Origin: Candidatus Nanoarchaeia archaeon
GTDB taxonomy: Archaea > Nanobdellota > Nanobdellia > SCGC-AAA011-G17 > JACPNG01
NCBI GenBank assembly: GCA_028714095.1
Contig: JAQTMY010000002.1
Coordinates: 78,636 to 142,635 of the forward strand
DNA length: 64,000 nt
Direction of reading: 5' to 3'
Shown here: piece after piece, positions 1-64,000 of the stretch
How positions within the stretch are numbered: the stretch's first letter is position 1
Layout of the letters: every line of letters begins with the position of its first letter
Program-made: the position numbers and the translations under genes
Notes under the pieces: generated by a model
Seen by the model: only the letters and a program-made list of their open reading frames with translations
Database searches by the model: none
What the model was told of the DNA's origin: nothing

Positions 1-52
1 CTCGAAAACTTGTTTCCGAAAGGATATCTAGGTTCGAATCCTGGCCTCGGCG
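1..52 (+). tRNA. tRNA-Ser(CGA), 5' part missing
   Basis: The window opens inside the anticodon loop (CGA at about 3-5). A long variable arm follows with a TCC/GGA stem around a GAAA loop at about 15-24. The T arm spans 28-44, the 3' acceptor strand 45-51, and the discriminator is G at 52. A long variable arm, CGA anticodon and G73 fit serine. The 5' half lies outside the window. Confidence 0.85.
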
Positions 53-71
53 TAATAATTTTTAGAATAAC

Positions 72-142
72 TGCGCCAGCTGGGAATTGAACCCAGTTCT
101 AAAGCTTGGGAAGCTTTCATTCTACCGATATACTACTGGCGC
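72..142 (-). tRNA. tRNA-Gly(CCC)
   Basis: On the minus strand the acceptor strands GCGCCAG and CTGGCGC pair perfectly and are followed by an A discriminator. The anticodon arm is AAAGC, loop TTCCCAA, GCTTT, which puts CCC at positions 34-36. The T arm carries GGTTCAA. It faces the preceding tRNA-Ser convergently. CCA is not encoded. Confidence 0.9.
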
Positions 143-178
143 ACAAGGTTAACTATAAAATCAGATTAATAAAATTAT

Positions 179-844
179 CTAAACTTTAACCTTATAGACA
201 AAGACCTTATCATAAGGAATAAACCAGGAACATGTATCTTTAACAGATGAATTCTCCATGATCTTCCTGAATAATCTTATAGAATTCCCATGTGAGGAAA
301 TAGCTACATTAACCTTATTCTTTTTAATGTAATTAATTAAATCCCTAACAAAAGGTTTTACTCTTTTTTCAACATCTTTAAATGATTCTCCTCCTGGAGG
401 GGGGATATCATAAGACCGATGAATTATATCAAATTCAGCTTTCCCTAAAGTTTCAACAAATCTTTTTCTCTCTCCATTTTCTAGTCTGTTAATCTTGTGC
501 CATTTTAATAAAGTCTTGTAGTCTTCATTACCCTCTCTTCTGATAAACCACAAATGGCTCCTTCCTTCTAACCTTCCATAACTCCTCTCAATCATCCTGT
601 CATCAGTTATTATTCTCCTGCATTCGGGATGGTATCTTAAAACATACTTTAATGTTTGTTTAGACCTTGAAAGTGTAGTTTGAAAGGCAACATCAATCTT
701 CTTGTTTTTGAGTTTGTTAGCGATGGTTTTTGAATTCCTAATTCCAGCAGGGGTTAACTTAGAGTCTTTCCATCCGGTAAATTTATACAAAGTATTATAA
801 TATGTCTTGCCATGCCTGAAAATATAAATATAATTGTATCCCAT
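179..844 (-). CDS. gpmA: 2,3-bisphosphoglycerate-dependent phosphoglycerate mutase-like protein
   Basis: A 221-residue member of the histidine phosphatase superfamily, predicted to interconvert 3- and 2-phosphoglycerate in the cytosol. The phospho-acceptor motif RHGKT is at residues 10-14 (His11). ERSYGRLEG around residues 86-94 supplies the general acid Glu86. GGES is at 151-154, and the second active-site histidine is in SSHGNSIR (His185). ERSYG plus GGES resembles true dPGMs more than generic phosphatases. The length is slightly below bacterial GpmA (about 250). With pgk, eno and ppsA also in the window it would complete the lower glycolytic trunk. A phosphatase of another substrate remains possible. 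Confidence 0.8.
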   Translation of the reverse strand: MGYNYIYIFRHGKTYYNTLYKFTGWKDSKLTPAGIRNSKTIANKLKNKKIDVAFQTTLSRSKQTLKYVLRYHPECRRIITDDRMIERSYGRLEGRSHLWFIRREGNEDYKTLLKWHKINRLENGERKRFVETLGKAEFDIIHRSYDIPPPGGESFKDVEKRVKPFVRDLINYIKKNKVNVAISSHGNSIRLFRKIMENSSVKDTCSWFIPYDKVFVYKVKV

Positions 845-923
845 TTGTTCCTAAATATATTACAAAGTTTATATAATTTTCTAAACCAAACTTTTTTATA
901 GTCAAACCTATTTTAAATAATAG

Positions 924-1157
924 ATGCATTTTGGAGAAAATTTTAAGGATACCAGAGAAAGGTATGCCAAGGTAAAACCTTTAAAATCAGCCATAACAAT
1001 GGCAATTATCTATTTTATTGTCTTTTCTTTGATTGATTTTATTTTATACAACAGATTTTTAATTTTAAGCTATCTTTTTGGAACTGTAATCTTTTTCCTT
1101 GTTTATTATTTCTTTATGTTAATTTTAAATAAATGGGCAAGGAAATCAAATAAATAA
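924..1157 (+). CDS. Small two-helix membrane protein, unknown
   Basis: A 77-residue protein I do not recognise. A charged N-terminal segment (residues 1-20) precedes two hydrophobic stretches at about 23-42 and 46-68, and the end is basic (KWARKSNK). It probably sits in the cytoplasmic membrane as a hairpin. Its 3' end overlaps by 12 bases the convergent zinc-finger gene. An AT-rich promoter-like stretch at about 893-900 precedes the start. Confidence 0.6.
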   Translation: MHFGENFKDTRERYAKVKPLKSAITMAIIYFIVFSLIDFILYNRFLILSYLFGTVIFFLVYYFFMLILNKWARKSNK

Positions 1158-1286
1158 GCTAATACATCCCTTACATGTTTTTTTGCTTAAGATATAACAG
1201 TTTCTGCATACAACCCTTCCACAGTTTATACAGCTAAATTCTGCTGGTTTTTTACTGCAAACCTGGCAAATCTTCTGAATTTCCAT
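1146..1286 (-). CDS. 46-residue double zinc-finger mini-protein
   Basis: A very small gene found by reading the minus strand. It encodes 46 residues with four CxxC pairs: Cys7/10, Cys19/22, Cys27/30 and Cys38/41. That is enough for two zinc sites, possibly cross-braced like HIT or B-box fingers. Basic residues between the pairs would suit RNA or protein binding. It starts with ATG at 1286 and ends in TGA, overlapping the neighbour by 12 bases. Regular Cys spacing through the whole frame is the case for a real gene; the function is unknown. Confidence 0.65.
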   Translation of the reverse strand: MEIQKICQVCSKKPAEFSCINCGRVVCRNCYILSKKTCKGCISLFI

Positions 1287-1336
1287 TGTTTTTAAAAAGA
1301 AATAACATAATAAATAAGTTTTGTTTTTAATTTAAC

Positions 1337-1858
1337 GTGGAAGAAGACATTAATCTTGAACCAGTTGAAAATAAATTAATTAAAAAAATAATAATAATCC
1401 TTCTCGCCTTATTATTAATTATCTTAATTTTAAGTTTTTTATTAACAAATCCCGAAATAAGGGTTAATATTAAAGGACTGATTGAAAGCTCTAAAATTAA
1501 TGATGAAATAATAGAATCTGGTAATATTACAGTAATCATTCCAGAAAATCTTTATGATGAATTACTTCAGATAAAACAAGAAAATGCAGATGTAGAATTC
1601 AAAGTTTGTCTTATTGCAGATTATGATTCAGGAAATTATTCTGTAAAGGAAATTTACAAGCCGATAATTTACACTCAGGAATATAGCCAGGTAGTATCTG
1701 CTCCATGCCCTGAAAATGCATTGATAGACTTGCATTCTCATCCCTACAGACATTGTTCATTTTCAGAACAGGACATAAATTCCTTTAAACAGTCTAAAAA
1801 TGAAAATTCCTTAATGATGGTTATGTGCGAAGATAATAGGTTTAATATATATAAATAA
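1337..1858 (+). CDS. Membrane-anchored JAMM/MPN+ domain protein
   Basis: A 173-residue protein starting at GTG. One transmembrane helix lies at about residues 15-37. The C-terminal domain carries the JAMM zinc metalloprotease signature: HSHP at 133-136, then Ser143 and Asp146 in the spacing HxHPx6SxxD. The family cleaves isopeptide bonds or cysteine-linked substrates; examples are Rpn11 and archaeal JAMM1, which acts on SAMP conjugates. The N-terminal anchor is unusual, since most archaeal JAMM proteins are soluble. By the positive-inside rule the topology is uncertain, so the domain could face outside. No ubiquitin-like gene was recognised nearby. Confidence 0.7.
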   Translation: MEEDINLEPVENKLIKKIIIILLALLLIILILSFLLTNPEIRVNIKGLIESSKINDEIIESGNITVIIPENLYDELLQIKQENADVEFKVCLIADYDSGNYSVKEIYKPIIYTQEYSQVVSAPCPENALIDLHSHPYRHCSFSEQDINSFKQSKNENSLMMVMCEDNRFNIYK

Positions 1859-1869
1859 AAAAGAAAAGT

Positions 1870-2523
1870 CTATTTTTTCTTCATCTTTTTGAGAATTTCC
1901 GAAGCTTGTTCTTTAGATCCCAAACCAAAGCTAAGTCCAATTGCCAAAGCCAATCCAACTCCAACAGCTGCAGCCAGTATCAAGAACAAATCTTGGATAA
2001 ATGAAACATCTATTCCAATCTGGCCCAGTGCTATAATTACTGTGACTATTATAATTGTTATTCTTAAGATACCAGCTATCTGCTTAGTCCATATTATGTT
2101 TGAATTCTTTATCAGTTTGATATAAACTCCGTGAGCTATTATCAATCCAGCAAAGATTATTATTACTGCTGCAATAAGATCTGGCATCCACATTACAAAC
2201 TCATTCAGGATTATGGATAATCCCCCTAAGTCTAGGATTTCTGCTCCTGCCTGAAGGAATACAATGAATATATACCATTTGACTATTTCTCCAAGTACAG
2301 CAGATATCTTGAATTTTCCCATAGCCTTTGAGAGTTCTGCTTTTTCCAGTCTTTTATCTAAACCTAATTTTTCAAGTAGTATCTTTATTGCATGTCCAAT
2401 TAAATGTCCTATAAGATATCCAACTATTATGATAATTATTGCTGCGATTATTCCTGGGAGGATTTCTATTATGCTATTTCCCAGTTTGATAAATGGATTA
2501 AGAAAATCAGTCCCACTAATCAA
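1870..2523 (-). CDS. MscS-like TM-helix protein (small mechanosensitive channel family)
   Basis: 217 residues with a repeated arrangement of hydrophobic helices: about 22-44, 80-100, 110-135 and 150-200. Its glycine-rich segments (GYLIGHLIGHAI, and GVGLALAIGLSFGLG near the end) are typical of the conserved TM-helix family related to MscS. The C-terminal stretch resembles the pore-lining helix of MscS, but the cytoplasmic beta domain is missing and the protein ends in a short basic tail (KKMKKK). A channel role is plausible, not shown. It converges on the JAMM gene with 11 bases between. Confidence 0.65.
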   Translation of the reverse strand: MISGTDFLNPFIKLGNSIIEILPGIIAAIIIIIVGYLIGHLIGHAIKILLEKLGLDKRLEKAELSKAMGKFKISAVLGEIVKWYIFIVFLQAGAEILDLGGLSIILNEFVMWMPDLIAAVIIIFAGLIIAHGVYIKLIKNSNIIWTKQIAGILRITIIIVTVIIALGQIGIDVSFIQDLFLILAAAVGVGLALAIGLSFGLGSKEQASEILKKMKKK

Positions 2524-2615
2524 TCATTCCACCCCCAACATTTCAAAGTTACGAACCTTTAAATATTTTGTCTTTTAGGGAAAATTATATATATGTTATA
2601 ATTTATACTAAAAAT

Positions 2616-3062
2616 ATGTTTGACTATATTTTATTAACAATCGTGCTGGCATTAAGCTTATTAGTTGGATATCTTGTTGCTTATTTGGCAAGAGACGAGA
2701 TAAATAAAGCAAAAAAGTATATCCATTTTATTCAAAAGATAATAATATTAATTATAATCTTAATTTCGATTTTTATCTCACTTGATGTATGGTTTATAGC
2801 AGGGCTTATTTTTGGTTATTTCTTCAGGGAAATAATGTTATATTTAGGAATTGCTTTTGAATCAGCTTTGCTGTTAAATTACGGAATGTTATTTTCATTT
2901 TTCATTTTCATAGCTGGATTATTTTCAGGGATGCTAAGATACAAGGATATTTCAAAAATTCTTATAGGAATCTTGGCTTTCTTAATCCCAATGTTATTAT
3001 ATTTCCTTGATATTAATTTAATTTCATTTGCAGCAGGAGCTTTGATCTGGAGTTTAAAATGA
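2616..3062 (+). CDS. Polytopic membrane protein, unknown
   Basis: 148 residues from the ATG at 2616. This was chosen over an in-frame TTG at 2568, which falls inside the promoter-like region. Four or five hydrophobic helices fill nearly the whole protein: about 5-25, 38-55, 56-75, 87-108, and 115 to the end. I do not recognise a family. Its stop overlaps the dphB start by 4 bases (ATGA), so the two are probably co-transcribed. Confidence 0.6.
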   Translation: MFDYILLTIVLALSLLVGYLVAYLARDEINKAKKYIHFIQKIIILIIILISIFISLDVWFIAGLIFGYFFREIMLYLGIAFESALLLNYGMLFSFFIFIAGLFSGMLRYKDISKILIGILAFLIPMLLYFLDINLISFAAGALIWSLK

Positions 3063-3799
3063 GTTTAAGTTTGATCAGTTTAGGTTTATATGATATAAGG
3101 GATATGAGCAAGAAAGCATTAGATGAGGCAAAATTATGTAATGTTCTTTATTTTGAAGACTATACAGGTTATTATAATACATCCTTGGAGGATATTGAGA
3201 AAATAATCGGGTTTTCCATTGAAAGGATTACTCGACAAGGACTTGAGAATAATTCTGATAAAATCCTGAAAGAATCATCAAAAAACAAAGTTGGAATCTT
3301 AGTTGTAGGGGATGCTCTTTCAGCAACAACGCATTCTTCTTTATTATTAGAGGCAAAACAAAAAGGAATTCATGTAAATGTTATCCATGGCTCCTCAGTA
3401 TTTACAGCCATAGCAGAAACAGGTTTGTTTTTGTATAATTTTGGAAAGACAACCTCAATCCCTTTTAACAATAAAAATGTCTATGAACCCTATAATGTTA
3501 TAAAAAGTAATAAACCATTTCATACTTTGTTGTTACTAGACTTAAAAGATGGAAAATATATGAATGCTCATGAAGCAATAGAATATTTATTGAGAGTTGA
3601 GAAGGAAAAGAAAGAAAAAGTATTCACAGAAAATACTTTGTGTGTTGTTTGTTCTGCGCTTGGTTCTGACAATTCTGAAATTATTGCAGGAAAAGCCGAA
3701 CAGTTATTGAATAAAAGATTCACAAAAAAACCTCAATGCTTAATTGTTCCCGGGAAAATGCATTTCCACGAAGAGGAATTCTTGGAAACTTTAAAATGA
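3059..3799 (+). CDS. dphB: Diphthine synthase
   Basis: 246 residues, the usual length of archaeal DphB. This SAM-dependent methyltransferase methylates the diphthamide precursor on the elongation factor aEF2 histidine. It is a tetrapyrrole-methylase-fold protein: an N-terminal SLISLGL strand, a VGDALSATTHSSL segment at about residues 83-95 that forms part of the SAM site, and a HVNVIHGSSVFTAIAETGL segment after it. It overlaps the upstream membrane gene and the downstream zinc-ribbon gene by ATGA junctions. Its presence implies a diphthamide-bearing EF2. Confidence 0.93.
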   Translation: MSLSLISLGLYDIRDMSKKALDEAKLCNVLYFEDYTGYYNTSLEDIEKIIGFSIERITRQGLENNSDKILKESSKNKVGILVVGDALSATTHSSLLLEAKQKGIHVNVIHGSSVFTAIAETGLFLYNFGKTTSIPFNNKNVYEPYNVIKSNKPFHTLLLLDLKDGKYMNAHEAIEYLLRVEKEKKEKVFTENTLCVVCSALGSDNSEIIAGKAEQLLNKRFTKKPQCLIVPGKMHFHEEEFLETLK

Positions 3800-4146
3800 A
3801 TATCTGCCCAAAATGTAAATCTTTAGAAGTAAAATGTTTGACAAATCTGGATTATAAGGTTGTTGCATTCGGAATCTCTGCGGTATTTAAATGTTTAAAC
3901 TGTAATTTCCAGGGAGAAATTTTCCCAGAAGTTAAAAGTTTAAACATTAAAGTAAGACCAAACTCAAAGAAAAATGATTTAATCTTAAAAGACGGAAATT
4001 ATATTGTTAACATAAAAGCCCCGCCAGAAGATAATAAAGCAAACTTGGAATTAATAAAATTCCTTTCAAAGAAATTCAACACAAAAGTAAGAATTAAATC
4101 AGGTTTAACAAGCAAAAACAAGATTATTTATTTTGATCAAGCTTGA
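3796..4146 (+). CDS. Zinc-ribbon fused to YggU/DUF167 domain
   Basis: 116 residues from the ATG at 3796, which overlaps the dphB stop as ATGA; a longer frame running back into dphB is not needed. Residues 1-45 form a zinc ribbon (CPKC at 4-7, CLNC near 34-37). Residues 50-116 match the YggU/DUF167 fold, with VRPNSKK and the IKAPPEDNKAN motif followed by LIKFLSKKF and a VRIKSGLTSKNK strand. YggU proteins usually stand alone and have no firm function; an RNA-linked role is often supposed. The added zinc ribbon would suit nucleic-acid binding. Confidence 0.75.
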   Translation: MNICPKCKSLEVKCLTNLDYKVVAFGISAVFKCLNCNFQGEIFPEVKSLNIKVRPNSKKNDLILKDGNYIVNIKAPPEDNKANLELIKFLSKKFNTKVRIKSGLTSKNKIIYFDQA

Positions 4147-4633
4147 AGTTAAGCACAGGTTCAAAGATTTCGTTGCTGGTTTCTCCGGTTTTACTATTGA
4201 TATCCAGATGAAGTATGTTAAATCCGGTTGTTACATAGGTAATGCTCCACAATCCTTTCTGTAAAACAACAATAATATCCATCTCCTTTTCTTTTGAATA
4301 TTTCTCATCTCTTAATTTATTAAGGGTTTTTATTGCTTCATCAAAATCAATTTTTATGTCTTTTATTTTTAATTCATCCAAATCCTTTTTTACCTTTTGG
4401 AATATCTCATTGCATTCCTTGACAATCAGTTTGCCTTTCTCATGAACAAAGGTTGTTATTTTTTTTGTATCCTTTGTGTAATAATCTATCTGCCACTCAC
4501 TTTCCTTTTCTTTTCCAGGCTGATACATAATAAACCCCGCGCATAGATATGATTCAGGATAATTTTTAATAAAATCCTTGTACTCTTCGCTATCCTTAAC
4601 TCTCTTTAAAGAATTTTTTAGTTTAGTCAGCAT
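4124..4633 (-). CDS. Hypothetical protein downstream of thrS, PepSY-like C-terminus
   Basis: 169 residues with no signal peptide or membrane helix. The N-terminal part is helical and charged. The middle forms predicted strands (YLCAGFIMYQ, EWQIDYYTK, KITTFVHEKG). The C-terminal ILHLDINSKTGET segment looks like the end of a PepSY-type repeat (dIDakTGev), but this is a weak resemblance. Its start overlaps the thrS stop by 11 bases, so it is probably translated from the same transcript. It overlaps the convergent YggU gene by 23 bases. Confidence 0.6.
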   Translation of the reverse strand: MLTKLKNSLKRVKDSEEYKDFIKNYPESYLCAGFIMYQPGKEKESEWQIDYYTKDTKKITTFVHEKGKLIVKECNEIFQKVKKDLDELKIKDIKIDFDEAIKTLNKLRDEKYSKEKEMDIIVVLQKGLWSITYVTTGFNILHLDINSKTGETSNEIFEPVLNFKLDQNK

Positions 4634-6344
4634 CTTTGTTCTCTACTTTTTCTGAAATTTCTTTTATTAAATCTTCTGGTCTTATGCCAAATCTAACATT
4701 CCCATTTCTTGTTCTAACTGCCAATGTTCCTTTTTCTTCTTCTTTATCTCCGATTGTAATCATATAAGGGATTTTCTGTAACTGGGCATTTCTTACTTTC
4801 TTATTCATAGTTTCTTTTGAGTAATCAGTCTCAACTCTAATCCCATTCTTCTCCAATTCTTTAGCAATTTTTTCACAGAACTTAATATTCCTGTCAGTTA
4901 AATTCATAATTCTGACCTGGATAGGACTTAACCATAAAGGAAATGCTCCAGCATAATGCTCAATCAACATAGCCATTGTTCTTTCCAAACAACCAATAGA
5001 TGATCTATGTATAATCATCGGCCTGTGTTTTCTACCATCTTCTCCTTCATAAGTCATATCAAATCTTTCAGGCAATGCAAAATCTATTTGCACAGTAAAA
5101 ATAGTATCTTCCTTACCATAAACATTTTTCATTTGTATGTCTAATTTTGGACCATAAAAAGCAGCCTCATCATCAGCTTCAATATATTCTAACTTTAATT
5201 TATCTAATATTTTCTTCATAGTTTTCTGAGATATATCCCATGCCTTTGGGTTATCAATGTATTTTTTCTTATTTTTGGGGTCCCATTTAGAAAATCTATA
5301 CCAATAATTTTTAAAACCAAGAGTCTTCATAACATATTTTATTAAATTTAAAACATCTTCGAACTCTTTTTCTAATTGCTCAGGCATACATATAATATGT
5401 GCATCAGCCAGACTAAATTGTCTTATTCTTATCAAACCATGAAGCTCTCCTGATTGTTCATTTCTAAACAAATCAGCTATCTCAGCATATCTTATAGGTA
5501 AATCTTTATAGCTTCTTAATTTAGACTTATAAATCATAAATTGATGAGGGCAGGTCATAGGTCTCAAAACCATTTCTTCACCATTTGCTTCAAAAACAAA
5601 CATACTTTCTCTATAATGATCTAAATGTCCTGAGATTTTATATAAATCACTTTTAGCTAGTACAGGAGTTTCAGTATATTGATACCCTCTCTTAATCTCT
5701 TCATCTTCTATAAATCTCTCTAAGATCCTTTTTATAATAGTTCCTTTAGGAGTTAATAAAGGCAAACCCTTACCAACAACATCACTAAAAACAAATAAAT
5801 CAAGCTCCTTTCCTAATTTTATATGATTCCTCTTTTCCGCTTCCTCTAATAACCTAAGATGTTCTTTTAATTCCTTCTCAGATTCAAAAGCAATTCCATA
5901 AATTCTTTGCAGCATATCGTTCTCAGAATCTCCTCTCCAGTATGCTCCAGCCAGTTTAGTTAGTTTAAATGCCTTGATTTCTTTAGTAGATTTAATATGA
6001 GGACCCTTACATAAATCAAAAAACTCTCCGGTGTAATAAAAACTTATTTTATCATCATCAAGATCTTTTAACAAGTCTAATTTATAAGGTTCATTCCTAA
6101 GAATTTTCTCAGCCTCCTTTCTTGAAATGAGTTTTTGTATGAATTTTTCATCCTTGGCAATGATTTTTCTCATTTCTTTTTCAATACTCTCTAAATCCTC
6201 TTCTTTTATGTTCAAATCTCCAAAATCATAATAAAATCCATCCTCTATTGCTGGCCCAATCCCTAGTTTAACCTTGGGATATAGCCTTTTCACAGCTGCA
6301 GCTAGTACATGTGATGTAGAGTGTCTTATTGTCTCTAGGTTCAT
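4623..6344 (-). CDS. thrS: Threonyl-tRNA synthetase, bacterial type lacking TGS domain
   Basis: 573 residues; charges tRNA-Thr. The protein starts directly with the N2 editing domain (HSTSH at residues 8-12, later DLCKGPH). The class II core follows with motif 2 (RPMTCPHQFMIYKS), the Zn-site cysteine in TCPH, the RNEQSGELHGL stretch, and motif 3 (HRSSIGCLERTMAML). A C-terminal anticodon-binding domain ends it. The roughly 60-residue N-terminal TGS domain of most bacterial and eukaryotic enzymes is absent. Most archaeal ThrRS carry a different, DTD-like editing domain, so this copy looks acquired from bacteria or inherited through DPANN. It diverges from the surface-protein gene at 6422. Confidence 0.95.
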   Translation of the reverse strand: MNLETIRHSTSHVLAAAVKRLYPKVKLGIGPAIEDGFYYDFGDLNIKEEDLESIEKEMRKIIAKDEKFIQKLISRKEAEKILRNEPYKLDLLKDLDDDKISFYYTGEFFDLCKGPHIKSTKEIKAFKLTKLAGAYWRGDSENDMLQRIYGIAFESEKELKEHLRLLEEAEKRNHIKLGKELDLFVFSDVVGKGLPLLTPKGTIIKRILERFIEDEEIKRGYQYTETPVLAKSDLYKISGHLDHYRESMFVFEANGEEMVLRPMTCPHQFMIYKSKLRSYKDLPIRYAEIADLFRNEQSGELHGLIRIRQFSLADAHIICMPEQLEKEFEDVLNLIKYVMKTLGFKNYWYRFSKWDPKNKKKYIDNPKAWDISQKTMKKILDKLKLEYIEADDEAAFYGPKLDIQMKNVYGKEDTIFTVQIDFALPERFDMTYEGEDGRKHRPMIIHRSSIGCLERTMAMLIEHYAGAFPLWLSPIQVRIMNLTDRNIKFCEKIAKELEKNGIRVETDYSKETMNKKVRNAQLQKIPYMITIGDKEEEKGTLAVRTRNGNVRFGIRPEDLIKEISEKVENKDAD

Positions 6345-6421
6345 GAAAAATTTTAGAACGTTAAACTATATAAAACTAACCATAGTAAACTATTTAAATA
6401 AATACTCTAACTATTCTTAAC

Positions 6422-8353
6422 ATGAAAGAGAGGTTATTCTTAATACTAGCTATCATATTGATAATGCCTTCTGTTTTTGCTGCAATGACATTGGATCCAT
6501 TGGTAAAAACAGAATACAATATCGGAGATGAAGTTTTATTCTCCGGAAGCGTTGAAGCAGAAAAAGAATTTGATGGTTATTTTGAAATATCTTTTGTATG
6601 CGGAAGCACATCAACAACCCTGCCAAGAGTTCAACTATATATGACTGAAGGTCAAAAAAAGATGTTTCCTTCAGATATTATAATACCTAAGATCACAACC
6701 TCAAGTACAATGGTTGGATCTTGTTCAATCAAGGTTTCTTTGATAGAATCCGGGATAGTGAAAGAAAGTAAAACAACAAGTAATTTTATTGTCTCAAAAG
6801 ACCTTAAGGGGTCAAATTTTAATCTAGACAAAACAAGACTCCAGGTTGGAACAGAATTTACCTTATCTGGAATAATCTCAAAATTAGATAATCAAAATGT
6901 TGATGGTTCTGCAGAGGTATATTTGGAAATAAAAAATGGAAGTTCAGGAGAATTATTTTTAGGAACTACTTCAATTAATGCTGGCAGGATAGACTTTAAA
7001 TATAAAACAACAGCAATTCCTGCAGGAAATTATGGTATAAAGATTGTAGCAAGAGATTTGTTTGCAAATCAACAGACCTTTGATGATGTTTCTCAATTTG
7101 AACTAACAGACCAGCTTAATCTTAATGTAAAAATTGATTTCCCAGACACACTTCCAGGGAAAACCATAAATGTTGTGGGGGATATTAAAAATATATTTTT
7201 GGAGTCTATAAAAGAAGGTAATATTGAAGTAAAGTTCAATGATAATTCATATAAAAGTAGATTCCAAGATGGGATTATAAATATTCCAATAACAATTCCA
7301 GGGGTAATAAAAACAGGAAAACACACAGCCTATGTTAAAGTTGATGATGGCACAGGAAACAAAGCTATTAGAGAATTAACAATTACAGTAAATCCAATTC
7401 CCACCGCCCTTGTCGGAGTAATGAATAGTAAAGAACAAGAGCCAGGAAGTCTTGTTGAGGTAACTCCTGTATTATATGATCAGGCTAATGATGTAATGCC
7501 TGGGGATGTTATCATAGAAATTTATGATCCAGATCATAATTTGTTATACAAAGAAACAAGGTATGTCAATACGAAATCATCCTATACCCTTAATACCTTG
7601 GCTCCACCAGGATCCTATACTTTAAAACTTTCCCATGGAAGTTTAATCACAGAGGATATCTTCCAGGTTTCATCGGTAACAAACCTTGATATTAAGTTAG
7701 AAAATCAAACACTGGTAGTTACTAATATAGGAAATATTGCTTTCAGAAATATTCTTTATCTTGATTTTAATTCAGGCCAGGTTAAAGTAGACCAAAAAAT
7801 AGGATTAGAACCCGGAGAATCAACACTTATTATCTTATCAGATTTGGTAGAGACCGGAACCTATAATATCATAGCTAAATATGATAATACTGAAAAAAGA
7901 TTTTCAGGGGTTTTCATTGAAGGTAAAAAGAAATTAAAACTAAACGTATTTTATATAATATTTTTGATTTTAATAATCTTGATAGTAATCTATCTTTTAG
8001 TTTTGAAAAACAGAAAACCTTTCAGGATAAAGTTATCTAAATTCCTAGATAAGGAATCAAAATCAGATAAGTCGAGAGAAGACAAGCCAATGATTAGAAG
8101 AGAGGCAGAAGCAAAATCAAATTTTAGAAGATTTGGTAAAGCAGATGATAAAGATATTGAATATTTCAAAAATAAAGCAAACAGAAAATTCGGCAAGGCA
8201 GACAACAAAGACGTTGAATATTTCAAAAACAAGGTTGTTGAAGATATTAAGCAAGTTCAAAAATTTGGTGAAAACAAAAGAGGTTCTTATTTTGTAAAGG
8301 ATTCTAATTCAAGAAATGGTGAAAAAAAACAATTATTCAATATGTTTGATTAA
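6422..8353 (+). CDS. Large secreted/anchored surface protein with Ig-like repeats
   Basis: 643 residues. A signal peptide (about 1-20) leads into some 480 extracellular residues rich in beta strands. These fall into successive Ig-like or CARDB-like units, recognisable by repeats such as DEVLFSGSVE, GTEFTLSGII, GKTINVVGDI and GSLVEVTPV. A transmembrane helix at about 509-528 is followed by a basic cytoplasmic tail of about 115 residues. The tail holds a near-exact tandem duplication (FGKADDKDIEYFKNK, then FGKADNKDVEYFKNK) at about 571-607. It may be a cell-surface adhesin or receptor. The 3' end overlaps the convergent methyltransferase by 21 bases. Confidence 0.7.
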   Translation: MKERLFLILAIILIMPSVFAAMTLDPLVKTEYNIGDEVLFSGSVEAEKEFDGYFEISFVCGSTSTTLPRVQLYMTEGQKKMFPSDIIIPKITTSSTMVGSCSIKVSLIESGIVKESKTTSNFIVSKDLKGSNFNLDKTRLQVGTEFTLSGIISKLDNQNVDGSAEVYLEIKNGSSGELFLGTTSINAGRIDFKYKTTAIPAGNYGIKIVARDLFANQQTFDDVSQFELTDQLNLNVKIDFPDTLPGKTINVVGDIKNIFLESIKEGNIEVKFNDNSYKSRFQDGIINIPITIPGVIKTGKHTAYVKVDDGTGNKAIRELTITVNPIPTALVGVMNSKEQEPGSLVEVTPVLYDQANDVMPGDVIIEIYDPDHNLLYKETRYVNTKSSYTLNTLAPPGSYTLKLSHGSLITEDIFQVSSVTNLDIKLENQTLVVTNIGNIAFRNILYLDFNSGQVKVDQKIGLEPGESTLIILSDLVETGTYNIIAKYDNTEKRFSGVFIEGKKKLKLNVFYIIFLILIILIVIYLLVLKNRKPFRIKLSKFLDKESKSDKSREDKPMIRREAEAKSNFRRFGKADDKDIEYFKNKANRKFGKADNKDVEYFKNKVVEDIKQVQKFGENKRGSYFVKDSNSRNGEKKQLFNMFD

Positions 8354-8797
8354 TATTAAATCTTTATCAGTCTCTATTTCTTTTGTAAACTCAAATTCCG
8401 CTCTCAGTTTTTTAATAACAATGTGAAAGCTTGGAGCTCTTTTAAGTATTGAAAAAACAAAATTTTTATTGCAGACCCTTTTGATCTCGCTTATCGCTTT
8501 GTTTAAATCTTTCACATTTTGCAGAACCGTTACACATAAAACATTATCAAAATAATTATCTCTGAAAGGAATATTCTCAGCAGTTCCAAGATAGGCATCC
8601 TGTTTATCCTTAATCAGTTCAGAGCTTGGATCTATTCCAGTAACATTATTAAAAAATTCTCTTGATATTAATGTTCCGCAGCCAACATCCAGGGTTTTTC
8701 CCTTAAGTATTATATTTTCTCTTATAACCCTAAACTTTTCTCTCTGCTCACTTCCATATAGTTCATTATATCCTCTCTCAGATAATTCATTGTACAT
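8333..8797 (-). CDS. Class I SAM-dependent methyltransferase
   Basis: 154 residues from an ATG at 8797, which overlaps the upstream MBL-fold gene by 11 bases; a start 48 bases earlier would overlap much more. Motif I LDVGCG is near residues 36-41, followed by a GID acidic loop, an AENIPF segment and FDNVLCVTVLQNV, the usual order of the Methyltransf_11 family. The N-terminus carries the MYNELSERGYNELYG capping helix seen in such enzymes. The substrate is unknown. It is probably translated with the MBL-fold gene. Confidence 0.75.
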   Translation of the reverse strand: MYNELSERGYNELYGSEQREKFRVIRENIILKGKTLDVGCGTLISREFFNNVTGIDPSSELIKDKQDAYLGTAENIPFRDNYFDNVLCVTVLQNVKDLNKAISEIKRVCNKNFVFSILKRAPSFHIVIKKLRAEFEFTKEIETDKDLILIKHIE

Positions 8798-9377
8798 TTT
8801 CGTAATCGTGTCCTGGAGCCAATACTTTATAAGGTATTTCAGCAATTTTGGATATTGACTGTTCGATTTTTCCTGGTATTGAGGTTGGTAAGTCTGTTCT
8901 CCCTAAAATTCCATTTTTGAATAAAGTGTCTCCTGTGAATAATACTTTATCTTCTTCGTACCATAAGCATATAGATCCCCTTGTATGGCCGGGTGTTAAA
9001 TAAACTTTTAACCCATTAAATATCTCAGGTAGTTTATTTAATTTAATCCCATCAAGTATTTCCTGATTTTTTATGCATGTTTTTTGGGCTGCTAAGTTAT
9101 AACTTAAAATTTCCTGCTCAGATGCATAAAACTTTGCATTTGTAAATTTTTTTGGGTTTCCTATATGATCATAATGCAAATGGGTAAATATCACATGCTT
9201 AATAGTTTCAGGATTATATCCTATTAATTTAAGGGTTTTTATAATATCATCACAATTTCCCCTTTCCCCTATATCAATTAAAATAGGCTCTTTTTGTGTT
9301 ATTAAATAACAGTTTGAACTTGGCTCTAATGGTCCATTAATCTTCCAGACAGAACCAGCAATCTTCTTTGTTTTCAT
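8787..9377 (-). CDS. MBL-fold metallo-hydrolase (glyoxalase II-like)
   Basis: 196 residues. The metal-binding signature HLHYDH lies at residues 66-71, with His131 (PGHTRGS), Asp150 (FTGD) and His190 (PGHD) completing a two-metal site. The order and spacing are those of the hydroxyacylglutathione-hydrolase-like group, which hydrolyses thioesters or related substrates. There is no signal peptide, so it should be cytosolic. It is the first gene of a two-gene unit with the methyltransferase and diverges from the XRE/isc operon. Confidence 0.82.
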   Translation of the reverse strand: MKTKKIAGSVWKINGPLEPSSNCYLITQKEPILIDIGERGNCDDIIKTLKLIGYNPETIKHVIFTHLHYDHIGNPKKFTNAKFYASEQEILSYNLAAQKTCIKNQEILDGIKLNKLPEIFNGLKVYLTPGHTRGSICLWYEEDKVLFTGDTLFKNGILGRTDLPTSIPGKIEQSISKIAEIPYKVLAPGHDYENVQ

Positions 9378-9438
9378 AGCTCCTATTTGTTGTTTGTAAC
9401 TTTATAAGTATTGTTGTTATTTTGAATCTTGGAATATA

Positions 9439-9501
9439 TTATTTGTGGCAAATAAACCTTACCAAAACATTTATATATTGTTAACATTCACTATTGTGAA
9501 T
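9439..9501. promoter_or_regulatory. Two palindromes flanking a TATA box: candidate operators of the XRE-isc operon
   Basis: TTATTTG-TGG-CAAATAA (9439-9455) is a perfect inverted repeat with 7-base arms. ATTCAC-TATT-GTGAAT (9486-9501) is a perfect repeat with 6-base arms ending 1 base before the ATG at 9503. Between them AACATTTATATATTG (about 9467-9480) reads as a BRE/TATA. Transcription would start near the second palindrome, giving an almost leaderless mRNA. A repressor there would block initiation. The XRE protein encoded next is the obvious candidate (inference). Confidence 0.65.
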
Positions 9502-9502
9502 T

Positions 9503-9856
9503 ATGAAACTTGTCCAAGAAATAGAGGTCTGGTATACTTTGCCAGCATTGAGAAAACAGCTAACCTTAGAGCTAAAAGAATTAAAACTAAGTCAGACAGA
9601 AATAGCTAAAATTTTATGTATAAGACCCTCAGCAGTTTCCCAATATGTTAAAAATAAAAGAGCTACTCAATTTAAATTTCCAGAATCAATAAAGAAGGAA
9701 ATAAAAAAATCTGCCCTAAGCCTGAAAAATAAAAAATGCGGATTAACTGAAGAGCTAAATAGATTATGTATTATTATCAGGCAGAATGGTCATTTATGTT
9801 CCTTGCATCATCAGCAGGAGCCAACACTAAAGAATTGTAGAGCCTGTTTAAAATGA
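9503..9856 (+). CDS. XRE-type HTH regulator with C-terminal cysteine cluster
   Basis: 117 residues. A Cro/XRE-like helix-turn-helix occupies about residues 29-52 (LSQTEIAKILCIRPSAVSQY). The C-terminal half carries Cys79, Cys89, Cys99, Cys112 and Cys115 plus a His pair at 102-103. This resembles a metal or Fe-S cluster site. The stop overlaps the iscS start as ATGA, so it is the first gene of the isc operon. By analogy with IscR and SufR, an unrelated fold, it could sense cluster or iron status and repress its own operon. That role is inference from context, cysteines and operators. Related archaeal HTH proteins of this layout are known, with little experimental work. Confidence 0.75.
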   Translation: MKLVQEIEVWYTLPALRKQLTLELKELKLSQTEIAKILCIRPSAVSQYVKNKRATQFKFPESIKKEIKKSALSLKNKKCGLTEELNRLCIIIRQNGHLCSLHHQQEPTLKNCRACLK

Positions 9857-10986
9857 AAACATATCTTGATAATGCTGCAACAACAAAAGTAGATTCAGAG
9901 GTAGTTAAAGCCATGAAACCTTATTTTGAGGAAAAGTATGGCAATGCTTCATCTCTCCACTCATTTGGGTCTGAAGCAAAAAAAGCATTGGAAGAATCAA
10001 GAAAAAAAATTGCTGATAAAATAAATGCAGACCCCTCTGAAATAATTTTTGTTTCCTCAGGCACAGAAGCAGATAATTTAGCAATAACTGGCATTGCAAA
10101 ACTAAAAGGAAAGGGTCACATAATTACCTCTAAAATAGAACATCCAGCAGTTTTGGAAACTTGCAAAGAACTTGAAAAAAACGGATTTGATGTTACTTAT
10201 CTTAATGTAGACAAAGATGGTTTTGTAAAGGATTTTGAAAAAAGTATCAAATCAAATACAATTCTTGTTTCAATAATGCATGCTAATAATGAAATCGGGA
10301 CAGTCCAAGATATAGAAAAGATAGGAAAAATATGCAGATCAAAAAATATAATTTTCCATTCTGACTGCGTCCAGAGTTTTACAAAAGAAAAGATTGACGT
10401 TAAAAAGATGAGTATTGACTTAGCATCATTTTCAAGCCACAAGATTCATGGTCCAAAGGGAATCGCAGCGCTGTATATAAAGGAAGGAATAAAACTAAAA
10501 AAATTAATGTTTGGAGGCCACCATGAAAAAAGTATAAGGCCTGGAACAGAAAACATCCCTGGGATAGTTGGATTTGCCAAAGCAGTTCAGATAGCAAATG
10601 AAAATGATGTTGAAAGAATAAAACAGATGAGAGATAAATTAATTAATGGGTTGCTTAAGATTCCAGATACAAGATTAAATGGAGATAAAGAAAAAAGATT
10701 ATGCAATAATATAAGTATCTCATTTAGATATGTTGAAGGAGAATCAATGTTGTTGTATCTTGATGAGAAAGGGATTGCAGTTTCTACAGGATCTGCCTGT
10801 TCCTCTCAATCTCTGGAGCCAAGTCATGTATTGATTTCTATAGGACTGCCTCATGAGATAGCTCATGGTACAATAAGATATTCACTAAGCAAGTATACAA
10901 CAGAAAAAGAAATTGAATACACAATAAAAACAACAAAAGAAGTTATTGAAAGACTAAGAAGAATTAGTCCAATAAAAAGGAGATAA
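9853..10986 (+). CDS. iscS: Cysteine desulfurase
   Basis: 377 residues, a class V PLP aminotransferase-fold enzyme that removes sulfur from cysteine for Fe-S cluster and thiolation pathways. The PLP lysine is Lys197 in SSHKIHGPKG. The ring-stacking histidine is in KIEHPAV (His98). The persulfide-forming cysteine is Cys316 in STGSACSSQ, the group I (IscS/NifS) consensus. It is slightly shorter than bacterial IscS (about 400). It sits between the Cys-rich regulator and iscU, separated from the latter by 1 base. Confidence 0.95.
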   Translation: MKTYLDNAATTKVDSEVVKAMKPYFEEKYGNASSLHSFGSEAKKALEESRKKIADKINADPSEIIFVSSGTEADNLAITGIAKLKGKGHIITSKIEHPAVLETCKELEKNGFDVTYLNVDKDGFVKDFEKSIKSNTILVSIMHANNEIGTVQDIEKIGKICRSKNIIFHSDCVQSFTKEKIDVKKMSIDLASFSSHKIHGPKGIAALYIKEGIKLKKLMFGGHHEKSIRPGTENIPGIVGFAKAVQIANENDVERIKQMRDKLINGLLKIPDTRLNGDKEKRLCNNISISFRYVEGESMLLYLDEKGIAVSTGSACSSQSLEPSHVLISIGLPHEIAHGTIRYSLSKYTTEKEIEYTIKTTKEVIERLRRISPIKRR

Positions 10987-10987
10987 A

Positions 10988-11365
10988 ATGTACTCTGAAA
11001 AATTAATGGAAAGGTTCAGGAATCCAAAATTTGTTGGAAAAATAAAATATCCAGATGGGGTTGGGGAAGAAGGAAATATGAGATGTGGCGACATAATGAA
11101 ATTATATATTAAAGTTAAAGACAATAAGATTATGGATGCTAAATTTGAAACCTTTGGATGTGCTGCAGCAATAGCTACCTCTGATGCTTTATGTGAATTA
11201 GCAATTGGAAAAACTCTGGGTGAAGCATTAAAGATAAAAAAAGAAGATATAATAAAATTACTCGGAGGCGATGTTCCTAAAATAAAATATCATTGTTCAG
11301 TCTTGGGTGTTGAAACATTACATAAAGCAATAGAAGATTATAAGAAAAAACATAAATCTTTTTAA
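10988..11365 (+). CDS. iscU: Fe-S cluster scaffold IscU
   Basis: 125 residues. The three cluster ligands are Cys33 (in MRCGD, with the conserved Asp35), Cys58 (FGCAAAIA) and Cys103 (HCSVLG). This is the canonical IscU pattern. It receives sulfur from IscS and assembles 2Fe-2S or 4Fe-4S clusters. No hscA/hscB, ferredoxin or A-type carrier follows; the next gene is convergent and overlaps by 4 bases, so the operon is a minimal regulator-iscS-iscU unit. Confidence 0.95.
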   Translation: MYSEKLMERFRNPKFVGKIKYPDGVGEEGNMRCGDIMKLYIKVKDNKIMDAKFETFGCAAAIATSDALCELAIGKTLGEALKIKKEDIIKLLGGDVPKIKYHCSVLGVETLHKAIEDYKKKHKSF

Positions 11366-12102
11366 TATTCTGCTTGTCTCCAGAGTGTTTCAAACAATTG
11401 CTTGTATTGTCTTGTTATTTTTTCGCTTTGTATATGGACTGCGATTGGATCTTGCGTCCAATTTACTATAAGGAGATTATCTCTAAAGATTGTAATGCCT
11501 TGAGGAAAGTCAAAATCTATATATCTAACAATTTTCTTTAAAAATTTCTCTCGGTCAGAATATACATCTTCATATATTTTTTTTACCTCTTTTTTTGCGA
11601 GAATCTTCACTACCAGTCCTTTCTCTTCTCTTTTAATTCCAAATCTTCTATAAAAAGTCTGTATTTGTTTATCTTTATGTTCCTCACCTAAAGAAAAAGC
11701 ATAATAAACCTCCCCTCTTTTACTATCCTCAATCAACTGATTTAAAAAAGAAAAGATTGCTTTACTTCCTTCAAGAAACTCAGCAAAGGTTTTTTCTTTT
11801 GATTTATTTTCTTTTGATTTTAAGATAGAAACTAATCCCTCAATTTTTTTCTCTTTTTCTTTGAAGATAGTAAGAATTTTTTTAGGATCAGATGCTTGAA
11901 AATACTTTGTTTTTCCTTTGATAATCCAGCTAACCAAACCCTTATTTTCTAACGACCCAAGAACCTCATAAATTTTTGAACTAGGGATCCTCGCCTTTTT
12001 TATTATTGGACCCGTTGTAACCAAACCCAACTCAAGTAGAACTAAGTATGTCCTTGCTTCTCTTTCTGTTAGTCCTATCTCTAAGAGCCCCCCAATTTCC
12101 AT
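11362..12102 (-). CDS. TrmB-family transcriptional regulator
   Basis: 246 residues. The N-terminal winged helix (about 1-75) has the family consensus: LTEREARTYLVLLELG, then IPSSKIYEVLGSLENKGLV. A coiled coil (about 78-105) leads into a C-terminal effector-like domain with VYYAFSLGEE and a beta-rich region to the end. TrmB proteins usually control sugar uptake or central metabolism, but no transporter is near. It is divergent from the unknown gene at 12221 across a 118-base gap with inverted repeats, making that gene a likely target. Confidence 0.85.
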   Translation of the reverse strand: MEIGGLLEIGLTEREARTYLVLLELGLVTTGPIIKKARIPSSKIYEVLGSLENKGLVSWIIKGKTKYFQASDPKKILTIFKEKEKKIEGLVSILKSKENKSKEKTFAEFLEGSKAIFSFLNQLIEDSKRGEVYYAFSLGEEHKDKQIQTFYRRFGIKREEKGLVVKILAKKEVKKIYEDVYSDREKFLKKIVRYIDFDFPQGITIFRDNLLIVNWTQDPIAVHIQSEKITRQYKQLFETLWRQAEY

Positions 12103-12143
12103 ATTAACTCAAAAAAATCTGAATATTTAAATCTTTCTAATGA

Positions 12144-12191
12144 CTACTCTCTTAAGGGGTAGATAAGTTATAAGTAGGGTATTATACTACT
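12144..12191. promoter_or_regulatory. Inverted repeats between TrmB regulator and divergent gene
   Basis: CTACTC-n7-GGGTAG (12144-12162) and AGTAG-n9-CTACT (12173-12191) share a CTAC/GTAG core and lie 10 bases apart. AT-rich TATA candidates flank them: ATTTAAAT near 12125-12132 for the minus-strand gene and TTATAAG near 12168-12174 for the plus-strand gene. This layout suits a shared operator bound by the TrmB protein (inference). Confidence 0.45.
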
Positions 12192-12220
12192 AAAGAGCGG
12201 AGATAATAGAAAGACTATGG

Positions 12221-13357
12221 ATGAAAATGAGCAAAGTCAAACAAATTTTTGAAGAGATTAGAGAAGGAGAAATTAAACTAGAACAAGAAAGAATCAAACT
12301 AGAGCAAGAAAAAAAAGAGAGACTAAAGCGTATCACAAATCTTAGTGAAAATATAAAATTAAAACTTAACGATTCCTCTGTACAAGAAGATGCCAGAGAC
12401 TTTTTTAAATTTATTAAAAAGTCTGGGGAGTACAAACAATATGCAAATAATTCTCAGGGGTTTATACTAGACCCGCCTAAGGATTCTAGAGTAGTTTTAG
12501 AAATAAGCCCCTATAAGTGTTTTAAATCAGGCCTTAAGAACGTTGAGGGGTGGGATAATTTAAAAAAGAATTTAGATTCTGATGGTCCTCCATTTATGTA
12601 TTTCCCTTCAGTAAATTTAATATTAGGACAACCAATCCCCGGTTTCTATGAACATAAATGGATTAGCGGGGACGGAGTTGACGGAGTTTTTTGTCGGTTT
12701 GAGCAAGATATAATCCATACACTTTGTCTTGGATGGAACCATGAAGGGATACAACTATATTTTTATTCTCAATATACCTCTCCTGATTTCTTCTACTGGG
12801 AATACTGGGAGGATATACCTAACTTGAAAAATTCTAAAATAAAGAACGGCTATATACCCTTTGATCCTAAAACATTAAAATACGGGACTTCTGAAGAATT
12901 ATTTAATTTCCCCTTAGGTTCAAGAAAAAATCTTGACGGAGAAGAATACATATCCCTGAAAGAATATAAAACTCTTTGTGATAAAGTTGGTTGCGAACTT
13001 ATTTTTAGACATTCTGTCAATCGCTCTATCGAACGTTTAACTGGCAACGACTGTTACTCTGACCAATATTATTTAAAGGCTATAGCTCATATAATTTCTC
13101 CAATGAATAAAAATACCTTGCTCCTGGAAAACCCAAGCCTCCTCCCAAAAGGAGCTCCCGATCAATATAGCAAGACTTTAGAGGAGTACAATCAAAAAGG
13201 GTTTGCAGAGCTATTGTTAAGACAGTCAGATCTTGATTTTGAGGAAGCTCTTAAAGAATTTGAGGAATACCTAATAGATTATAATGGTCCAAAAGGGATC
13301 ATAGGGGATATATATAAAGATAATCCTGAGGTTTTTCAAAGAATTTTTAAAGAATAA
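12221..13357 (+). CDS. Unknown protein with N-terminal coiled coil
   Basis: 378 residues that I do not recognise. Residues 1-50 are a highly charged coiled coil with a heptad-like EEIREGE/KLEQERI/KLEQEKK pattern. The rest appears globular and aromatic-rich (FYEHKWISGDGVDG, FFYWEYWEDIP) and ends in an acidic helical tail. There is no signal peptide or membrane helix. SD-like GCGGAGAT (12197-12204) lies 16 bases upstream. It stands alone, divergent from the TrmB regulator and convergent with trxB. Confidence 0.65.
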   Translation: MKMSKVKQIFEEIREGEIKLEQERIKLEQEKKERLKRITNLSENIKLKLNDSSVQEDARDFFKFIKKSGEYKQYANNSQGFILDPPKDSRVVLEISPYKCFKSGLKNVEGWDNLKKNLDSDGPPFMYFPSVNLILGQPIPGFYEHKWISGDGVDGVFCRFEQDIIHTLCLGWNHEGIQLYFYSQYTSPDFFYWEYWEDIPNLKNSKIKNGYIPFDPKTLKYGTSEELFNFPLGSRKNLDGEEYISLKEYKTLCDKVGCELIFRHSVNRSIERLTGNDCYSDQYYLKAIAHIISPMNKNTLLLENPSLLPKGAPDQYSKTLEEYNQKGFAELLLRQSDLDFEEALKEFEEYLIDYNGPKGIIGDIYKDNPEVFQRIFKE

Positions 13358-13374
13358 ATATCTATCAAGTATTA

Positions 13375-14280
13375 CTAGGCTTTCTTTATTCTTATATAAT
13401 TAAAAACAGAATTAGCAGCAATTGCGCCTTCAGCAGCAGCAGTTATAACCTGTCTTACCCCCCCACTTCCAGTTGTAACATCTCCAGCTGCAAATACTCC
13501 CTCAATATTTGTTTGCATCTTAGGATTAACTACAATATAACCAACTTCATCTAAATTTATTCCTAGTTTTTTAATTAGACTCGTTGATGGTATTGAACCA
13601 ACCTCAACAAAGATTGCATTAACTTTTAATTCCTGTCCGTTATTTAAAATTACAGATTCAACATGTTTCTCTCCCTTAATTTTTTCTATTATTGCTTTTT
13701 CAATAATCTCAATATTTTTTTTATCTTGTACAAGAGAGATATTATGTGGTTCTCCTGTTAATTTGTCTTTAGCAACTAAATATACTTTAGGGCAATATTC
13801 AGATAATAATAATGAAGCTATACAAGCACTATCCCCCCCGCCGGCAACAACCGCATTTTTTCCCTTGTAGAATGGAGCATCACAGGTATAACAATAAGAA
13901 ATTCCTTTTCCTGCAAATCTTTCTTCATCCTTAATATTTAATCTCCTTTTTTTAGTGCCAAGAGCCAGGATTAAGGATTTTCCTTCAATTTTTTCTTCTT
14001 TGTCTGTTGTTACAATAAATTTATCTTTGTCTTTTTTGATATCCTTAATATTTTGTTCTTTGATTTCAACATTAAAAGACCTGACATGTTCTTCCATTCT
14101 ATTCATTAGTTCCATCCCACTTACATTGTTAATTCCAGGATAATTTTCTACTTTGTGGGCATCAACAATTAGCCCTCCTAAATTCTCAGAAACCAAAATT
14201 GTTTTTAATTTATATCTTGCTGCATAGATTGCAGCAGTCATCCCTGCAGCTCCCCCCCCAATAATAATTAAGTCATACAT
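13375..14280 (-). CDS. trxB: Thioredoxin reductase
   Basis: 301 residues, a low-molecular-weight FAD/NAD(P)H disulfide reductase. FAD-binding GGGAAG is at about 8-13. The redox-active CYTC is at residues 130-133 (Cys130/Cys133). A second nucleotide-binding GGGDSA (148-153) follows, and AAGDVT near the C-terminus is the last FAD contact. The NADPH-specificity segment (HRR in bacteria) is replaced by a VAKDK-containing stretch, so cofactor preference is open. No thioredoxin gene is adjacent. It would supply reducing power to a cytosolic thiol system. Confidence 0.93.
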   Translation of the reverse strand: MYDLIIIGGGAAGMTAAIYAARYKLKTILVSENLGGLIVDAHKVENYPGINNVSGMELMNRMEEHVRSFNVEIKEQNIKDIKKDKDKFIVTTDKEEKIEGKSLILALGTKKRRLNIKDEERFAGKGISYCYTCDAPFYKGKNAVVAGGGDSACIASLLLSEYCPKVYLVAKDKLTGEPHNISLVQDKKNIEIIEKAIIEKIKGEKHVESVILNNGQELKVNAIFVEVGSIPSTSLIKKLGINLDEVGYIVVNPKMQTNIEGVFAAGDVTTGSGGVRQVITAAAEGAIAANSVFNYIRIKKA

Positions 14281-14313
14281 CTAACACTAAATTGGATTCA
14301 CAATTTAAAAATG

Positions 14314-14709
14314 TTATTGTTCAATAAAATTTAAAATAATCTCTCTTTCTCTTGGCCCGCTCAGCTCAACCAAAAAAATATTTTGCCATCTTCCTAAATC
14401 TAGTTTGTTATTTTTTATTGGAACTAACTCATTGGTTCTAAATAATGTTGTTCTTAGGTGTGCATCTCCATTATCATCGTTGTTTAATTTATTATGTAAA
14501 TATTCTTCCTTGCTGGAAATTAATTTTTCAATTTTTTTATTAAGATCTTCTTTAATTCCCTCGTCATTTTCATTAATCCACAAGGCTGCAGTCGTATGCT
14601 TCACAAAAATATTAACTAAGCCTTCTTTAAAATTAATATATGAATTTATTCTAGAAGTTAAATTAATTAACTCAATTCTTTTATCTGTTTTTATTTTTAG
14701 ACTAATCAT
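14314..14709 (-). CDS. yjbQ: YjbQ/UPF0047 family protein
   Basis: 131 residues with the whole UPF0047 pattern: KHTTAALWINEN in the N-terminal half, NDDNGDAHLRTTLF in the middle and LGRWQNIFLVELSGPRER at the C-terminus. These histidines form the putative metal site. Some members have secondary thiamine-phosphate synthase activity, but the physiological role is unsettled. It is on the same strand as trxB with 33 bases between. Confidence 0.88.
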   Translation of the reverse strand: MISLKIKTDKRIELINLTSRINSYINFKEGLVNIFVKHTTAALWINENDEGIKEDLNKKIEKLISSKEEYLHNKLNNDDNGDAHLRTTLFRTNELVPIKNNKLDLGRWQNIFLVELSGPREREIILNFIEQ

Positions 14710-15011
14710 AGGAATCTACTCTAGATAACTTATTAATTAATCTTTTTAATATTATTAACCAAAAGATTTATAAAGGTGAAATTTAACCATTTTCCTTGCA
14801 ATGAAAAAAGATATTAATGCATTGTCTTTTTGATTAAAATTCTTGACTTATACTCAAAATTTTATATTTATTAACATGTCCTTAACCGAGGATATGTAAT
14901 AATCAATGAGTCCCTGATTGAACAATCACGGATGATGTATGAAGTAGAGGTAAATGTTGTAGAAACTACGCATTTAATTCCTATATATAAGACTAATAGA
15001 AGCGACCAATA
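14710..15011 (+). promoter_or_regulatory. rRNA operon promoter and leader
   Basis: A gene-free stretch upstream of 16S. TTTATAAA at 14767-14774, preceded by an A-rich BRE-like sequence, is the best rRNA promoter; a second AT-rich candidate (TTTTATATTTATT) is near 14859-14871. The leader contains the 5' strand of the 16S processing stem (14935-14965). A ten-codon frame starting at ATG 14801-14812 is not convincing as a gene. Confidence 0.55.
14935..14965 (+). other. Pre-16S processing stem, 5' strand (bulge-helix-bulge)
   Basis: Pairs with 16491-16521. Outer helix ATGTATGAAGTAG, 4-bp core AGGT, bulge AAA (14952-14954), inner helix TGTTGTAGAAA. With the opposite AGA bulge this is a canonical archaeal BHB: two 3-base bulges on opposite strands separated by 4 bp. 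It would be cut by the tRNA splicing endonuclease. Confidence 0.9.
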
Positions 15012-16484
<1,473 letters not shown>

Positions 16485-16490
16485 ATTATT

Positions 16491-16521
16491 TTTCTACAAC
16501 AACCTAGACTACTTCATACAT
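16491..16521 (+). other. Pre-16S processing stem, 3' strand (bulge-helix-bulge)
   Basis: Complement of 14935-14965: TTTCTACAACA, core ACCT, bulge AGA (16506-16508), CTACTTCATACAT. It begins a few bases after the mature 16S end, so cleavage at the bulges would release a pre-16S circle or precursor. Confidence 0.9.
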
Positions 16522-16530
16522 TATGTTTAT

Positions 16531-16630
16531 GGGCCCGTAGCTCAGTTGGCTTAGAGCGTCGCCCTTGCAAAGGACCTTACTTTGTCCTCGAGAGAGGCGG
16601 AGGTCCCGGGTTCGAGCCCCGGTGGGTCCA
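16531..16630 (+). tRNA. tRNA-Ala(TGC) with a ~25-base intron
   Basis: Acceptor strands GGGCCCG and TGGGTCC, A discriminator at 16630, T arm CCGGG-TTCGAGC-CCCGG. The anticodon arm is TCGCC, loop CTTGCAA, GGCGG only if about 25 bases are removed at about 16570/71-16594/95. The insert sits at the usual 37/38 position and folds on itself through AGGAC/GTCCT. Exact cut sites are ambiguous by a base because A flanks both ends. Its place between 16S and 23S is typical of euryarchaeal-type rRNA operons. Confidence 0.9.
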
Positions 16631-16672
16631 CTTTATATAATGAGGTTCGTTGATAATTATTCGCGGACTGAC

Positions 16673-16698
16673 GATATTAATATTTTTGAATTAATATC
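16673..16698 (+). repeat. Perfect hairpin in the 16S-23S spacer
   Basis: GATATTAAT (16673-16681) and ATTAATATC (16690-16698) form a perfect 9-bp stem with an 8-base loop, between tRNA-Ala and the 23S processing stem. It may separate tRNA from pre-23S processing. No U-run follows, so it is not an obvious terminator. Confidence 0.6.
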
Positions 16699-16704
16699 AT
16701 GCAT

Positions 16705-16731
16705 AGGAAAACAGCAACCAGAATTGAATCA
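16705..16731 (+). other. Pre-23S processing stem, 5' strand
   Basis: AGGAAAACAGCA (16705-16716) and GAATTGAATCA (16721-16731) pair with 19628-19639 and 19615-19625 downstream of 23S. The joint between the helices is ACCA on this side and AA on the other. This is an internal loop rather than the strict BHB seen around 16S. Confidence 0.85.
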
Positions 16732-19610
<2,879 letters not shown>

Positions 19611-19614
19611 TTTT

Positions 19615-19639
19615 TGATTCAATTCAATGCTGTTTTCCT
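19615..19639 (+). other. Pre-23S processing stem, 3' strand
   Basis: TGATTCAATTC and TGCTGTTTTCCT, complementary to the two blocks at 16705-16731. A T-run (19641-19652) follows directly and could end the rRNA transcript. Confidence 0.85.
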
Positions 19640-19672
19640 GTGTTTTTTATTTTTAAAAAAAAGAATTCTTGA

Positions 19673-20443
19673 TTAATATTTGTTTAAAATATCAATTTTT
19701 ATATTTCTATCTTTATCAATAGTCATTGCTGCAGCACTAACACCAAAATGATCTTCTATAGCATTAAATGCACTTTCTACTAAGCTACCAACATCTTTTG
19801 AGTTTATTTTCATTACAAAAGGATTTCTGTCAAAAGGAGGTAAAGGATTTATATTTTCTCCACTATAAGTTGTTATTAACCACCCCTCACCAAGTTCAGG
19901 CTCAAAATTATGGGTTTCCTTTTTTATTTTTTCACCTTCTTTTTTAACGAGATGAAGTGTCCCAATTGGGAAATTATTGACGTAAGAAATAACTCCACTT
20001 ATTCTTGGAGTAAAATTTGGAGCATCAGGTTCATAGCTTGTTATATCAATTCCATTTATGAATTTAGGATCTCTAAATGCTATTTCGGCTACATAAAGAG
20101 AAGAATCTATGGTTGCTCCTGCATTATTGGTTTTAGCAGTTTTATATAATAAATCTGTCTGAGCACCATTACTAACAACAATATAAACTCCGTCTTTTTT
20201 CACTAATGGGATCATTGCATTATAAACTAATAAAGAAGGGTTTCCTTTTTTAAGTTGTTCTTCGTCAGTAACTTCGATTTTAACCTTTTTTTTATCATCC
20301 ATAACAAGTCTTCTTGCTTGGCTAGAAGGGCTTCTTCCAGTTAAAGTGTAAACAGCAAAAATCTTTTCATCAGGAGTCATTCCTATAGTTATTCCTCTCC
20401 CGCTGTATTCCATTTTCCTTAAAGACTCAAAACTATCTTTCAT
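19673..20443 (-). CDS. purO: IMP cyclohydrolase PurO-like
   Basis: 256 residues from the ATG at 20443; an upstream extension would cross the TATA-like TTTTTATAAAG at 20465-20475. The N-terminus shows the PurO pattern: YSGRGITIGM, then VYTLTGRSPSSQARRL. Later come VVSNGAQTD and a glycine-rich region. PurO closes the purine ring to make IMP in archaea that lack PurH. It is unlike other purine genes in being isolated here, next to rRNA and RNase P RNA; purA lies 7 kb away. The length is somewhat above the roughly 200 residues of methanogen PurO, so a broader IMP-cyclohydrolase-like role is possible. Confidence 0.78.
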   Translation of the reverse strand: MKDSFESLRKMEYSGRGITIGMTPDEKIFAVYTLTGRSPSSQARRLVMDDKKKVKIEVTDEEQLKKGNPSLLVYNAMIPLVKKDGVYIVVSNGAQTDLLYKTAKTNNAGATIDSSLYVAEIAFRDPKFINGIDITSYEPDAPNFTPRISGVISYVNNFPIGTLHLVKKEGEKIKKETHNFEPELGEGWLITTYSGENINPLPPFDRNPFVMKINSKDVGSLVESAFNAIEDHFGVSAAAMTIDKDRNIKIDILNKY

Positions 20444-20536
20444 TTTTATTAACAAACCAAACTTTTTTATAAAGACTATCCAACTCAAAAATATATATCC
20501 AAAACCTTTAAAAACAATCAAAATACCATAAAAGTC

Positions 20537-20853
20537 AGTAGGAAAGGGACCTAACTCTCGGGAAAACTGAGGAAAGTCCGTCCACCATTAAACGGTTGCT
20601 TCCGCAAAGGAAGTTCGAGAAATCGAAGGCAACCGCTCAGAAACGGCACGCCCTGTTTCCATTAAAGATGTGGCTGTGAGAGTTTTGGTAACAAAACCCA
20701 GATAACCAGCTGAATAGGTTTCAGGATACGTTGAAACGGCGAGTCCCAACTGGTGCAAGTTCGCTATGAACGCTAAGTTGAATGTTAGGATAGATGATCG
20801 CTAAACCTTGTTTAGTTTGCATCTAACAGAAGACGGCTTAACTCTTTCCTACT
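20537..20853 (+). ncRNA. rnpB: RNase P RNA
   Basis: About 317 bases. Terminal helix P1 is AGTAGGAAAG (20537-20546) with CTTTCCTACT (20844-20853). The conserved core GAGGAAAGTCCGTCCACC starts near 20569, CR-V is ACAGAAGACGGCTTA near 20826-20840, and GGTAACAAAACCCAG is near 20686-20700. This is the catalytic RNA for tRNA 5' maturation. Two of its protein partners, Pop5 (36200) and p30 (29432), are also in the window. Confidence 0.93.
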
Positions 20854-21815
20854 TAATATTTAATTATCTTAAATTTTCTGCCATTCATAATTTTATTTTT
20901 GTGTTTTTCAATTTCGTTAAAAAGTTCTGGAACAATCTCACTGACTCTCTTGATCTTGTTGTTTTCTATAAACTTTGGGTTAATGTATCTTGGTTTTCCC
21001 TTAACAAAAAAATCATAATCAGATTCACTTTCAGCAATCATAAGGTTGGGATTAATCATTTTAAGAGCTTTTAAGATTTCTTGATTGTTTGAATTTTTTA
21101 ATTTATTATAAAGATAATCATCGTCTCCGAATAGATCCTCTTCATTAATAAAATTTTTATCTATTCCAATTTTAATTGCTTTTGCCAAAAGTTCATAGAC
21201 TGTGGCATGGGCAGGCAATGTAAAGATTTCTTTTTCCAATTTAAAAAAATCTTTTGTCATGTTGACTGCAGCCTCCTTGTTATTCATTATTATCTCATTA
21301 TCTTTTATGATTAGATAGGGTAGATATTCTTTTCCTCTCCCTTCGTGCTCATCAAACATCCTTAGGAAATAATCAACTCTGTCAGCACACAGATCGGGCA
21401 GTTTCCTCTCTAATAATGGGAAATTATTTTCATCTAGTATTTTTTTAACATCAAAATTATATTTCTTTAAGATTAAAGGGATTTCAGAATTCATTATTAT
21501 TTTTTCATGGAATTTTTCATGATAATCCTGCTCCTCACTCTTAAACACGTGGTCTATTACATGGGAAAATGCAGTATGAGGTACATCATGCAACAGTCCT
21601 GCAATTTGCTCTTCAATGCTCGCCCCAAGTATTCTTAATAAAATCATGACCCCTACACAATGATCATACCTGGTTACCTTAAGTTTAGGATTATAATGTT
21701 GCACTCCATATTGGTTTATTCCTTTTAATCTTTGAACAGGTTTAGAATTAATTAATTCAACAAGAACTGGTTCATTAATTATAGTCTTTCCATAAATAAT
21801 ATCTATTATTTGCAT
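20853..21815 (-). CDS. HD-domain phosphohydrolase (SAMHD1/dGTPase-like)
   Basis: 320 residues. The HD metal site is visible: RYDHCVG at 49-55 (His52), then LLHDVPHTAFSH at 74-85 (His76, Asp77). A conserved Asp occurs in DLCADRVDYFLR further on. This is the COG1078 family, related to dNTP triphosphohydrolases; the natural substrate in archaea is usually unproven. The stop codon shares one base with the 3' end of RNase P RNA on the opposite strand. It diverges from sec61-beta. Confidence 0.85.
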   Translation of the reverse strand: MQIIDIIYGKTIINEPVLVELINSKPVQRLKGINQYGVQHYNPKLKVTRYDHCVGVMILLRILGASIEEQIAGLLHDVPHTAFSHVIDHVFKSEEQDYHEKFHEKIIMNSEIPLILKKYNFDVKKILDENNFPLLERKLPDLCADRVDYFLRMFDEHEGRGKEYLPYLIIKDNEIIMNNKEAAVNMTKDFFKLEKEIFTLPAHATVYELLAKAIKIGIDKNFINEEDLFGDDDYLYNKLKNSNNQEILKALKMINPNLMIAESESDYDFFVKGKPRYINPKFIENNKIKRVSEIVPELFNEIEKHKNKIMNGRKFKIIKY

Positions 21816-21906
21816 AGTAATCTCTAAACTTTTACTTTCAGCTTTATATTTTTTTTGTAATCCAAAAACAGTAACCCTTATAAATTCAAAAATAAAAGAA
21901 AAACCA

Positions 21907-22062
21907 ATGTCACAAGATAAGATTCAGATGCCAACCTCTGGTGGAGGGATTGTTAGATACTCTGATGAAACCCCTTCAAAGTTTGAATTAAAACCACAAG
22001 CAGTAATAGCAATTCTTGTAGTTGTAATTGTCATAGGTTTAATCTTGAGGTTTGTTATATAA
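21907..22062 (+). CDS. secG: Preprotein translocase Sec61-beta (SecG)
   Basis: 51 residues. The N-terminus has the archaeal Sec61-beta pattern of polar residues followed by TSGGGIVRYSDE, and a single C-terminal transmembrane helix (about 31-50). This tail-anchored subunit joins SecY and SecE (43335) in the protein-conducting channel. CTTATAAATT at 21877-21886 is a good TATA box. The alpha-NAC gene starts 1 base after the stop, so targeting and translocation genes share a transcript. Confidence 0.93.
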   Translation: MSQDKIQMPTSGGGIVRYSDETPSKFELKPQAVIAILVVVIVIGLILRFVI

Positions 22063-22063
22063 A

Positions 22064-22396
22064 ATGATACCAGGAATGGACCCAAAAGCTGTAAAACAGG
22101 CTATGAAAAAGCTTGGAGTTAGGCAAGAAGAAATAGAAGCAAAAGAAGTAATCATAAAGTGTGAAGATAGAGATATAGTGATACAAAACCCCCAGGTTGT
22201 TAAAATCAATATGATGGGGCAGGATTCTATTCAGATAACTGGAAACATTATTGAAAGAGAGTCCGAGGTTTTTAATGAGGATGATATCAAAACCGTTATG
22301 GAACAAACCGGATGTGACAGGGAAACAGCAAAATTACTTTTAGAAAAAGAAGGGGATATAGCTTCCGCAATCCTAGCTTTTGAATATAAAAAATAA
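22064..22396 (+). CDS. nac: Nascent polypeptide-associated complex alpha
   Basis: 110 residues from the ATG at 22064. The NAC beta-barrel (about 30-65; IIKCEDRDIVIQNPQVVKINMM begins it) is followed by a C-terminal UBA domain (TGCDRETAKLLLEKEGDIASAI). Archaeal NAC homodimers bind ribosomes and emerging chains. It is coupled to sec61-beta upstream. Confidence 0.95.
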   Translation: MIPGMDPKAVKQAMKKLGVRQEEIEAKEVIIKCEDRDIVIQNPQVVKINMMGQDSIQITGNIIERESEVFNEDDIKTVMEQTGCDRETAKLLLEKEGDIASAILAFEYKK

Positions 22397-22449
22397 TAGA
22401 GTCTATTTCTTAATAATCTTTATTAAATCAAAAGGTATTGTTTTTATTT

Positions 22450-22941
22450 ATGATTCCTGAGATGAAAGAAGTTAATGATTTAGTTAGAAAATCAAATGAA
22501 TTTTACAATAGCGCAGATCATCTCACATATGTAACCTACCCCCTAGTAAAGGATCTTAAGCTTGTCATAACAATCGTTGAAAATCTCCAGAAATCTTTAG
22601 AGTATGGGATGAATGCTGTTCTCCTTTTTGACAGAACCTATAAACGAATCGGGCCTATTCCTGAAAATTTTTCTGCCAGGATTGAAATCTTTAAAGAAAA
22701 CTGTATGCCAAAATACGGATTTAGCAGAGAGCATTTATTATTGCTCAGGGATCTAAGAGAATTAGTAAAACATAGAAAGGAAAGCCCCATGGAATTTATA
22801 AGACAGGATAAATATGTTATCTGTTCAGATGACTATGGAATGAAAACAATTACAATGGATAAGATAAAAAACTACCTGTTTCAATCCAAAAGTTTTATAA
22901 CTAAGTTAAACAATCTGTTTAAAAATGCTAGAGTCTTTTGA
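22450..22941 (+). CDS. Helical protein, HEPN-like, first of a paralogous pair
   Basis: 163 residues from the ATG at 22450. It is nearly all alpha-helical with no membrane segment. An ADHLTYVTYPLVKDLK stretch near residue 20 recurs, with changes, in the next gene, which overlaps by 17 bases. RELVKH (an Rx4H spacing) followed by SPMEFIRQD recalls the HEPN fold, but this is weak evidence. A MinD-type ATPase follows in the same run, so the pair may act with it. The function is unknown. Confidence 0.6.
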   Translation: MIPEMKEVNDLVRKSNEFYNSADHLTYVTYPLVKDLKLVITIVENLQKSLEYGMNAVLLFDRTYKRIGPIPENFSARIEIFKENCMPKYGFSREHLLLLRDLRELVKHRKESPMEFIRQDKYVICSDDYGMKTITMDKIKNYLFQSKSFITKLNNLFKNARVF

Positions 22942-23377
22942 TGAAGAAGTTACTGCCAAGGAAGAGCTCAAGAGGGCAGATCATCTCTTGTATGTTACAT
23001 TAAAGTATACAAGAACTGCTGATGTAATCCATAATCTCATTAAAAGATTGGTTTCTGCTTTTGAGCTTTGTTTTGAAATAATTCTCCAGGATTTTAAGAA
23101 TAACAAGAAAATAAAAGATGTTCCAAAAACAGGGCTTGAAAAGGCGATATTATTGGAAAAACTGATGGTTAAAGATAAAGTTTTTATGGACTATATTTGT
23201 TTCTATTATGTTCTCTGGGAAATAAAAAGAAATAGTTATGAGGGAAAAGAAGAATACAGGAAACATGTCGCTCTAATAAGCAAAGACTTTACTGTTAAGA
23301 CAGATTTACTCAAAGAATATTATGAAATAACTGAAGATTTTGTAAAATGGTGTGAAGAAGAATATAAACATGACTAG
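22925..23377 (+). CDS. Helical protein, second of the paralogous pair
   Basis: 150 residues from an ATG inside the previous gene. KRADHLLYVTLKYTRTADVI near residue 16 matches the first gene's motif, and both then run through a similar set of amphipathic helices. The Rx4H motif of the first copy is not clear here. The stop overlaps the ATPase start by 8 bases. No signal peptide or TM helix. The function is unknown. Confidence 0.6.
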   Translation: MLESFDEEVTAKEELKRADHLLYVTLKYTRTADVIHNLIKRLVSAFELCFEIILQDFKNNKKIKDVPKTGLEKAILLEKLMVKDKVFMDYICFYYVLWEIKRNSYEGKEEYRKHVALISKDFTVKTDLLKEYYEITEDFVKWCEEEYKHD

Positions 23378-24137
23378 ATTTATTGGTATTATTTCAGGTA
23401 AGGGGGGAGTTGGAAAAACTACGACTTCTATAAACCTGGGAGCGGCTTTAACTTATTTTGGAAAAAATACGGTGGTTATTGATGCTAATCTAACCACACC
23501 AAATATTGGAATTCATCTTGGAGTTCCTATAGTTCCAATTAATCTTAATCATGTATTACAGGGAAAAAATACAATGAATGAAGCAATGTATGAACATCCC
23601 TGTGGAACAAAGATTATTCCGGCATCAATATCTCTTTATGATTTAAAAAAGACAAATCCTGACAATTTAAAAAAACACATAAGAAGTCTGGATAATAAGT
23701 CTGATATTGTTTTAGTTGACTGTGCAGCAGGCCTAGGGAGAGAAGCCTTAATGGCTTTAGATGCAGTAGATGAATTATTAATTGTTACAAATCCTGAATT
23801 ACCTGCAATAACAGATGCATTGAAAACAATAAAATTAGCAGAAGAAATGAAAAAAGATATAATTGGGGTAATTTTAACAAAGACCAAGGAAAACAATCTT
23901 GATGTTTCTATAAATAATGTTCAGGCAATTTTGGAAAAGCCGGTTATTTCATCAATACCAGATTCTAAAGCTGTAAGAGAAGCTCTTACATTAAAAGATG
24001 CTGTTGTGTTTACTCATCCAAAATCAGAACCCGCAGTAAATTATAAAAAATTGGCTTCTAATCTTATAGGCAAGAACTACGAAGAAGAAATGCCTAGGGG
24101 ATTTTTTAGTAAATTATTCTCAAAAAAGGGCCAATAA
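23370..24137 (+). CDS. minD: MinD/ParA-type ATPase
   Basis: 255 residues from the ATG at 23370; an in-frame GTG 18 bases upstream is less likely. The deviant Walker A GKGGVGKTT is at residues 10-18. Switch II is in DIVLVDCAAGLGREAL, and the adenine-binding TNPELPAITDALK stretch follows. The C-terminus ends in a basic amphipathic FFSKLFSKKGQ, like the MinD membrane-targeting sequence. Archaeal MinD homologs position membrane or polar structures. It is the third gene of a run with the paralogous helical pair, which may be partners. Confidence 0.88.
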   Translation: MTRFIGIISGKGGVGKTTTSINLGAALTYFGKNTVVIDANLTTPNIGIHLGVPIVPINLNHVLQGKNTMNEAMYEHPCGTKIIPASISLYDLKKTNPDNLKKHIRSLDNKSDIVLVDCAAGLGREALMALDAVDELLIVTNPELPAITDALKTIKLAEEMKKDIIGVILTKTKENNLDVSINNVQAILEKPVISSIPDSKAVREALTLKDAVVFTHPKSEPAVNYKKLASNLIGKNYEEEMPRGFFSKLFSKKGQ

Positions 24138-24253
24138 AAACCTTTATAAACAATTTATTCTACCTAATTCTGATTAAAATGACAAGAGTTGGTTGTATTC
24201 ATCACCAGTAATCATGATTTAAATAGTTCTAAAACTTTAGTAAAACTAAAATG

Positions 24254-24327
24254 GCGACGTTAGTGCAATTTGGTTAGCACAGAGGACTGTGGATCCTTTA
24301 ATCCGAGTTCAAATCTCGGACGTCGCC
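24254..24327 (+). tRNA. tRNA-His(GTG)
   Basis: Acceptor strands GCGACGT and ACGTCGC pair fully. The anticodon arm is GAGGA, loop CTGTGGA, TCCTT, which puts GTG at 34-36. The base before (24253) is G and the discriminator is C, so the histidine-specific G-1:C73 pair is encoded. A TATA box CTTTATAAAC is about 100 bases upstream. The last 30 bases overlap the 3' end of the opposite-strand HNH gene. The 115 bases before it hold no convincing gene, only a ten-codon frame. Confidence 0.95.
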
Positions 24328-25041
24328 CTCTAATAATTTTAGAATTATCCTAGGAACTTTAATTTTTTGTTCATTACACCACTCAAACACATCTTTACTG
24401 TTTTTTGAAGTATTACATTTTAAACAAGCTAGAACCATATTGGTTTTATCTGAGCTCCCTCCTCTAGAGATAGGTATGATATGGTCAAAACTTAAATTAG
24501 AGGAAGATCCACAATAAACACAAGTTTTATCTCTTTTCCTTATCAAACTTAGTTCCTTAGTAGTTATAGATCCACCAGAATCTTTAATCCTTGTTCTTCT
24601 AAGATATTTGTAAATTTTATGACTCTCCTCTCCATTTTTTCTTTGTTCTTTCTTACGGCAAGATCTGCAAATAGGTTTTCCAGACTTAAAACCACATCTA
24701 GTTTTAAGATTACCACAAACCGAACATATGGATTTGGGGCGAGAATAAAAATATCTTTCATTGCATAATGTACATACTGATTTCTTATTAAAGATCCTAT
24801 CAATTCTCCCAATTTTTTTACATAAATCACATTTTCGTTTTTTAAATTTATAAAATTTATTTTTGTAACATGATTTACAGATTATTTTTTTGTTTCTTAT
24901 AGTTGCAATTGGTCTAATTTTATTACAAATACTACATATTCCGGTGTGTTTCTTGTGATACTCAGATTTGTAACATTTTTTGCATAATCTCTTTAAGGGA
25001 TAATAAATCTCAGAATTGCCACATTTAACACAATGTCCCAT
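24298..25041 (-). CDS. HNH endonuclease with tandem zinc ribbons
   Basis: 247 residues. The first 130 carry six or so CxxC pairs arranged as consecutive zinc ribbons (CVKC, CKKC, CSIC, CKSC, CDLC, CTLC, CSVC, CRSC). The C-terminal third is an HNH domain: CVYCGS, FDHIIPISRGG, then MVLACLKCNTSK. Free-standing HNH proteins of this type are often selfish homing or defence nucleases. The last codons are antisense to the tRNA-His 3' end, suggesting that it arrived at the tRNA gene. No intron or flanking repeats are evident. Confidence 0.8.
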   Translation of the reverse strand: MGHCVKCGNSEIYYPLKRLCKKCYKSEYHKKHTGICSICNKIRPIATIRNKKIICKSCYKNKFYKFKKRKCDLCKKIGRIDRIFNKKSVCTLCNERYFYSRPKSICSVCGNLKTRCGFKSGKPICRSCRKKEQRKNGEESHKIYKYLRRTRIKDSGGSITTKELSLIRKRDKTCVYCGSSSNLSFDHIIPISRGGSSDKTNMVLACLKCNTSKNSKDVFEWCNEQKIKVPRIILKLLEGDVRDLNSD

Positions 25042-25138
25042 TATTAGATTATAAAAAATCTATTTATAAGTTTCATCCGAGCTTGTCAAGAATATAATAA
25101 CTGTATTATATACTGAAGATTTTCCGATTCAAATATAC

Positions 25139-25888
25139 TTAGCCATAACCCCCATCAACGATTATTGTTGTTCCAGTAATATAACTAGACTCATCTGAAG
25201 CTAAAAATAAAGCTACTTTTGCAATTTCTTCAGGTTCAGCAAACCGTTTAAGATATATTTTATTTTCTTCTTCTCTAACAACCTTTTTGGGAAGATTTTT
25301 ATTCATATTAGTATTAACCCATCCCGGCGCAATAGAATTAACTAATATATTTGGTGCTAATTGTTTTGCCAAATCTCGTGTCAGTATAATTATTCCTGCC
25401 TTTGAAGCATCATAATCCATAGATTCTGGACAAAAACTGTTAATCCCATTTGTTGATGAAATGTTTATTATTCTTCCTTGTTTCATATATTTTGTAACAT
25501 ATTTTGAGCAAAGAAAAGTTCCAATTAAATTAATATTAAGCGTTTCTCTCCATTGTTCAATCGTTTTTTTAAAACAAGGAATATCATATACTATTCCTGC
25601 ATTATTTACAAGTATGTCAATTTTTTTGTAGGTTTCAATAACTTTCTCAACCATCCTCCTAACTTGCTCTTCTTTGGAGACATCACACTCTAAAGCAATT
25701 GCTTCTGAACCATTTTTTTTAATTTGATCTACAACCTTTTTTGCGTTTTTGTCTGCATCAGGTTCAAAGTTTGAAATATGATAATTAACAACCACTTTTG
25801 ATCCATTCTTTGCAAATAACAAAGCTATTTCTTTTCCAATCCCCCTGCTTGAACCAGTTACAAGAATAACTTTATCTCTCAGTTCCAT
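25139..25888 (-). CDS. SDR-family oxidoreductase (FabG-like)
   Basis: 249 residues, a classical short-chain dehydrogenase. The TGSSRGIG cofactor motif is at 11-18, NNAG at 95-98, and the catalytic set is Ser144/145, Tyr159 and Lys163 (YDASK). PGWVNTNM follows, and the SSYITGTTIIVDGG end is the family's C-terminal signature. It is closest in style to 3-oxoacyl-ACP reductases, but archaea mostly lack that pathway, so the substrate may be a sugar or alcohol. It stands alone between the HNH gene and hisS. Confidence 0.88.
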   Translation of the reverse strand: MELRDKVILVTGSSRGIGKEIALLFAKNGSKVVVNYHISNFEPDADKNAKKVVDQIKKNGSEAIALECDVSKEEQVRRMVEKVIETYKKIDILVNNAGIVYDIPCFKKTIEQWRETLNINLIGTFLCSKYVTKYMKQGRIINISSTNGINSFCPESMDYDASKAGIIILTRDLAKQLAPNILVNSIAPGWVNTNMNKNLPKKVVREEENKIYLKRFAEPEEIAKVALFLASDESSYITGTTIIVDGGYG

Positions 25889-25970
25889 ACTTATTTAGTA
25901 TTTTCTTACCTTTTTAAATTTTCCGACCAAAACATTTATATTGTTCTAACGGAGGTTAATATAAAGAAAA

Positions 25971-27242
25971 ATGGAACTGCAATTAGCTAAAGGAACAAGG
26001 GATATTTTTCCCGAAGAGCAGATGGTAAGGCAAAAAATTATAGATTTACTTAGAAAGAACTTTGAATCGTATGGATTTTCGCCTTTAGAAACCCCAATAT
26101 TAGAAAGATATGAAACTCTTGTAGCTAAATTTGGTGCAGGTCAGGAGTCAGATGCTCTAAAAGAAACATTTAAGCTTAGTGATCAGGGCAAAAGAGATTT
26201 AGGTTTAAGATTTGATTTAACTTTGCCTTTGGCAAGATTCATTGCTCTAAATCCCCAGATAAGATTTCCATTCAAAAGATATCAGATAGGCCAGGTGTTC
26301 AGGGATGGTCCGATAAAGTTAGGCAGGTATAGGGAATTTTGGCAGTGTGATGTTGATGTTGTTGGATTTAAGAATCTAAAATATGATGCAGAATTATTAA
26401 AAATAGTTGATGAAGTTTTTAAATCTCTTGATCTTGAAGTAGAAATACAGCTTAACAGCAGAAGTATCCTTAAGGATATTCTTGATTCATTTGGAATTAA
26501 AAAAGATCGAGACTCAGTAATGATAACCCTTGATAAAATAGAAAAAATAGATGAATCTGAAGTAGAGAAAGAACTTAAGGAAAAAGGAATTAAAAAAGCA
26601 AGAGAATTAATATTATTGTTAAAAAAAGAAAAGGATAATAAAAAAACCATTGATAAAATCAGAAAATATCTTACTAAAGAATCTCTAGATGAGATAAATG
26701 AAATATTGGATTATTTGAAAAAAGTAAATCTAAATTCAGTTGTTCTTAATCCTGGCTTGGCAAGAGGTCTCTCTTATTACACAGGCCCTGTGTTTGAAGT
26801 CTTCCTTAAAGATTCTGAAATTAAAGGATCTGTTTGCGGAGGGGGGAGATATGATAATTTAATAGGTTCCTATACAGAAAATAAGAGAGAGGTTCCTGCA
26901 ACCGGTCTTTCATTTGGGTTGGATGTTATAACCGATGCCATAAGATTAAAACAAAATTTTGAAAATAAAACTTCTGTAAAAGTTTATGTTGTTCCAATAA
27001 AAAACGTTGATGAATGTATTCCAATAGTTCAAAAACTCAGGGACAATGATATTAATGCAGATATAGATTATAATGAAAAAAACATCTCTAAGAATCTGGA
27101 CTATGCAGACAAATTAAAAATTCCTTTTATATTAATTTGCGGTTCTAAGGAATTAAAGGAAAATAAGGTTAAACTAAAAAATATGAGTTCTGGTGAGGAA
27201 AAGCTTTTAAGCATTAATGAAGTAATTAAGTTGCTAAAATAG
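25971..27242 (+). CDS. hisS: Histidyl-tRNA synthetase
   Basis: 423 residues, a class II synthetase of normal length. Motif 1 region GFSPLETPILE; motif 2 RYQIGQVFRDGPIKLGRYRE; the HisA box with GLARGLSYYTGPVFEVF; motif 3 GGGRYDNLIGSY with ATGLSFGLDV. The C-terminal anticodon-binding domain begins near residue 335. purA starts 16 bases after the stop, so they probably share a transcript. tRNA-His lies 1.6 kb upstream. Confidence 0.96.
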   Translation: MELQLAKGTRDIFPEEQMVRQKIIDLLRKNFESYGFSPLETPILERYETLVAKFGAGQESDALKETFKLSDQGKRDLGLRFDLTLPLARFIALNPQIRFPFKRYQIGQVFRDGPIKLGRYREFWQCDVDVVGFKNLKYDAELLKIVDEVFKSLDLEVEIQLNSRSILKDILDSFGIKKDRDSVMITLDKIEKIDESEVEKELKEKGIKKARELILLLKKEKDNKKTIDKIRKYLTKESLDEINEILDYLKKVNLNSVVLNPGLARGLSYYTGPVFEVFLKDSEIKGSVCGGGRYDNLIGSYTENKREVPATGLSFGLDVITDAIRLKQNFENKTSVKVYVVPIKNVDECIPIVQKLRDNDINADIDYNEKNISKNLDYADKLKIPFILICGSKELKENKVKLKNMSSGEEKLLSINEVIKLLK

Positions 27243-27258
27243 ATTATTTAATTATAAA

Positions 27259-28653
27259 ATGAAAAATCAGGTACTAGAAGCTTATGTGGGTCTTCAGTGG
27301 GGAGACGAAGGTAAAGGAAAGGAAGTTGATGAAGCTGTTGACCGTTCTAAAAATAATAATAAAAAAACCATTGTTGTGAGATATCAGGGCGGGACTAATG
27401 CAGGCCACACAACCTATGTTAAAGATAAAAATAATAATATTGTTAAATTTGTTACACATGCAGCTCCAAGCGGATTAGCTTCTAATGTAGATATTGCAAT
27501 TGGTCCTGACGTTGCATTCAATCCAGTAGCCTTTATGGATGAAGTAAATCAGGCTAGAAAATCATTTAATTATAATGGAAGAATTATGATTTCTGAAAGA
27601 ACACCGATTTTATTTGATTATCACAAAAAACTAGATGCATGGTTAGAAACATTATCAACAAAGAAAATTGGAACAACAATGTCAGGCATTGGTCCACTTT
27701 ATATGGATAAGGATAGAAGATCAACAAGAATTACATTTGAGCAATATATTTCAGACAAATTTCCAGATAGATTAAGGGATGTTTTAAATTTAAAAGCCAG
27801 AGAACTTTCTGCTTTAAAATCAAATAAATACCTTGATGAAGTTATTGATGAAATACTTGCAGTTCATAATCCTGTAAGAAAAGAATTAAGAGAAATGAAG
27901 GTTAAGGAAATATTAGAGTATAGGCTTGCAGATTATCAAAAAGAAGGAAATAATATTATTATTGAAGGATCTCAAGGGACTTATTTAGATGTAGATATGG
28001 GTACTATTCCGGATACTACTTCATCTCATTTACTTGCCCCATATGCCTTCCCTTCATTGGGATTAGATAGGAGAGATTTCAAAATTATTGGTGTTGAAAA
28101 ATTATATCCAACAAGAGTAGGTAATGGAGTTATGCCTACATTGGATGAAAAAGATGGTTTTGGAAAAACAGTTGCAGAAATAGGCGGAGAAAAAGGAGCA
28201 ACAACAGGAAGAGCGAGAAGAGCAGGTTATCCAGATTGGGTTTTAATTAAAAGAGCTGTAACTCTTAATAGCTGTGATGGAATAATAATAACAAGAGCAG
28301 ACGTAGCCCAAAATTTATTAGTAAGGCCATGTGTTTATTATGAATATGATGGAACTAAGAATCAGGAAGTTCCATTAGATATCAGCAAAGTAAAACCTAT
28401 CTATTTAGGAGAGATCTCAGTTCAAGATGGATCTTTTTACTGGACATTATGGAAAGATAATATAGATTTATCAGATCCTGAAAAAGTTCATGATGTATTA
28501 AAAGATAAAAGAGAATTTTATGTTAAAAATGGATTTGATTCTCTGCCAGATGGATTAAAAAAATATATAAAACTCCATGATGATTGTGTTGGATGCAAAA
28601 CTATTGGAGTTTCAATAGGTCCGGGCAGAGGAGAAACAGTAAGAATTAATTAA
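27259..28653 (+). CDS. purA: Adenylosuccinate synthetase
   Basis: 464 residues; joins IMP and aspartate with GTP in AMP synthesis. The P-loop WGDEGKGK is near residues 14-21, with GGTNAGHT, then GTTMSGIGPLYMDK, IIEGSQGTYLDVDMGT and TTGRARRAGYPD. Some positions differ from the usual consensus (PDTTSS in place of the YPYVTSS-type segment), and the protein is longer than the typical archaeal enzyme (about 340), nearer the bacterial length. purO upstream of this region makes its substrate, IMP. The end overlaps scpA convergently by 8 bases. Confidence 0.92.
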   Translation: MKNQVLEAYVGLQWGDEGKGKEVDEAVDRSKNNNKKTIVVRYQGGTNAGHTTYVKDKNNNIVKFVTHAAPSGLASNVDIAIGPDVAFNPVAFMDEVNQARKSFNYNGRIMISERTPILFDYHKKLDAWLETLSTKKIGTTMSGIGPLYMDKDRRSTRITFEQYISDKFPDRLRDVLNLKARELSALKSNKYLDEVIDEILAVHNPVRKELREMKVKEILEYRLADYQKEGNNIIIEGSQGTYLDVDMGTIPDTTSSHLLAPYAFPSLGLDRRDFKIIGVEKLYPTRVGNGVMPTLDEKDGFGKTVAEIGGEKGATTGRARRAGYPDWVLIKRAVTLNSCDGIIITRADVAQNLLVRPCVYYEYDGTKNQEVPLDISKVKPIYLGEISVQDGSFYWTLWKDNIDLSDPEKVHDVLKDKREFYVKNGFDSLPDGLKKYIKLHDDCVGCKTIGVSIGPGRGETVRIN

Positions 28654-29353
28654 CTGGTTTTGTGATATAAATCTCTTCAAAAGCTTCAGGCTGTTTAATA
28701 TCAACCTTTTCCTGAGTGTCAAGATGAAGCAAGGGGATTAATGTATAAATTACCTCGTGTTTATTCTTGTTTGGGACTAATTCTGAAAACGTTATTGTTT
28801 CCTTTTCTTTTAAAAAATCCAGTATAGTATCATAAAGATTTTTTATTAGTGAGGTAATATCTACTTTCCTTTCAGGAATTTCAACATAAACTCTTTGTTC
28901 TTGAAGTCTTTTCATGACCTTCCTATGGCTAATCTTAAGTGCTCTCTGCAGAGCATCCAGTAAATCATTAAGAGTGATTCTTCTTTTTCTGGCCTGAGGT
29001 GTTTTCATAGCCAATTTTGGAATTTTAACTTGAGATCTGTCTATCCCATTAGTGATTTCCTCATAAGCTCCTTCTTCAGGAGGATAAAGCAAGGCATCAA
29101 GGTTTGCAATATCTTCTTCAACTAGTTTATGTGATTTAATCCTTAATAATAATGAAGCTGCCAAGATTACTTTTCCAGAAACAAAGAAATTAGCTTCCTG
29201 CATATGTTTAACAACCTCAATGTATTTTTGGGTCAATTTAGAAATATCAATGTCCCAGGGATTTATTTCTTCAGTTTTGATTAATTCCTGAATAATGGTC
29301 TGCCAGGTAATTTCATCGTCTTTCATCAACAAATCATAAATTCTCTCATGCAT
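28646..29353 (-). CDS. scpA: Segregation and condensation protein ScpA (kleisin)
   Basis: 235 residues. The N-terminal KLEISIN helix bundle has the family pattern WQTIIQELIKTEEINPWDIDISKLTQKY, then SGKVILAASLLLRIKSHKL. A variable linker and a C-terminal winged-helix (KEKETITFSELVP) follow. ScpA bridges SMC heads in chromosome organisation. Neither smc nor scpB is adjacent. It diverges from rnp3. Confidence 0.93.
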   Translation of the reverse strand: MHERIYDLLMKDDEITWQTIIQELIKTEEINPWDIDISKLTQKYIEVVKHMQEANFFVSGKVILAASLLLRIKSHKLVEEDIANLDALLYPPEEGAYEEITNGIDRSQVKIPKLAMKTPQARKRRITLNDLLDALQRALKISHRKVMKRLQEQRVYVEIPERKVDITSLIKNLYDTILDFLKEKETITFSELVPNKNKHEVIYTLIPLLHLDTQEKVDIKQPEAFEEIYITKPVN

Positions 29354-29431
29354 AATTCCAGTGAGATTAGATAGTTTATAAATTTAGCTCCTTTCAAAAA
29401 CATTTAAAAATCCCTCTACCCTCTAAACTAT

Positions 29432-30001
29432 ATGATTGATTTAGTCTTAGAGGATTTTGATAACCCAGAAAAATATGGATTTTCGGCATTCTATAAAGTA
29501 AATACCTATAAAATTAAATCCCAGAAAGAAATAAATAAAATTAAGGATAAGATTGTTATTGTTGAAGGCGGAGACCTTAACTATGAAATTCTCACTAGCT
29601 CAAATGTAGATATTCTTCTAAATCCTGAAACAGAAGGGGGAAAGGATTTTCTGCACCATAGAAATTCAGGATTAAACCAATCTTTATGCAAACTGGCCTA
29701 TAAAAAAGGGATTATAGTTGCAATTAGCATATCTAGGTTATTAGAATCTAACAATAAAGCAGAGCTAATAGGAAGAATAAAACAAAATGTAAGGTTATGC
29801 AGAAAATATAAAATTCCAGTTTTAATTTCAAGTTTTGCCTCAAAAGAAGAAAACCTAAGAAATTATAATGATATTAAGACCTTAGCTTTATTTCTTGGTT
29901 TAAGCACTCAGGACTTTAAGGAATCCTCTTATTTATTTGAAAAATTACTAAAAGACAAAGAAGAGGTTGTTATTCCTGGCTTGAGAGTTTTAAAAAATTA
30001 A
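29432..30001 (+). CDS. rnp3: Ribonuclease P protein component 3 (Rpp30/p30)
   Basis: 189 residues with a TIM-barrel-like PHP fold. IVIVEGGDLNYEIL and VDILLNPE mark the first strands, and KDFLHHRNSGLNQSLCKLA is the family's most conserved stretch. IVAISISRLLES, RIKQNVRLCRKYKIPVLISS and FLGLSTQDF follow. It works with Pop5 (36200) and the RNA at 20537. It is a single gene with ATG directly after an AT-rich, near-leaderless promoter. Confidence 0.92.
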   Translation: MIDLVLEDFDNPEKYGFSAFYKVNTYKIKSQKEINKIKDKIVIVEGGDLNYEILTSSNVDILLNPETEGGKDFLHHRNSGLNQSLCKLAYKKGIIVAISISRLLESNNKAELIGRIKQNVRLCRKYKIPVLISSFASKEENLRNYNDIKTLALFLGLSTQDFKESSYLFEKLLKDKEEVVIPGLRVLKN

Positions 30002-30028
30002 TTAACCTAATCCTCAAATTAAGAAAAG

Positions 30029-30096
30029 TTTATATATTATTACTACTCTATAAAAGTAACTAATGAGGTGAAAAACCTATAGGAGATAATAAAAAA
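30029..30096 (+). promoter_or_regulatory. Promoter and leader of secreted-protein gene
   Basis: GTTTATATATT (30029-30039) is a strong TATA candidate. The leader holds GAGGTG (about 30065-30070) and GGAG (30081-30084), both complementary to the 16S 3' end; AGGT near 30066 can pair with ACCT near 30075. The spacing to the ATG at 30097 favours the second SD. Confidence 0.6.
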
Positions 30097-30810
30097 ATGA
30101 AAAAAGTATTTGCCTTAATGGTTATATGCTTAGTTGGATTTTCTGGCTTAGTATTAGCTTGGAATCAACCATCAAAAGACACAACCTTTGTTAATGTTGG
30201 AAATATTAGACAAGAAAAAATTGCAAATCCTATGATTGGATGGAGTAATCCATATTATGGAGAGAAATTTGCAACTATCTTTAAAGATGCAAAATCTACA
30301 ATCTTACAACCATCAACTAAAATAACTAGTGGTTATGGTGGATCAGACTGTACAGAAATTCAAGGCGATGGTACAATGTCTGGAACCTGTTCATTCAGAA
30401 TGGTTGTAGCACCTGGAGACTGTACAGGAGAGGGGAGAGAAGCATCTGTAGATGTTCCTATCAGAAATACAAAAGGAAAAATTCAAAGAACAATAAGTAT
30501 AAGACATCTTGATGGATATGCTGATGACAGCTTCAATGTTTACTTAGAATATGGTAAAAATCATCAAGGGGATGTAAACAGATGGAAGATTGGAACTTAT
30601 AAAGATAGTTCTAGTACAGAAACTTGGGTAACAAACTCATGGACAATACCAACTTCCTGCGAGGGATATGGTAACATTTGTGGATTGTACAAATACCTAG
30701 AACAGCACAACGCACCCAAAGCAACAATTGTTATTGAAGCTACTGGTGATTTATGGGGTGAATGTGGCACATATGGACAACTAGCAATAAGTTCAATCGC
30801 TTTAGATTAA
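30097..30810 (+). CDS. Secreted protein, unknown
   Basis: 237 residues I do not recognise. A signal peptide (about 1-21, cleavage near LVLA-WN) is followed by a mature domain rich in Trp, Gly and Asn. Cysteines are spaced as if in disulfides: SDCTE, GTCSF, GDCTG, then TSCEGYGNICG and GECG near the end. Predicted strands alternate, suggesting an extracellular beta-sandwich. No membrane anchor is present. A strong promoter, tandem SD leader and own terminator imply high, independent expression. Confidence 0.7.
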   Translation: MKKVFALMVICLVGFSGLVLAWNQPSKDTTFVNVGNIRQEKIANPMIGWSNPYYGEKFATIFKDAKSTILQPSTKITSGYGGSDCTEIQGDGTMSGTCSFRMVVAPGDCTGEGREASVDVPIRNTKGKIQRTISIRHLDGYADDSFNVYLEYGKNHQGDVNRWKIGTYKDSSSTETWVTNSWTIPTSCEGYGNICGLYKYLEQHNAPKATIVIEATGDLWGECGTYGQLAISSIALD

Positions 30811-30840
30811 AGCCTTTAATTAGGCTTTTTCTTCTTTTTT
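30811..30840 (+). terminator. Intrinsic terminator-like hairpin
   Basis: AGCCT-TTAATT-AGGCT (30811-30826) followed by TTTTTCTTCTTTTTT. It starts right after the stop codon of the secreted-protein gene. Confidence 0.65.
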
Positions 30841-30884
30841 ATATAGATTCTAATACTACTTATAAGTAATATATTTTAGAAACA

Positions 30885-30962
30885 TTTAAATATAAGCCTA
30901 CATATTAAAAATACTACTTTGAGGTGGTTATTGAGGTGTATAAGATACGGAGATAATCAAAA
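30885..30962 (+). promoter_or_regulatory. Leader with repeated SD-like motifs
   Basis: ATTTAAATA (30886-30894) is a TATA candidate. The leader then carries GAGGTG twice (about 30920-30925 and 30933-30938) and GGAGAT before the ATG at 30963. The GGAGATAAT block is shared with the leader of the preceding secreted-protein gene. Confidence 0.55.
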
Positions 30963-31454
30963 ATGAAAAGAATTTTAGCTATAATGGCTGTTTTTGTACT
31001 TGCATTCATGGGAATAGCAAGTGCTACAGTAACTCCAAATGTTGCAATACATAAAGATGTTTTAGTAACTGGAGACTGGAAATGGGACAACGGTTGGGCA
31101 TACGGAAATTGGCCAACTGCAAGCTACTCTATGAGTGCAGAAAGTCAAGATGCACTTAATTTGGGTTATATTGGAACTGAAGTTTTAGGTCAACCATGGA
31201 AATATCAGTTAATGAGTGAATTGAGCATTGATGCTCCATCAACAATAGCTAATCAGTTGAATGTAGTAACTGTTAATGACCCAAGAACAACCCCTGCAAC
31301 CGGCGGATTTACAACATACAACTTTGAAAATCACAACTTTGGTAAATTCACTGAATCACATCTTGTTGTTAGTGGACAAGGTTGGGCAAACATCTTTACA
31401 GGATTAACTGCACAATCTGAGATTACACAACTTGTAGGAGTAGGAATAAATTAA
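30963..31454 (+). CDS. Small secreted protein, unknown
   Basis: 163 residues with a signal peptide (about 1-21, IASA-TV). The mature part is about 140 residues, rich in Trp, Thr, Asn and Ala, with no cysteine and no anchor (DWKWDNGWAYGNWP near the start). It looks beta-rich and suited to the cell surface or extracellular release. It sits between two intrinsic-type terminators and behind a multi-SD leader, so it is likely an abundant monocistronic product. No family is recognised. Confidence 0.7.
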   Translation: MKRILAIMAVFVLAFMGIASATVTPNVAIHKDVLVTGDWKWDNGWAYGNWPTASYSMSAESQDALNLGYIGTEVLGQPWKYQLMSELSIDAPSTIANQLNVVTVNDPRTTPATGGFTTYNFENHNFGKFTESHLVVSGQGWANIFTGLTAQSEITQLVGVGIN

Positions 31455-31483
31455 AAGGGATTTTCCCTTTTTTATTTTTTTTA
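31453..31483 (+). terminator. Intrinsic terminator-like hairpin
   Basis: AAAAGGGA-TTT-TCCCTTTT (31453-31471) followed by TTATTTTTTTT, ending 2 or 3 bases before the next ATG. Confidence 0.7.
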
Positions 31484-31485
31484 AA

Positions 31486-32115
31486 ATGAAACAAATAACA
31501 ATCGCAGTTTTAGTATTGATTTTATTTAGTATTCCAACTTTTGCATTAAATGACGCAACAGACTTAGAAATTACAAATATCGTAGTCGCACCACAGGGAA
31601 ATGTTGATTTTAATGCAGATATACTTGCGGGTGGGAATGTAGATGTTACCGTTAATGGAGTAAGTATGAGTGGCTTACAAAACCAGGTTTCAAGCATGAG
31701 CTTGACAATGGAACAAAAGGAATATGATACTATCTTAGCTGGAAGTACGGGCGGGGGTATACTAAATACAATAACCCATAAGTTTGTTAAAGCTATGCAG
31801 TGGTTATCAGGAGGAAGAAAAGGAATTCCTGGAGAACAAGAAAAAGCAATCGCTTTGGCTATGGATGGATATTTTGCCTCTGACCAAGATACACAATTTT
31901 TGTATGATCACATAAAAATACTTTCAATGAGAATAGAAGCTTTAGAAAATACTATGGATGAAGTACAGAAAGAAGCTTACTGCCAGGCAATTTTAGATGT
32001 TATGCATAAATATAATTTAAGAACTGCAACTTGTGGAGAAAAAACCTTCTATAATCATATGAAAGATCCACTTACTGGAGAAGATTTGGTTATTTCTATT
32101 GAAAAAATAGAATAA
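31486..32115 (+). CDS. Secreted protein, unknown
   Basis: 209 residues. A signal peptide (about 1-20, TFA-LN) precedes a short beta-rich segment with VTVNGVSMSGLQ. A long helical part follows, including an internal hydrophobic GSTGGGILNTITHKFVKAMQW stretch and a coiled-coil region IKILSMRIEALENTMDEVQ. Two cysteines occur near the end (YCQA and TCGE). It may be translated from the end of the preceding transcript or its own. No family is recognised. Confidence 0.65.
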   Translation: MKQITIAVLVLILFSIPTFALNDATDLEITNIVVAPQGNVDFNADILAGGNVDVTVNGVSMSGLQNQVSSMSLTMEQKEYDTILAGSTGGGILNTITHKFVKAMQWLSGGRKGIPGEQEKAIALAMDGYFASDQDTQFLYDHIKILSMRIEALENTMDEVQKEAYCQAILDVMHKYNLRTATCGEKTFYNHMKDPLTGEDLVISIEKIE

Positions 32116-32200
32116 TTCTTTTTTCTTTTTTAATATTTAAAAATTCATAATAAACTGAAGTAACAATAAATTTATAAAAGAATAAATATCCTACCAACTA

Positions 32201-34651
32201 ATGAGGAAAACGGCCATAGCAATAGTAATAATTTTATTGTTTTCTGTTTCCATCGTTATGGCTTTAAGTTCTAACTCTAAAATCGATGTTAGAATAAATA
32301 CTTTTGAAGATATAGAGAAGGAAATAAGTCAAAACGGAAAAGCGAGAATTTTGATTAAAACAACTGAATCAAAGCAGATAGCAATGGCAAGTCTCTCTTT
32401 AAGTAAAAAGAAACTTAATGAAAATACCTTTGTTATGGAAGTAAATCAAAAAGATCTTGAAAAATTAAAGCAAGACAAATCCATCCAATCATTTGAATTA
32501 GACCAAAAAATTACAATATTTCTCTCAGAATCAACCCCTCTAATCAAATCAAACATAGTTAATTCCTTAGTTCAGGAGAATAATCTTACAGGGAAAGACA
32601 TCGGTATTTGTATAATCGATACTGGTGTTGATTATACCCATAATGATTTAGGGGCTTGTAGTCAAGCCCAATTTCTAGCTGGAGATTGTACAAAGGTTAT
32701 AGCAGGTTATGACTTTGTAAATAATGATAATAATCCAATGGATGACAATGGGCATGGAACTCACATGGCCGGAATCGTTTTAGGAGTTGCTCCAAACGCA
32801 AAAATAATTGCGGTTAAGGCTCTTGGCTATGATGGAACGGGAAATGATGATTATGCTCTAGCGGGGATAAATTACTGTGTTGAAAATCAAGAGAGATATA
32901 ATATTAAAGTAATAAGTTTGAGTTTTGGAGGAAATTTATTATATTCTGAGTATTGTGATCATGCAAAATGGTCCTATGCAGATGCCATTAACAATGCAGT
33001 AGCAAAGGGCATTATTGTTGTTGCAGCATCAGGAAATTCTAATTCATTAACTTCAATTGCAGCTCCAGCATGTATTGAAAATATAACTTCTGTAGGAGCA
33101 GTTTATGATGCAGAGCTTGGTTCTAATATCAATTGGGGGATATGTACAGATTCAGAAACTTCAGCAGATAAAATTGCCTGTTTTACTAACAGAAATAATA
33201 TTCTGGACTTACTTGCTCCAGGAACAGCAATAAATTCAACTTGGTTAAGCAATAGTTATGCTATAGGTCATGGAACCTCTCAAGCAGTCCCTCATGTTTC
33301 AGGTGCAATAGCTTTATTGCAGCAATATAAAAAAGAAGAGTCTAATTCAACCTTAACTCCTTTAGAAGTTGAAAGTGTTTTGAAACAAACAGGAAAACAA
33401 ATTTATGATTCATCAACAAATCTGACTTTTTCAAGGATAGATATTTACGAGGCTCTCAAATCCATAGATGATCTAGCACCATCAATTTATGATTTTAAAA
33501 TTCAGGAAAATATAAAAAACAACCAGAACATTACTTTTGATTTTAATGCTTCAGATATTTTCTTAGATTCAAAATATTTAGAAATTAATTCCCAAATTTA
33601 TCCAATAGATTATGTTTTAGATACATCCCAGTTTAATATCTCAGATACAATAACCTACAAATATTATGCAAATGATACAAATAATAATATTAACTCTTCA
33701 GATTTATTCTCATTCAAAATTCAGGGTTATCCAATAATAAATATAATAACTCCTCAAAATAATTCTTATTTGTTAAATGGAACAAATGAATTTAGTTATT
33801 ATGCAACCGACGATGATTTAGCTAATTGTACTTTAAAAATAAATAATCAGGAATTTTTCAATGAAACCACAAATGGAACAATAATAAACCAAACAATTAA
33901 TCTTCAGGAAAATGGGAATTATATAATTTATTGTTATGATGTTCTGTCAAACTATAATGAAGAAACCGGTTCATTTACTTTGGATCTTACAGATGAACCG
34001 GAAGTAGAAAATATTAATTTTATTAGTTCTTTAAGTTATAATCAACCCCAGAATATAACTATAACCTTAAAGGATTATGATCCTATCTCAGAAGTATTTA
34101 TAGATATAAACGGAAATCAAACAATGACATATGTTAATCCTTACTATGAATATTCTTTTACTCCATCAGGCTGTGGAAATATTAATTTTATAATTTATTT
34201 TAAGGATGCTTTTAATTATTTTGGTAAATATGAAAATAGGTTTACAGTAAGTTGTTGTGGCAACAGTGTTTGTGATAACCTAGAAACTTGTTCATCCTGT
34301 TCCTCAGACTGTGGAGCCTGTCCAGTAGCCTCATCTGGGGGAGGGGGCGGTGGCGGTGGAGGAAGTTCTACTAAAGCATCTTCAGTAACCCCAAAAACAG
34401 AAATAAATCAATTAACCACTTCAACAACAAAAAGTTCAAACAACAAAGCAACAATAGAACAAGTTTTAGCAAACATTGAAGAAGAAAATAAAACAGAAAA
34501 TAGGATAGAAACAACAGGGCTTGCTGCAAAAGCCCCTCCTAAAATTTTATTTAACTGGAAAAACATTGCAGCAGGAATATTTTTGTTAGCAATCCTTACC
34601 TCTTTAATTTTGATTTTAAAAAGATTGCATAAATTAAAATTGCATCATTAA
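32201..34651 (+). CDS. Membrane-anchored subtilisin-like serine protease (S8)
   Basis: 816 residues. Signal peptide (1-21), I9-like propeptide (about 45-108), then the S8 catalytic domain. Asp140 is in CIIDTGVDYTHND, His185 in NGHGTHMAG, Asn279 in ASGNS and Ser360 in GHGTSQAVPHVSG. Beta-rich repeats (about 430-690) follow. A Cys-rich knot (CGNSVCDNLETCSSCSSDCG) comes next, then a poly-Gly/Ser/Thr linker and a C-terminal transmembrane helix (about 788-808) with a basic tail. It would act outside the cell, anchored at its end. It may process surface or secreted proteins such as those encoded just upstream (inference). TATA-like TTTATAAA at 32171-32178. Confidence 0.92.
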   Translation: MRKTAIAIVIILLFSVSIVMALSSNSKIDVRINTFEDIEKEISQNGKARILIKTTESKQIAMASLSLSKKKLNENTFVMEVNQKDLEKLKQDKSIQSFELDQKITIFLSESTPLIKSNIVNSLVQENNLTGKDIGICIIDTGVDYTHNDLGACSQAQFLAGDCTKVIAGYDFVNNDNNPMDDNGHGTHMAGIVLGVAPNAKIIAVKALGYDGTGNDDYALAGINYCVENQERYNIKVISLSFGGNLLYSEYCDHAKWSYADAINNAVAKGIIVVAASGNSNSLTSIAAPACIENITSVGAVYDAELGSNINWGICTDSETSADKIACFTNRNNILDLLAPGTAINSTWLSNSYAIGHGTSQAVPHVSGAIALLQQYKKEESNSTLTPLEVESVLKQTGKQIYDSSTNLTFSRIDIYEALKSIDDLAPSIYDFKIQENIKNNQNITFDFNASDIFLDSKYLEINSQIYPIDYVLDTSQFNISDTITYKYYANDTNNNINSSDLFSFKIQGYPIINIITPQNNSYLLNGTNEFSYYATDDDLANCTLKINNQEFFNETTNGTIINQTINLQENGNYIIYCYDVLSNYNEETGSFTLDLTDEPEVENINFISSLSYNQPQNITITLKDYDPISEVFIDINGNQTMTYVNPYYEYSFTPSGCGNINFIIYFKDAFNYFGKYENRFTVSCCGNSVCDNLETCSSCSSDCGACPVASSGGGGGGGGGSSTKASSVTPKTEINQLTTSTTKSSNNKATIEQVLANIEEENKTENRIETTGLAAKAPPKILFNWKNIAAGIFLLAILTSLILILKRLHKLKLHH

Positions 34652-35049
34652 TCAGGCCGATAAATTTCCCACTTAATTTTCCCTTCTTTTATTGTATCTC
34701 TTACCTTTCTCTCGCTGTTTGATAACTGGGAATTTCCAGACTTAACCTCCACAAAAATAATTTCATCTGTATTTTTTTCCTTGTTTCCCTTAAATACAAT
34801 AAAATCAATTGGGCTTCCGATGAACCTTGCTTCAGTAGGGTCATAGGGAAAGTTTGGAAGATATGGTGCAAGTTGCTCAGAGAATTTCCCGGTTAGTACA
34901 CTTCTTGATCTTTTTATAGCATCTTCTCTTATTTCTGGAACAACGTCTTTTTCCCAATGCTTATTTGTTATAAACTTTCCAAGAAAATAACCAGCTACAA
35001 CAGAAGCTATAACAACTATCGTTAAGATAATTATTGTGATAACATCCAT
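34648..35049 (-). CDS. Membrane-anchored Holliday-junction-resolvase-related nuclease-like protein
   Basis: 133 residues from the ATG at 35049. One N-terminal TM helix (about 3-24) is followed by a short PD-(D/E)XK-like core. GSPIDFIVFKG supplies the first acidic residue and IIFVEVKSGNS the E-x-K pair. This matches the COG4741 group described as secreted or membrane endonucleases distantly related to archaeal Hjc. Membrane placement argues against junction resolution and for roles in DNA uptake or degradation (inference). It overlaps the protease gene convergently by 4 bases. Confidence 0.8.
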   Translation of the reverse strand: MDVITIIILTIVVIASVVAGYFLGKFITNKHWEKDVVPEIREDAIKRSRSVLTGKFSEQLAPYLPNFPYDPTEARFIGSPIDFIVFKGNKEKNTDEIIFVEVKSGNSQLSNSERKVRDTIKEGKIKWEIYRPD

Positions 35050-35073
35050 GAGAATAAAGAACAATCCAAATTC

Positions 35074-36066
35074 TTAATCTTTTTGTTTTTTGATTTTTTC
35101 CTTTAATTCTAAAATCTCATCAACTGTACAGGTAGCTGTGCCTTTTTTTCTTACAACTACCCCCCCGGCATAATTAGCAATCTTAGCTGAATCTATAAGG
35201 GATAATCCAGAAGCTAATCCTAAGGCAATTGCTGCAGCAACAGTATCCCCTGCTCCGGTTACATCTACAGCATCTGTAACAACAGAATTAATTATATATC
35301 CTTTTGAGTCATCAAAGACCATCATGCCTTTAGAACCCCTTGTTATAACTAAGTATTTTAGATTAAGCCTGTCTTTTAATTTAATCCCAATTTCTGTCAG
35401 CATTTCATCAGAAAGATCTTCGCTTGAAATATATCCATTTCCATATAATCCGAAATAAGCCTCAAATTCATTAGGAGCTAAGACACTAAAATTGCTAAAT
35501 TCATTTATTTTTGGTCTTGAGTCTCCTATCTTAATCTTGTCTAGAGTTGAAACAAATTTTATGAGCTCTTTGGTTACTATTCCTTTGCTATAATCAGCAA
35601 CAATAATAGCATCTATCTCATCAAGTTTTTCTTTTATTTTTTCTATTAGTATTTCTGTTTGTTCTTTTGTCAAATCTCCCTGGGGGATTGTATCAATTCT
35701 AACAACTTGGTTGTGTTGTCCGTGTGATGCAGAAGAACTTGCATATATCTTCTCATAGACATGTGTTTTTCTTTCCTTTAATTGAATTATTCCAGAAGTG
35801 TCAACTCCTTTTCTCCTGAATAAATTAATCATTAAGTCTCCTGCTTCATCTTTCCCGATTATAGTTATTGGGATTACAATCCCCCCTAAAGAATTAACAT
35901 TATTGGCAGTATTACCTGCTCCTCCAAGAGTCTTAGTTTCATTTAATGGATAAACCACAGGGCAGGGTTCTTCCTTGCTTAAGTAATGGGCAAGGTTATA
36001 CCTACAAAAATCTAATGAAAAATCGCCAACAACAGCTACTTTTTTGGGTTTAAGTCTATGGGGCAT
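35074..36066 (-). CDS. PfkB-family sugar kinase, HldE kinase-domain-like
   Basis: 330 residues. The ribokinase fold is seen in GDFSLDFCRY at the start, GGAGNTANNVNSLGG near 48-62, and the catalytic DVTGAGDTVAAAIALGLASG motif near 268-287 with Asp274 as base. VADYSKGIVTKEL is typical of RfaE/HldE domain I, which makes heptose bisphosphate. The nucleotidyltransferase half of HldE is absent, as are other heptose genes, so the substrate could be another sugar phosphate. Confidence 0.8.
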   Translation of the reverse strand: MPHRLKPKKVAVVGDFSLDFCRYNLAHYLSKEEPCPVVYPLNETKTLGGAGNTANNVNSLGGIVIPITIIGKDEAGDLMINLFRRKGVDTSGIIQLKERKTHVYEKIYASSSASHGQHNQVVRIDTIPQGDLTKEQTEILIEKIKEKLDEIDAIIVADYSKGIVTKELIKFVSTLDKIKIGDSRPKINEFSNFSVLAPNEFEAYFGLYGNGYISSEDLSDEMLTEIGIKLKDRLNLKYLVITRGSKGMMVFDDSKGYIINSVVTDAVDVTGAGDTVAAAIALGLASGLSLIDSAKIANYAGGVVVRKKGTATCTVDEILELKEKIKKQKD

Positions 36067-36130
36067 AATAGCTAAAAATTTAGGTTGTTTTTAAGGATTA
36101 TTGTTCCAAAACCCAGGATAAAACCAAAAC

Positions 36131-36199
36131 GTTTATAAACCCTTTTTACAGATAAATAAGCGGAGAGAGATAAGAAAACAAACTAAGGGGTTTTCTAAT
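36131..36199 (+). promoter_or_regulatory. Promoter and leader of the exosome-proteasome superoperon
   Basis: CGTTTATAAACC (36130-36141) with a preceding CCAAAA BRE-like element. A leader of roughly 35 bases follows with GGAGAG (36162-36167) and AAGGGG (36185-36190) before the ATG at 36200. No other strong promoter is seen before rpoK ends. Confidence 0.6.
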
Positions 36200-36535
36200 A
36201 TGAAAAAACTAAAAACATTAATCCCCTCTTTAAGAGAGAGAAAAAGATATCTTGTATTTGAGATTCATTCAAGCGAGAAATTAAACAATGCTAAAAATGA
36301 GATTTTGAACTCTATTAAAAGTTTTCTTGGATCTTTTGGTCTGGCAAAGGCCGGAGTGCAGGTTTTGGAGACAAAAGGGAATAAAGGTATAATAAAGGTA
36401 AATAATAAAGAGCTAAATAATGTGAAAACTGCTTTAATATTAACAAACAAGATAAATCAAAGAGATGTTTATGTTCAACCAATTTTTGTTACTGGTTTGC
36501 TTAAGAAAGCAAGATTAAGATTAGGAGGAAATTAA
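36200..36535 (+). CDS. rnp2: Ribonuclease P protein component 2 (Pop5)
   Basis: 111 residues with the Pop5/Rpp14 pattern: LIPSLRERKRYLVFEIHS at the N-terminus, then SIKSFLGSFGLAKAGVQVLE and KGIIKVNNKELNNVKTALILTNKI. It ends with VFVTGLLKKARLRL-type residues. It forms a complex with p30 on the RNase P RNA. First gene of the superoperon; psmA starts 2 bases after its stop with TAGGAGG as SD. Confidence 0.93.
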   Translation: MKKLKTLIPSLRERKRYLVFEIHSSEKLNNAKNEILNSIKSFLGSFGLAKAGVQVLETKGNKGIIKVNNKELNNVKTALILTNKINQRDVYVQPIFVTGLLKKARLRLGGN

Positions 36536-36537
36536 AT

Positions 36538-37251
36538 ATGCAACAAGTTCAACATCAAATGATGGGTTATGATAGAGCATCTACTATGTTCTCTCCAGAT
36601 GGGAGGCTTTTACAAGTAGAGTATGCTAAAAAGACAGTAAGACAAGGATCCAGTGCCATGGGTGTAGTATGTAAGGATGGAGTTATCCTTGTAGCAGATA
36701 AAAGGATTGCGGAAAAACTAATATTGCCTCATTCAGTAGAAAAAATCTTTCAAGTAGATGATCACATAGCAGCAACACCAACTGGATTAGTTATGGATGG
36801 CCGGGTATTAATTGAAAGAGCTCAGCTTATAGCTCAGCAACATAGGGTAACTTATGATGATAATATAGACATATTAACTCTTGTGAAAGAGATATCTGAT
36901 ATAAAACAGGCCCATACCCAATATGGAGGGGTAAGACCTTTTGGTGTATCTCTCCTTATAGCTGGGATTAATGAAATAGGCCATTTATATATGACAGACC
37001 CAACAGGAATTTACTTTGAATACAAGGCAACAGTAATAGGTGAATTTGAGCAAGAAATCAAAAATATTCTAGAAAAGTCCTACAAAGAAACAATGAATAT
37101 GGATTCAGGACTCAAGCTAGCTATCAATGCTCTTAAAACAGTTCTTGGAAAAGAATTTTCAATTGAGAGGGTTGATGCAATAAAAATCCCTCAATCAACA
37201 AAGAAATTTGAGAGATTGGATGCAGAGGATTTAAAGAAATATAATATATAA
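36538..37251 (+). CDS. psmA: Proteasome subunit alpha
   Basis: 237 residues. The N-terminal alpha signature YDRASTMFSPDGRLLQVEYA is intact, with GSSAMGVVCKDGVILVADKR after it and ATPTGLVMDGRVL later. These seven-membered rings gate the 20S core. The beta subunit is not in the window. It is placed between Pop5 and SBDS as in the classical archaeal exosome superoperon. Confidence 0.97.
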   Translation: MQQVQHQMMGYDRASTMFSPDGRLLQVEYAKKTVRQGSSAMGVVCKDGVILVADKRIAEKLILPHSVEKIFQVDDHIAATPTGLVMDGRVLIERAQLIAQQHRVTYDDNIDILTLVKEISDIKQAHTQYGGVRPFGVSLLIAGINEIGHLYMTDPTGIYFEYKATVIGEFEQEIKNILEKSYKETMNMDSGLKLAINALKTVLGKEFSIERVDAIKIPQSTKKFERLDAEDLKKYNI

Positions 37252-37252
37252 A

Positions 37253-37954
37253 ATGGTAAACGTTGATGAAGCTACAGTAGCAAAACTGATGAGGGAAGGT
37301 AAAAACTTTGAGATATTAGTAGATTGTGAAAAAGCAATAAGTTTCAGAGAAGGAAAACTAAAGAATTTAAATGAGGTTCTTGCTACAGATGAAATTTTTA
37401 AGGATGTTAAGAAAGGTGAATTAGCTTCAGAACACGAGCTACAAAATATATTCAAGACAATAAACCCTGAAGCAATCGCAAGGGAAATTATAAAGCATGG
37501 AGAAATCTATCTAACAGCGGATTATAAGAACAAAGAACGAGAACAAAAAAAGAAAAGGATAGTAGACATTATAAAAATAAATGCTATTAATCCTCAGACA
37601 GGCTTGCCTCATCCTGCAGAAAGAATTGAGTCTGCAATTGAACAGGCAAAGATCCAAATTAATGAGCATAAGAAAGCTGAAGAACAGGTGCAAGACATAG
37701 TTAAAAAATTAAAAGTTCTCTTGCCTCTTAGGTTCGAGATAAGGCAGCTACATATAATTGTTCCTGCTCGTTATTCTGGCCAGTCTTATAACATTTTAAA
37801 CAAGTTTGGAAAATTGTTAAAAGATGAATGGCTTGGAAATGGTTCTTTGTCAGCCGTTTTGGAAATCCCGGCAGGTCTTCAGGAAGATTTTGAAAGCTCC
37901 ATGAACTCATTAACACATGGAGAAGCTGAAATAAAAATAATTAAAACCCAATAG
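37253..37954 (+). CDS. sdo1: Ribosome maturation protein SBDS/Sdo1
   Basis: 233 residues in three domains. The N-terminal FYSH domain has GKNFEILVDCEKAISFREGK and VLATDEIFKDVKKGELAS. The middle helical domain has KRIVDIIKINAINPQTGLPHP, and a ferredoxin-like C-terminus follows. SBDS helps release aIF6 from 50S subunits. It starts 1 base after psmA. Confidence 0.95.
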   Translation: MVNVDEATVAKLMREGKNFEILVDCEKAISFREGKLKNLNEVLATDEIFKDVKKGELASEHELQNIFKTINPEAIAREIIKHGEIYLTADYKNKEREQKKKRIVDIIKINAINPQTGLPHPAERIESAIEQAKIQINEHKKAEEQVQDIVKKLKVLLPLRFEIRQLHIIVPARYSGQSYNILNKFGKLLKDEWLGNGSLSAVLEIPAGLQEDFESSMNSLTHGEAEIKIIKTQ

Positions 37955-37963
37955 GAGGACAAA

Positions 37964-38671
37964 ATGGGATTATTAATTGATGAAAAAAATGTAGTCATTC
38001 CCGGGCAGATCTTAGCCGAGGGAATGGATTTCCTACCAGCTATGAATACCTATAGAGAAGAAAATAATATAATTTCAACAAGAGTGGGATTCATAAAATT
38101 ATCTGGGAGGTCTATTAATGTGATACCTCTTTCAGGACCTTATATACCTAAGGTAGGAGATACAGTTATAGGTAAGGTTGAAGGAATAAGTAACTCAACC
38201 TGGTCTGTTGATATAGGATATGCCTATCAAGCAACCTTGCCATTAAGAGACGCAACTTCAGAATATATCCAAAAGGGAGCAGATTTATCGCAATATTTTG
38301 ATTTTGATGATTTGATTGTGGCAAAGATTACTAGTGTAAACAAAATGAAATTTATGGACCTTACAGTAAGAGGACCAGGGCTAAGAAAACTTGACGGAGG
38401 AAAATTAATTAAGATTACTCCTAGTAAAGTTCCAAGAGTTATTGGTAAGCAAGGTTCAATGATATCTGTTGTTAAAAATGCAACCAACACAAGAATCATA
38501 GTTGGACAAAATGGATGGGTATGGATAAGCGGGGAAAACCCAGAAGACATCCAAAAAGCATCAGAAGCAATCTTGATGATAGATAGAGAAGCTATTACAG
38601 AGGGATTGACAGACAGGATTGAAAAGTTCTTAGGAGGCAAGAAAAATGATATCATACAAGAAGAGAACTGA
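37964..38671 (+). CDS. rrp4: Exosome RNA-binding subunit Rrp4
   Basis: 235 residues. An N-terminal strand region with VVIPGQILAEG, an S1 domain (GDTVIGKVEGISNSTWSVDI), and a KH domain (ITPSKVPRVIGKQGSMISVV) in the usual order. It caps the Rrp41-Rrp42 hexamer and feeds RNA into it. SD AGGAGG is directly upstream of its ATG. The gene overlaps rrp41 by 26 bases. Confidence 0.96.
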   Translation: MGLLIDEKNVVIPGQILAEGMDFLPAMNTYREENNIISTRVGFIKLSGRSINVIPLSGPYIPKVGDTVIGKVEGISNSTWSVDIGYAYQATLPLRDATSEYIQKGADLSQYFDFDDLIVAKITSVNKMKFMDLTVRGPGLRKLDGGKLIKITPSKVPRVIGKQGSMISVVKNATNTRIIVGQNGWVWISGENPEDIQKASEAILMIDREAITEGLTDRIEKFLGGKKNDIIQEEN

Positions 38672-39353
38672 TGGCAGAAGATTTGATGAATTGAGAGAGA
38701 TGGATGCTAAAGTAGGAGTAATCCCAAGAGCTAATGGTTCTGCGATGTTCAAAAATGGCAAATCTTTGGCTATTGCAGCAGTCTATGGTCCTAGGGAAAT
38801 GAATCCTGCATTTATGAGAAATCCTAAAAAAGCAACATTAAGAGTATACTATAACATGATGGCCTTCTCAGGCTCAGGGGAAAGAGTAAGACCTGGCCCA
38901 TCAAGAAGAAGCAAGGAGATTAATCTTGTTATGGAAAAGGCATTTGAGCCGGTTTTGGATTTGGTTGAATTTCCAAATACTGCAGTTGATGTATTCGTTG
39001 AATTAATCCAGACCGATGCAGGTACAAGATGTGCAGCAATCAATGCAGCAGCTTTAGCACTCGCAGACGCAGGAATAAACATGAAAGAAATGATATCTGC
39101 TATTGCAGTAGGTAAAGTTTACGATAAGATTTGCGTAGACCTTACAAAAGAAGAAGAAGATATGGAAGCTGTAGACATCCCAATTGCAATGACATCAAAC
39201 TCCGGAAAGATAACTCTTTTACAAATGGATGGAGTCCTTTCAAGAGAAGATCTTAAGGAGATAATGAAACAGGCCAGAGATGCCACATTGAAAGTGCTTG
39301 AATTACAGAAAAAAGCCTTAATGGAAAAGTACGGAGGCCAGCAAAATGAATAA
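38646..39353 (+). CDS. rrp41: Exosome catalytic subunit Rrp41
   Basis: 235 residues, an RNase PH fold. RTDGRRFDELREM starts it, and ERVRPGPSRRSKEI near 78-91 carries phosphate/RNA-binding arginines. IQTDAGTRCAAINAAALAL and the acidic DLTKEEEDME stretch hold the metal-site aspartates. It performs phosphorolytic 3'-5' RNA decay and tailing. It overlaps rrp42 by 8 bases. Confidence 0.96.
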   Translation: MISYKKRTDGRRFDELREMDAKVGVIPRANGSAMFKNGKSLAIAAVYGPREMNPAFMRNPKKATLRVYYNMMAFSGSGERVRPGPSRRSKEINLVMEKAFEPVLDLVEFPNTAVDVFVELIQTDAGTRCAAINAAALALADAGINMKEMISAIAVGKVYDKICVDLTKEEEDMEAVDIPIAMTSNSGKITLLQMDGVLSREDLKEIMKQARDATLKVLELQKKALMEKYGGQQNE

Positions 39354-40116
39354 ACAATATATTATGGATTTATTAAAGAAAGGCAAGAGAGCAGACAACA
39401 GGGGTCTTGAAGATTACAGGGAAATTACTGTTGAATACGGAATAAGCCCAAAAAATGCAGAAGGCTCAGCAAGAGTCAAGATCGGAGAAACCGAGGTTGT
39501 ATGCGGTGTTAAATTTGAAGTTGGAACTCCATTTCCAGACAAACCCGATGAAGGGACAATAATGGTAAATGCAGAGCTTTCTCCTCTGAGTTCACCAGAT
39601 TTTGAAACAGGGCCACCAAGAATAGATTCTATCGAACTGGCAAGAGTTGTAGATAGAGGTATAAGAGAAAGTAAATGCCTGGACTTTAAGAAACTCTGTA
39701 TTAAGGAAGGGGAAAAAGTCTGGATGGTTTACATAGACCTTTATTCTATTAACAACGGAGGAAATTTATTTGATGCAGCTTCATTAGTGGCTTTGGCAGC
39801 ATTGAAAGATGCAAAGCTTCCAAAGTATGATGAAAAATCAGAAAAGATTGTATATGAGGAAAAATTAAAAACAGGATTGCATCTAAATGAGCTTCCGGTA
39901 GAAGTTACAGTATGCAAGGTAGGGGAAACGTTCTTTGTTGATCCTAACTTTGACGAGGAAGACGCAGTTGATGCAAGATTAACGGTAGCAGTACTGGAAG
40001 ATGGAAGAATTGCTGCATTGCAAAAGGGGAATATAGTGGCATTGACACCAGAAGAAATAGATCATATGGTAGAAATGGCCCAGAAAATTTCTTCCTCTTT
40101 GAGGTTAAAACTATGA
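39346..40116 (+). CDS. rrp42: Exosome subunit Rrp42
   Basis: 256 residues. RNase PH-like with [17 protein letters not shown] at the start and [18 protein letters not shown] in the middle. [23 protein letters not shown] replaces the catalytic DAGTR segment of Rrp41, as expected for the non-catalytic partner. It forms the hexameric ring with Rrp41. It overlaps rpoK by 4 bases. Confidence 0.96.
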
Positions 40117-40325
40117 AAAAGGTTTATACAAAGTATGAGAGAGCAAGAATCATAGGAGCAAGAGCCTTACAGATTTCAATGGGAGCTCCAATGCTTTTGA
40201 AGATGAATAAAGAAGAATTGGAAAAAATAAACTACAGCCCTGTAGAAATAGCAAAAAAAGAATTTGAGACAGGGGTTATCCCAATAACAATAAGAAGGCC
40301 ACTTCCCGGAAGAACAAGAGAATAA
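40113..40325 (+). CDS. rpoK: RNA polymerase subunit K (Rpb6 homolog)
   Basis: 70 residues: [20 protein letters not shown], then the C-terminal [20 protein letters not shown] and LPGR. This is the full archaeal RpoK pattern. The ATGA overlap with rrp42 and a T-rich stretch after the stop suggest it ends the superoperon. In many archaea rpoK precedes eno and rps2, and both follow here. Confidence 0.96.
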
Positions 40326-40384
40326 TTTTTCTCTTTTTTTATTTATTAAGTAAAAGTTTATAAACTTCTAAAAATAATTCATTT

Positions 40385-41518
40385 TTGATGAAAATAGATA
40401 AAATAGGTGCTAGAAAAATTCTTAATTCCAAGAAAGACAAAACAATTTTTATAAGAATAAACGGAAAATTCTATGGGTCAGCCCCTTCAGGTACCTCAAA
40501 AGGCAGGCATGAAGTTTCAGATTATGGAAGAAAAGGAATTGATTATGCAATTAAAAGTTTAAATAAAGAAAAAGATATCCTAAAAAAAGATTTCTCAAGT
40601 TTTGAGGATTTAAGATTTGTAGAGGAAAAGTTTTCAAGACTTGGAGGCAATACCATTATTGCACTTGAGTCAGCTTTATTAAAATTTATGTCTAATAATA
40701 ATGTCTGGGAATTTTTAAATCCTAATGCCAAAAAGCTGCCAAGACCACTGGGAAATGTTATTGGTGGGGGATTGCATGTCAAAGGAAACTCTCCCGATAT
40801 TCAGGAATTCCTGCTTATGCCCATGTCAACCCATTTTAGTGAGAACAAAAAGGCAATGGATTCGATTTATTTTAAGGTGGGGAAAAAACTGCATCATCCA
40901 AAAAAAACTGCAGAGTCTGCATATTCTCCAAATATGCCAAACGTAGAGGTCCTTGATCTTCTGAAAAATGTTATCGAAGAGGCAAACTTTGAGTTTAATT
41001 TTCCTATCCATATTGGATTGGATATGGCTTCAACAAGTTTTTACAAACATGGATTTTATAATTACAAAAATTTCTCTCCAAGGATAAAAAACAAGAAATT
41101 AGATAGAAATACCCAGATTAAATATGTGAATTCCCTAATTGAGGCCTATGATTTAAGATATGTTGAAGATCCTCTTTACGAAGAGGATTTTAATGGATTT
41201 TCAAGAATAAAAGGATCTTTGGTATGCGGAGATGATTTAATCTGTACAGATATTCAAAGATTAAAAAAAGCCAAGATAAATTCAGTAATTATCAAGCCAA
41301 ATCAGATAGGCTCTTTAATTAAAACAAAGGAAATAATTGATTATTGTAAAAGCAAAGATATTGTTCCTGTTATTTCACATCGTTCTGGAGAAACCAATGA
41401 TGTCTTGATTTCTCACCTTGCTGTTGCATGGAAGGTTCCTTTCATCAAGACAGGCATAATGGGCAAGGAAAGAATAGCAAAGCTTAACGAATTGATTAAA
41501 ATAGAAAAAGAAATTTAA
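40385..41518 (+). CDS. eno: Divergent enolase
   Basis: 377 residues, shorter than usual (about 415-430). 2-phosphoglycerate dehydration is indicated by APSGTSKGRHE near 34-44, NSPDIQEFLLMP near 140-151, VEDPLYEED, CGDDLICTD, IIKPNQIGSL and ISHRSGETND. The normally invariant GDEGGFAP loop is replaced by AESAYSPN near 178-185, although the glutamate remains. Activity is likely but the active-site loop is unusual. TTTATAAAC at 40360-40368 gives it its own promoter. It follows rpoK and faces rps2 convergently. Confidence 0.85.
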   Translation: MMKIDKIGARKILNSKKDKTIFIRINGKFYGSAPSGTSKGRHEVSDYGRKGIDYAIKSLNKEKDILKKDFSSFEDLRFVEEKFSRLGGNTIIALESALLKFMSNNNVWEFLNPNAKKLPRPLGNVIGGGLHVKGNSPDIQEFLLMPMSTHFSENKKAMDSIYFKVGKKLHHPKKTAESAYSPNMPNVEVLDLLKNVIEEANFEFNFPIHIGLDMASTSFYKHGFYNYKNFSPRIKNKKLDRNTQIKYVNSLIEAYDLRYVEDPLYEEDFNGFSRIKGSLVCGDDLICTDIQRLKKAKINSVIIKPNQIGSLIKTKEIIDYCKSKDIVPVISHRSGETNDVLISHLAVAWKVPFIKTGIMGKERIAKLNELIKIEKEI

Positions 41519-42166
41519 TTATTCTTCAACGTAAAAGTCTTCAAGTTGTGCACTGAATTCTTTGTCGTCCTTGATTATTCCTTTATTCTTCAAGAATTCT
41601 TTGGCTAAGATATAGTAGAACAAGGCTAGACTTTTTCTTCCTTTATTGTTGCATGGAACAATCAAATCAAGATTGTTAGCTTCATTATTGGTATCACATA
41701 ATCCAATGATTGGAGCGCCTGTAGTAACCGCATCCTTGATTGCATTTTTATCCACCCATGGATCTGAAACAATCAATATTTTTGCTTCATGGAAATTTTC
41801 AAGACTTGGGTTAGTTAAAACTCCAGGAGGATATCTCCCAACATAAACCTTCATGCCTGTTAGTTTAGCACACATCTTAACAGCCCTATGTCCATTTTCC
41901 CTTCTGCATACAATAAGTATCTCATCAGGATTATATTGTGATAAAAATTTGGTTGCAACAGAAATTCTGTCATTTATTTTTTGAACATTCAAAACAGCAA
42001 GACCGTCCTGTCTTGTCTTGTAGATAAAAGGTTCCATGTATTTTGTTTTATACTTAGTCCCAATATGCAAACCTACCTTTAGATATTGGTCTAGAGGAAC
42101 AAGTAAATTTTCTGCATTTTGTTCTTCTTCAATTTTTGTTTGTTCTTCTTTTCTAACTGTCATCAT
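41519..42166 (-). CDS. rps2: Ribosomal protein uS2
   Basis: 215 residues, archaeal type: VGLHIGTKYKTKYMEPFIYK, then LNVQKINDRI, GRYPPGVLTNPSLENFHEA and GLCDTNNEANNLDLIVPCNN. It overlaps the uL11 stop by 1 base and has GGAGG just upstream. Two consecutive ATGs make the first residue uncertain. In many archaea it follows eno in the same direction; here it is inverted and joined to the uL11 operon. Confidence 0.95.
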   Translation of the reverse strand: MMTVRKEEQTKIEEEQNAENLLVPLDQYLKVGLHIGTKYKTKYMEPFIYKTRQDGLAVLNVQKINDRISVATKFLSQYNPDEILIVCRRENGHRAVKMCAKLTGMKVYVGRYPPGVLTNPSLENFHEAKILIVSDPWVDKNAIKDAVTTGAPIIGLCDTNNEANNLDLIVPCNNKGRKSLALFYYILAKEFLKNKGIIKDDKEFSAQLEDFYVEE

Positions 42167-42873
42167 TATTCCTCCTTCCCCTTAGATTTGGGTGTTGCCT
42201 TAGGAGCAGCCTTGGCAGCCGGAGCAGCAGCTTCAGGAGTCTTCTCTCCTTCAGTGGTCTTGGCAGCAGCCTCTTCAGTTGCTTTCTTCTCCTTAGCTTT
42301 TATTTTATCAAGCTCAGGAGCCATTCTTGTCTTAAATTTAGATAATTCATCCTCAAGCCTCTTTGATTTTTCTGGACTATGAATTTCTTTTCCTTCTCTG
42401 ATTTCCTTGTCAAACTTTCCATTATCAACATCTTCATTAATTTCCACAGCAGATTTTCCTTCAATCAATATTCCCATTGCCCCGCATGATCCTATTACGC
42501 TTTTAACAGCAGATCTTAAATCTCTAACTAGCATAGAATCTTGCTTCATCTTTGCAACTTTAATACATTGTTCAATTGAAATATTAGCAATCTTATCTAA
42601 ATGCACAATGCCTGCTCCTTTCTGCAGATTCAATTCTTTTTTAATTAATTGTGAAACAGGAGGAGTACCTATTTTAATGTCATATTCCTTAGTCTCAGTA
42701 TCAACTGTGACAGTAACAGGAACTTTCATCCCTTTGAAAGCTTGGGTTTTTTTGTTAATATCATCTACAATGCCTTTTATATTTACTTTGTATGATCCAA
42801 GTGCAGGTCCTAAGGGGGGTGCTGCAGTGGCTTTTCCCCCTTCGATTAAAACATCAACTTTTTCCTTACTCAT
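42166..42873 (-). CDS. rpl11: Ribosomal protein uL11 with long Lys/Ala-rich tail
   Basis: 235 residues. The first 160 are a normal uL11: GGKATAAPPLGPALGS, GIVDDINKKT, GTPPVSQLIKKE and GSCGAMGI. The remaining 75 or so form a charged helix (KSKRLEDELSKFKTRMAPEL) and a low-complexity Ala/Lys/Pro/Thr tail absent from most homologs. It may reach out from the stalk base (inference). It overlaps spt5 by 8 bases. Confidence 0.95.
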   Translation of the reverse strand: MSKEKVDVLIEGGKATAAPPLGPALGSYKVNIKGIVDDINKKTQAFKGMKVPVTVTVDTETKEYDIKIGTPPVSQLIKKELNLQKGAGIVHLDKIANISIEQCIKVAKMKQDSMLVRDLRSAVKSVIGSCGAMGILIEGKSAVEINEDVDNGKFDKEIREGKEIHSPEKSKRLEDELSKFKTRMAPELDKIKAKEKKATEEAAAKTTEGEKTPEAAAPAAKAAPKATPKSKGKEE

Positions 42874-43333
42874 TTGCTTCTTCCTCGTCAGTATCTCTTC
42901 TGATAACTTTTACTGCATCTATTTTTAAAGTCATCGGTATGGGAACAGCAGCTTCTAATAATTCAAGGACAACCTCTTCTTTAGTTTCATCTATCCTTGT
43001 AATCTTTGCCTTTTCCCTTTTGAATGGTCCTGAAATAATTTCCACTATATCCCCTTTCTTGATGTTAATCTCTTGCTTCCCCTGTTCTAACATATTCTCA
43101 ATTTCTTCGTAAGAAATAGTATTAGGCAATAAGCCACGAGCATAAGGAACGCCTTTATATGATTCTTCAGCACTCTGTTTGTTTTTTGCTTCTATAAAAA
43201 TATATCCTCTTAAGCCATGAGGTTTTAATACTGAATAAACCTCAATCCCTTTTTTTTGGACATTACCTGATACAAAATCCACTACCTGGTCTTCCCTGTT
43301 TGCAGTTGTCCTTAAAGCAAATATCTGGTTCAT
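42866..43333 (-). CDS. spt5: Transcription elongation factor Spt5 (NusG)
   Basis: 155 residues: an NGN domain (IFALRTTANREDQVVDFV, GLRGYIFIEAK) and a KOW domain (INIKKGDIVEIISGPFKREK). It binds the RNA polymerase clamp with Spt4 for processivity. It starts 1 base after the secE stop. It forms the secE-spt5-uL11-uS2 unit. Confidence 0.95.
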   Translation of the reverse strand: MNQIFALRTTANREDQVVDFVSGNVQKKGIEVYSVLKPHGLRGYIFIEAKNKQSAEESYKGVPYARGLLPNTISYEEIENMLEQGKQEINIKKGDIVEIISGPFKREKAKITRIDETKEEVVLELLEAAVPIPMTLKIDAVKVIRRDTDEEEANE

Positions 43334-43334
43334 T

Positions 43335-43511
43335 TTAAAGTATCATCTGAAATAATATTGTGATTATAAATCCTAATAATCCAATTAGGGCTATTCCTAT
43401 CCCAGTTACCTTTACTATGGCTATAAATTCAGTTTTTGAAGGTTTCTTGGTAATGGTAAATACCCTCTTGCACTCCTGTAAAAAGGAGGTAAATCTTGTA
43501 ATTAGTTTCAT
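43335..43511 (-). CDS. secE: Preprotein translocase SecE
   Basis: 58 residues read from the minus strand. An amphipathic N-terminal helix with the family's FLQECKRVFTITKKPSKTEF segment is followed by one TM helix (about 31-53), the archaeal SecE/Sec61-gamma layout. It clamps SecY in the translocon. Placement before spt5 is the standard archaeal order. Confidence 0.95.
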   Translation of the reverse strand: MKLITRFTSFLQECKRVFTITKKPSKTEFIAIVKVTGIGIALIGLLGFIITILFQMIL

Positions 43512-43597
43512 AACTAGGAAGGAAAAATATGCATTTATAAAGGTTTTGTTTAGCCTTTTCTAGAAAAGTTTTTATATAAGAAAATAAAAAAGTCTTT

Positions 43598-43921
43598 ATG
43601 CAAAGAATAAAAGAGGTAAATTCAGTAACCAAAATAAGAGTCTTGGTATTTATTCTGATAGTTCTAATTTTAGCTCAGGCCTTAAGTTTCTTTTTTATAT
43701 TTGATCTGAAAAATAAAGAAGAATCAGGAACAATAAAGTGCTTCAAGTCAGAGATTATAGAAAGAAGTTATAACTTTGATAAATGCGAAAATCCAATTTG
43801 TCAGGATTCCGGAGCAGGAACTCAAACATGTGTATGCTCAGATAATCCAGAAAAACAATACAAGCAAAGATGTGTGGAAGCAATAAAAGTAATACCTGTT
43901 GTTTACAAAGTTAATGAATAA
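43598..43921 (+). CDS. Membrane-anchored small Cys-rich protein, unknown
   Basis: 107 residues. An N-terminal TM helix at about 14-36, then an outside-facing tail with six cysteines (48, 63, 68, 78, 80, 92), probably disulfide-bonded, with CENPIC and CVCSDN motifs. No family recognised. TTTTTATATAAG (43568-43579) is a good promoter. The cyclodipeptide-synthase-like gene follows 55 bases later in the same direction, with a 7-bp inverted repeat (AAGAGCT, 43922-43928; AGCTCTT, 43963-43969) in the gap. Confidence 0.6.
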   Translation: MQRIKEVNSVTKIRVLVFILIVLILAQALSFFFIFDLKNKEESGTIKCFKSEIIERSYNFDKCENPICQDSGAGTQTCVCSDNPEKQYKQRCVEAIKVIPVVYKVNE

Positions 43922-43976
43922 AAGAGCTGTTAAATATGGTAGAAAAGATTAAAAATACTTTTAGCTCTTCTTCTTT

Positions 43977-44540
43977 ATGATAAAAGCATTCATGGGGGTA
44001 AGCATAAGAAATCCATTTTATTCTAAAAAAGAGAATATCTTAAGAGCAATTGAATTAGCTAAAGATTTTGATGAATTCTTAATTTTCGTAGTAGACCATC
44101 CATATAGACTCTCTTTACAAGCGTTTAATGGTATACCTGAAAAGATAGCAGAAAAGACCTCATTGGAAGAAGGGGAGGAACTTAAAAAATTTTTAATTAA
44201 TATATCAAGTAATTCAGCTAAGATAAAAATTTGTTCTTGGAAAGAACTAGAAGCTGAAAATTATAAAAGAATATTAACTGAGGTAAAAAATTTGGAAAAT
44301 AAGGATAAGAAATTTTCCAAATTAATTGAAGGAGAGTTTACTGGAACAGTTATCTCTAAAGTTGGTAATAATTTGCAGAAAAAAGAATTATCCAAAAGTT
44401 TTATAATGGAAGAGCTTGCTATGTTTATTTCTCTTATTGAGGGGGGTTATTCAATAAGAATTTCTAAATATTCGCAATCAAAATCAGTAAATTATTTTAT
44501 AGGGAAAAGAAACTTATCCCTAAAACATATTAGACTATAA
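43977..44540 (+). CDS. Cyclodipeptide synthase-like protein
   Basis: 187 residues. The N-terminus FMGVSIRNPFYSKKEN matches the tRNA-dependent cyclodipeptide synthase (CDPS) signature GxSxxNxYFS, in which Ser is the acyl acceptor (Ser37 of Streptomyces AlbC; Ser9 here). FIMEELAMF (142-150) aligns with AlbC Tyr178...Glu182, with Phe for Tyr and Glu146 kept. SKYSQS (Tyr165) aligns with AlbC Tyr202, and the end ...YFIGKRN fits the family's last helix. CDPSs use two aminoacyl-tRNAs to make cyclic dipeptides. It is shorter than most (about 200-260). These alignments are from memory. The usual tailoring genes (oxidases, methyltransferases) are not adjacent, and the gene lies between secE and ftsZ. 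Confidence 0.7.
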   Translation: MIKAFMGVSIRNPFYSKKENILRAIELAKDFDEFLIFVVDHPYRLSLQAFNGIPEKIAEKTSLEEGEELKKFLINISSNSAKIKICSWKELEAENYKRILTEVKNLENKDKKFSKLIEGEFTGTVISKVGNNLQKKELSKSFIMEELAMFISLIEGGYSIRISKYSQSKSVNYFIGKRNLSLKHIRL

Positions 44541-44568
44541 TTTTTTGATTTGCTAGTTATGGATAAAT

Positions 44569-45684
44569 TTAATCAACAAAATCAATTCCTAATTCGCTTT
44601 CTATCTCTGATTTACCTTCTTTCTTGGCGTATCTTGATCCGCCTGTAATCTGAGAAGACTTAACTCCTGTAACAATTAATAATGTTCTTATTGTATGGTC
44701 TAAATCTTCAGATATTTGTGCTCCCCATATTAATCTAGCGTCTTCATCAAGTCTGGAGGAAACTGCCTCAACAACTTGTTTAGCTTCCTCCAAAGTCATA
44801 TCTCTTCCCCCGCAGACGTTAACTAATGCTCCATTGGCACCAGAAATATCAACATCAAGCAATGGATTTGAAATTGCTTTTTCAACAGCTTCCAAAGCCC
44901 TATTCTCAGTATCAGATTCTCCAACTCCAATCATTGCAACTCCACCATTACCCATAACAGCTCTTATATCAGCAAAATCCAGGTTAACTAATCCTGCCTT
45001 AGTAACCAGTTCTGCAATGCCCTTTACAGCATTTGTCAAAATCTCATCAGCCACCTTGAAGGCTGTATGCAATGGTAGGTCTGGAGCTAACTCCAATAAT
45101 TTATCATTAGGAATAACAATTAAAGTATCAACAATATGTTCAAGTTTCTCTAAACCAAGCATAGCATTTTCATATCTTCTTGAACCTTCCATTTCAAATG
45201 GCAAGGTTACAATAGCAACAGTCAGGCAACCCATTTTTTTAGCAATTTCAGCAACAACCGGAGCTGCACCAGTACCTGTTCCACCACCCAGCCCGCATGT
45301 AATAAATATCATATCTGATCCTTGCATCTTTTCTTTTATTTCGTGTTCAGATTCTCTTGTTGCTTGTTCTCCAACTTGGGGGATAGAACCTGCTCCCAAT
45401 CCCATGGTAATTTCTTTTCCAACTAAAATTTTGGAAGAAGCGTTAGTATAAAGTAAATCTTGAGCATCTGTATTGATTGCGATTGTTTCTGCTCCGGTAA
45501 TTCCAACCTCTGTCATTCTATTTATAGTATTGTTACCCGCACCACCACAACCAATGACTTTAATTTTTGCTCTCTGCTTTGCCAGAATCTGCTCAAGCTC
45601 TTCGTCGATTTCAGAAGTTCTTTGAGGAATTTTTTTAAGATTTATTTCCTCATGATTTCTAACCTCTCTTATTATACTATCCAT
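44569..45684 (-). CDS. ftsZ: Cell division protein FtsZ
   Basis: 371 residues. GCGGAGNNTINRM opens the GTPase domain; the tubulin signature GGGTGTGAAP is near 134-143, and the T7 loop is LDFADIRAVMGNGG. A charged N-terminal 40-residue extension precedes the domain. The end resembles FtsZ1 of archaea. Upstream of secE-spt5 in many archaea; here two plus-strand genes intervene. Confidence 0.96.
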   Translation of the reverse strand: MDSIIREVRNHEEINLKKIPQRTSEIDEELEQILAKQRAKIKVIGCGGAGNNTINRMTEVGITGAETIAINTDAQDLLYTNASSKILVGKEITMGLGAGSIPQVGEQATRESEHEIKEKMQGSDMIFITCGLGGGTGTGAAPVVAEIAKKMGCLTVAIVTLPFEMEGSRRYENAMLGLEKLEHIVDTLIVIPNDKLLELAPDLPLHTAFKVADEILTNAVKGIAELVTKAGLVNLDFADIRAVMGNGGVAMIGVGESDTENRALEAVEKAISNPLLDVDISGANGALVNVCGGRDMTLEEAKQVVEAVSSRLDEDARLIWGAQISEDLDHTIRTLLIVTGVKSSQITGGSRYAKKEGKSEIESELGIDFVD

Positions 45685-45742
45685 ATCTAGATGGTTTTAT
45701 TTTTTTAATATTTAAAGATGATTATGCTTCAAAATATAGAAT

Positions 45743-47362
45743 TTACTTATGGGTAAAATAGAAAATATTTTTATCATTTTTTCTACAGAACCCAAATCTC
45801 TCAAATTGGACCACCTTACCCACTTTTACGTTAGCTATTGACTTATGACAAAAACCATTTATCACTCTGCAATCATCCATCACCACCTTAACCTTAACTA
45901 AATCTTTTACAGGTAACCAATGTATTAATGTCGCTTTTAGATTTGGATCATAATCCTGTGAAATAAAATTATAATCTACAAAATTAAACAGATGAATTAA
46001 TCTGTAGACCTTTCCTTTTTCGATCTTATCATCGACTAAAAAATTCCCTTCAGTTTCAATTACATTATTGCCTCTTGATTCATCATCTGGATGTAATGGA
46101 ATTTTAGCTTTTAATTTTTTTACTCCTTTGATTTCTATTTTTTTAGCATCTTCCTTTACAAAGAAATATCTATCCGCATTAATATCTAATAATTTTTTAT
46201 TCCTGGATATTAAATCATCCCAAGTCATAGTTGCTTCTGCCTTGCTTATTCCTGTAGAAAGAACAAAGTCCTTTATTGCTTCAGGCAAAAATCCTCTCCT
46301 TCTCAAGGCTACTAATGTAGTTAATCTTGGATCATCCCACCCCGTTAATTCTTTTTTATCAATCTTTTCTCTTATTATCCTGCCAGAGCTTGGAACCCCC
46401 TGTATGTTTAATCTTCCAATTTCATAAATCTTTGTTGTTCCATAACCCAATAATTTCTGTATGTATGTCTGTAATTCAGATCTTAATTCAAATTCTTTTG
46501 ATCTTATCCTATGGGTGATTTTAAAATAACCGTCTGTTATGGCATTCTGGAAATCATAATTTGGCCATATTCTGTATTTCTTGCCGTGCCTAGCATGTTC
46601 CTCATCGATAATTCTGAAGATTGTAGGATCTCTCATTGTTGTATTATTATGGGTTAGATCAATCTTTAATCTTAAAACCATAGAACCTTCTTTAGCTTTA
46701 AAAAATTCCTTCCATAACTTTAAGTTTTCCTCGATAGAGTTTTCCCTGCATTTGCACGCGATTCCTTTAGCCCTGTAATCTCTTATAGTGTCAACAGAAC
46801 ATTTACACATATAGGCTTTATTTTTTTTGATAACCTCTTCTGCCTTTTTATAATATAAATCCATGTAATCAGAAGCATAAACCAATTTATCCCATATAAC
46901 GCCAAGCCATTTAAAATCCTCAACCATAATTTTATAAAATTCTTTTTTTACTAATTTTGGGTTTGTATCCTCAAATCTTAATATGAATTTGCCCCTGTGT
47001 TTTTTTGCCAGCTCATAATTTAATATTAATGCTTTAGCATGTCCAATATGGGGATATTTTTCAGGACCTGGTGGAAAAGCAGTAATAACTTTTCCCCCTA
47101 TGTTTAATGAAGCAAAAATATCTCTTTCTTTTTTCTCTTTTTTCTTAAGCATTTCAGGATCAAGATTCTCAAGCATCGCTTTCTGTTCTTCAAATTTCAT
47201 AGAATTAATTTCTTCCAGGACTTTTGGTAAAATTTCTAATACTTCTTTCTTATCTATGTCCTTGCATTCCCCAAAAACCTTGCCTATAATTGCATTTTCA
47301 GAGGCCTTTCCTTTGTATTTAACCGCATTCTGTAATGCATACTTAAAAATCAAATCTCTCAT
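45743..47362 (-). CDS. gltX: Glutamyl-tRNA synthetase, archaeal type
   Basis: 539 residues with the archaeal/eukaryotic N-terminal helical extension (1-90). The class I HIGH motif is exact (HIGH, 105-108) after FPPGPEKYP, and FEDTNPK follows. A zinc-like CKCSVDTIRDYRAKG...CKCRE site is near 190-208. The KMSKS role is filled by a SKAEATMTWDD segment. A beta-barrel anticodon-binding domain ends it. No glnS is seen here; non-discriminating charging followed by GatDE transamidation would be usual in archaea. Confidence 0.94.
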   Translation of the reverse strand: MRDLIFKYALQNAVKYKGKASENAIIGKVFGECKDIDKKEVLEILPKVLEEINSMKFEEQKAMLENLDPEMLKKKEKKERDIFASLNIGGKVITAFPPGPEKYPHIGHAKALILNYELAKKHRGKFILRFEDTNPKLVKKEFYKIMVEDFKWLGVIWDKLVYASDYMDLYYKKAEEVIKKNKAYMCKCSVDTIRDYRAKGIACKCRENSIEENLKLWKEFFKAKEGSMVLRLKIDLTHNNTTMRDPTIFRIIDEEHARHGKKYRIWPNYDFQNAITDGYFKITHRIRSKEFELRSELQTYIQKLLGYGTTKIYEIGRLNIQGVPSSGRIIREKIDKKELTGWDDPRLTTLVALRRRGFLPEAIKDFVLSTGISKAEATMTWDDLISRNKKLLDINADRYFFVKEDAKKIEIKGVKKLKAKIPLHPDDESRGNNVIETEGNFLVDDKIEKGKVYRLIHLFNFVDYNFISQDYDPNLKATLIHWLPVKDLVKVKVVMDDCRVINGFCHKSIANVKVGKVVQFERFGFCRKNDKNIFYFTHK

Positions 47363-47423
47363 AAAATGAACTAAACAGAATGGGTATAAAAAGGTTTTTA
47401 TAGGTTTAAACTAAAATAAATAT

Positions 47424-47873
47424 ATGGAAACAAAGTTTCTTGATTCAAAAGAAAAAAAGCAGTTATTAATGAGAATATCCAAGCAGTATGGCATTAATGA
47501 GCTAAAGTTAGATTATATTTTCCTTAAAGACCAAAAAGGCAAAATATATTTAATATCCAACAAACTAAGAGAATTTGATAGAGAAAGATTAAATATTGTT
47601 TCTTATGGATTGTATTTTGCAAGAGAGGAATCAGAATTAAGGTTAAGCATAGAAGGTTCCCAGTTAATAGGAAAAAATGCCACAAAAAACATAATTGAAT
47701 TAAATGAAAAACAGATCAAGCAGTGGATGCAGGGCCTTGATATTGATATTGATTCTGACTGCGACGGTTTTGTTTTAATAAAACATAATAAGGATTTTTA
47801 TGGCTGCGGCAAATATAAAGATAACAAAATCCTTAATTTTATCTCTAAAGATAGAAGGATTAAGTTCGAGTGA
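47424..47873 (+). CDS. PUA-domain protein (Nip7/NSUN-like C-terminus)
   Basis: 149 residues. The N-terminal half is basic and helical. The C-terminal half (about 75-149) looks like a PUA domain: EGSQLIGKNATKNIIELN, then CDGFVLIKHNKDFYGCGKYK. It resembles stand-alone PUA proteins related to Nip7 or to NSUN-type methyltransferase ends, both RNA-binding. Overlaps lspA convergently by 14 bases. An RNA role is inferred from the domain. Confidence 0.7.
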   Translation: METKFLDSKEKKQLLMRISKQYGINELKLDYIFLKDQKGKIYLISNKLREFDRERLNIVSYGLYFAREESELRLSIEGSQLIGKNATKNIIELNEKQIKQWMQGLDIDIDSDCDGFVLIKHNKDFYGCGKYKDNKILNFISKDRRIKFE

Positions 47874-48276
47874 TTTTTCTTGAAGTATAAATAACTAAAA
47901 AGATTCCAGCTAAGATATAAACATCAGCAAAATTAAACACATACCAAAACTTGAAATTTATAAAGTCAATGACATTTCCATAAATGATTCTATCAATTAG
48001 ATTTCCAGCTATTCCACTTATTAAGAATATTAAACCAAGATTTAATTTATTGTTTTTCTCTCTGATAAACCAGACGGTTATCAGGATTAAAATAATCAGG
48101 CCAATTAAAATAAAAACAAGATTATTCCCCTTAAACAACCCAAATAAACTTCCCGTATTTGTTACATACTCCAGAGAAAAGAAATTAGTTATCTCAATAC
48201 TTTTGTCTCTAATCAAAAATTTAGTTATCTGGTCTAAAATAATCAGAATAAATCCAAGAAAATAAATCTTCTTCAT
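47860..48276 (-). CDS. lspA: Signal peptidase II (LspA)
   Basis: 138 residues with four TM helices. Conserved LDQITK near the start, NTGSLFGLF, GNLIDRIIYGNVIDFI (catalytic Asp104) and FNFADVYI (catalytic Asp118). It would cleave lipoprotein signal peptides at a lipid-modified Cys. LspA is typical of bacteria; most archaea lack a homolog. No lgt is in the window. It overlaps the next minus-strand gene upstream by 4 bases, so it is translated with the unknown family. Confidence 0.9.
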   Translation of the reverse strand: MKKIYFLGFILIILDQITKFLIRDKSIEITNFFSLEYVTNTGSLFGLFKGNNLVFILIGLIILILITVWFIREKNNKLNLGLIFLISGIAGNLIDRIIYGNVIDFINFKFWYVFNFADVYILAGIFLVIYTSRKITRT

Positions 48277-48773
48277 CTTTCCATCTTCAAGAAAGCCTTG
48301 GCATTTCCAAGGAAATCATAAACTTCGTCGGAAAATTCTCGTTTATATCTCATAAACTTGTCAGATACAACAATTTTATCATAAAGTTCTCTTATGAACC
48401 TGGCAAGGAAATTAGCTTCCCATATCTCCTCATAGTCTTTTTGCAGGTAAGCATTGATAAATAATCTTACAGTTCCTTTGTAAGTATACCTGTCCTCCTT
48501 GTCCTTGACTTTTTTAAAATCCTGAAATATAATATCCATCTTAAACTGGAATTTTGTATAATCATCTATCTTCTTGAAAGATCTCCATTTCAGATGAGCA
48601 TCTTTTTTAAATTCAGCCTCATCAGTCAGTTTTTCACCGTAAAACTTTTCTAAAAATTCATAACCATGATCATAAAACCATTTCTGGGCCATCCTATAGA
48701 AATCATGCATGTTTACAACCGCATCTTTCTTTTCAATAACCAAATCCCTTATTACATAATCTTTTTCTGACAT
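48273..48773 (-). CDS. Unknown-family protein, paralog 1 of 3
   Basis: 166 residues. A helix with MHDFYRMAQKWFYDHGYEF is followed by a run of strands (HLKWRSFKKIDDYTKFQFKM, then YKGTVRLFINAYLQKDYEEI) and C-terminal helices. The two genes upstream repeat this plan: FY..l..W, a central W or Y strand, a charged hairpin, then a GxxxxxxxAxL..DY step and a helical end. No family is recognised. Cytosolic. It overlaps lspA by 4 bases. Confidence 0.65.
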   Translation of the reverse strand: MSEKDYVIRDLVIEKKDAVVNMHDFYRMAQKWFYDHGYEFLEKFYGEKLTDEAEFKKDAHLKWRSFKKIDDYTKFQFKMDIIFQDFKKVKDKEDRYTYKGTVRLFINAYLQKDYEEIWEANFLARFIRELYDKIVVSDKFMRYKREFSDEVYDFLGNAKAFLKMER

Positions 48774-48814
48774 ATTAATTACCTTATTTAATAAATATTA
48801 AAGCTTTTTGGTGT

Positions 48815-49408
48815 CTAAGCAGATGGAAAACTTGAAGGAGTTTCAAATGGATAGCCGGTTGGAGATTGAATATGCTGCTCAAACCAGTCTCTTACAAATT
48901 TTTGTAAACTCATAAATTTTCTACGCAACTCCTCTTCATGGTCCTCTATCTCATCTTTCATAAGGAATTTCTCCCATGTTCTTTTTAGTGATTTTAAACC
49001 AAAAAATCCTCCTTTCATTTTCTTAAAATCCTTTTCAAGCCTTGCACTCATTCTTATTTCAAAGTCTCCCTTATCTCTTTTTACTTTTTTCCCATCAGCA
49101 ACAACTTCAACCTTGCTTATTCCAATTAAAAGCCAGATAATTTTAATGTAATAGGTTATATATGGAGAACCAGAAGGTTTTCTTACCTCCCAGACAATAT
49201 CAACATTTGCTACCCCTCCCCCCTTGTCTATATGTTTGTACATGATCTCATTAAACAACTTTCCTCCCCCACTACTACCGTCTGAAAAACCTTCAAAATC
49301 ACACCACCTCTTAAGGGCTTTGTAGAATTCACTTAATTCCAGAACTCCAACCATCCTGGACCTTGCTTCTTCAGCTACATATCTGTATTCTATATCTCCC
49401 TCTGCCAT
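48815..49408 (-). CDS. Unknown-family protein, paralog 2 of 3
   Basis: 197 residues. LSEFYKALKRWCDFEGF matches the first helix of the other two paralogs. VANVDIVWEVRKPSGSPYIT, then DGKKVKRDKGDFEIRMSARL and EKDFKKM are the shared strand-hairpin-strand region. Differs by a Gly/Ser-rich loop and a Pro-rich C-terminal tail (SPTGYPFETPSSFPSA). Forty-one bases separate it from paralog 1. Function unknown. Confidence 0.65.
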   Translation of the reverse strand: MAEGDIEYRYVAEEARSRMVGVLELSEFYKALKRWCDFEGFSDGSSGGGKLFNEIMYKHIDKGGGVANVDIVWEVRKPSGSPYITYYIKIIWLLIGISKVEVVADGKKVKRDKGDFEIRMSARLEKDFKKMKGGFFGLKSLKRTWEKFLMKDEIEDHEEELRRKFMSLQKFVRDWFEQHIQSPTGYPFETPSSFPSA

Positions 49409-49415
49409 TTTTTAT

Positions 49416-49949
49416 TTAGTAAAATAATCCTGCATTCCTTTTGATAATGTCTTTTAATTGCTCAAATTCTATAAACAAACCAGTTTCATAATATTTATCA
49501 ATTCTCCATTTTATGAGATACCACTGATAAAAGTTATGGAGTTTATTTCCTATCTTTGTTCTTTTCCATTTGTTTTGGTAGTCTAATTTTAAGTAAGCAG
49601 TGGCATTAACTTCAAACTTGCATTTGGTATAGGTCTTTTCTTCATGCTTAACTTTTACAGCATTAGTAATATAAAATTTAAGTTCAGTATGATACCTTAC
49701 ATAATCATCCACTTCTTTTTGGCAGTAAAACTTAAATTCTACATCATCTCCTCTGTCTTTTTTCTTAGTCGTATTGTCCCTTTCCTCAATATCATAGGAT
49801 TTATCGCTAAAGAACTTCCAAAGGTCCTTATACATACCTTCAATATCAACCAAACCCTCAACTCTATATTTCCATCCAGCGGGCTGGCTTATATCCCTTC
49901 TATATTTCCAATGCCTGACCTTGAGCATGTCAAGGATTTTCAAATCCAT
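49416..49949 (-). CDS. Unknown-family protein, paralog 3 of 3
   Basis: 177 residues. DIEGMYKDLWKFFSDKSYD gives the shared N-terminal helix. VEFKFYCQKEVDDYVRYHTE, then KTYTKCKFEVNATAYLKLDY is the strand region, and a helical end with HNFYQWYLIKWRIDKYY closes it. It is the first gene of a three-paralog run (spacings of 7 and 41 bases). Back-to-back with the operon starting at 50044 across a 94-base gap. Function unknown. Confidence 0.65.
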   Translation of the reverse strand: MDLKILDMLKVRHWKYRRDISQPAGWKYRVEGLVDIEGMYKDLWKFFSDKSYDIEERDNTTKKKDRGDDVEFKFYCQKEVDDYVRYHTELKFYITNAVKVKHEEKTYTKCKFEVNATAYLKLDYQNKWKRTKIGNKLHNFYQWYLIKWRIDKYYETGLFIEFEQLKDIIKRNAGLFY

Positions 49950-50004
49950 AATCTTTAAAGAAATTTAATAAATTAATAAGGGTTTCGGTTATGCAAAAAT
50001 TTAT

Positions 50005-50046
50005 AAAATACAATAAGTAATAAATTAACTAAGAGGTGATAGCTTG
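50005..50046 (+). promoter_or_regulatory. TATA box and SD that define a TTG start
   Basis: TTTATAAAAT (about 50000-50009) as promoter and GAGGTGAT (50033-50040), complementary to the 16S tail, 3 bases before TTG 50044. The strong SD is why TTG is accepted as start. Confidence 0.65.
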
Positions 50047-51543
50047 GCAGGAGATTCTCCATCAAAAAAGGACAAGGAAAAACCCTTAATAATAAGATTG
50101 CTGAAAAAAGAGAAGGAAGAAGATGTAAAGAAAGTTGAAGGAGAAGCTCTTCTTGGAGAATGTTTAAAACAATTTTATGTTATTATAGAAGATCCTGCAA
50201 AAGGAGTTGAACCCATTTATTTCTGGTATCTTAACTTCCTAAGAGACCTTTTGAAACACAATGTAGAAAAAATCTCAGATGTGTTTACAGCCACAGAAGC
50301 TTCAAGTTTCTTTGGTGATTTATCAGCAAGAAGGTCTCAGTTACAGGAAAAAGTTTCAAACTATATGGGCCTTATCGCTACCATGTCCAAAAGCATATTC
50401 CAAATTATAAGAGAAGTAAGAATAATAAAAGAAAGATTAAGTTACTATGAGGATGCAAAAAAATACCATTCAGCAGATCCAAAAGAAAAAGAAGCAGGCG
50501 ATGCAGCAGAAATTGCTTTAAAATCAATTTGGGTAGATATGGTTGAGGGAGGAATTCAGAATGCATCCTCTGTTTATGGCATTGCAACCAAGGTAGGTTT
50601 TTATACATTACCTGATTTCTTCTTTAGGATACATGCAAAGGACAAAGACGATGTAGGAAAAGCAATCAAAAATATAGAAGGAATAAACCAGAAACTTAAA
50701 GAAGTTTTATCAAGGAAATTATACCAATATTATGTCTGGAAAGAAAAAACCTATGCAGAATTAAAAACAAGGGAAAAATTCACATTAAAATATCTTAGTC
50801 AGCAGTATGATGCAATGAGACTGTATACTAGCTGGATTAAACCCTATCTTAAGGCAATAAATAAATTAGATTTAACTGGAAAGGCATTCTCATTTACAGA
50901 CCCGGATTTAGTTACTGCATTCGATACATCCAAAATAAAACTGGAAATAATAGGTACACTTAAAAAATTCAACATGGAGGGAATTTATGATAAAATTGAG
51001 ATGAATCACAAACACTTCATTCAAGTGGTAAGGGTTGAATTTGAGTTTTCATCTATCCCCCACATGGCATTCCAGCAAAATTATCAGAGAGGAGCAGTTC
51101 ATGGAGGAGTTACAAGGGTCTGGGTAAAAGCCTATGCTCCGAAGATGGAAGAATACGAAGAGTATATCAAAAAAAGAGAAAATGAAGATTTTGAAATTTT
51201 AAAATCAATAGATTCAACTTTAGATTCTTTAGGAGAGGAATTAAAAAATTACCTTAAAGAAGCAGAGAATGTATTTGCCGTAGAGAAGGATGCAAAAGAA
51301 AAAGAATCAAAGGATAAGAAAGCTAAGGAAAATGAGGAAATAGGGCCATTTAAAGCATTGAAATTATCATTCAAGGATTTAGGTTCATCATTTGGGCAGA
51401 TAATCCCAAAACAAAACAAGGAAGATAAAAGAACTGAATATGAAAAAGATACTGAAAAGAGTGCAGCAGAATCAGGGGCAATAAAGAATAGTTTCTTCCT
51501 CTACGATTACTTTAAGAAAAATTTCGGTTTATTAAGCTGGTAA
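50044..51543 (+). CDS. Large helical protein of unknown family
   Basis: 499 residues, starting at TTG behind a strong SD. Mostly helical: about 30-120 with GECLKQFYVIIEDPAKGVE, a coiled region near 220-270, then a beta-rich centre (FIQVVRVEFEFSSIPHMAFQ and GGVTRVWVKAYAPKMEEY). A charged coiled tail with low-complexity KEKESKDKKAKENEE follows. No signal peptide or TM helix, no nucleotide-binding motif. First gene of a four-gene operon with the next stop-to-start gap of 2 bases. I do not recognise it; a structural or scaffold role is a guess. Confidence 0.65.
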   Translation: MAGDSPSKKDKEKPLIIRLLKKEKEEDVKKVEGEALLGECLKQFYVIIEDPAKGVEPIYFWYLNFLRDLLKHNVEKISDVFTATEASSFFGDLSARRSQLQEKVSNYMGLIATMSKSIFQIIREVRIIKERLSYYEDAKKYHSADPKEKEAGDAAEIALKSIWVDMVEGGIQNASSVYGIATKVGFYTLPDFFFRIHAKDKDDVGKAIKNIEGINQKLKEVLSRKLYQYYVWKEKTYAELKTREKFTLKYLSQQYDAMRLYTSWIKPYLKAINKLDLTGKAFSFTDPDLVTAFDTSKIKLEIIGTLKKFNMEGIYDKIEMNHKHFIQVVRVEFEFSSIPHMAFQQNYQRGAVHGGVTRVWVKAYAPKMEEYEEYIKKRENEDFEILKSIDSTLDSLGEELKNYLKEAENVFAVEKDAKEKESKDKKAKENEEIGPFKALKLSFKDLGSSFGQIIPKQNKEDKRTEYEKDTEKSAAESGAIKNSFFLYDYFKKNFGLLSW

Positions 51544-51545
51544 AT

Positions 51546-52010
51546 ATGTCAAATTTTGAAAAAGACTTTAAGGAAATAAAAAGAATAACAAATGTATTTG
51601 AAAGACTTGATCGACTAAAAGAATTATTAAAAACAGAACTTGAAAAAGAGGAAGAAAAGAAAGTTCTTTCAGAGATCGAAGAGACCGATAAGGAAATATT
51701 TTTATCAAAATCCTGGGAAGCAAGAACGGACAATGGAATAAACAATATATTTAATGAATCTTTTGTGGTAAGAGGAAAGGAGATTCCTAATTTAGAAAAA
51801 GTAGTTAAAGAAGAAGATGTTATTGTTGAGAATACAGGAAAAGAAATAAAATTAGATTATACAAAACCTTTTGGCTTAAATGGATTTTATAATCCAGAAA
51901 ATGAAAATAAACCAAAAGAAAAAATAGATTACAGTAAACCAAAAGAAAAAATAGATTATGATAAGCAAAAAGAAGTGGAGGAAGAATTAATAAGATATTC
52001 AAAAGCCTAA
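51546..52010 (+). CDS. Charged protein with short repeats, unknown
   Basis: 154 residues, extremely Lys/Glu-rich. The first 60 form a coiled coil (LKELLKTELEKEEEKKVLSEI). A middle segment has SKSWEARTDNGINNIFNE, and the end holds imperfect copies of KPKEKIDY, with KIDYSK and KIDYDK. Probably disordered at the C-terminus and a binding partner of its operon neighbours. Starts 2 bases after the first gene and ends 1 base before the next. Confidence 0.6.
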   Translation: MSNFEKDFKEIKRITNVFERLDRLKELLKTELEKEEEKKVLSEIEETDKEIFLSKSWEARTDNGINNIFNESFVVRGKEIPNLEKVVKEEDVIVENTGKEIKLDYTKPFGLNGFYNPENENKPKEKIDYSKPKEKIDYDKQKEVEEELIRYSKA

Positions 52011-52011
52011 A

Positions 52012-53787
52012 ATGTATGAATTTGAGAGTGGATATTGGCATGCCCTAGACAAAGCAAGACCGCAGGTAGAAACTTCTAAGATAGGTTATACTACCTCCTC
52101 AATAAAAGATCAGCTAGAAGAATTGAAGGCTAAGATATTTACTGGAGCCTCTCATGTTGAACTTGGATTTAGTGGAGTAGGAAAAGGAACGATTGCCGGA
52201 GGAAAAGTTACTCCTGGATTATTTGGGAAAGATCAAAGAGAAGAAATGAGACAACTTTCTAAGGTTAATGAAGTTTCATTGTCAACTCATGCAACAACAG
52301 GGATAATGGGTTTGTCAGGAGTCACAGAAAGAGGGGGCTTTAGTGAAAACGCAAGAAAAAATGCTATGGATGAAATAAAACAGGCAATAGAATTCAATGC
52401 TGATGTTGGTGGTTCTGCTACAGTAGTCCATGTAGGTGAATTTAACAGACGTACAGGTGAATGGATTGAAGAAGGAAAAACAGTAAGACAGGGATTTATT
52501 GATTATGGAGAAGGTATTCCAGAAACTCTTGTTGATGGCAGAACCGGAGATGCAGTTATCTCATTTAATAAAAAAAGCAGATTTGAAATTCCAGAAATAA
52601 AAATTAATCCTGAAACTGGCCATGCAGAAATTAAACCTATAGAAATAAGTCCTGGAAGAGATGCAAAAACAGTTGAAGAGGCAAAAGATCAAATAATAAA
52701 TGTTCTTAGATCGCAGGTAAGGATGGAAGAAGGACGTTCAAAAGATTATGGTAGAAGATGGGAGAGTGCTGAAAAAACAGTAGACCTTTATGATAAAATG
52801 CCTGATTCTCAAAAATTAGAGATGATAAGACATTATGCTGAAAGAGGTAAGGGTGGAGAATTTGAAGAAATTTTAAAATTACCTAAAATAGAAGATGCTC
52901 TAAAAAGAGGGAAAGAAATCTTAAAAAGGGAAGCAGAGATTCTAAAAACAGAAGCAGAAGGATTTGCAATGAGACATATCCAATATGAAAAATTTATAGA
53001 TAACTTAAAGACCTCAAAACAGTATGGATTAGAAAAAACTTCAGATTCTTTGGCAGAAGCAGGAATGTTTGCAATGCAGCAGACAAAAGATAAAAAATTA
53101 GATAAACCAATATTTGTTGCACCAGAAAATATTTTTCCAGAACAATATGGTGGTCATCCAGAAGAATTAAAAGAGATTGTGATTAAATCAAGAAAAAGAA
53201 TGCAGGAATTATTAAAAGAAAAAGGTATGCCCGAAGAAAAAGCAAAAGAATTATCTCAGACCCATATTAAAGCAACCTTTGATACAGGTCATGCTTATTT
53301 ATGGAGAAAATATTTTGATCCTAAAAAAACAGACAAAGATTTTAACAAATGGATGTTAGACCAGGCAGATGATTTAGTCAGATCTAAAGTCGTTGGCCAT
53401 GTCCACGTAACAGATAATATGGGTTATGCAGACGACCATCTACCAATGGGAGAGGGTAAAGTTCCTATTGAAAGATTCACAGAAATATTATCTAAAAGAG
53501 AATTTAAAGGTAATGTAATTGCAGAAGCAGGAGACAGAGACTTTGGTGCAGAACCTGCTGCCGCATTAAGAGGAGCCTGGAAAACAATGGGCTCACCTAT
53601 GTATAGGGTAGATTCAATGAGTGATCTACCAATCCCTAGCCCAGGGATGGGTCGTCAAATGGGAAGAGGGTGGGTAGATATAGAACAATCATACTTTGGC
53701 AGGACAACCAGCCCAACTTATTTGGTTGGAGAAAAGATTGTTCCTTCAAAAGATTGGGTCTTCTGGACAGAAGTCCCACTGGAGTGA
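52012..53787 (+). CDS. TIM-barrel protein of xylose isomerase/AP endonuclease-like fold with insertion
   Basis: 591 residues. The barrel starts with ASHVELGFSGVGKG, then VSLSTHATTGIMGLSG near 86-101, ATVVHVGEFN, and, after a 200-residue insertion, TFDTGHAYLWRKY, GHVHVTDNMGYADDHLPMGE and NVIAEAGDRDF. The His, Glu and Asp placements suit metal sites of endonuclease IV or sugar isomerases. The insertion (about 200-360) is coiled and charged, and the last 60 residues are an added tail. Substrate unknown. Third gene of the operon, starting 1 base after the previous stop. Confidence 0.75.
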   Translation: MYEFESGYWHALDKARPQVETSKIGYTTSSIKDQLEELKAKIFTGASHVELGFSGVGKGTIAGGKVTPGLFGKDQREEMRQLSKVNEVSLSTHATTGIMGLSGVTERGGFSENARKNAMDEIKQAIEFNADVGGSATVVHVGEFNRRTGEWIEEGKTVRQGFIDYGEGIPETLVDGRTGDAVISFNKKSRFEIPEIKINPETGHAEIKPIEISPGRDAKTVEEAKDQIINVLRSQVRMEEGRSKDYGRRWESAEKTVDLYDKMPDSQKLEMIRHYAERGKGGEFEEILKLPKIEDALKRGKEILKREAEILKTEAEGFAMRHIQYEKFIDNLKTSKQYGLEKTSDSLAEAGMFAMQQTKDKKLDKPIFVAPENIFPEQYGGHPEELKEIVIKSRKRMQELLKEKGMPEEKAKELSQTHIKATFDTGHAYLWRKYFDPKKTDKDFNKWMLDQADDLVRSKVVGHVHVTDNMGYADDHLPMGEGKVPIERFTEILSKREFKGNVIAEAGDRDFGAEPAAALRGAWKTMGSPMYRVDSMSDLPIPSPGMGRQMGRGWVDIEQSYFGRTTSPTYLVGEKIVPSKDWVFWTEVPLE

Positions 53788-53793
53788 TTAAAA

Positions 53794-54612
53794 ATGAAAT
53801 TTGAGGTGAAAAGAAAACAAAGGGCAAATCCAATGTATTTCCCAAAAGAAGATTTTGAGGTTGCAAGAAATTTTGCTCGGGCAGTTTATAACGAATTTGG
53901 TGACTTCATAAAAGGAGTAGTTCTTTTTGGATCTGCAACCCAAAAAGTCCACAGACTCTCTTCAGAGAAAGACGTAGATGTGTTAATAATCTTAGATGAT
54001 GTAAGATTTAAGATGGGTAGAGAAATAATTCAAACTTACAGGATTATACTGGATAAAATTGTTATGAACATTGACCCAAGAAAACTTCATGTTCAAACAA
54101 TGACCTTTACAAGTTTCTGGGAATATGCTAGAGCAGGTGACCCAGTCGCAATTAATATTTTAAGATATGGGATTGCTCTTATAGACACAGGATTCTTTGA
54201 CCCACTCCAAGAATTATTAGACCAGGGAAGGATAAGACCAAGCAGAGAATCAATCTATACCTATTTTGTGATGGCTCCAGAAAGTATACAGGGTGCTGAA
54301 AGACATATGCTGGCAGCAATGATTGATTTATACTGGGCTACAATAGATTCAGCACATGCTGCATTAATGGCAATTGGGGAAATTCCTCCAAGCCCAGAGC
54401 ACGTGGCAGAAATGTTGGACAGAGAACTTGTAAAAAAAGGATATATATCCAGAACCTGCGTTTCTACAATGGCATCTATGTATAAATTGTTTAAAGATAT
54501 AGAACATAGAAATATAAAAGAGATATCAGGAAGAGATTACGATAAATACAGAAAATTAGTTAGAAGCTTTGTGAGAGAAATGCAAAACTTTTTAGAAAAA
54601 AATAAAAGATAA
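53794..54612 (+). CDS. Nucleotidyltransferase fused to helical HEPN-like domain
   Basis: 272 residues. The N-terminal domain has the polymerase-beta-like nucleotidyltransferase pattern: VVLFGSATQ (Gly46-Ser47), then DVDVLII with Asp60 and Asp62. The third acidic residue expected in the next strand is not evident (LHVQTM), so activity is uncertain. The C-terminal half (about 140-272) is helical and HEPN-like, but a clear RxxxxxH motif is missing. MNT and HEPN usually form two-gene toxin-antitoxin pairs; here they are one chain ending a four-gene operon. Confidence 0.75.
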   Translation: MKFEVKRKQRANPMYFPKEDFEVARNFARAVYNEFGDFIKGVVLFGSATQKVHRLSSEKDVDVLIILDDVRFKMGREIIQTYRIILDKIVMNIDPRKLHVQTMTFTSFWEYARAGDPVAINILRYGIALIDTGFFDPLQELLDQGRIRPSRESIYTYFVMAPESIQGAERHMLAAMIDLYWATIDSAHAALMAIGEIPPSPEHVAEMLDRELVKKGYISRTCVSTMASMYKLFKDIEHRNIKEISGRDYDKYRKLVRSFVREMQNFLEKNKR

Positions 54613-54614
54613 AA

Positions 54615-55202
54615 TTAAGCAGCTTTTTCAGCAGGCTGCTCATATCTTTTAATATGATTTAGTGAATTTTTAATAAGATCATAACTTCCACCATCATTTC
54701 TAACTTTCTCGAGATATGGAATCATATCAATAACCTTGCCATTCTCAAATCTTTTACCAGCAAGAATATCTAGTAATTTTCCTTCTGTTTCCCAAGGAGT
54801 TAATCCAACTTCCTCTCCTTTCTTAAGAGAAATAACATAAATTTCCTTATCTTTCAAATAATTCGCCTGTTTCATTAATTCCTCTTCAATATCCCTTAAC
54901 TGTTGGAGATCCCCGCCCTTCTGTTGAACGAGAGTTTCAAGTAGACTAAATTGTTTAGCTTCTCCTTTTGAAAGATTATGCATCTCAATATTTAAAGAAG
55001 CACTAGCCTTTGCTAGAATATTATGGAATTCCTGCTTATACTTTTTCTCATCTTGCTTTCCTTGCATATATTCAAAATTAAGTTTTCTAATAGGATCTAT
55101 AATTTCCTTAGTAACTTTTTCCTGATATTTAATATAAAGTTCAGTATTTTTATTTAGAATACTTTGTATATCAAGTTCTTTTGGTGTATTATCTTTAGCC
55201 AT
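54615..55202 (-). CDS. Coiled-coil hypothetical protein
   Basis: 195 residues, cytosolic, mostly helical: long helix with YIKYQEKVTKEIIDPIRKLN, then QGKQDEKKYKQEFHNILAKA. The end is a small mixed domain with EVGLTPWETEGKLLDILAGK and an Ala/Glu tail. No recognisable family. It converges with the nucleotidyltransferase gene with 2 bases between, so it may relate to the same module. Confidence 0.6.
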   Translation of the reverse strand: MAKDNTPKELDIQSILNKNTELYIKYQEKVTKEIIDPIRKLNFEYMQGKQDEKKYKQEFHNILAKASASLNIEMHNLSKGEAKQFSLLETLVQQKGGDLQQLRDIEEELMKQANYLKDKEIYVISLKKGEEVGLTPWETEGKLLDILAGKRFENGKVIDMIPYLEKVRNDGGSYDLIKNSLNHIKRYEQPAEKAA

Positions 55203-55270
55203 TTTAATCTCTATTTTAGTTACTTTTTAGTAGTAAAACTTATTTATAAGCTTTTCGGTCATAAAATCAG

Positions 55271-55741
55271 CTATTTTTTGCTTCTGGTAAAGAAGATAAT
55301 AACTCCTATGAATATGCCAATTATGGCCACCCAGGTCCAGTCTATGGAGTAAAAGAACTTCTCGCTAAATAATGTATTATCTGAGCCTAAAGCCAGAGCA
55401 AAAACAGCTATGATTACTATGAAAATCACTCCAAACCAAAATGCGCTTATTTTGTTTTCCTTTGAAAACAAACTGAAAAATACAATGAATAATAATCCCC
55501 CCATCACCAATAAAGCAACAGTAGGCAGGAAATTATTTAGTTTTTCTATCAGCGTTTGATTTGAAACAAAAAATGCTCCAACAACCAAGCTAATAATTAG
55601 ATCTAGGTTCTTTTTTCCGCCCAGAAGTTTTGTTGTTTGAAGTATTGCAAAAACAGCAGCAAATACCAGAATAAAAGGCATTAATACCTTAAACACTCCT
55701 TGAGATTCCCATATTGAAAGAAAATAATCAAGATCTGCCAT
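55271..55741 (-). CDS. Four-helix membrane protein, unknown
   Basis: 156 residues from the ATG at 55741, which overlaps the ppsA stop by 14 bases; an earlier start would overlap more. Four TM helices at about 15-35, 45-62, 68-92, and 100-145 with a short N-terminus (MADLDYFLSIWES). Similar small proteins of four helices are common in this kind of genome but uncharacterised. Co-directional with ppsA. Confidence 0.65.
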   Translation of the reverse strand: MADLDYFLSIWESQGVFKVLMPFILVFAAVFAILQTTKLLGGKKNLDLIISLVVGAFFVSNQTLIEKLNNFLPTVALLVMGGLLFIVFFSLFSKENKISAFWFGVIFIVIIAVFALALGSDNTLFSEKFFYSIDWTWVAIIGIFIGVIIFFTRSKK

Positions 55742-58016
55742 GCTCAGCCTCAGAAACAAAATGTTTTATTTTATTAACGGCATCAGGATTAACAGAAATT
55801 GAATCAATTCCAGCCTTAACTAAAAAGCTTGCCATCTCAGCATTAGACCCTGCCTGACCACATATTGAAGTTTCAACATTGTATTTTTTGCATATATCAA
55901 TGACAAACTTCATTTGTTTTAACACAGAAGGATGCATCTCATTAAATAGATCAGCGATAACTTCATTATTCCTGTCAACCCCCAAAGTTAATTGTGTCAG
56001 GTCATTAGTTCCAAAAGAAATAAATGAAATTTTTTCTTTGCATAATTCCTCAATGATCCAAACAGAAGCGGGAGTTTCTATCATGACTCCAAAATCAATT
56101 TCATCAACAGGCTCTAAGCCTACTTCTCTCATAATTTCCTTTGACTTTTTTAGTTCATCAACATTAATAACAAAAGGAATCATAACTCCAACATTATTAA
56201 GCCCCTCATCATGTAATTGTTTAAATGCCATAAACTCACATCTTAATATATCTAAATCTCTTAATCCTCTCCTTATCCCATGACACCCCAACATAGGATT
56301 ATCTTCTTTAGCCTCTTCATCACCGCCTTCAAGATTCCTATATTCGTCGGTCCTTAAGTCAGATGTTCTAATCCAAACCGGTTTTCCCTTAAATGCTCCA
56401 GCAATTTTTTTAACTCCTCTATAAATTAAATCAATATAAGCTTCTTTTTTATTATCTTCAATATATTTTCTTGGATGTATTTTACCATCAGCAATCATTA
56501 TTTCTAATCTTACCAAACCAACTCCTTCAGAACCTGTTTTAGCAGATTTCTCAGCAAAGTCAGGCATATCTACTAAGGTTTTAACCTTAACTTTTGTTTT
56601 AACAGTTTCATAATGTTCTTCTTTATGTTGAACAGAAACACTTCCTTTGTATACAACTCCTGCGGTTCCATCAACAGTAACTATTTCATCATCCTTAAGA
56701 ATATGAGTTGCTTTTTCAGTTCCAACTACGCAAGGAATTCCCATCTCTCTTGAAACAATTGCAGCATGCGCTGTAGCTCCTCCTTCATCAGTAATTATTG
56801 CAACAGCCCTTTTCATAGCAGGGACATAATCGGGGGTAGTCATAATTGTAACAAGAATGTCTCCTTTCTCAACCTTATCTAAATTATCCTTGTCTTTAAC
56901 GATTTTCACTTTTCCAGAAGCAACTCCAGGAGATGCAGCCAGCCCTTTTAATATTTTTTCTGCTCCTTTTTCTACCTGTTCTGCTTCTCTTTCCTCTCCC
57001 TTGTTTAATGTTGTGATTGGCCTTGACTGTACAATATATATCTGTCCGCTCTCCACAGCATATTCTATATCTTGAGGGATTTCATAATGTTTTTCTATTA
57101 TTTTTGCAAATTCCCCTAAGGCCCTTATTTCATGGTCTGAAAGGATTTGTTTATATTTCAAATCTTCCGGAACATTTCTCTTAATTGTTTGTTTTAAATT
57201 TACATCAGTTTTAAACATCCACTCCTGCCTGTTCATCTTTTTTGAAATAACTCTCAGAAAAGTTTTATCTAAGATATACTGATCCGGAGAGATTGAACCA
57301 GAAACTATAGATTCTCCTAATCCGTAGCAAGCCTCAATCATAATTTCTTTATCATTGTTGTTTAAGGGATTTACAGTAAATATAACACCTGCTTTCTGGG
57401 ACTGAATCTGTTTTTGTACCAAAACAGAAATAAATACTTTTTCATGAGGAAAATTATTTTTAATCCTGTAATAGATTGCCCTAGCTGTAAATAAAGAGGC
57501 CCAGCACTTCTTGACAGCATCAAGTATCTGCTGTTTTCCCTTGACATTTAAAAAAGTGGCCTGTTGTCCTGCAAAGCTTGCTTCAGGCAAATCCTCTGCA
57601 GTAGCAGAACTCCTGACAGCCACCAAAGGTAATTCTCTCCCTGCCCTGAATATATCCAGATTTTTATTAGCCAATTTATCAAATAATTCCTTGTTTTTGT
57701 CAATATACTCATAAGCCTCCAGGATTTTATCTTTAAGGTCATCAGGAATTTTTAGTTCAACAATTAATTTTTGTATCTCATTTGCCTTGGATTGCAATAA
57801 ACTATTATTTTCAACATCTAATCCCTGGAGTATAGAGTATATTTTTTTTGCAACATGATTATAATCTAAAAATCTCTTGTAAGCGCCGGCAGAAATTGCG
57901 AAGCCATTGGGAACAGGTAAATTCATTGCAAACATTTCTCCAAGGTTTGCACCCTTACCTCCAGCAATAGAAATATCAGTTTTCTTTAGATCCTTAAACC
58001 AAACAATGTCTTCCAT
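55728..58016 (-). CDS. ppsA: Phosphoenolpyruvate synthase
   Basis: 762 residues. N-terminal ATP-grasp domain (GGKGANLGEM, then AVRSSATAEDLPEASFAGQQ), a swivelling phosphohistidine domain with GGATAHAAIVSREMGIPCVV (His), and a C-terminal PEP/pyruvate barrel (FGTNDLTQLTLGVDR, SICGQAG). It makes PEP from pyruvate and ATP, or the reverse in some archaea. Promoter CTTTATAAAT on the minus strand near 58045-58054. Pairs functionally with eno, pgk and the mutase. Confidence 0.96.
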   Translation of the reverse strand: MEDIVWFKDLKKTDISIAGGKGANLGEMFAMNLPVPNGFAISAGAYKRFLDYNHVAKKIYSILQGLDVENNSLLQSKANEIQKLIVELKIPDDLKDKILEAYEYIDKNKELFDKLANKNLDIFRAGRELPLVAVRSSATAEDLPEASFAGQQATFLNVKGKQQILDAVKKCWASLFTARAIYYRIKNNFPHEKVFISVLVQKQIQSQKAGVIFTVNPLNNNDKEIMIEACYGLGESIVSGSISPDQYILDKTFLRVISKKMNRQEWMFKTDVNLKQTIKRNVPEDLKYKQILSDHEIRALGEFAKIIEKHYEIPQDIEYAVESGQIYIVQSRPITTLNKGEEREAEQVEKGAEKILKGLAASPGVASGKVKIVKDKDNLDKVEKGDILVTIMTTPDYVPAMKRAVAIITDEGGATAHAAIVSREMGIPCVVGTEKATHILKDDEIVTVDGTAGVVYKGSVSVQHKEEHYETVKTKVKVKTLVDMPDFAEKSAKTGSEGVGLVRLEIMIADGKIHPRKYIEDNKKEAYIDLIYRGVKKIAGAFKGKPVWIRTSDLRTDEYRNLEGGDEEAKEDNPMLGCHGIRRGLRDLDILRCEFMAFKQLHDEGLNNVGVMIPFVINVDELKKSKEIMREVGLEPVDEIDFGVMIETPASVWIIEELCKEKISFISFGTNDLTQLTLGVDRNNEVIADLFNEMHPSVLKQMKFVIDICKKYNVETSICGQAGSNAEMASFLVKAGIDSISVNPDAVNKIKHFVSEAEHGRS

Positions 58017-58063
58017 CTTCCCTCTTTTTCATATTTATCTAGATTAAAAATTTATAAAGGTTT

Positions 58064-58852
58064 TTATCCTCCAGCACTTGAATATTTCCTCATTGCTCTG
58101 TTCCATAAAAACAAAGTAATAAAAAAGAATAAAATAACAGGAATTGAAATCTGGAGTATTAACCCTAAATTTGCCCCCCTTAGCATCGCTTCAGCAGGAT
58201 AATAACCTAATATAGCTAAAGGAAGCAGGAAGGTTACAAAAAATCTGACTGTAAGCCCATAGATGCTGGCAGGATATCTTGATAGATCTGTAAGTTTGAA
58301 GAATAAATCAAATAAAGCATATGAATTTACTATCAAAAAAGACAAAGAGGAAATTAATATAATAAATGAGTATAAGAATAAAATTCCAAGTGCTATAAAC
58401 ATTAAATAAAATAAGAATCCAAAGCTCCAGATGTCTAAATTTAATTTTACAAAGCTCCAAACTATTAAACATAACCCAGTTGTTAATTCAGCAATACCCT
58501 CTATCTGTATCGAACTGAATGTTAAATACAACAAAGGACTATAAGGCTTGAGCAGGAATTTGTCAAACTCCCCTCTTCTTACATTGCTTATTATTTTTGA
58601 AGGAAAATCAAACATAAACAATCTTGCAATCCCAAGTACAAATATGAAAGTTCCTTGCAATAGTATAAACTCTTCTAAACTCCATCCAGGTATTCCAGAA
58701 GTATTATTATATATAAGTAAAGTTACAATCGGGGTTATAATGCAGGAAATTATCAAAGCAATAGATTTTATGATAAAATTCCATTTATATGCAAGTTCAG
58801 AGCTTAGCTCCATTTCAAAACTCCTCCTGAAAAGCATAAGATATTTTCTCAT
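58064..58852 (-). CDS. ABC-2 type transporter permease
   Basis: 262 residues with six hydrophobic segments, of the COG3694 group that pairs with the next gene. FIIKSIALIISCIITPIVTLL and a basic stretch SNVRRGEFDKFLLKPYSPLLY are characteristic of this permease type. Overlaps the second permease by 4 bases. With the two upstream genes it forms an exporter; substrate unknown. Confidence 0.85.
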   Translation of the reverse strand: MRKYLMLFRRSFEMELSSELAYKWNFIIKSIALIISCIITPIVTLLIYNNTSGIPGWSLEEFILLQGTFIFVLGIARLFMFDFPSKIISNVRRGEFDKFLLKPYSPLLYLTFSSIQIEGIAELTTGLCLIVWSFVKLNLDIWSFGFLFYLMFIALGILFLYSFIILISSLSFLIVNSYALFDLFFKLTDLSRYPASIYGLTVRFFVTFLLPLAILGYYPAEAMLRGANLGLILQISIPVILFFFITLFLWNRAMRKYSSAGG

Positions 58853-59646
58853 GTTCCAGCTCCCGAGAATCTTTTAGATGCTCTCTTCCACATCAAATAG
58901 ATTATATATCCAAGGACTCCAATCCATAAGATTTGCAAAAGATAAATCTGTAACATCCCGATTATTTCATAGTTTCCCAGCCAGATATTTACAACTGCAT
59001 CCCTTATATACTTAAATGGCAAAAAGAATGAAATATCCTGGAACCACTGAGGGAAAAATGATAAGGGTAACATCCCTCCGGCTAGGAACAAAACGATGGT
59101 TCTCCTTGCTTTTCTTATTCCTGTAATTCTCTTCAGCCAGAATGCAGTAAGTCCAACGATGTATGATATCATGAATTCCAACACTACTGCAAAGAACAGG
59201 GCAAGGATAAATGCCATCAAGATCCAAAATCCGGGGATTGGTATATTAAACACAAGTTTTGCAATAAACAAAAAAGGGATAGTTTCTACCATTAAACCAA
59301 AAATGCTATAGCCTCTATGAACTAAAAAATAATGGCTAAACAAATTAACAGGGATTAATAAATCAGCAATTAGTTCCCCATTGATTATGTTTTGTTCAAA
59401 CCATGCATCAACTTCTGAGTAAACAAACCAACCGATAATTGTATTTATGGCATAATAGGTAATCAGAGCATTAAAAGTAAATCCATTTATTATGGCCTGG
59501 CCAGCATAGCTGTATATTGATTTCCATAAATAATAATATATCAACAAGCTCAAGGGGGCGGTTATCAAACTCATATAGAGATGGAATCTATATACTATCA
59601 TATCCTTAAAACCCATTCTTATAGAAGCAAGATATTTATTTATCAT
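58849..59646 (-). CDS. ABC-2 type transporter permease
   Basis: 265 residues with six TM helices, COG4587-like. MGFKDMIVYRFHLYMSLI, then NGELIADLLIPVNLFSHYF in the centre match the partner subunit's layout. It overlaps the ATPase gene and the other permease by 4 bases each, so all three are coupled. Confidence 0.85.
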   Translation of the reverse strand: MINKYLASIRMGFKDMIVYRFHLYMSLITAPLSLLIYYYLWKSIYSYAGQAIINGFTFNALITYYAINTIIGWFVYSEVDAWFEQNIINGELIADLLIPVNLFSHYFLVHRGYSIFGLMVETIPFLFIAKLVFNIPIPGFWILMAFILALFFAVVLEFMISYIVGLTAFWLKRITGIRKARRTIVLFLAGGMLPLSFFPQWFQDISFFLPFKYIRDAVVNIWLGNYEIIGMLQIYLLQILWIGVLGYIIYLMWKRASKRFSGAGT

Positions 59647-60626
59647 TTTTTTTCTTTGTATATTCTCTGAATGATTTCTTCAATAGGCGTATCCTGAATG
59701 TTAATATCAACAACCTCATACTCTTTTATTAAATAATCAATTACCTCATTTATTTTTGATTTTGACAGATCTACCACAACTTTTAATCCATATTTTCCTC
59801 TTTTTAATATCTCACAGCCTTTATGTTTAAATCCTACCGGCCTACCGTCAAACTTGATGTCAAGGATCTTAGTTGTCATATATTTTTCCTTAATTTCCTT
59901 TAATGGGCCATCATAAACAATTCTTCCATCATTGATGATGATTATCCTCTTGCATAGTTTTTCTATGTCCTGCATATCATGGGTTGTAATAAGAAAAGTA
60001 GTTCCAAACCTTGTATTAGTGCTTAATATGAATTCCCTGTATCTTTCCTTTGCGACAGCATCCAGTCCAATTGTTGGTTCATCCAGAAATACTAATTTTG
60101 GTTTATGTAACAGAGCTGCAATTGTCTGGCATTTCATCCTCTCTCCCAAGCTTAAGTCTCTTACCGGTTTGTTTATTATTTTACTTACACCCATTATCTT
60201 AATCATGAACTTTAATCTCTTTTCAAATTTTTCCTTGGGGATTTTATATAAATCCCTATGAAGTTCAAAAGTATCTAAAGGAGGCAAATCCCACCACAAC
60301 TGTATTTTCTGTCCAAAAACAACCCCTATGTTTTGTACATATTTTACCCTTTCCTTCCATGGAATAAAATCCAAAACCTGAACCTCTCCATCTGAAGGAT
60401 ACAATAATCCTGCTAAAATCTTAATGGTAGTGCTTTTTCCAGCACCATTGGGCCCGATAAATCCGACTATCTCTCCAGGCTCAATTGAGAAATTAATTCC
60501 TTTCAAGGCCGCATCATAACGATGCTTTCTGGCAAAAACAGATTTTATTGCATTAAGTATCCCAGACTTTCTTTCATGGGTTTTGTAGGTTTTCTTTAAA
60601 TTTCTTACCTCAATTATGTTTTTCAT
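59643..60626 (-). CDS. ABC transporter ATP-binding protein
   Basis: 327 residues. Walker A GPNGAGKST near 76-84, signature LSLGERMKC, Walker B LVFLDEPT, and H-loop TTHD. The C-terminal 90-residue extension matches the COG4586 subgroup that serves ABC-2 permeases. First gene of the three-gene exporter operon. Confidence 0.93.
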   Translation of the reverse strand: MKNIIEVRNLKKTYKTHERKSGILNAIKSVFARKHRYDAALKGINFSIEPGEIVGFIGPNGAGKSTTIKILAGLLYPSDGEVQVLDFIPWKERVKYVQNIGVVFGQKIQLWWDLPPLDTFELHRDLYKIPKEKFEKRLKFMIKIMGVSKIINKPVRDLSLGERMKCQTIAALLHKPKLVFLDEPTIGLDAVAKERYREFILSTNTRFGTTFLITTHDMQDIEKLCKRIIIINDGRIVYDGPLKEIKEKYMTTKILDIKFDGRPVGFKHKGCEILKRGKYGLKVVVDLSKSKINEVIDYLIKEYEVVDINIQDTPIEEIIQRIYKEKK

Positions 60627-60758
60627 TAGTTCCCCTCTTTTGCTTCAGGTTTATCATAAAAAAGAAGCAATAAAATAATTAACATAGAGTTTATGTTGCA
60701 TATTTCATAGAGTCTAAAAACTTTAGGTTTATATAAAGTTTTCTGAAAAAATTAATTA

Positions 60759-61934
60759 TTATCTTAGTGCTTCTAAAGCAGGCAGATCTTTATTTAGAAT
60801 ATATTCTATAGATGCCCCTCCACCTGTAGAAACTTTGGAATTTTTAATATCTTTAGCAAAAACAGCAGAATCTCCTCCACCAATAACACAATAAGAATCA
60901 GAATCTATTGCATTTACAATCAAATCAGTCCCACCTCTACATCCTTCTTTCTCAAAAGCTCCAGGAGGTCCAAACCATATACAGGTTTTATATTTACCTA
61001 TTAGTTCACAATTCTCCTCTGAACTCAAAACATCAACAGCCATTTTTCCATCAGGGATATCTTTTGGATCCATAATATCCCTTCCTTTAAAATCATAATC
61101 TGCAACAACTACTCTTGAAGGTAAAATTAGTTTAGGTCCATATTTTCCATTGAGGATTTCTTCAGCTTTTTTAATATATTTAGCATTTTTTTCATCAAGT
61201 ATGTAAGGAGCATTCCCCATACTTAATCCGCTTGCCTTCAAAAAGAAATGAGAAACTAATCCTCCTAAGATTACATGATCAAAAACTTTTGAGAAATAAT
61301 CAACAGCTTTTATTTTTTCTTCTAATTTTGCTCCTCCCACAATTGCAATACCCCGCTTAGTATTTAAAATTGGGCCCCATAAGTTTATTTCATTAAGCAT
61401 GCAATACCCAGGAGCAACAATTTTTCCAAGTTCTTTAAACCTTAAAGGTAGTCCATAATTGGAAGCATGTTTTCTATGTGCAGTCCCAAATGCATCATCA
61501 ACATAAATATCTGCACCTAAATCTACTAATTCTTCTATAAATTCAGGACCATCTTCTTCTTCACCTTTATGATAACGCAAATTATCTAATAAAATAATAC
61601 GCCCGCCCCTCTTCTCTCCCGCTATAATTTTTTTAACATTTTCCCCAACGCAATCATCAGCCATAATCGTCTTAGCTCCTATTTTTGCCTCTAAAATTGG
61701 AGCAATAGGCCTTAAGCTTAGATTTTCATCCTTCCCTTTTGGCTTTCCAAGATGAGATGCTACTATAGCAAGTCCATCATGAGCAGTAATATAATCCAAG
61801 GTTTTTATGGTAGCGTCAATTCTGGTAGTATCTGTTACTTTTCCATCTTTTAATGGAACATTAAAATCAACTCTTACAAAAACTTTCTTATTTTTTACAT
61901 CTATATCTTCAAGATTTGAATAAGAGCCAGGCAT
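60759..61934 (-). CDS. pgk: Phosphoglycerate kinase
   Basis: 391 residues. VRVDFNVPLKDGKVTDTTRI, then SHLGKPKG and YVDDAFGTAHRKHASN, the nucleotide-binding GGAKLEEKI, and FGPPGAFEKEGC near the C-terminus with GGGDSA. Interconverts 1,3-bisphosphoglycerate and 3-phosphoglycerate with ADP/ATP. Single gene with an AT-rich 130-base gap upstream of the exporter operon. Confidence 0.97.
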   Translation of the reverse strand: MPGSYSNLEDIDVKNKKVFVRVDFNVPLKDGKVTDTTRIDATIKTLDYITAHDGLAIVASHLGKPKGKDENLSLRPIAPILEAKIGAKTIMADDCVGENVKKIIAGEKRGGRIILLDNLRYHKGEEEDGPEFIEELVDLGADIYVDDAFGTAHRKHASNYGLPLRFKELGKIVAPGYCMLNEINLWGPILNTKRGIAIVGGAKLEEKIKAVDYFSKVFDHVILGGLVSHFFLKASGLSMGNAPYILDEKNAKYIKKAEEILNGKYGPKLILPSRVVVADYDFKGRDIMDPKDIPDGKMAVDVLSSEENCELIGKYKTCIWFGPPGAFEKEGCRGGTDLIVNAIDSDSYCVIGGGDSAVFAKDIKNSKVSTGGGASIEYILNKDLPALEALR

Positions 61935-61956
61935 AAAATATCAATGGAAAATTGGT

Positions 61957-62787
61957 TTAAATATATTTATGAAGTTCAACACTCTTAATAAAACAATTAT
62001 CATAACCCTTGTCTTTTATCTCAAACCACAAGCAGATATCCAAAACTGCTTCTGTTAAACCTTTCTTGGTCATTATTAAACTATGATAATGATTCATTAA
62101 TCCATCATTAGGATAAGAAAACATTCCAAATATGAGGGGGATTTTATTTTTATCTAAACTATTCTCAAGAGAGGCAATCTTCCAAAACCCGCATATCTCA
62201 TGCTCGCATATAGACATTCTGTTTCTTGCACCATATGGAATAAGATTATCTTTAATCCTACATTGGTGTGTCGTACTAAAAGACGCAGCAATCTTGTTTG
62301 TAGAGTTATTAAAAATAAGGGGGATTCCCTCTGCTGTGAACTCATATCTTGACTCGTCAATTGTTCTTGATGGAACTGTTAATTTATATTTTCCGCCTTC
62401 CATCCCAACCAACGAAGTATCAGAATAAGAAATATCTTCTTTTCTTGGACGACCCATCACTTTTTCATAATCTAAAATATCCCTTGCTTCAATTAAATTG
62501 ATAATCCTAAAACCCCTGTATCTTTTATCTTTTGTTAAATCTGATTTTACAAGAATCCAGGCAAAATAATCATAAGAACTCTGGTCTACCCTTGTGTTAA
62601 TCTTTTCTGTCAATGGGATTCTTTTCGCTGAAGGAGTGATCATTAAGACTCTTCCTTTTTTAAAATAAAACTTAGAATCATCACTGAAATCTTTCTTAAT
62701 AATTTTTTCAGCCTCTGTAATCCTCTCTAAAAGACTTTCATCCTTAGTCCATTCAGGATTTTCAAAAAAATTTTTTCTTGTTCTCAT
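61957..62787 (-). CDS. Unknown protein
   Basis: 276 residues, soluble, no recognisable family. N-terminal helical part (about 1-45) and then strand-rich region with KGRVLMITPSAKRIPLTEKI. Two Cys/His groups near 180-215 (STTHQCRIKD and SICEHEICGFWK) could bind a metal. The end includes PLIFGMFSYPNDGLMNHYHS. Lies between the ribosomal protein genes and pgk, 22 bases from each, so may be co-transcribed. Confidence 0.6.
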   Translation of the reverse strand: MRTRKNFFENPEWTKDESLLERITEAEKIIKKDFSDDSKFYFKKGRVLMITPSAKRIPLTEKINTRVDQSSYDYFAWILVKSDLTKDKRYRGFRIINLIEARDILDYEKVMGRPRKEDISYSDTSLVGMEGGKYKLTVPSRTIDESRYEFTAEGIPLIFNNSTNKIAASFSTTHQCRIKDNLIPYGARNRMSICEHEICGFWKIASLENSLDKNKIPLIFGMFSYPNDGLMNHYHSLIMTKKGLTEAVLDICLWFEIKDKGYDNCFIKSVELHKYI

Positions 62788-62809
62788 GATAAAATAAGAT
62801 CAGAAAAAC

Positions 62810-63316
62810 TTAAATAATTTCTGCCTGACAGGGTAATCTTGGAATAGCTGCCTTAAGTGCCTCTTTAGCTGCTTTTTCATATTTTTTATCAGTATAGACT
62901 GTAAATATCTTCTGTTTTTTCTTTACTCTTGCAGCAGTTCCTGTTGGTTTTCCAAATGCCTGGCTCATTCCTGAACTAAGTCTATCTGCCCCAGCTCCTG
63001 ATAAAATCTTCTTTTCTCTAAGTATCTGGTGAGGATAAACTCTTAATTTAAAATGATAATTCTTAGGGCCAATGTTGTTGTTTAATCTTCTTACTATAAC
63101 TATTCTTGCTGACTCCAAGGCATTATGTCTTATCTGCATTTCTTGTTTGCTTAATAGGCTAAATTCTGCCTCAAAGTCTTTATTAAGGACTCCTAAGTCA
63201 TACTTAACTATCTTGTTTGCAGCAAAACCTTTAATGAAAGCCTTCTTTTTATATTTACTTTTCCTTGTATAAGGTCTTGTCAGCCTTGAATAACATTTAC
63301 CTTTTCTTAATCCCAT
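62810..63316 (-). CDS. rpl10e: Ribosomal protein uL16 (L10e)
   Basis: 168 residues, archaeal type: GLRKGKCYSRLTRPYTRKSK at the N-terminus and IRHNALESARIVIVRRLN. KNYHFKLRVYPHQILREKKI and GADRLSSGMSQAFGKPTGTA follow. Part of the large subunit near the A-site. One base separates it from the eL33 gene. Confidence 0.96.
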   Translation of the reverse strand: MGLRKGKCYSRLTRPYTRKSKYKKKAFIKGFAANKIVKYDLGVLNKDFEAEFSLLSKQEMQIRHNALESARIVIVRRLNNNIGPKNYHFKLRVYPHQILREKKILSGAGADRLSSGMSQAFGKPTGTAARVKKKQKIFTVYTDKKYEKAAKEALKAAIPRLPCQAEII

Positions 63317-63317
63317 T

Positions 63318-63575
63318 TTACATAACCTCTATTTTATTTCCAATAGATTGACCGGGCAACCCTTTTTCGAATAAAACTCTTAATGATCCTTTATTACCAT
63401 GAGCAGCTTTTATCTCCCCTTTTATCTCCTTGCCTTTAGGACTTTTCCATAAAACCATTTTTCCAACTAACTTGTCAGCTTTCTCCCTATTATCAACAGA
63501 CTTTAGGTTTATAATCATCTGGTGATTTTTCTGAGTATGCCTCCCTGTCCTAAAACTAGTAATTGTTGCTTCCAT
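63318..63575 (-). CDS. rpl35ae: Ribosomal protein eL33 (L35Ae)
   Basis: 85 residues: ATITSFRTGRHTQKNHQMII, then KMVLWKSPKGKEIKGEI, AAHGNKGSLRVLFEKGLPGQ. The C-terminus is the usual GxxIGxxI-type end. eL33 is patchily distributed in archaea. TATA-like ATATATGTATATATTAC lies 40-60 bases upstream. Confidence 0.93.
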   Translation of the reverse strand: MEATITSFRTGRHTQKNHQMIINLKSVDNREKADKLVGKMVLWKSPKGKEIKGEIKAAHGNKGSLRVLFEKGLPGQSIGNKIEVM

Positions 63576-63671
63576 TTTCTATGTTTTTGTAGAAATTCCA
63601 TTTAAAAGCTTTTCTGATATATATGTATATATTACAATCCTGAAAAATAACTAACAAAGACCCATTCTAAT

Positions 63672-63989
63672 TTAATAATTAACTAGTATCTCAACACCGC
63701 TTCCAAACAATTCCTTAAGGTCGCTAAAGATTGTATCCTGTATAAATACTCTTGCAGGAATCTTCGCATCTTTTATCACTTTCTCAAATTCGCTAAGAGA
63801 ACTTTTTACAACATTAATAATTCTTCCATTTGCAATATCTGCCTTGCTGATATCATCCCTTTTATCTATATCATCAATAATAAATGCAATCTTATCCAAT
63901 AATACAATTTCCCCGATCTTATCACCATACTTAAATCTTATAGTAACTCGGTTTAACTCATAAGATCTTTTTCTTTCTATGTATTCCAC
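63672..63989 (-). CDS. Unknown protein, possibly 5'-truncated by window end
   Basis: 105 residues from a GTG at 63989. The frame stays open to the end of the window (64000), so the true start may lie outside. Charged, alternating strands and helices: TIRFKYGDKIGEIVLLDKI, then IIDDIDKRDDISKADIANGR. Not recognised. Confidence 0.5.
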   Translation of the reverse strand: MEYIERKRSYELNRVTIRFKYGDKIGEIVLLDKIAFIIDDIDKRDDISKADIANGRIINVVKSSLSEFEKVIKDAKIPARVFIQDTIFSDLKELFGSGVEILVNY

Positions 63990-64000
63990 TAAAGCTCTTA

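Follow-up and report, generated by a model that had tools for sequence, protein, structure and literature searches.

Within a 64,000-nucleotide stretch of DNA from a DPANN archaeon (hereafter the window), a plus-strand ORF encodes a 187-aa protein that a sequence-only reading had described as a minimal cyclodipeptide synthase (CDPS)-like enzyme in an archaeon. Its flanks carry genes for SecE (PF00584), Spt5/NusG and L11 in one direction and for FtsZ (PF00091/PF12327) and GluRS in the other (Table 1). The earlier placement between secE and ftsZ holds for these neighbours, with the addition of a 107-aa ORF on the secE side. This small ORF has counterparts beside secE in two congeners (116 aa in L033, 120 aa in L034); it is a conserved secE neighbour in congeners and lies outside the CDPS unit. 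As had been proposed, no tailoring enzyme adjoins the CDPS-like gene, and no transporter does so either. An in-frame stop four codons 5' of the ATG limits the open frame to 191 aa, so the start is well placed.

Table 1. Features of the CDPS-like locus and of the related radical SAM operons.
Feature	Position	Strand	Basis and remarks
CDPS-like gene, 187 aa	43977..44540	+	ATG start, TAA stop; hmmscan, phmmer, independent profile, ortholog L054
Possible TATA box of a leaderless promoter (A/T-rich stretch)	43945..43965	+	~12-32 bp before the ATG; read by eye
107-aa ORF between SecE and CDPS-like genes	43598..43921	+	Apparent N-terminal membrane anchor (by eye); no Pfam match
Ser9 codon (AlbC S37 position, predicted nucleophile)	44001..44003	+	Residue-level alignment
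Phe142 codon (AlbC Y178 position)	44400..44402	+	Alignment
Glu146 codon (AlbC E182 position)	44412..44414	+	Alignment
Tyr165-Ser166 codons (AlbC Y202-H203 positions)	44469..44474	+	Alignment
rSAM/CDPS/rSAM operons	L027:399-3290; L058:321-3431		First rSAM 57% identical between the two

Surveying a phylum sample with CDPS profiles uncovered a 192-aa ortholog, L054, which is 59% identical and comes from another DPANN family within the class. Comparing the two genes gave dN = 0.28 by the NG86 method, with dS saturated, and dN = 0.25 with dS = 1.08 by LWL85. The resulting dN/dS of ~0.23 indicates that the 187-aa protein is maintained under purifying selection. Together with its coordinates and the CDPS matches that led every search, this selection confirms that the ORF is real; its small size and its archaeal host, a DPANN member, were also correctly read.

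Genomic context
Comparison with related genomes revealed how unevenly the gene is distributed. In L034, a small membrane-protein gene and secE come straight after ftsZ, with no CDPS gene, and in L033 (7880-8824) the slot from ftsZ to the membrane-protein gene is filled by two unrelated ORFs of 167 and 127 aa. The CDPS ORF is absent from 21 of 21 GluRS loci within the stretch compared, and a whole-genome survey found no CDPS in two same-genus or nine same-family genomes. Scanning genome contigs with the single protein returned no match. Because relatives and congener loci lack it, we regard the gene as accessory and sporadically inserted, at a site of variable content flanked by core genes. Its ortholog lies directly upstream of gyrB by our reading by eye, and the two genes, one beside gyrB and the other beside ftsZ, have no neighbour in common. 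The closest GluRS relatives belong to Sandtown 'Candidatus Nanoarchaeia archaeon' MAGs (76-77%), followed by Woesearchaeota/Nanoarchaeota. A binning error is unlikely since the contig is 344 kb long and the core genes on either side of the gene keep their synteny in congeners. No CDPS relatives appeared among viral contigs (searched with five CDPS queries), phages or plasmids, so these collections give no hint that a virus or plasmid carries the gene.

Homology to cyclodipeptide synthases
Searches against public models consistently led to CDPSs. By hmmscan, PF16715 was the best Pfam family (E=2.2e-4, 21.5 bits) and TIGR04539 the best NCBIfam model (E=2.6e-8, 33.7 bits). The match to PF16715, the profile proposed earlier as a check, is significant but falls below the curated cut-off of 27 bits; the score against TIGR04539 likewise lies under its cut-off of 45 bits, and both shortfalls count against an active CDPS. 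A genome-wide run of the NCBIfam model on the source genome returned no match, which we attribute to an initial filter in view of the significant direct hmmscan result. With phmmer, the top matches in the PDB were eight CDPS chains. An independent profile of 12 archaeal CDPSs, from which the 187-aa protein and L054 were left out, matched this ORF only within the window (E=2.4e-22). In profile-profile comparison, the ORF and L054 aligned with 12 archaeal XYP-side CDPSs at 98.6% probability (E=1e-15), against 0.2% for a GNAT control. The CDPS homology claimed at the outset is supported by these results, and we conclude from sequence that the ORF is a real, divergent and minimal CDPS homolog. A single-sequence AlphaFold2 model reached a pLDDT of 37, too low for use, so the fold assignment rests on homology, by which the protein would adopt a class-I-aaRS-like Rossmann fold.

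The best PDB match of the profile built from the ORF and L054 was the Porphyromonas gingivalis CDPS (PDB 9gun; 2.7e-7), a similarly short chain of 207 residues (likeness KAFVGISINHPYFTKK against KAFMGVSIRNPFYSKK). Unlike the 187-aa protein, this enzyme keeps Tyr at position 178 and Tyr-Pro at 202-203. The archaeal protein is shortened at its N-terminus and in its C-terminal helical segment, which again counts against activity; the short C-terminus is common to L054.

Active-site residues
Alignment to AlbC placed the residues singled out in the sequence-only reading where it had put them: S9 in GVSIRN, FYSKKEN, E146 in FIMEELAMF, and Y165. The full mapping is S37=S9, N40=N12, Y178=F142, E182=E146, Y202=Y165 and H203=S166. 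The catalytic Ser is kept in L054, and equivalents of E182 and the cyclising Y202 are present. Letters lining the P1 pocket (FGFVWMFS) are identical in the two orthologs, and those of the P2 pocket are nearly so (EGTSQKS against EGTSRKT in L054).

Two positions depart from the canonical pattern. The first is Y178, where the predicted Phe was borne out. The Y178F variant of AlbC is strongly impaired in forming the acyl-enzyme (PMC5935735), and among active CDPSs this Tyr is almost strictly, but not absolutely, conserved (PMC7566563). Phe occupies the same position in L054, in the NYH-type L021 and in the P-type L056, the last scoring far above the TIGR04539 cut-off (E=3.1e-24). Since L021 and L056 are otherwise intact, Phe at this position is not enough by itself to imply an inactive enzyme. 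The second is position 203, which is Ser in the 187-aa protein and Glu in L054, neither His nor Pro, and this too counts against activity.

These departures set the protein apart from both named subfamilies. It carries N12-Y165-S166 in place of the N40-Y202-H203 signature of the NYH subfamily, and Y165-S166 (YE in L054) in place of the Y202-P203 signature of the XYP subfamily. With NYH-type enzymes (AlbC, YvmC, BtCDPS; archaeal L021, L023-L026) it has Asn at 40, Ser, Glu and Tyr in common, but it lacks His203 and falls outside the NYH clade. With XYP-type enzymes (PDB 7qat-7qb8; archaeal P0002, P0004, L056) it shares the domain core, Ser, Glu and the cyclising Tyr. It differs from them in being ~40 residues shorter and in replacing the Pro after Tyr, and its Phe at Y178 is shared, among these comparators, only with L056. 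The CDPS reading stands as homology, with the protein assigned to neither subfamily by signature but to a small S-K-Y-[E/S] lineage.

Phylogeny and distribution
We built a tree from 25 archaeal and six solved bacterial CDPSs. The 187-aa ORF, L054, L027 and L058 formed one clade on the XYP side (UFBoot 99, SH-aLRT 95), and the split from the NYH set received 99/97. The clade persisted when the long row L028 was omitted (98/96), and its support fell to 81/81 once the alignment was cut off just before the Tyr202 motif, so the four-member grouping is probable rather than certain. All four members have the motif S-K-Y-[E/S], a lineage in which we found no characterised member. L027 and L058, with S-K-Y-[E], differ from the 187-aa protein in their length (~270-290 aa), their retention of Tyr178 and their radical SAM (rSAM) partners. 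In each, the CDPS gene has a radical SAM/SPASM gene on either side. This arrangement, identical in order across two archaeal families, looks like an undescribed biosynthetic operon. The genomes of the 187-aa ORF and L054 hold no ortholog of the first rSAM, only distant superfamily members. The 187-aa branch would be a reduced, stand-alone member of this clade.

Archaeal CDPS profiles found matches in 20 of 378 genomes of the class and in 22 of 371 genomes of an overlapping phylum sample, a few of them weak or partial. The rarity in archaea suggested earlier is thus borne out in that CDPSs are uncommon, but they are not exceptional in this group, occurring in ~5% of surveyed class genomes. Both NYH-type and P-type CDPSs are present among the matches. 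We set aside L010, which contains internal stops, and L030, a weak match (3.5e-4) that is not a clear CDPS.

Proposed function
We favour, with moderate confidence, an active, stand-alone and near-minimal CDPS of the divergent S-K-Y-[E/S] lineage on the XYP side, making an unmodified cyclodipeptide; its tRNA use, activity, product and role are all predictions from the alignments and gene context. Membership of one clade with L027 and L058, whose rSAM operons have a biosynthetic look, speaks for this reading, together with the kept Ser, Asn, Glu and Tyr and the CDPS matches. The Rossmann domain would bind aminoacyl-tRNA, and Ser9 would take the aminoacyl group to form aminoacyl-Ser9 in a ping-pong use of two aminoacyl-tRNAs. 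Glu146 would anchor and deprotonate this group, promoting attack on the aminoacyl group of the second aminoacyl-tRNA and yielding dipeptidyl-Ser9. Tyr165 would then relay a proton for ring closure, as Y202 does in AlbC (PMC5935735), and an unmodified diketopiperazine would be released. Because no tailoring gene lies nearby, a plain cyclodipeptide is the likely product, and it could diffuse out of the cell, or affect neighbours or a host. The signalling or surface role suggested in the sequence-only reading is speculative.

The same residues could serve a CDPS-derived aminoacyl- or dipeptidyl-transferase, an explanation we consider rather unlikely. Ser9 would still load an amino acid, while F142 and S166 (or Glu) would forfeit dipeptide positioning, and the outcome would be linear dipeptides, aminoacylated small molecules or amino acids freed by hydrolysis. 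Such a shift fits the changes at Y178 and H/P203 in both orthologs with Ser, Glu and Tyr kept, and modelling shows that H203 and Y178 maintain the reactive geometry in AlbC (PMC5935735). Against it, the Tyr of the ring-closure step is retained in four of four clade members, and Phe at Y178 recurs in otherwise canonical enzymes. Loss of catalysis altogether, leaving a regulatory protein that binds (aminoacyl-)tRNA, appears improbable: scores under the family cut-offs, Y178F and the existence of a clearly degenerate relative (L028) speak for it, but the two orthologs, 59% identical overall, agree fully in Ser, Glu, Tyr and the P1 letters, a match that would be unneeded without catalysis. That the ORF is no CDPS at all, but a class-I aminoacyl-tRNA synthetase fragment or an unrelated ORF scoring by chance, is barely credible given the independent profile (2.4e-22), the profile-profile match (1e-15), an ortholog under purifying selection and best solved relatives that are all CDPSs, even with low scores against public models, a fold common to CDPSs and class-I synthetases, and the collateral match to L030.

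Earlier work gives this set of genes few precedents. Neither the 2014 review (PMC4159871) nor the 2015 review (PMC4609331) lists an archaeal CDPS. The first, AQS34941, is of XYP type and was the only one in a 2018 survey of 765 CDPSs, all of which were placed in NYH or XYP (PMC5816076). Our search of the open full-text literature (as distinct from subscription papers) found nothing on CDPSs in connection with DPANN or Nanoarchaeota. The genes described here form a sparse but recurrent archaeal set in ~1 Mb genomes, including a lineage outside the NYH and XYP signatures. If active, the 187-aa enzyme would narrow down the indispensable residues, with Y178 and H/P203 not among them, and its product would be a concrete example of a candidate small diffusible molecule from DPANN archaea, a group whose ways of interacting with hosts are poorly understood. 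Extending the favoured reading, we tentatively raise a third CDPS active-site class in DPANN, X-Y-[E/S], whose most reduced branch has Phe at Y178. It would be active at 187 residues, among the smallest, and would make a plain cyclodipeptide that an ultrasmall archaeon uses towards its host or neighbours; its longer sisters would act together with two radical SAM enzymes in a pathway not yet described.

Other archaeal CDPS genes
Several further CDPS genes drew attention during the survey. L028:1381-2097 encodes a homolog whose six catalytic positions read SSYQSN in the alignment used; it has seemingly lost the catalytic Glu and Tyr and is probably non-catalytic. In three genomes of the same order as the source (L002:1351-2480, L008:1001-2124, L009:1495-2992), the CDPS gene directly adjoins a GNAT acetyltransferase gene, in all three of the same subfamily, which suggests that the cyclodipeptides are acetylated or GNAT-processed. 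For bacterial CDPSs, nearby N-acetyltransferase and radical SAM genes have been described before (PMC5767969, PMC4159871). The CDPS domain of L009:1495-2547, which the GNAT gene adjoins, is fused to a C-terminal SET domain (PF00856, 9.9e-9). The 2018 survey removed sequences without the Ser (PMC5816076). Cys replaces Ser at the AlbC S37 position in L031 (two tandem copies), L022 and L057, with the other catalytic residues kept. Lastly, L003:940-2082 encodes a 380-aa CDPS whose C-terminal extension contains an apparent membrane segment, as judged by eye.
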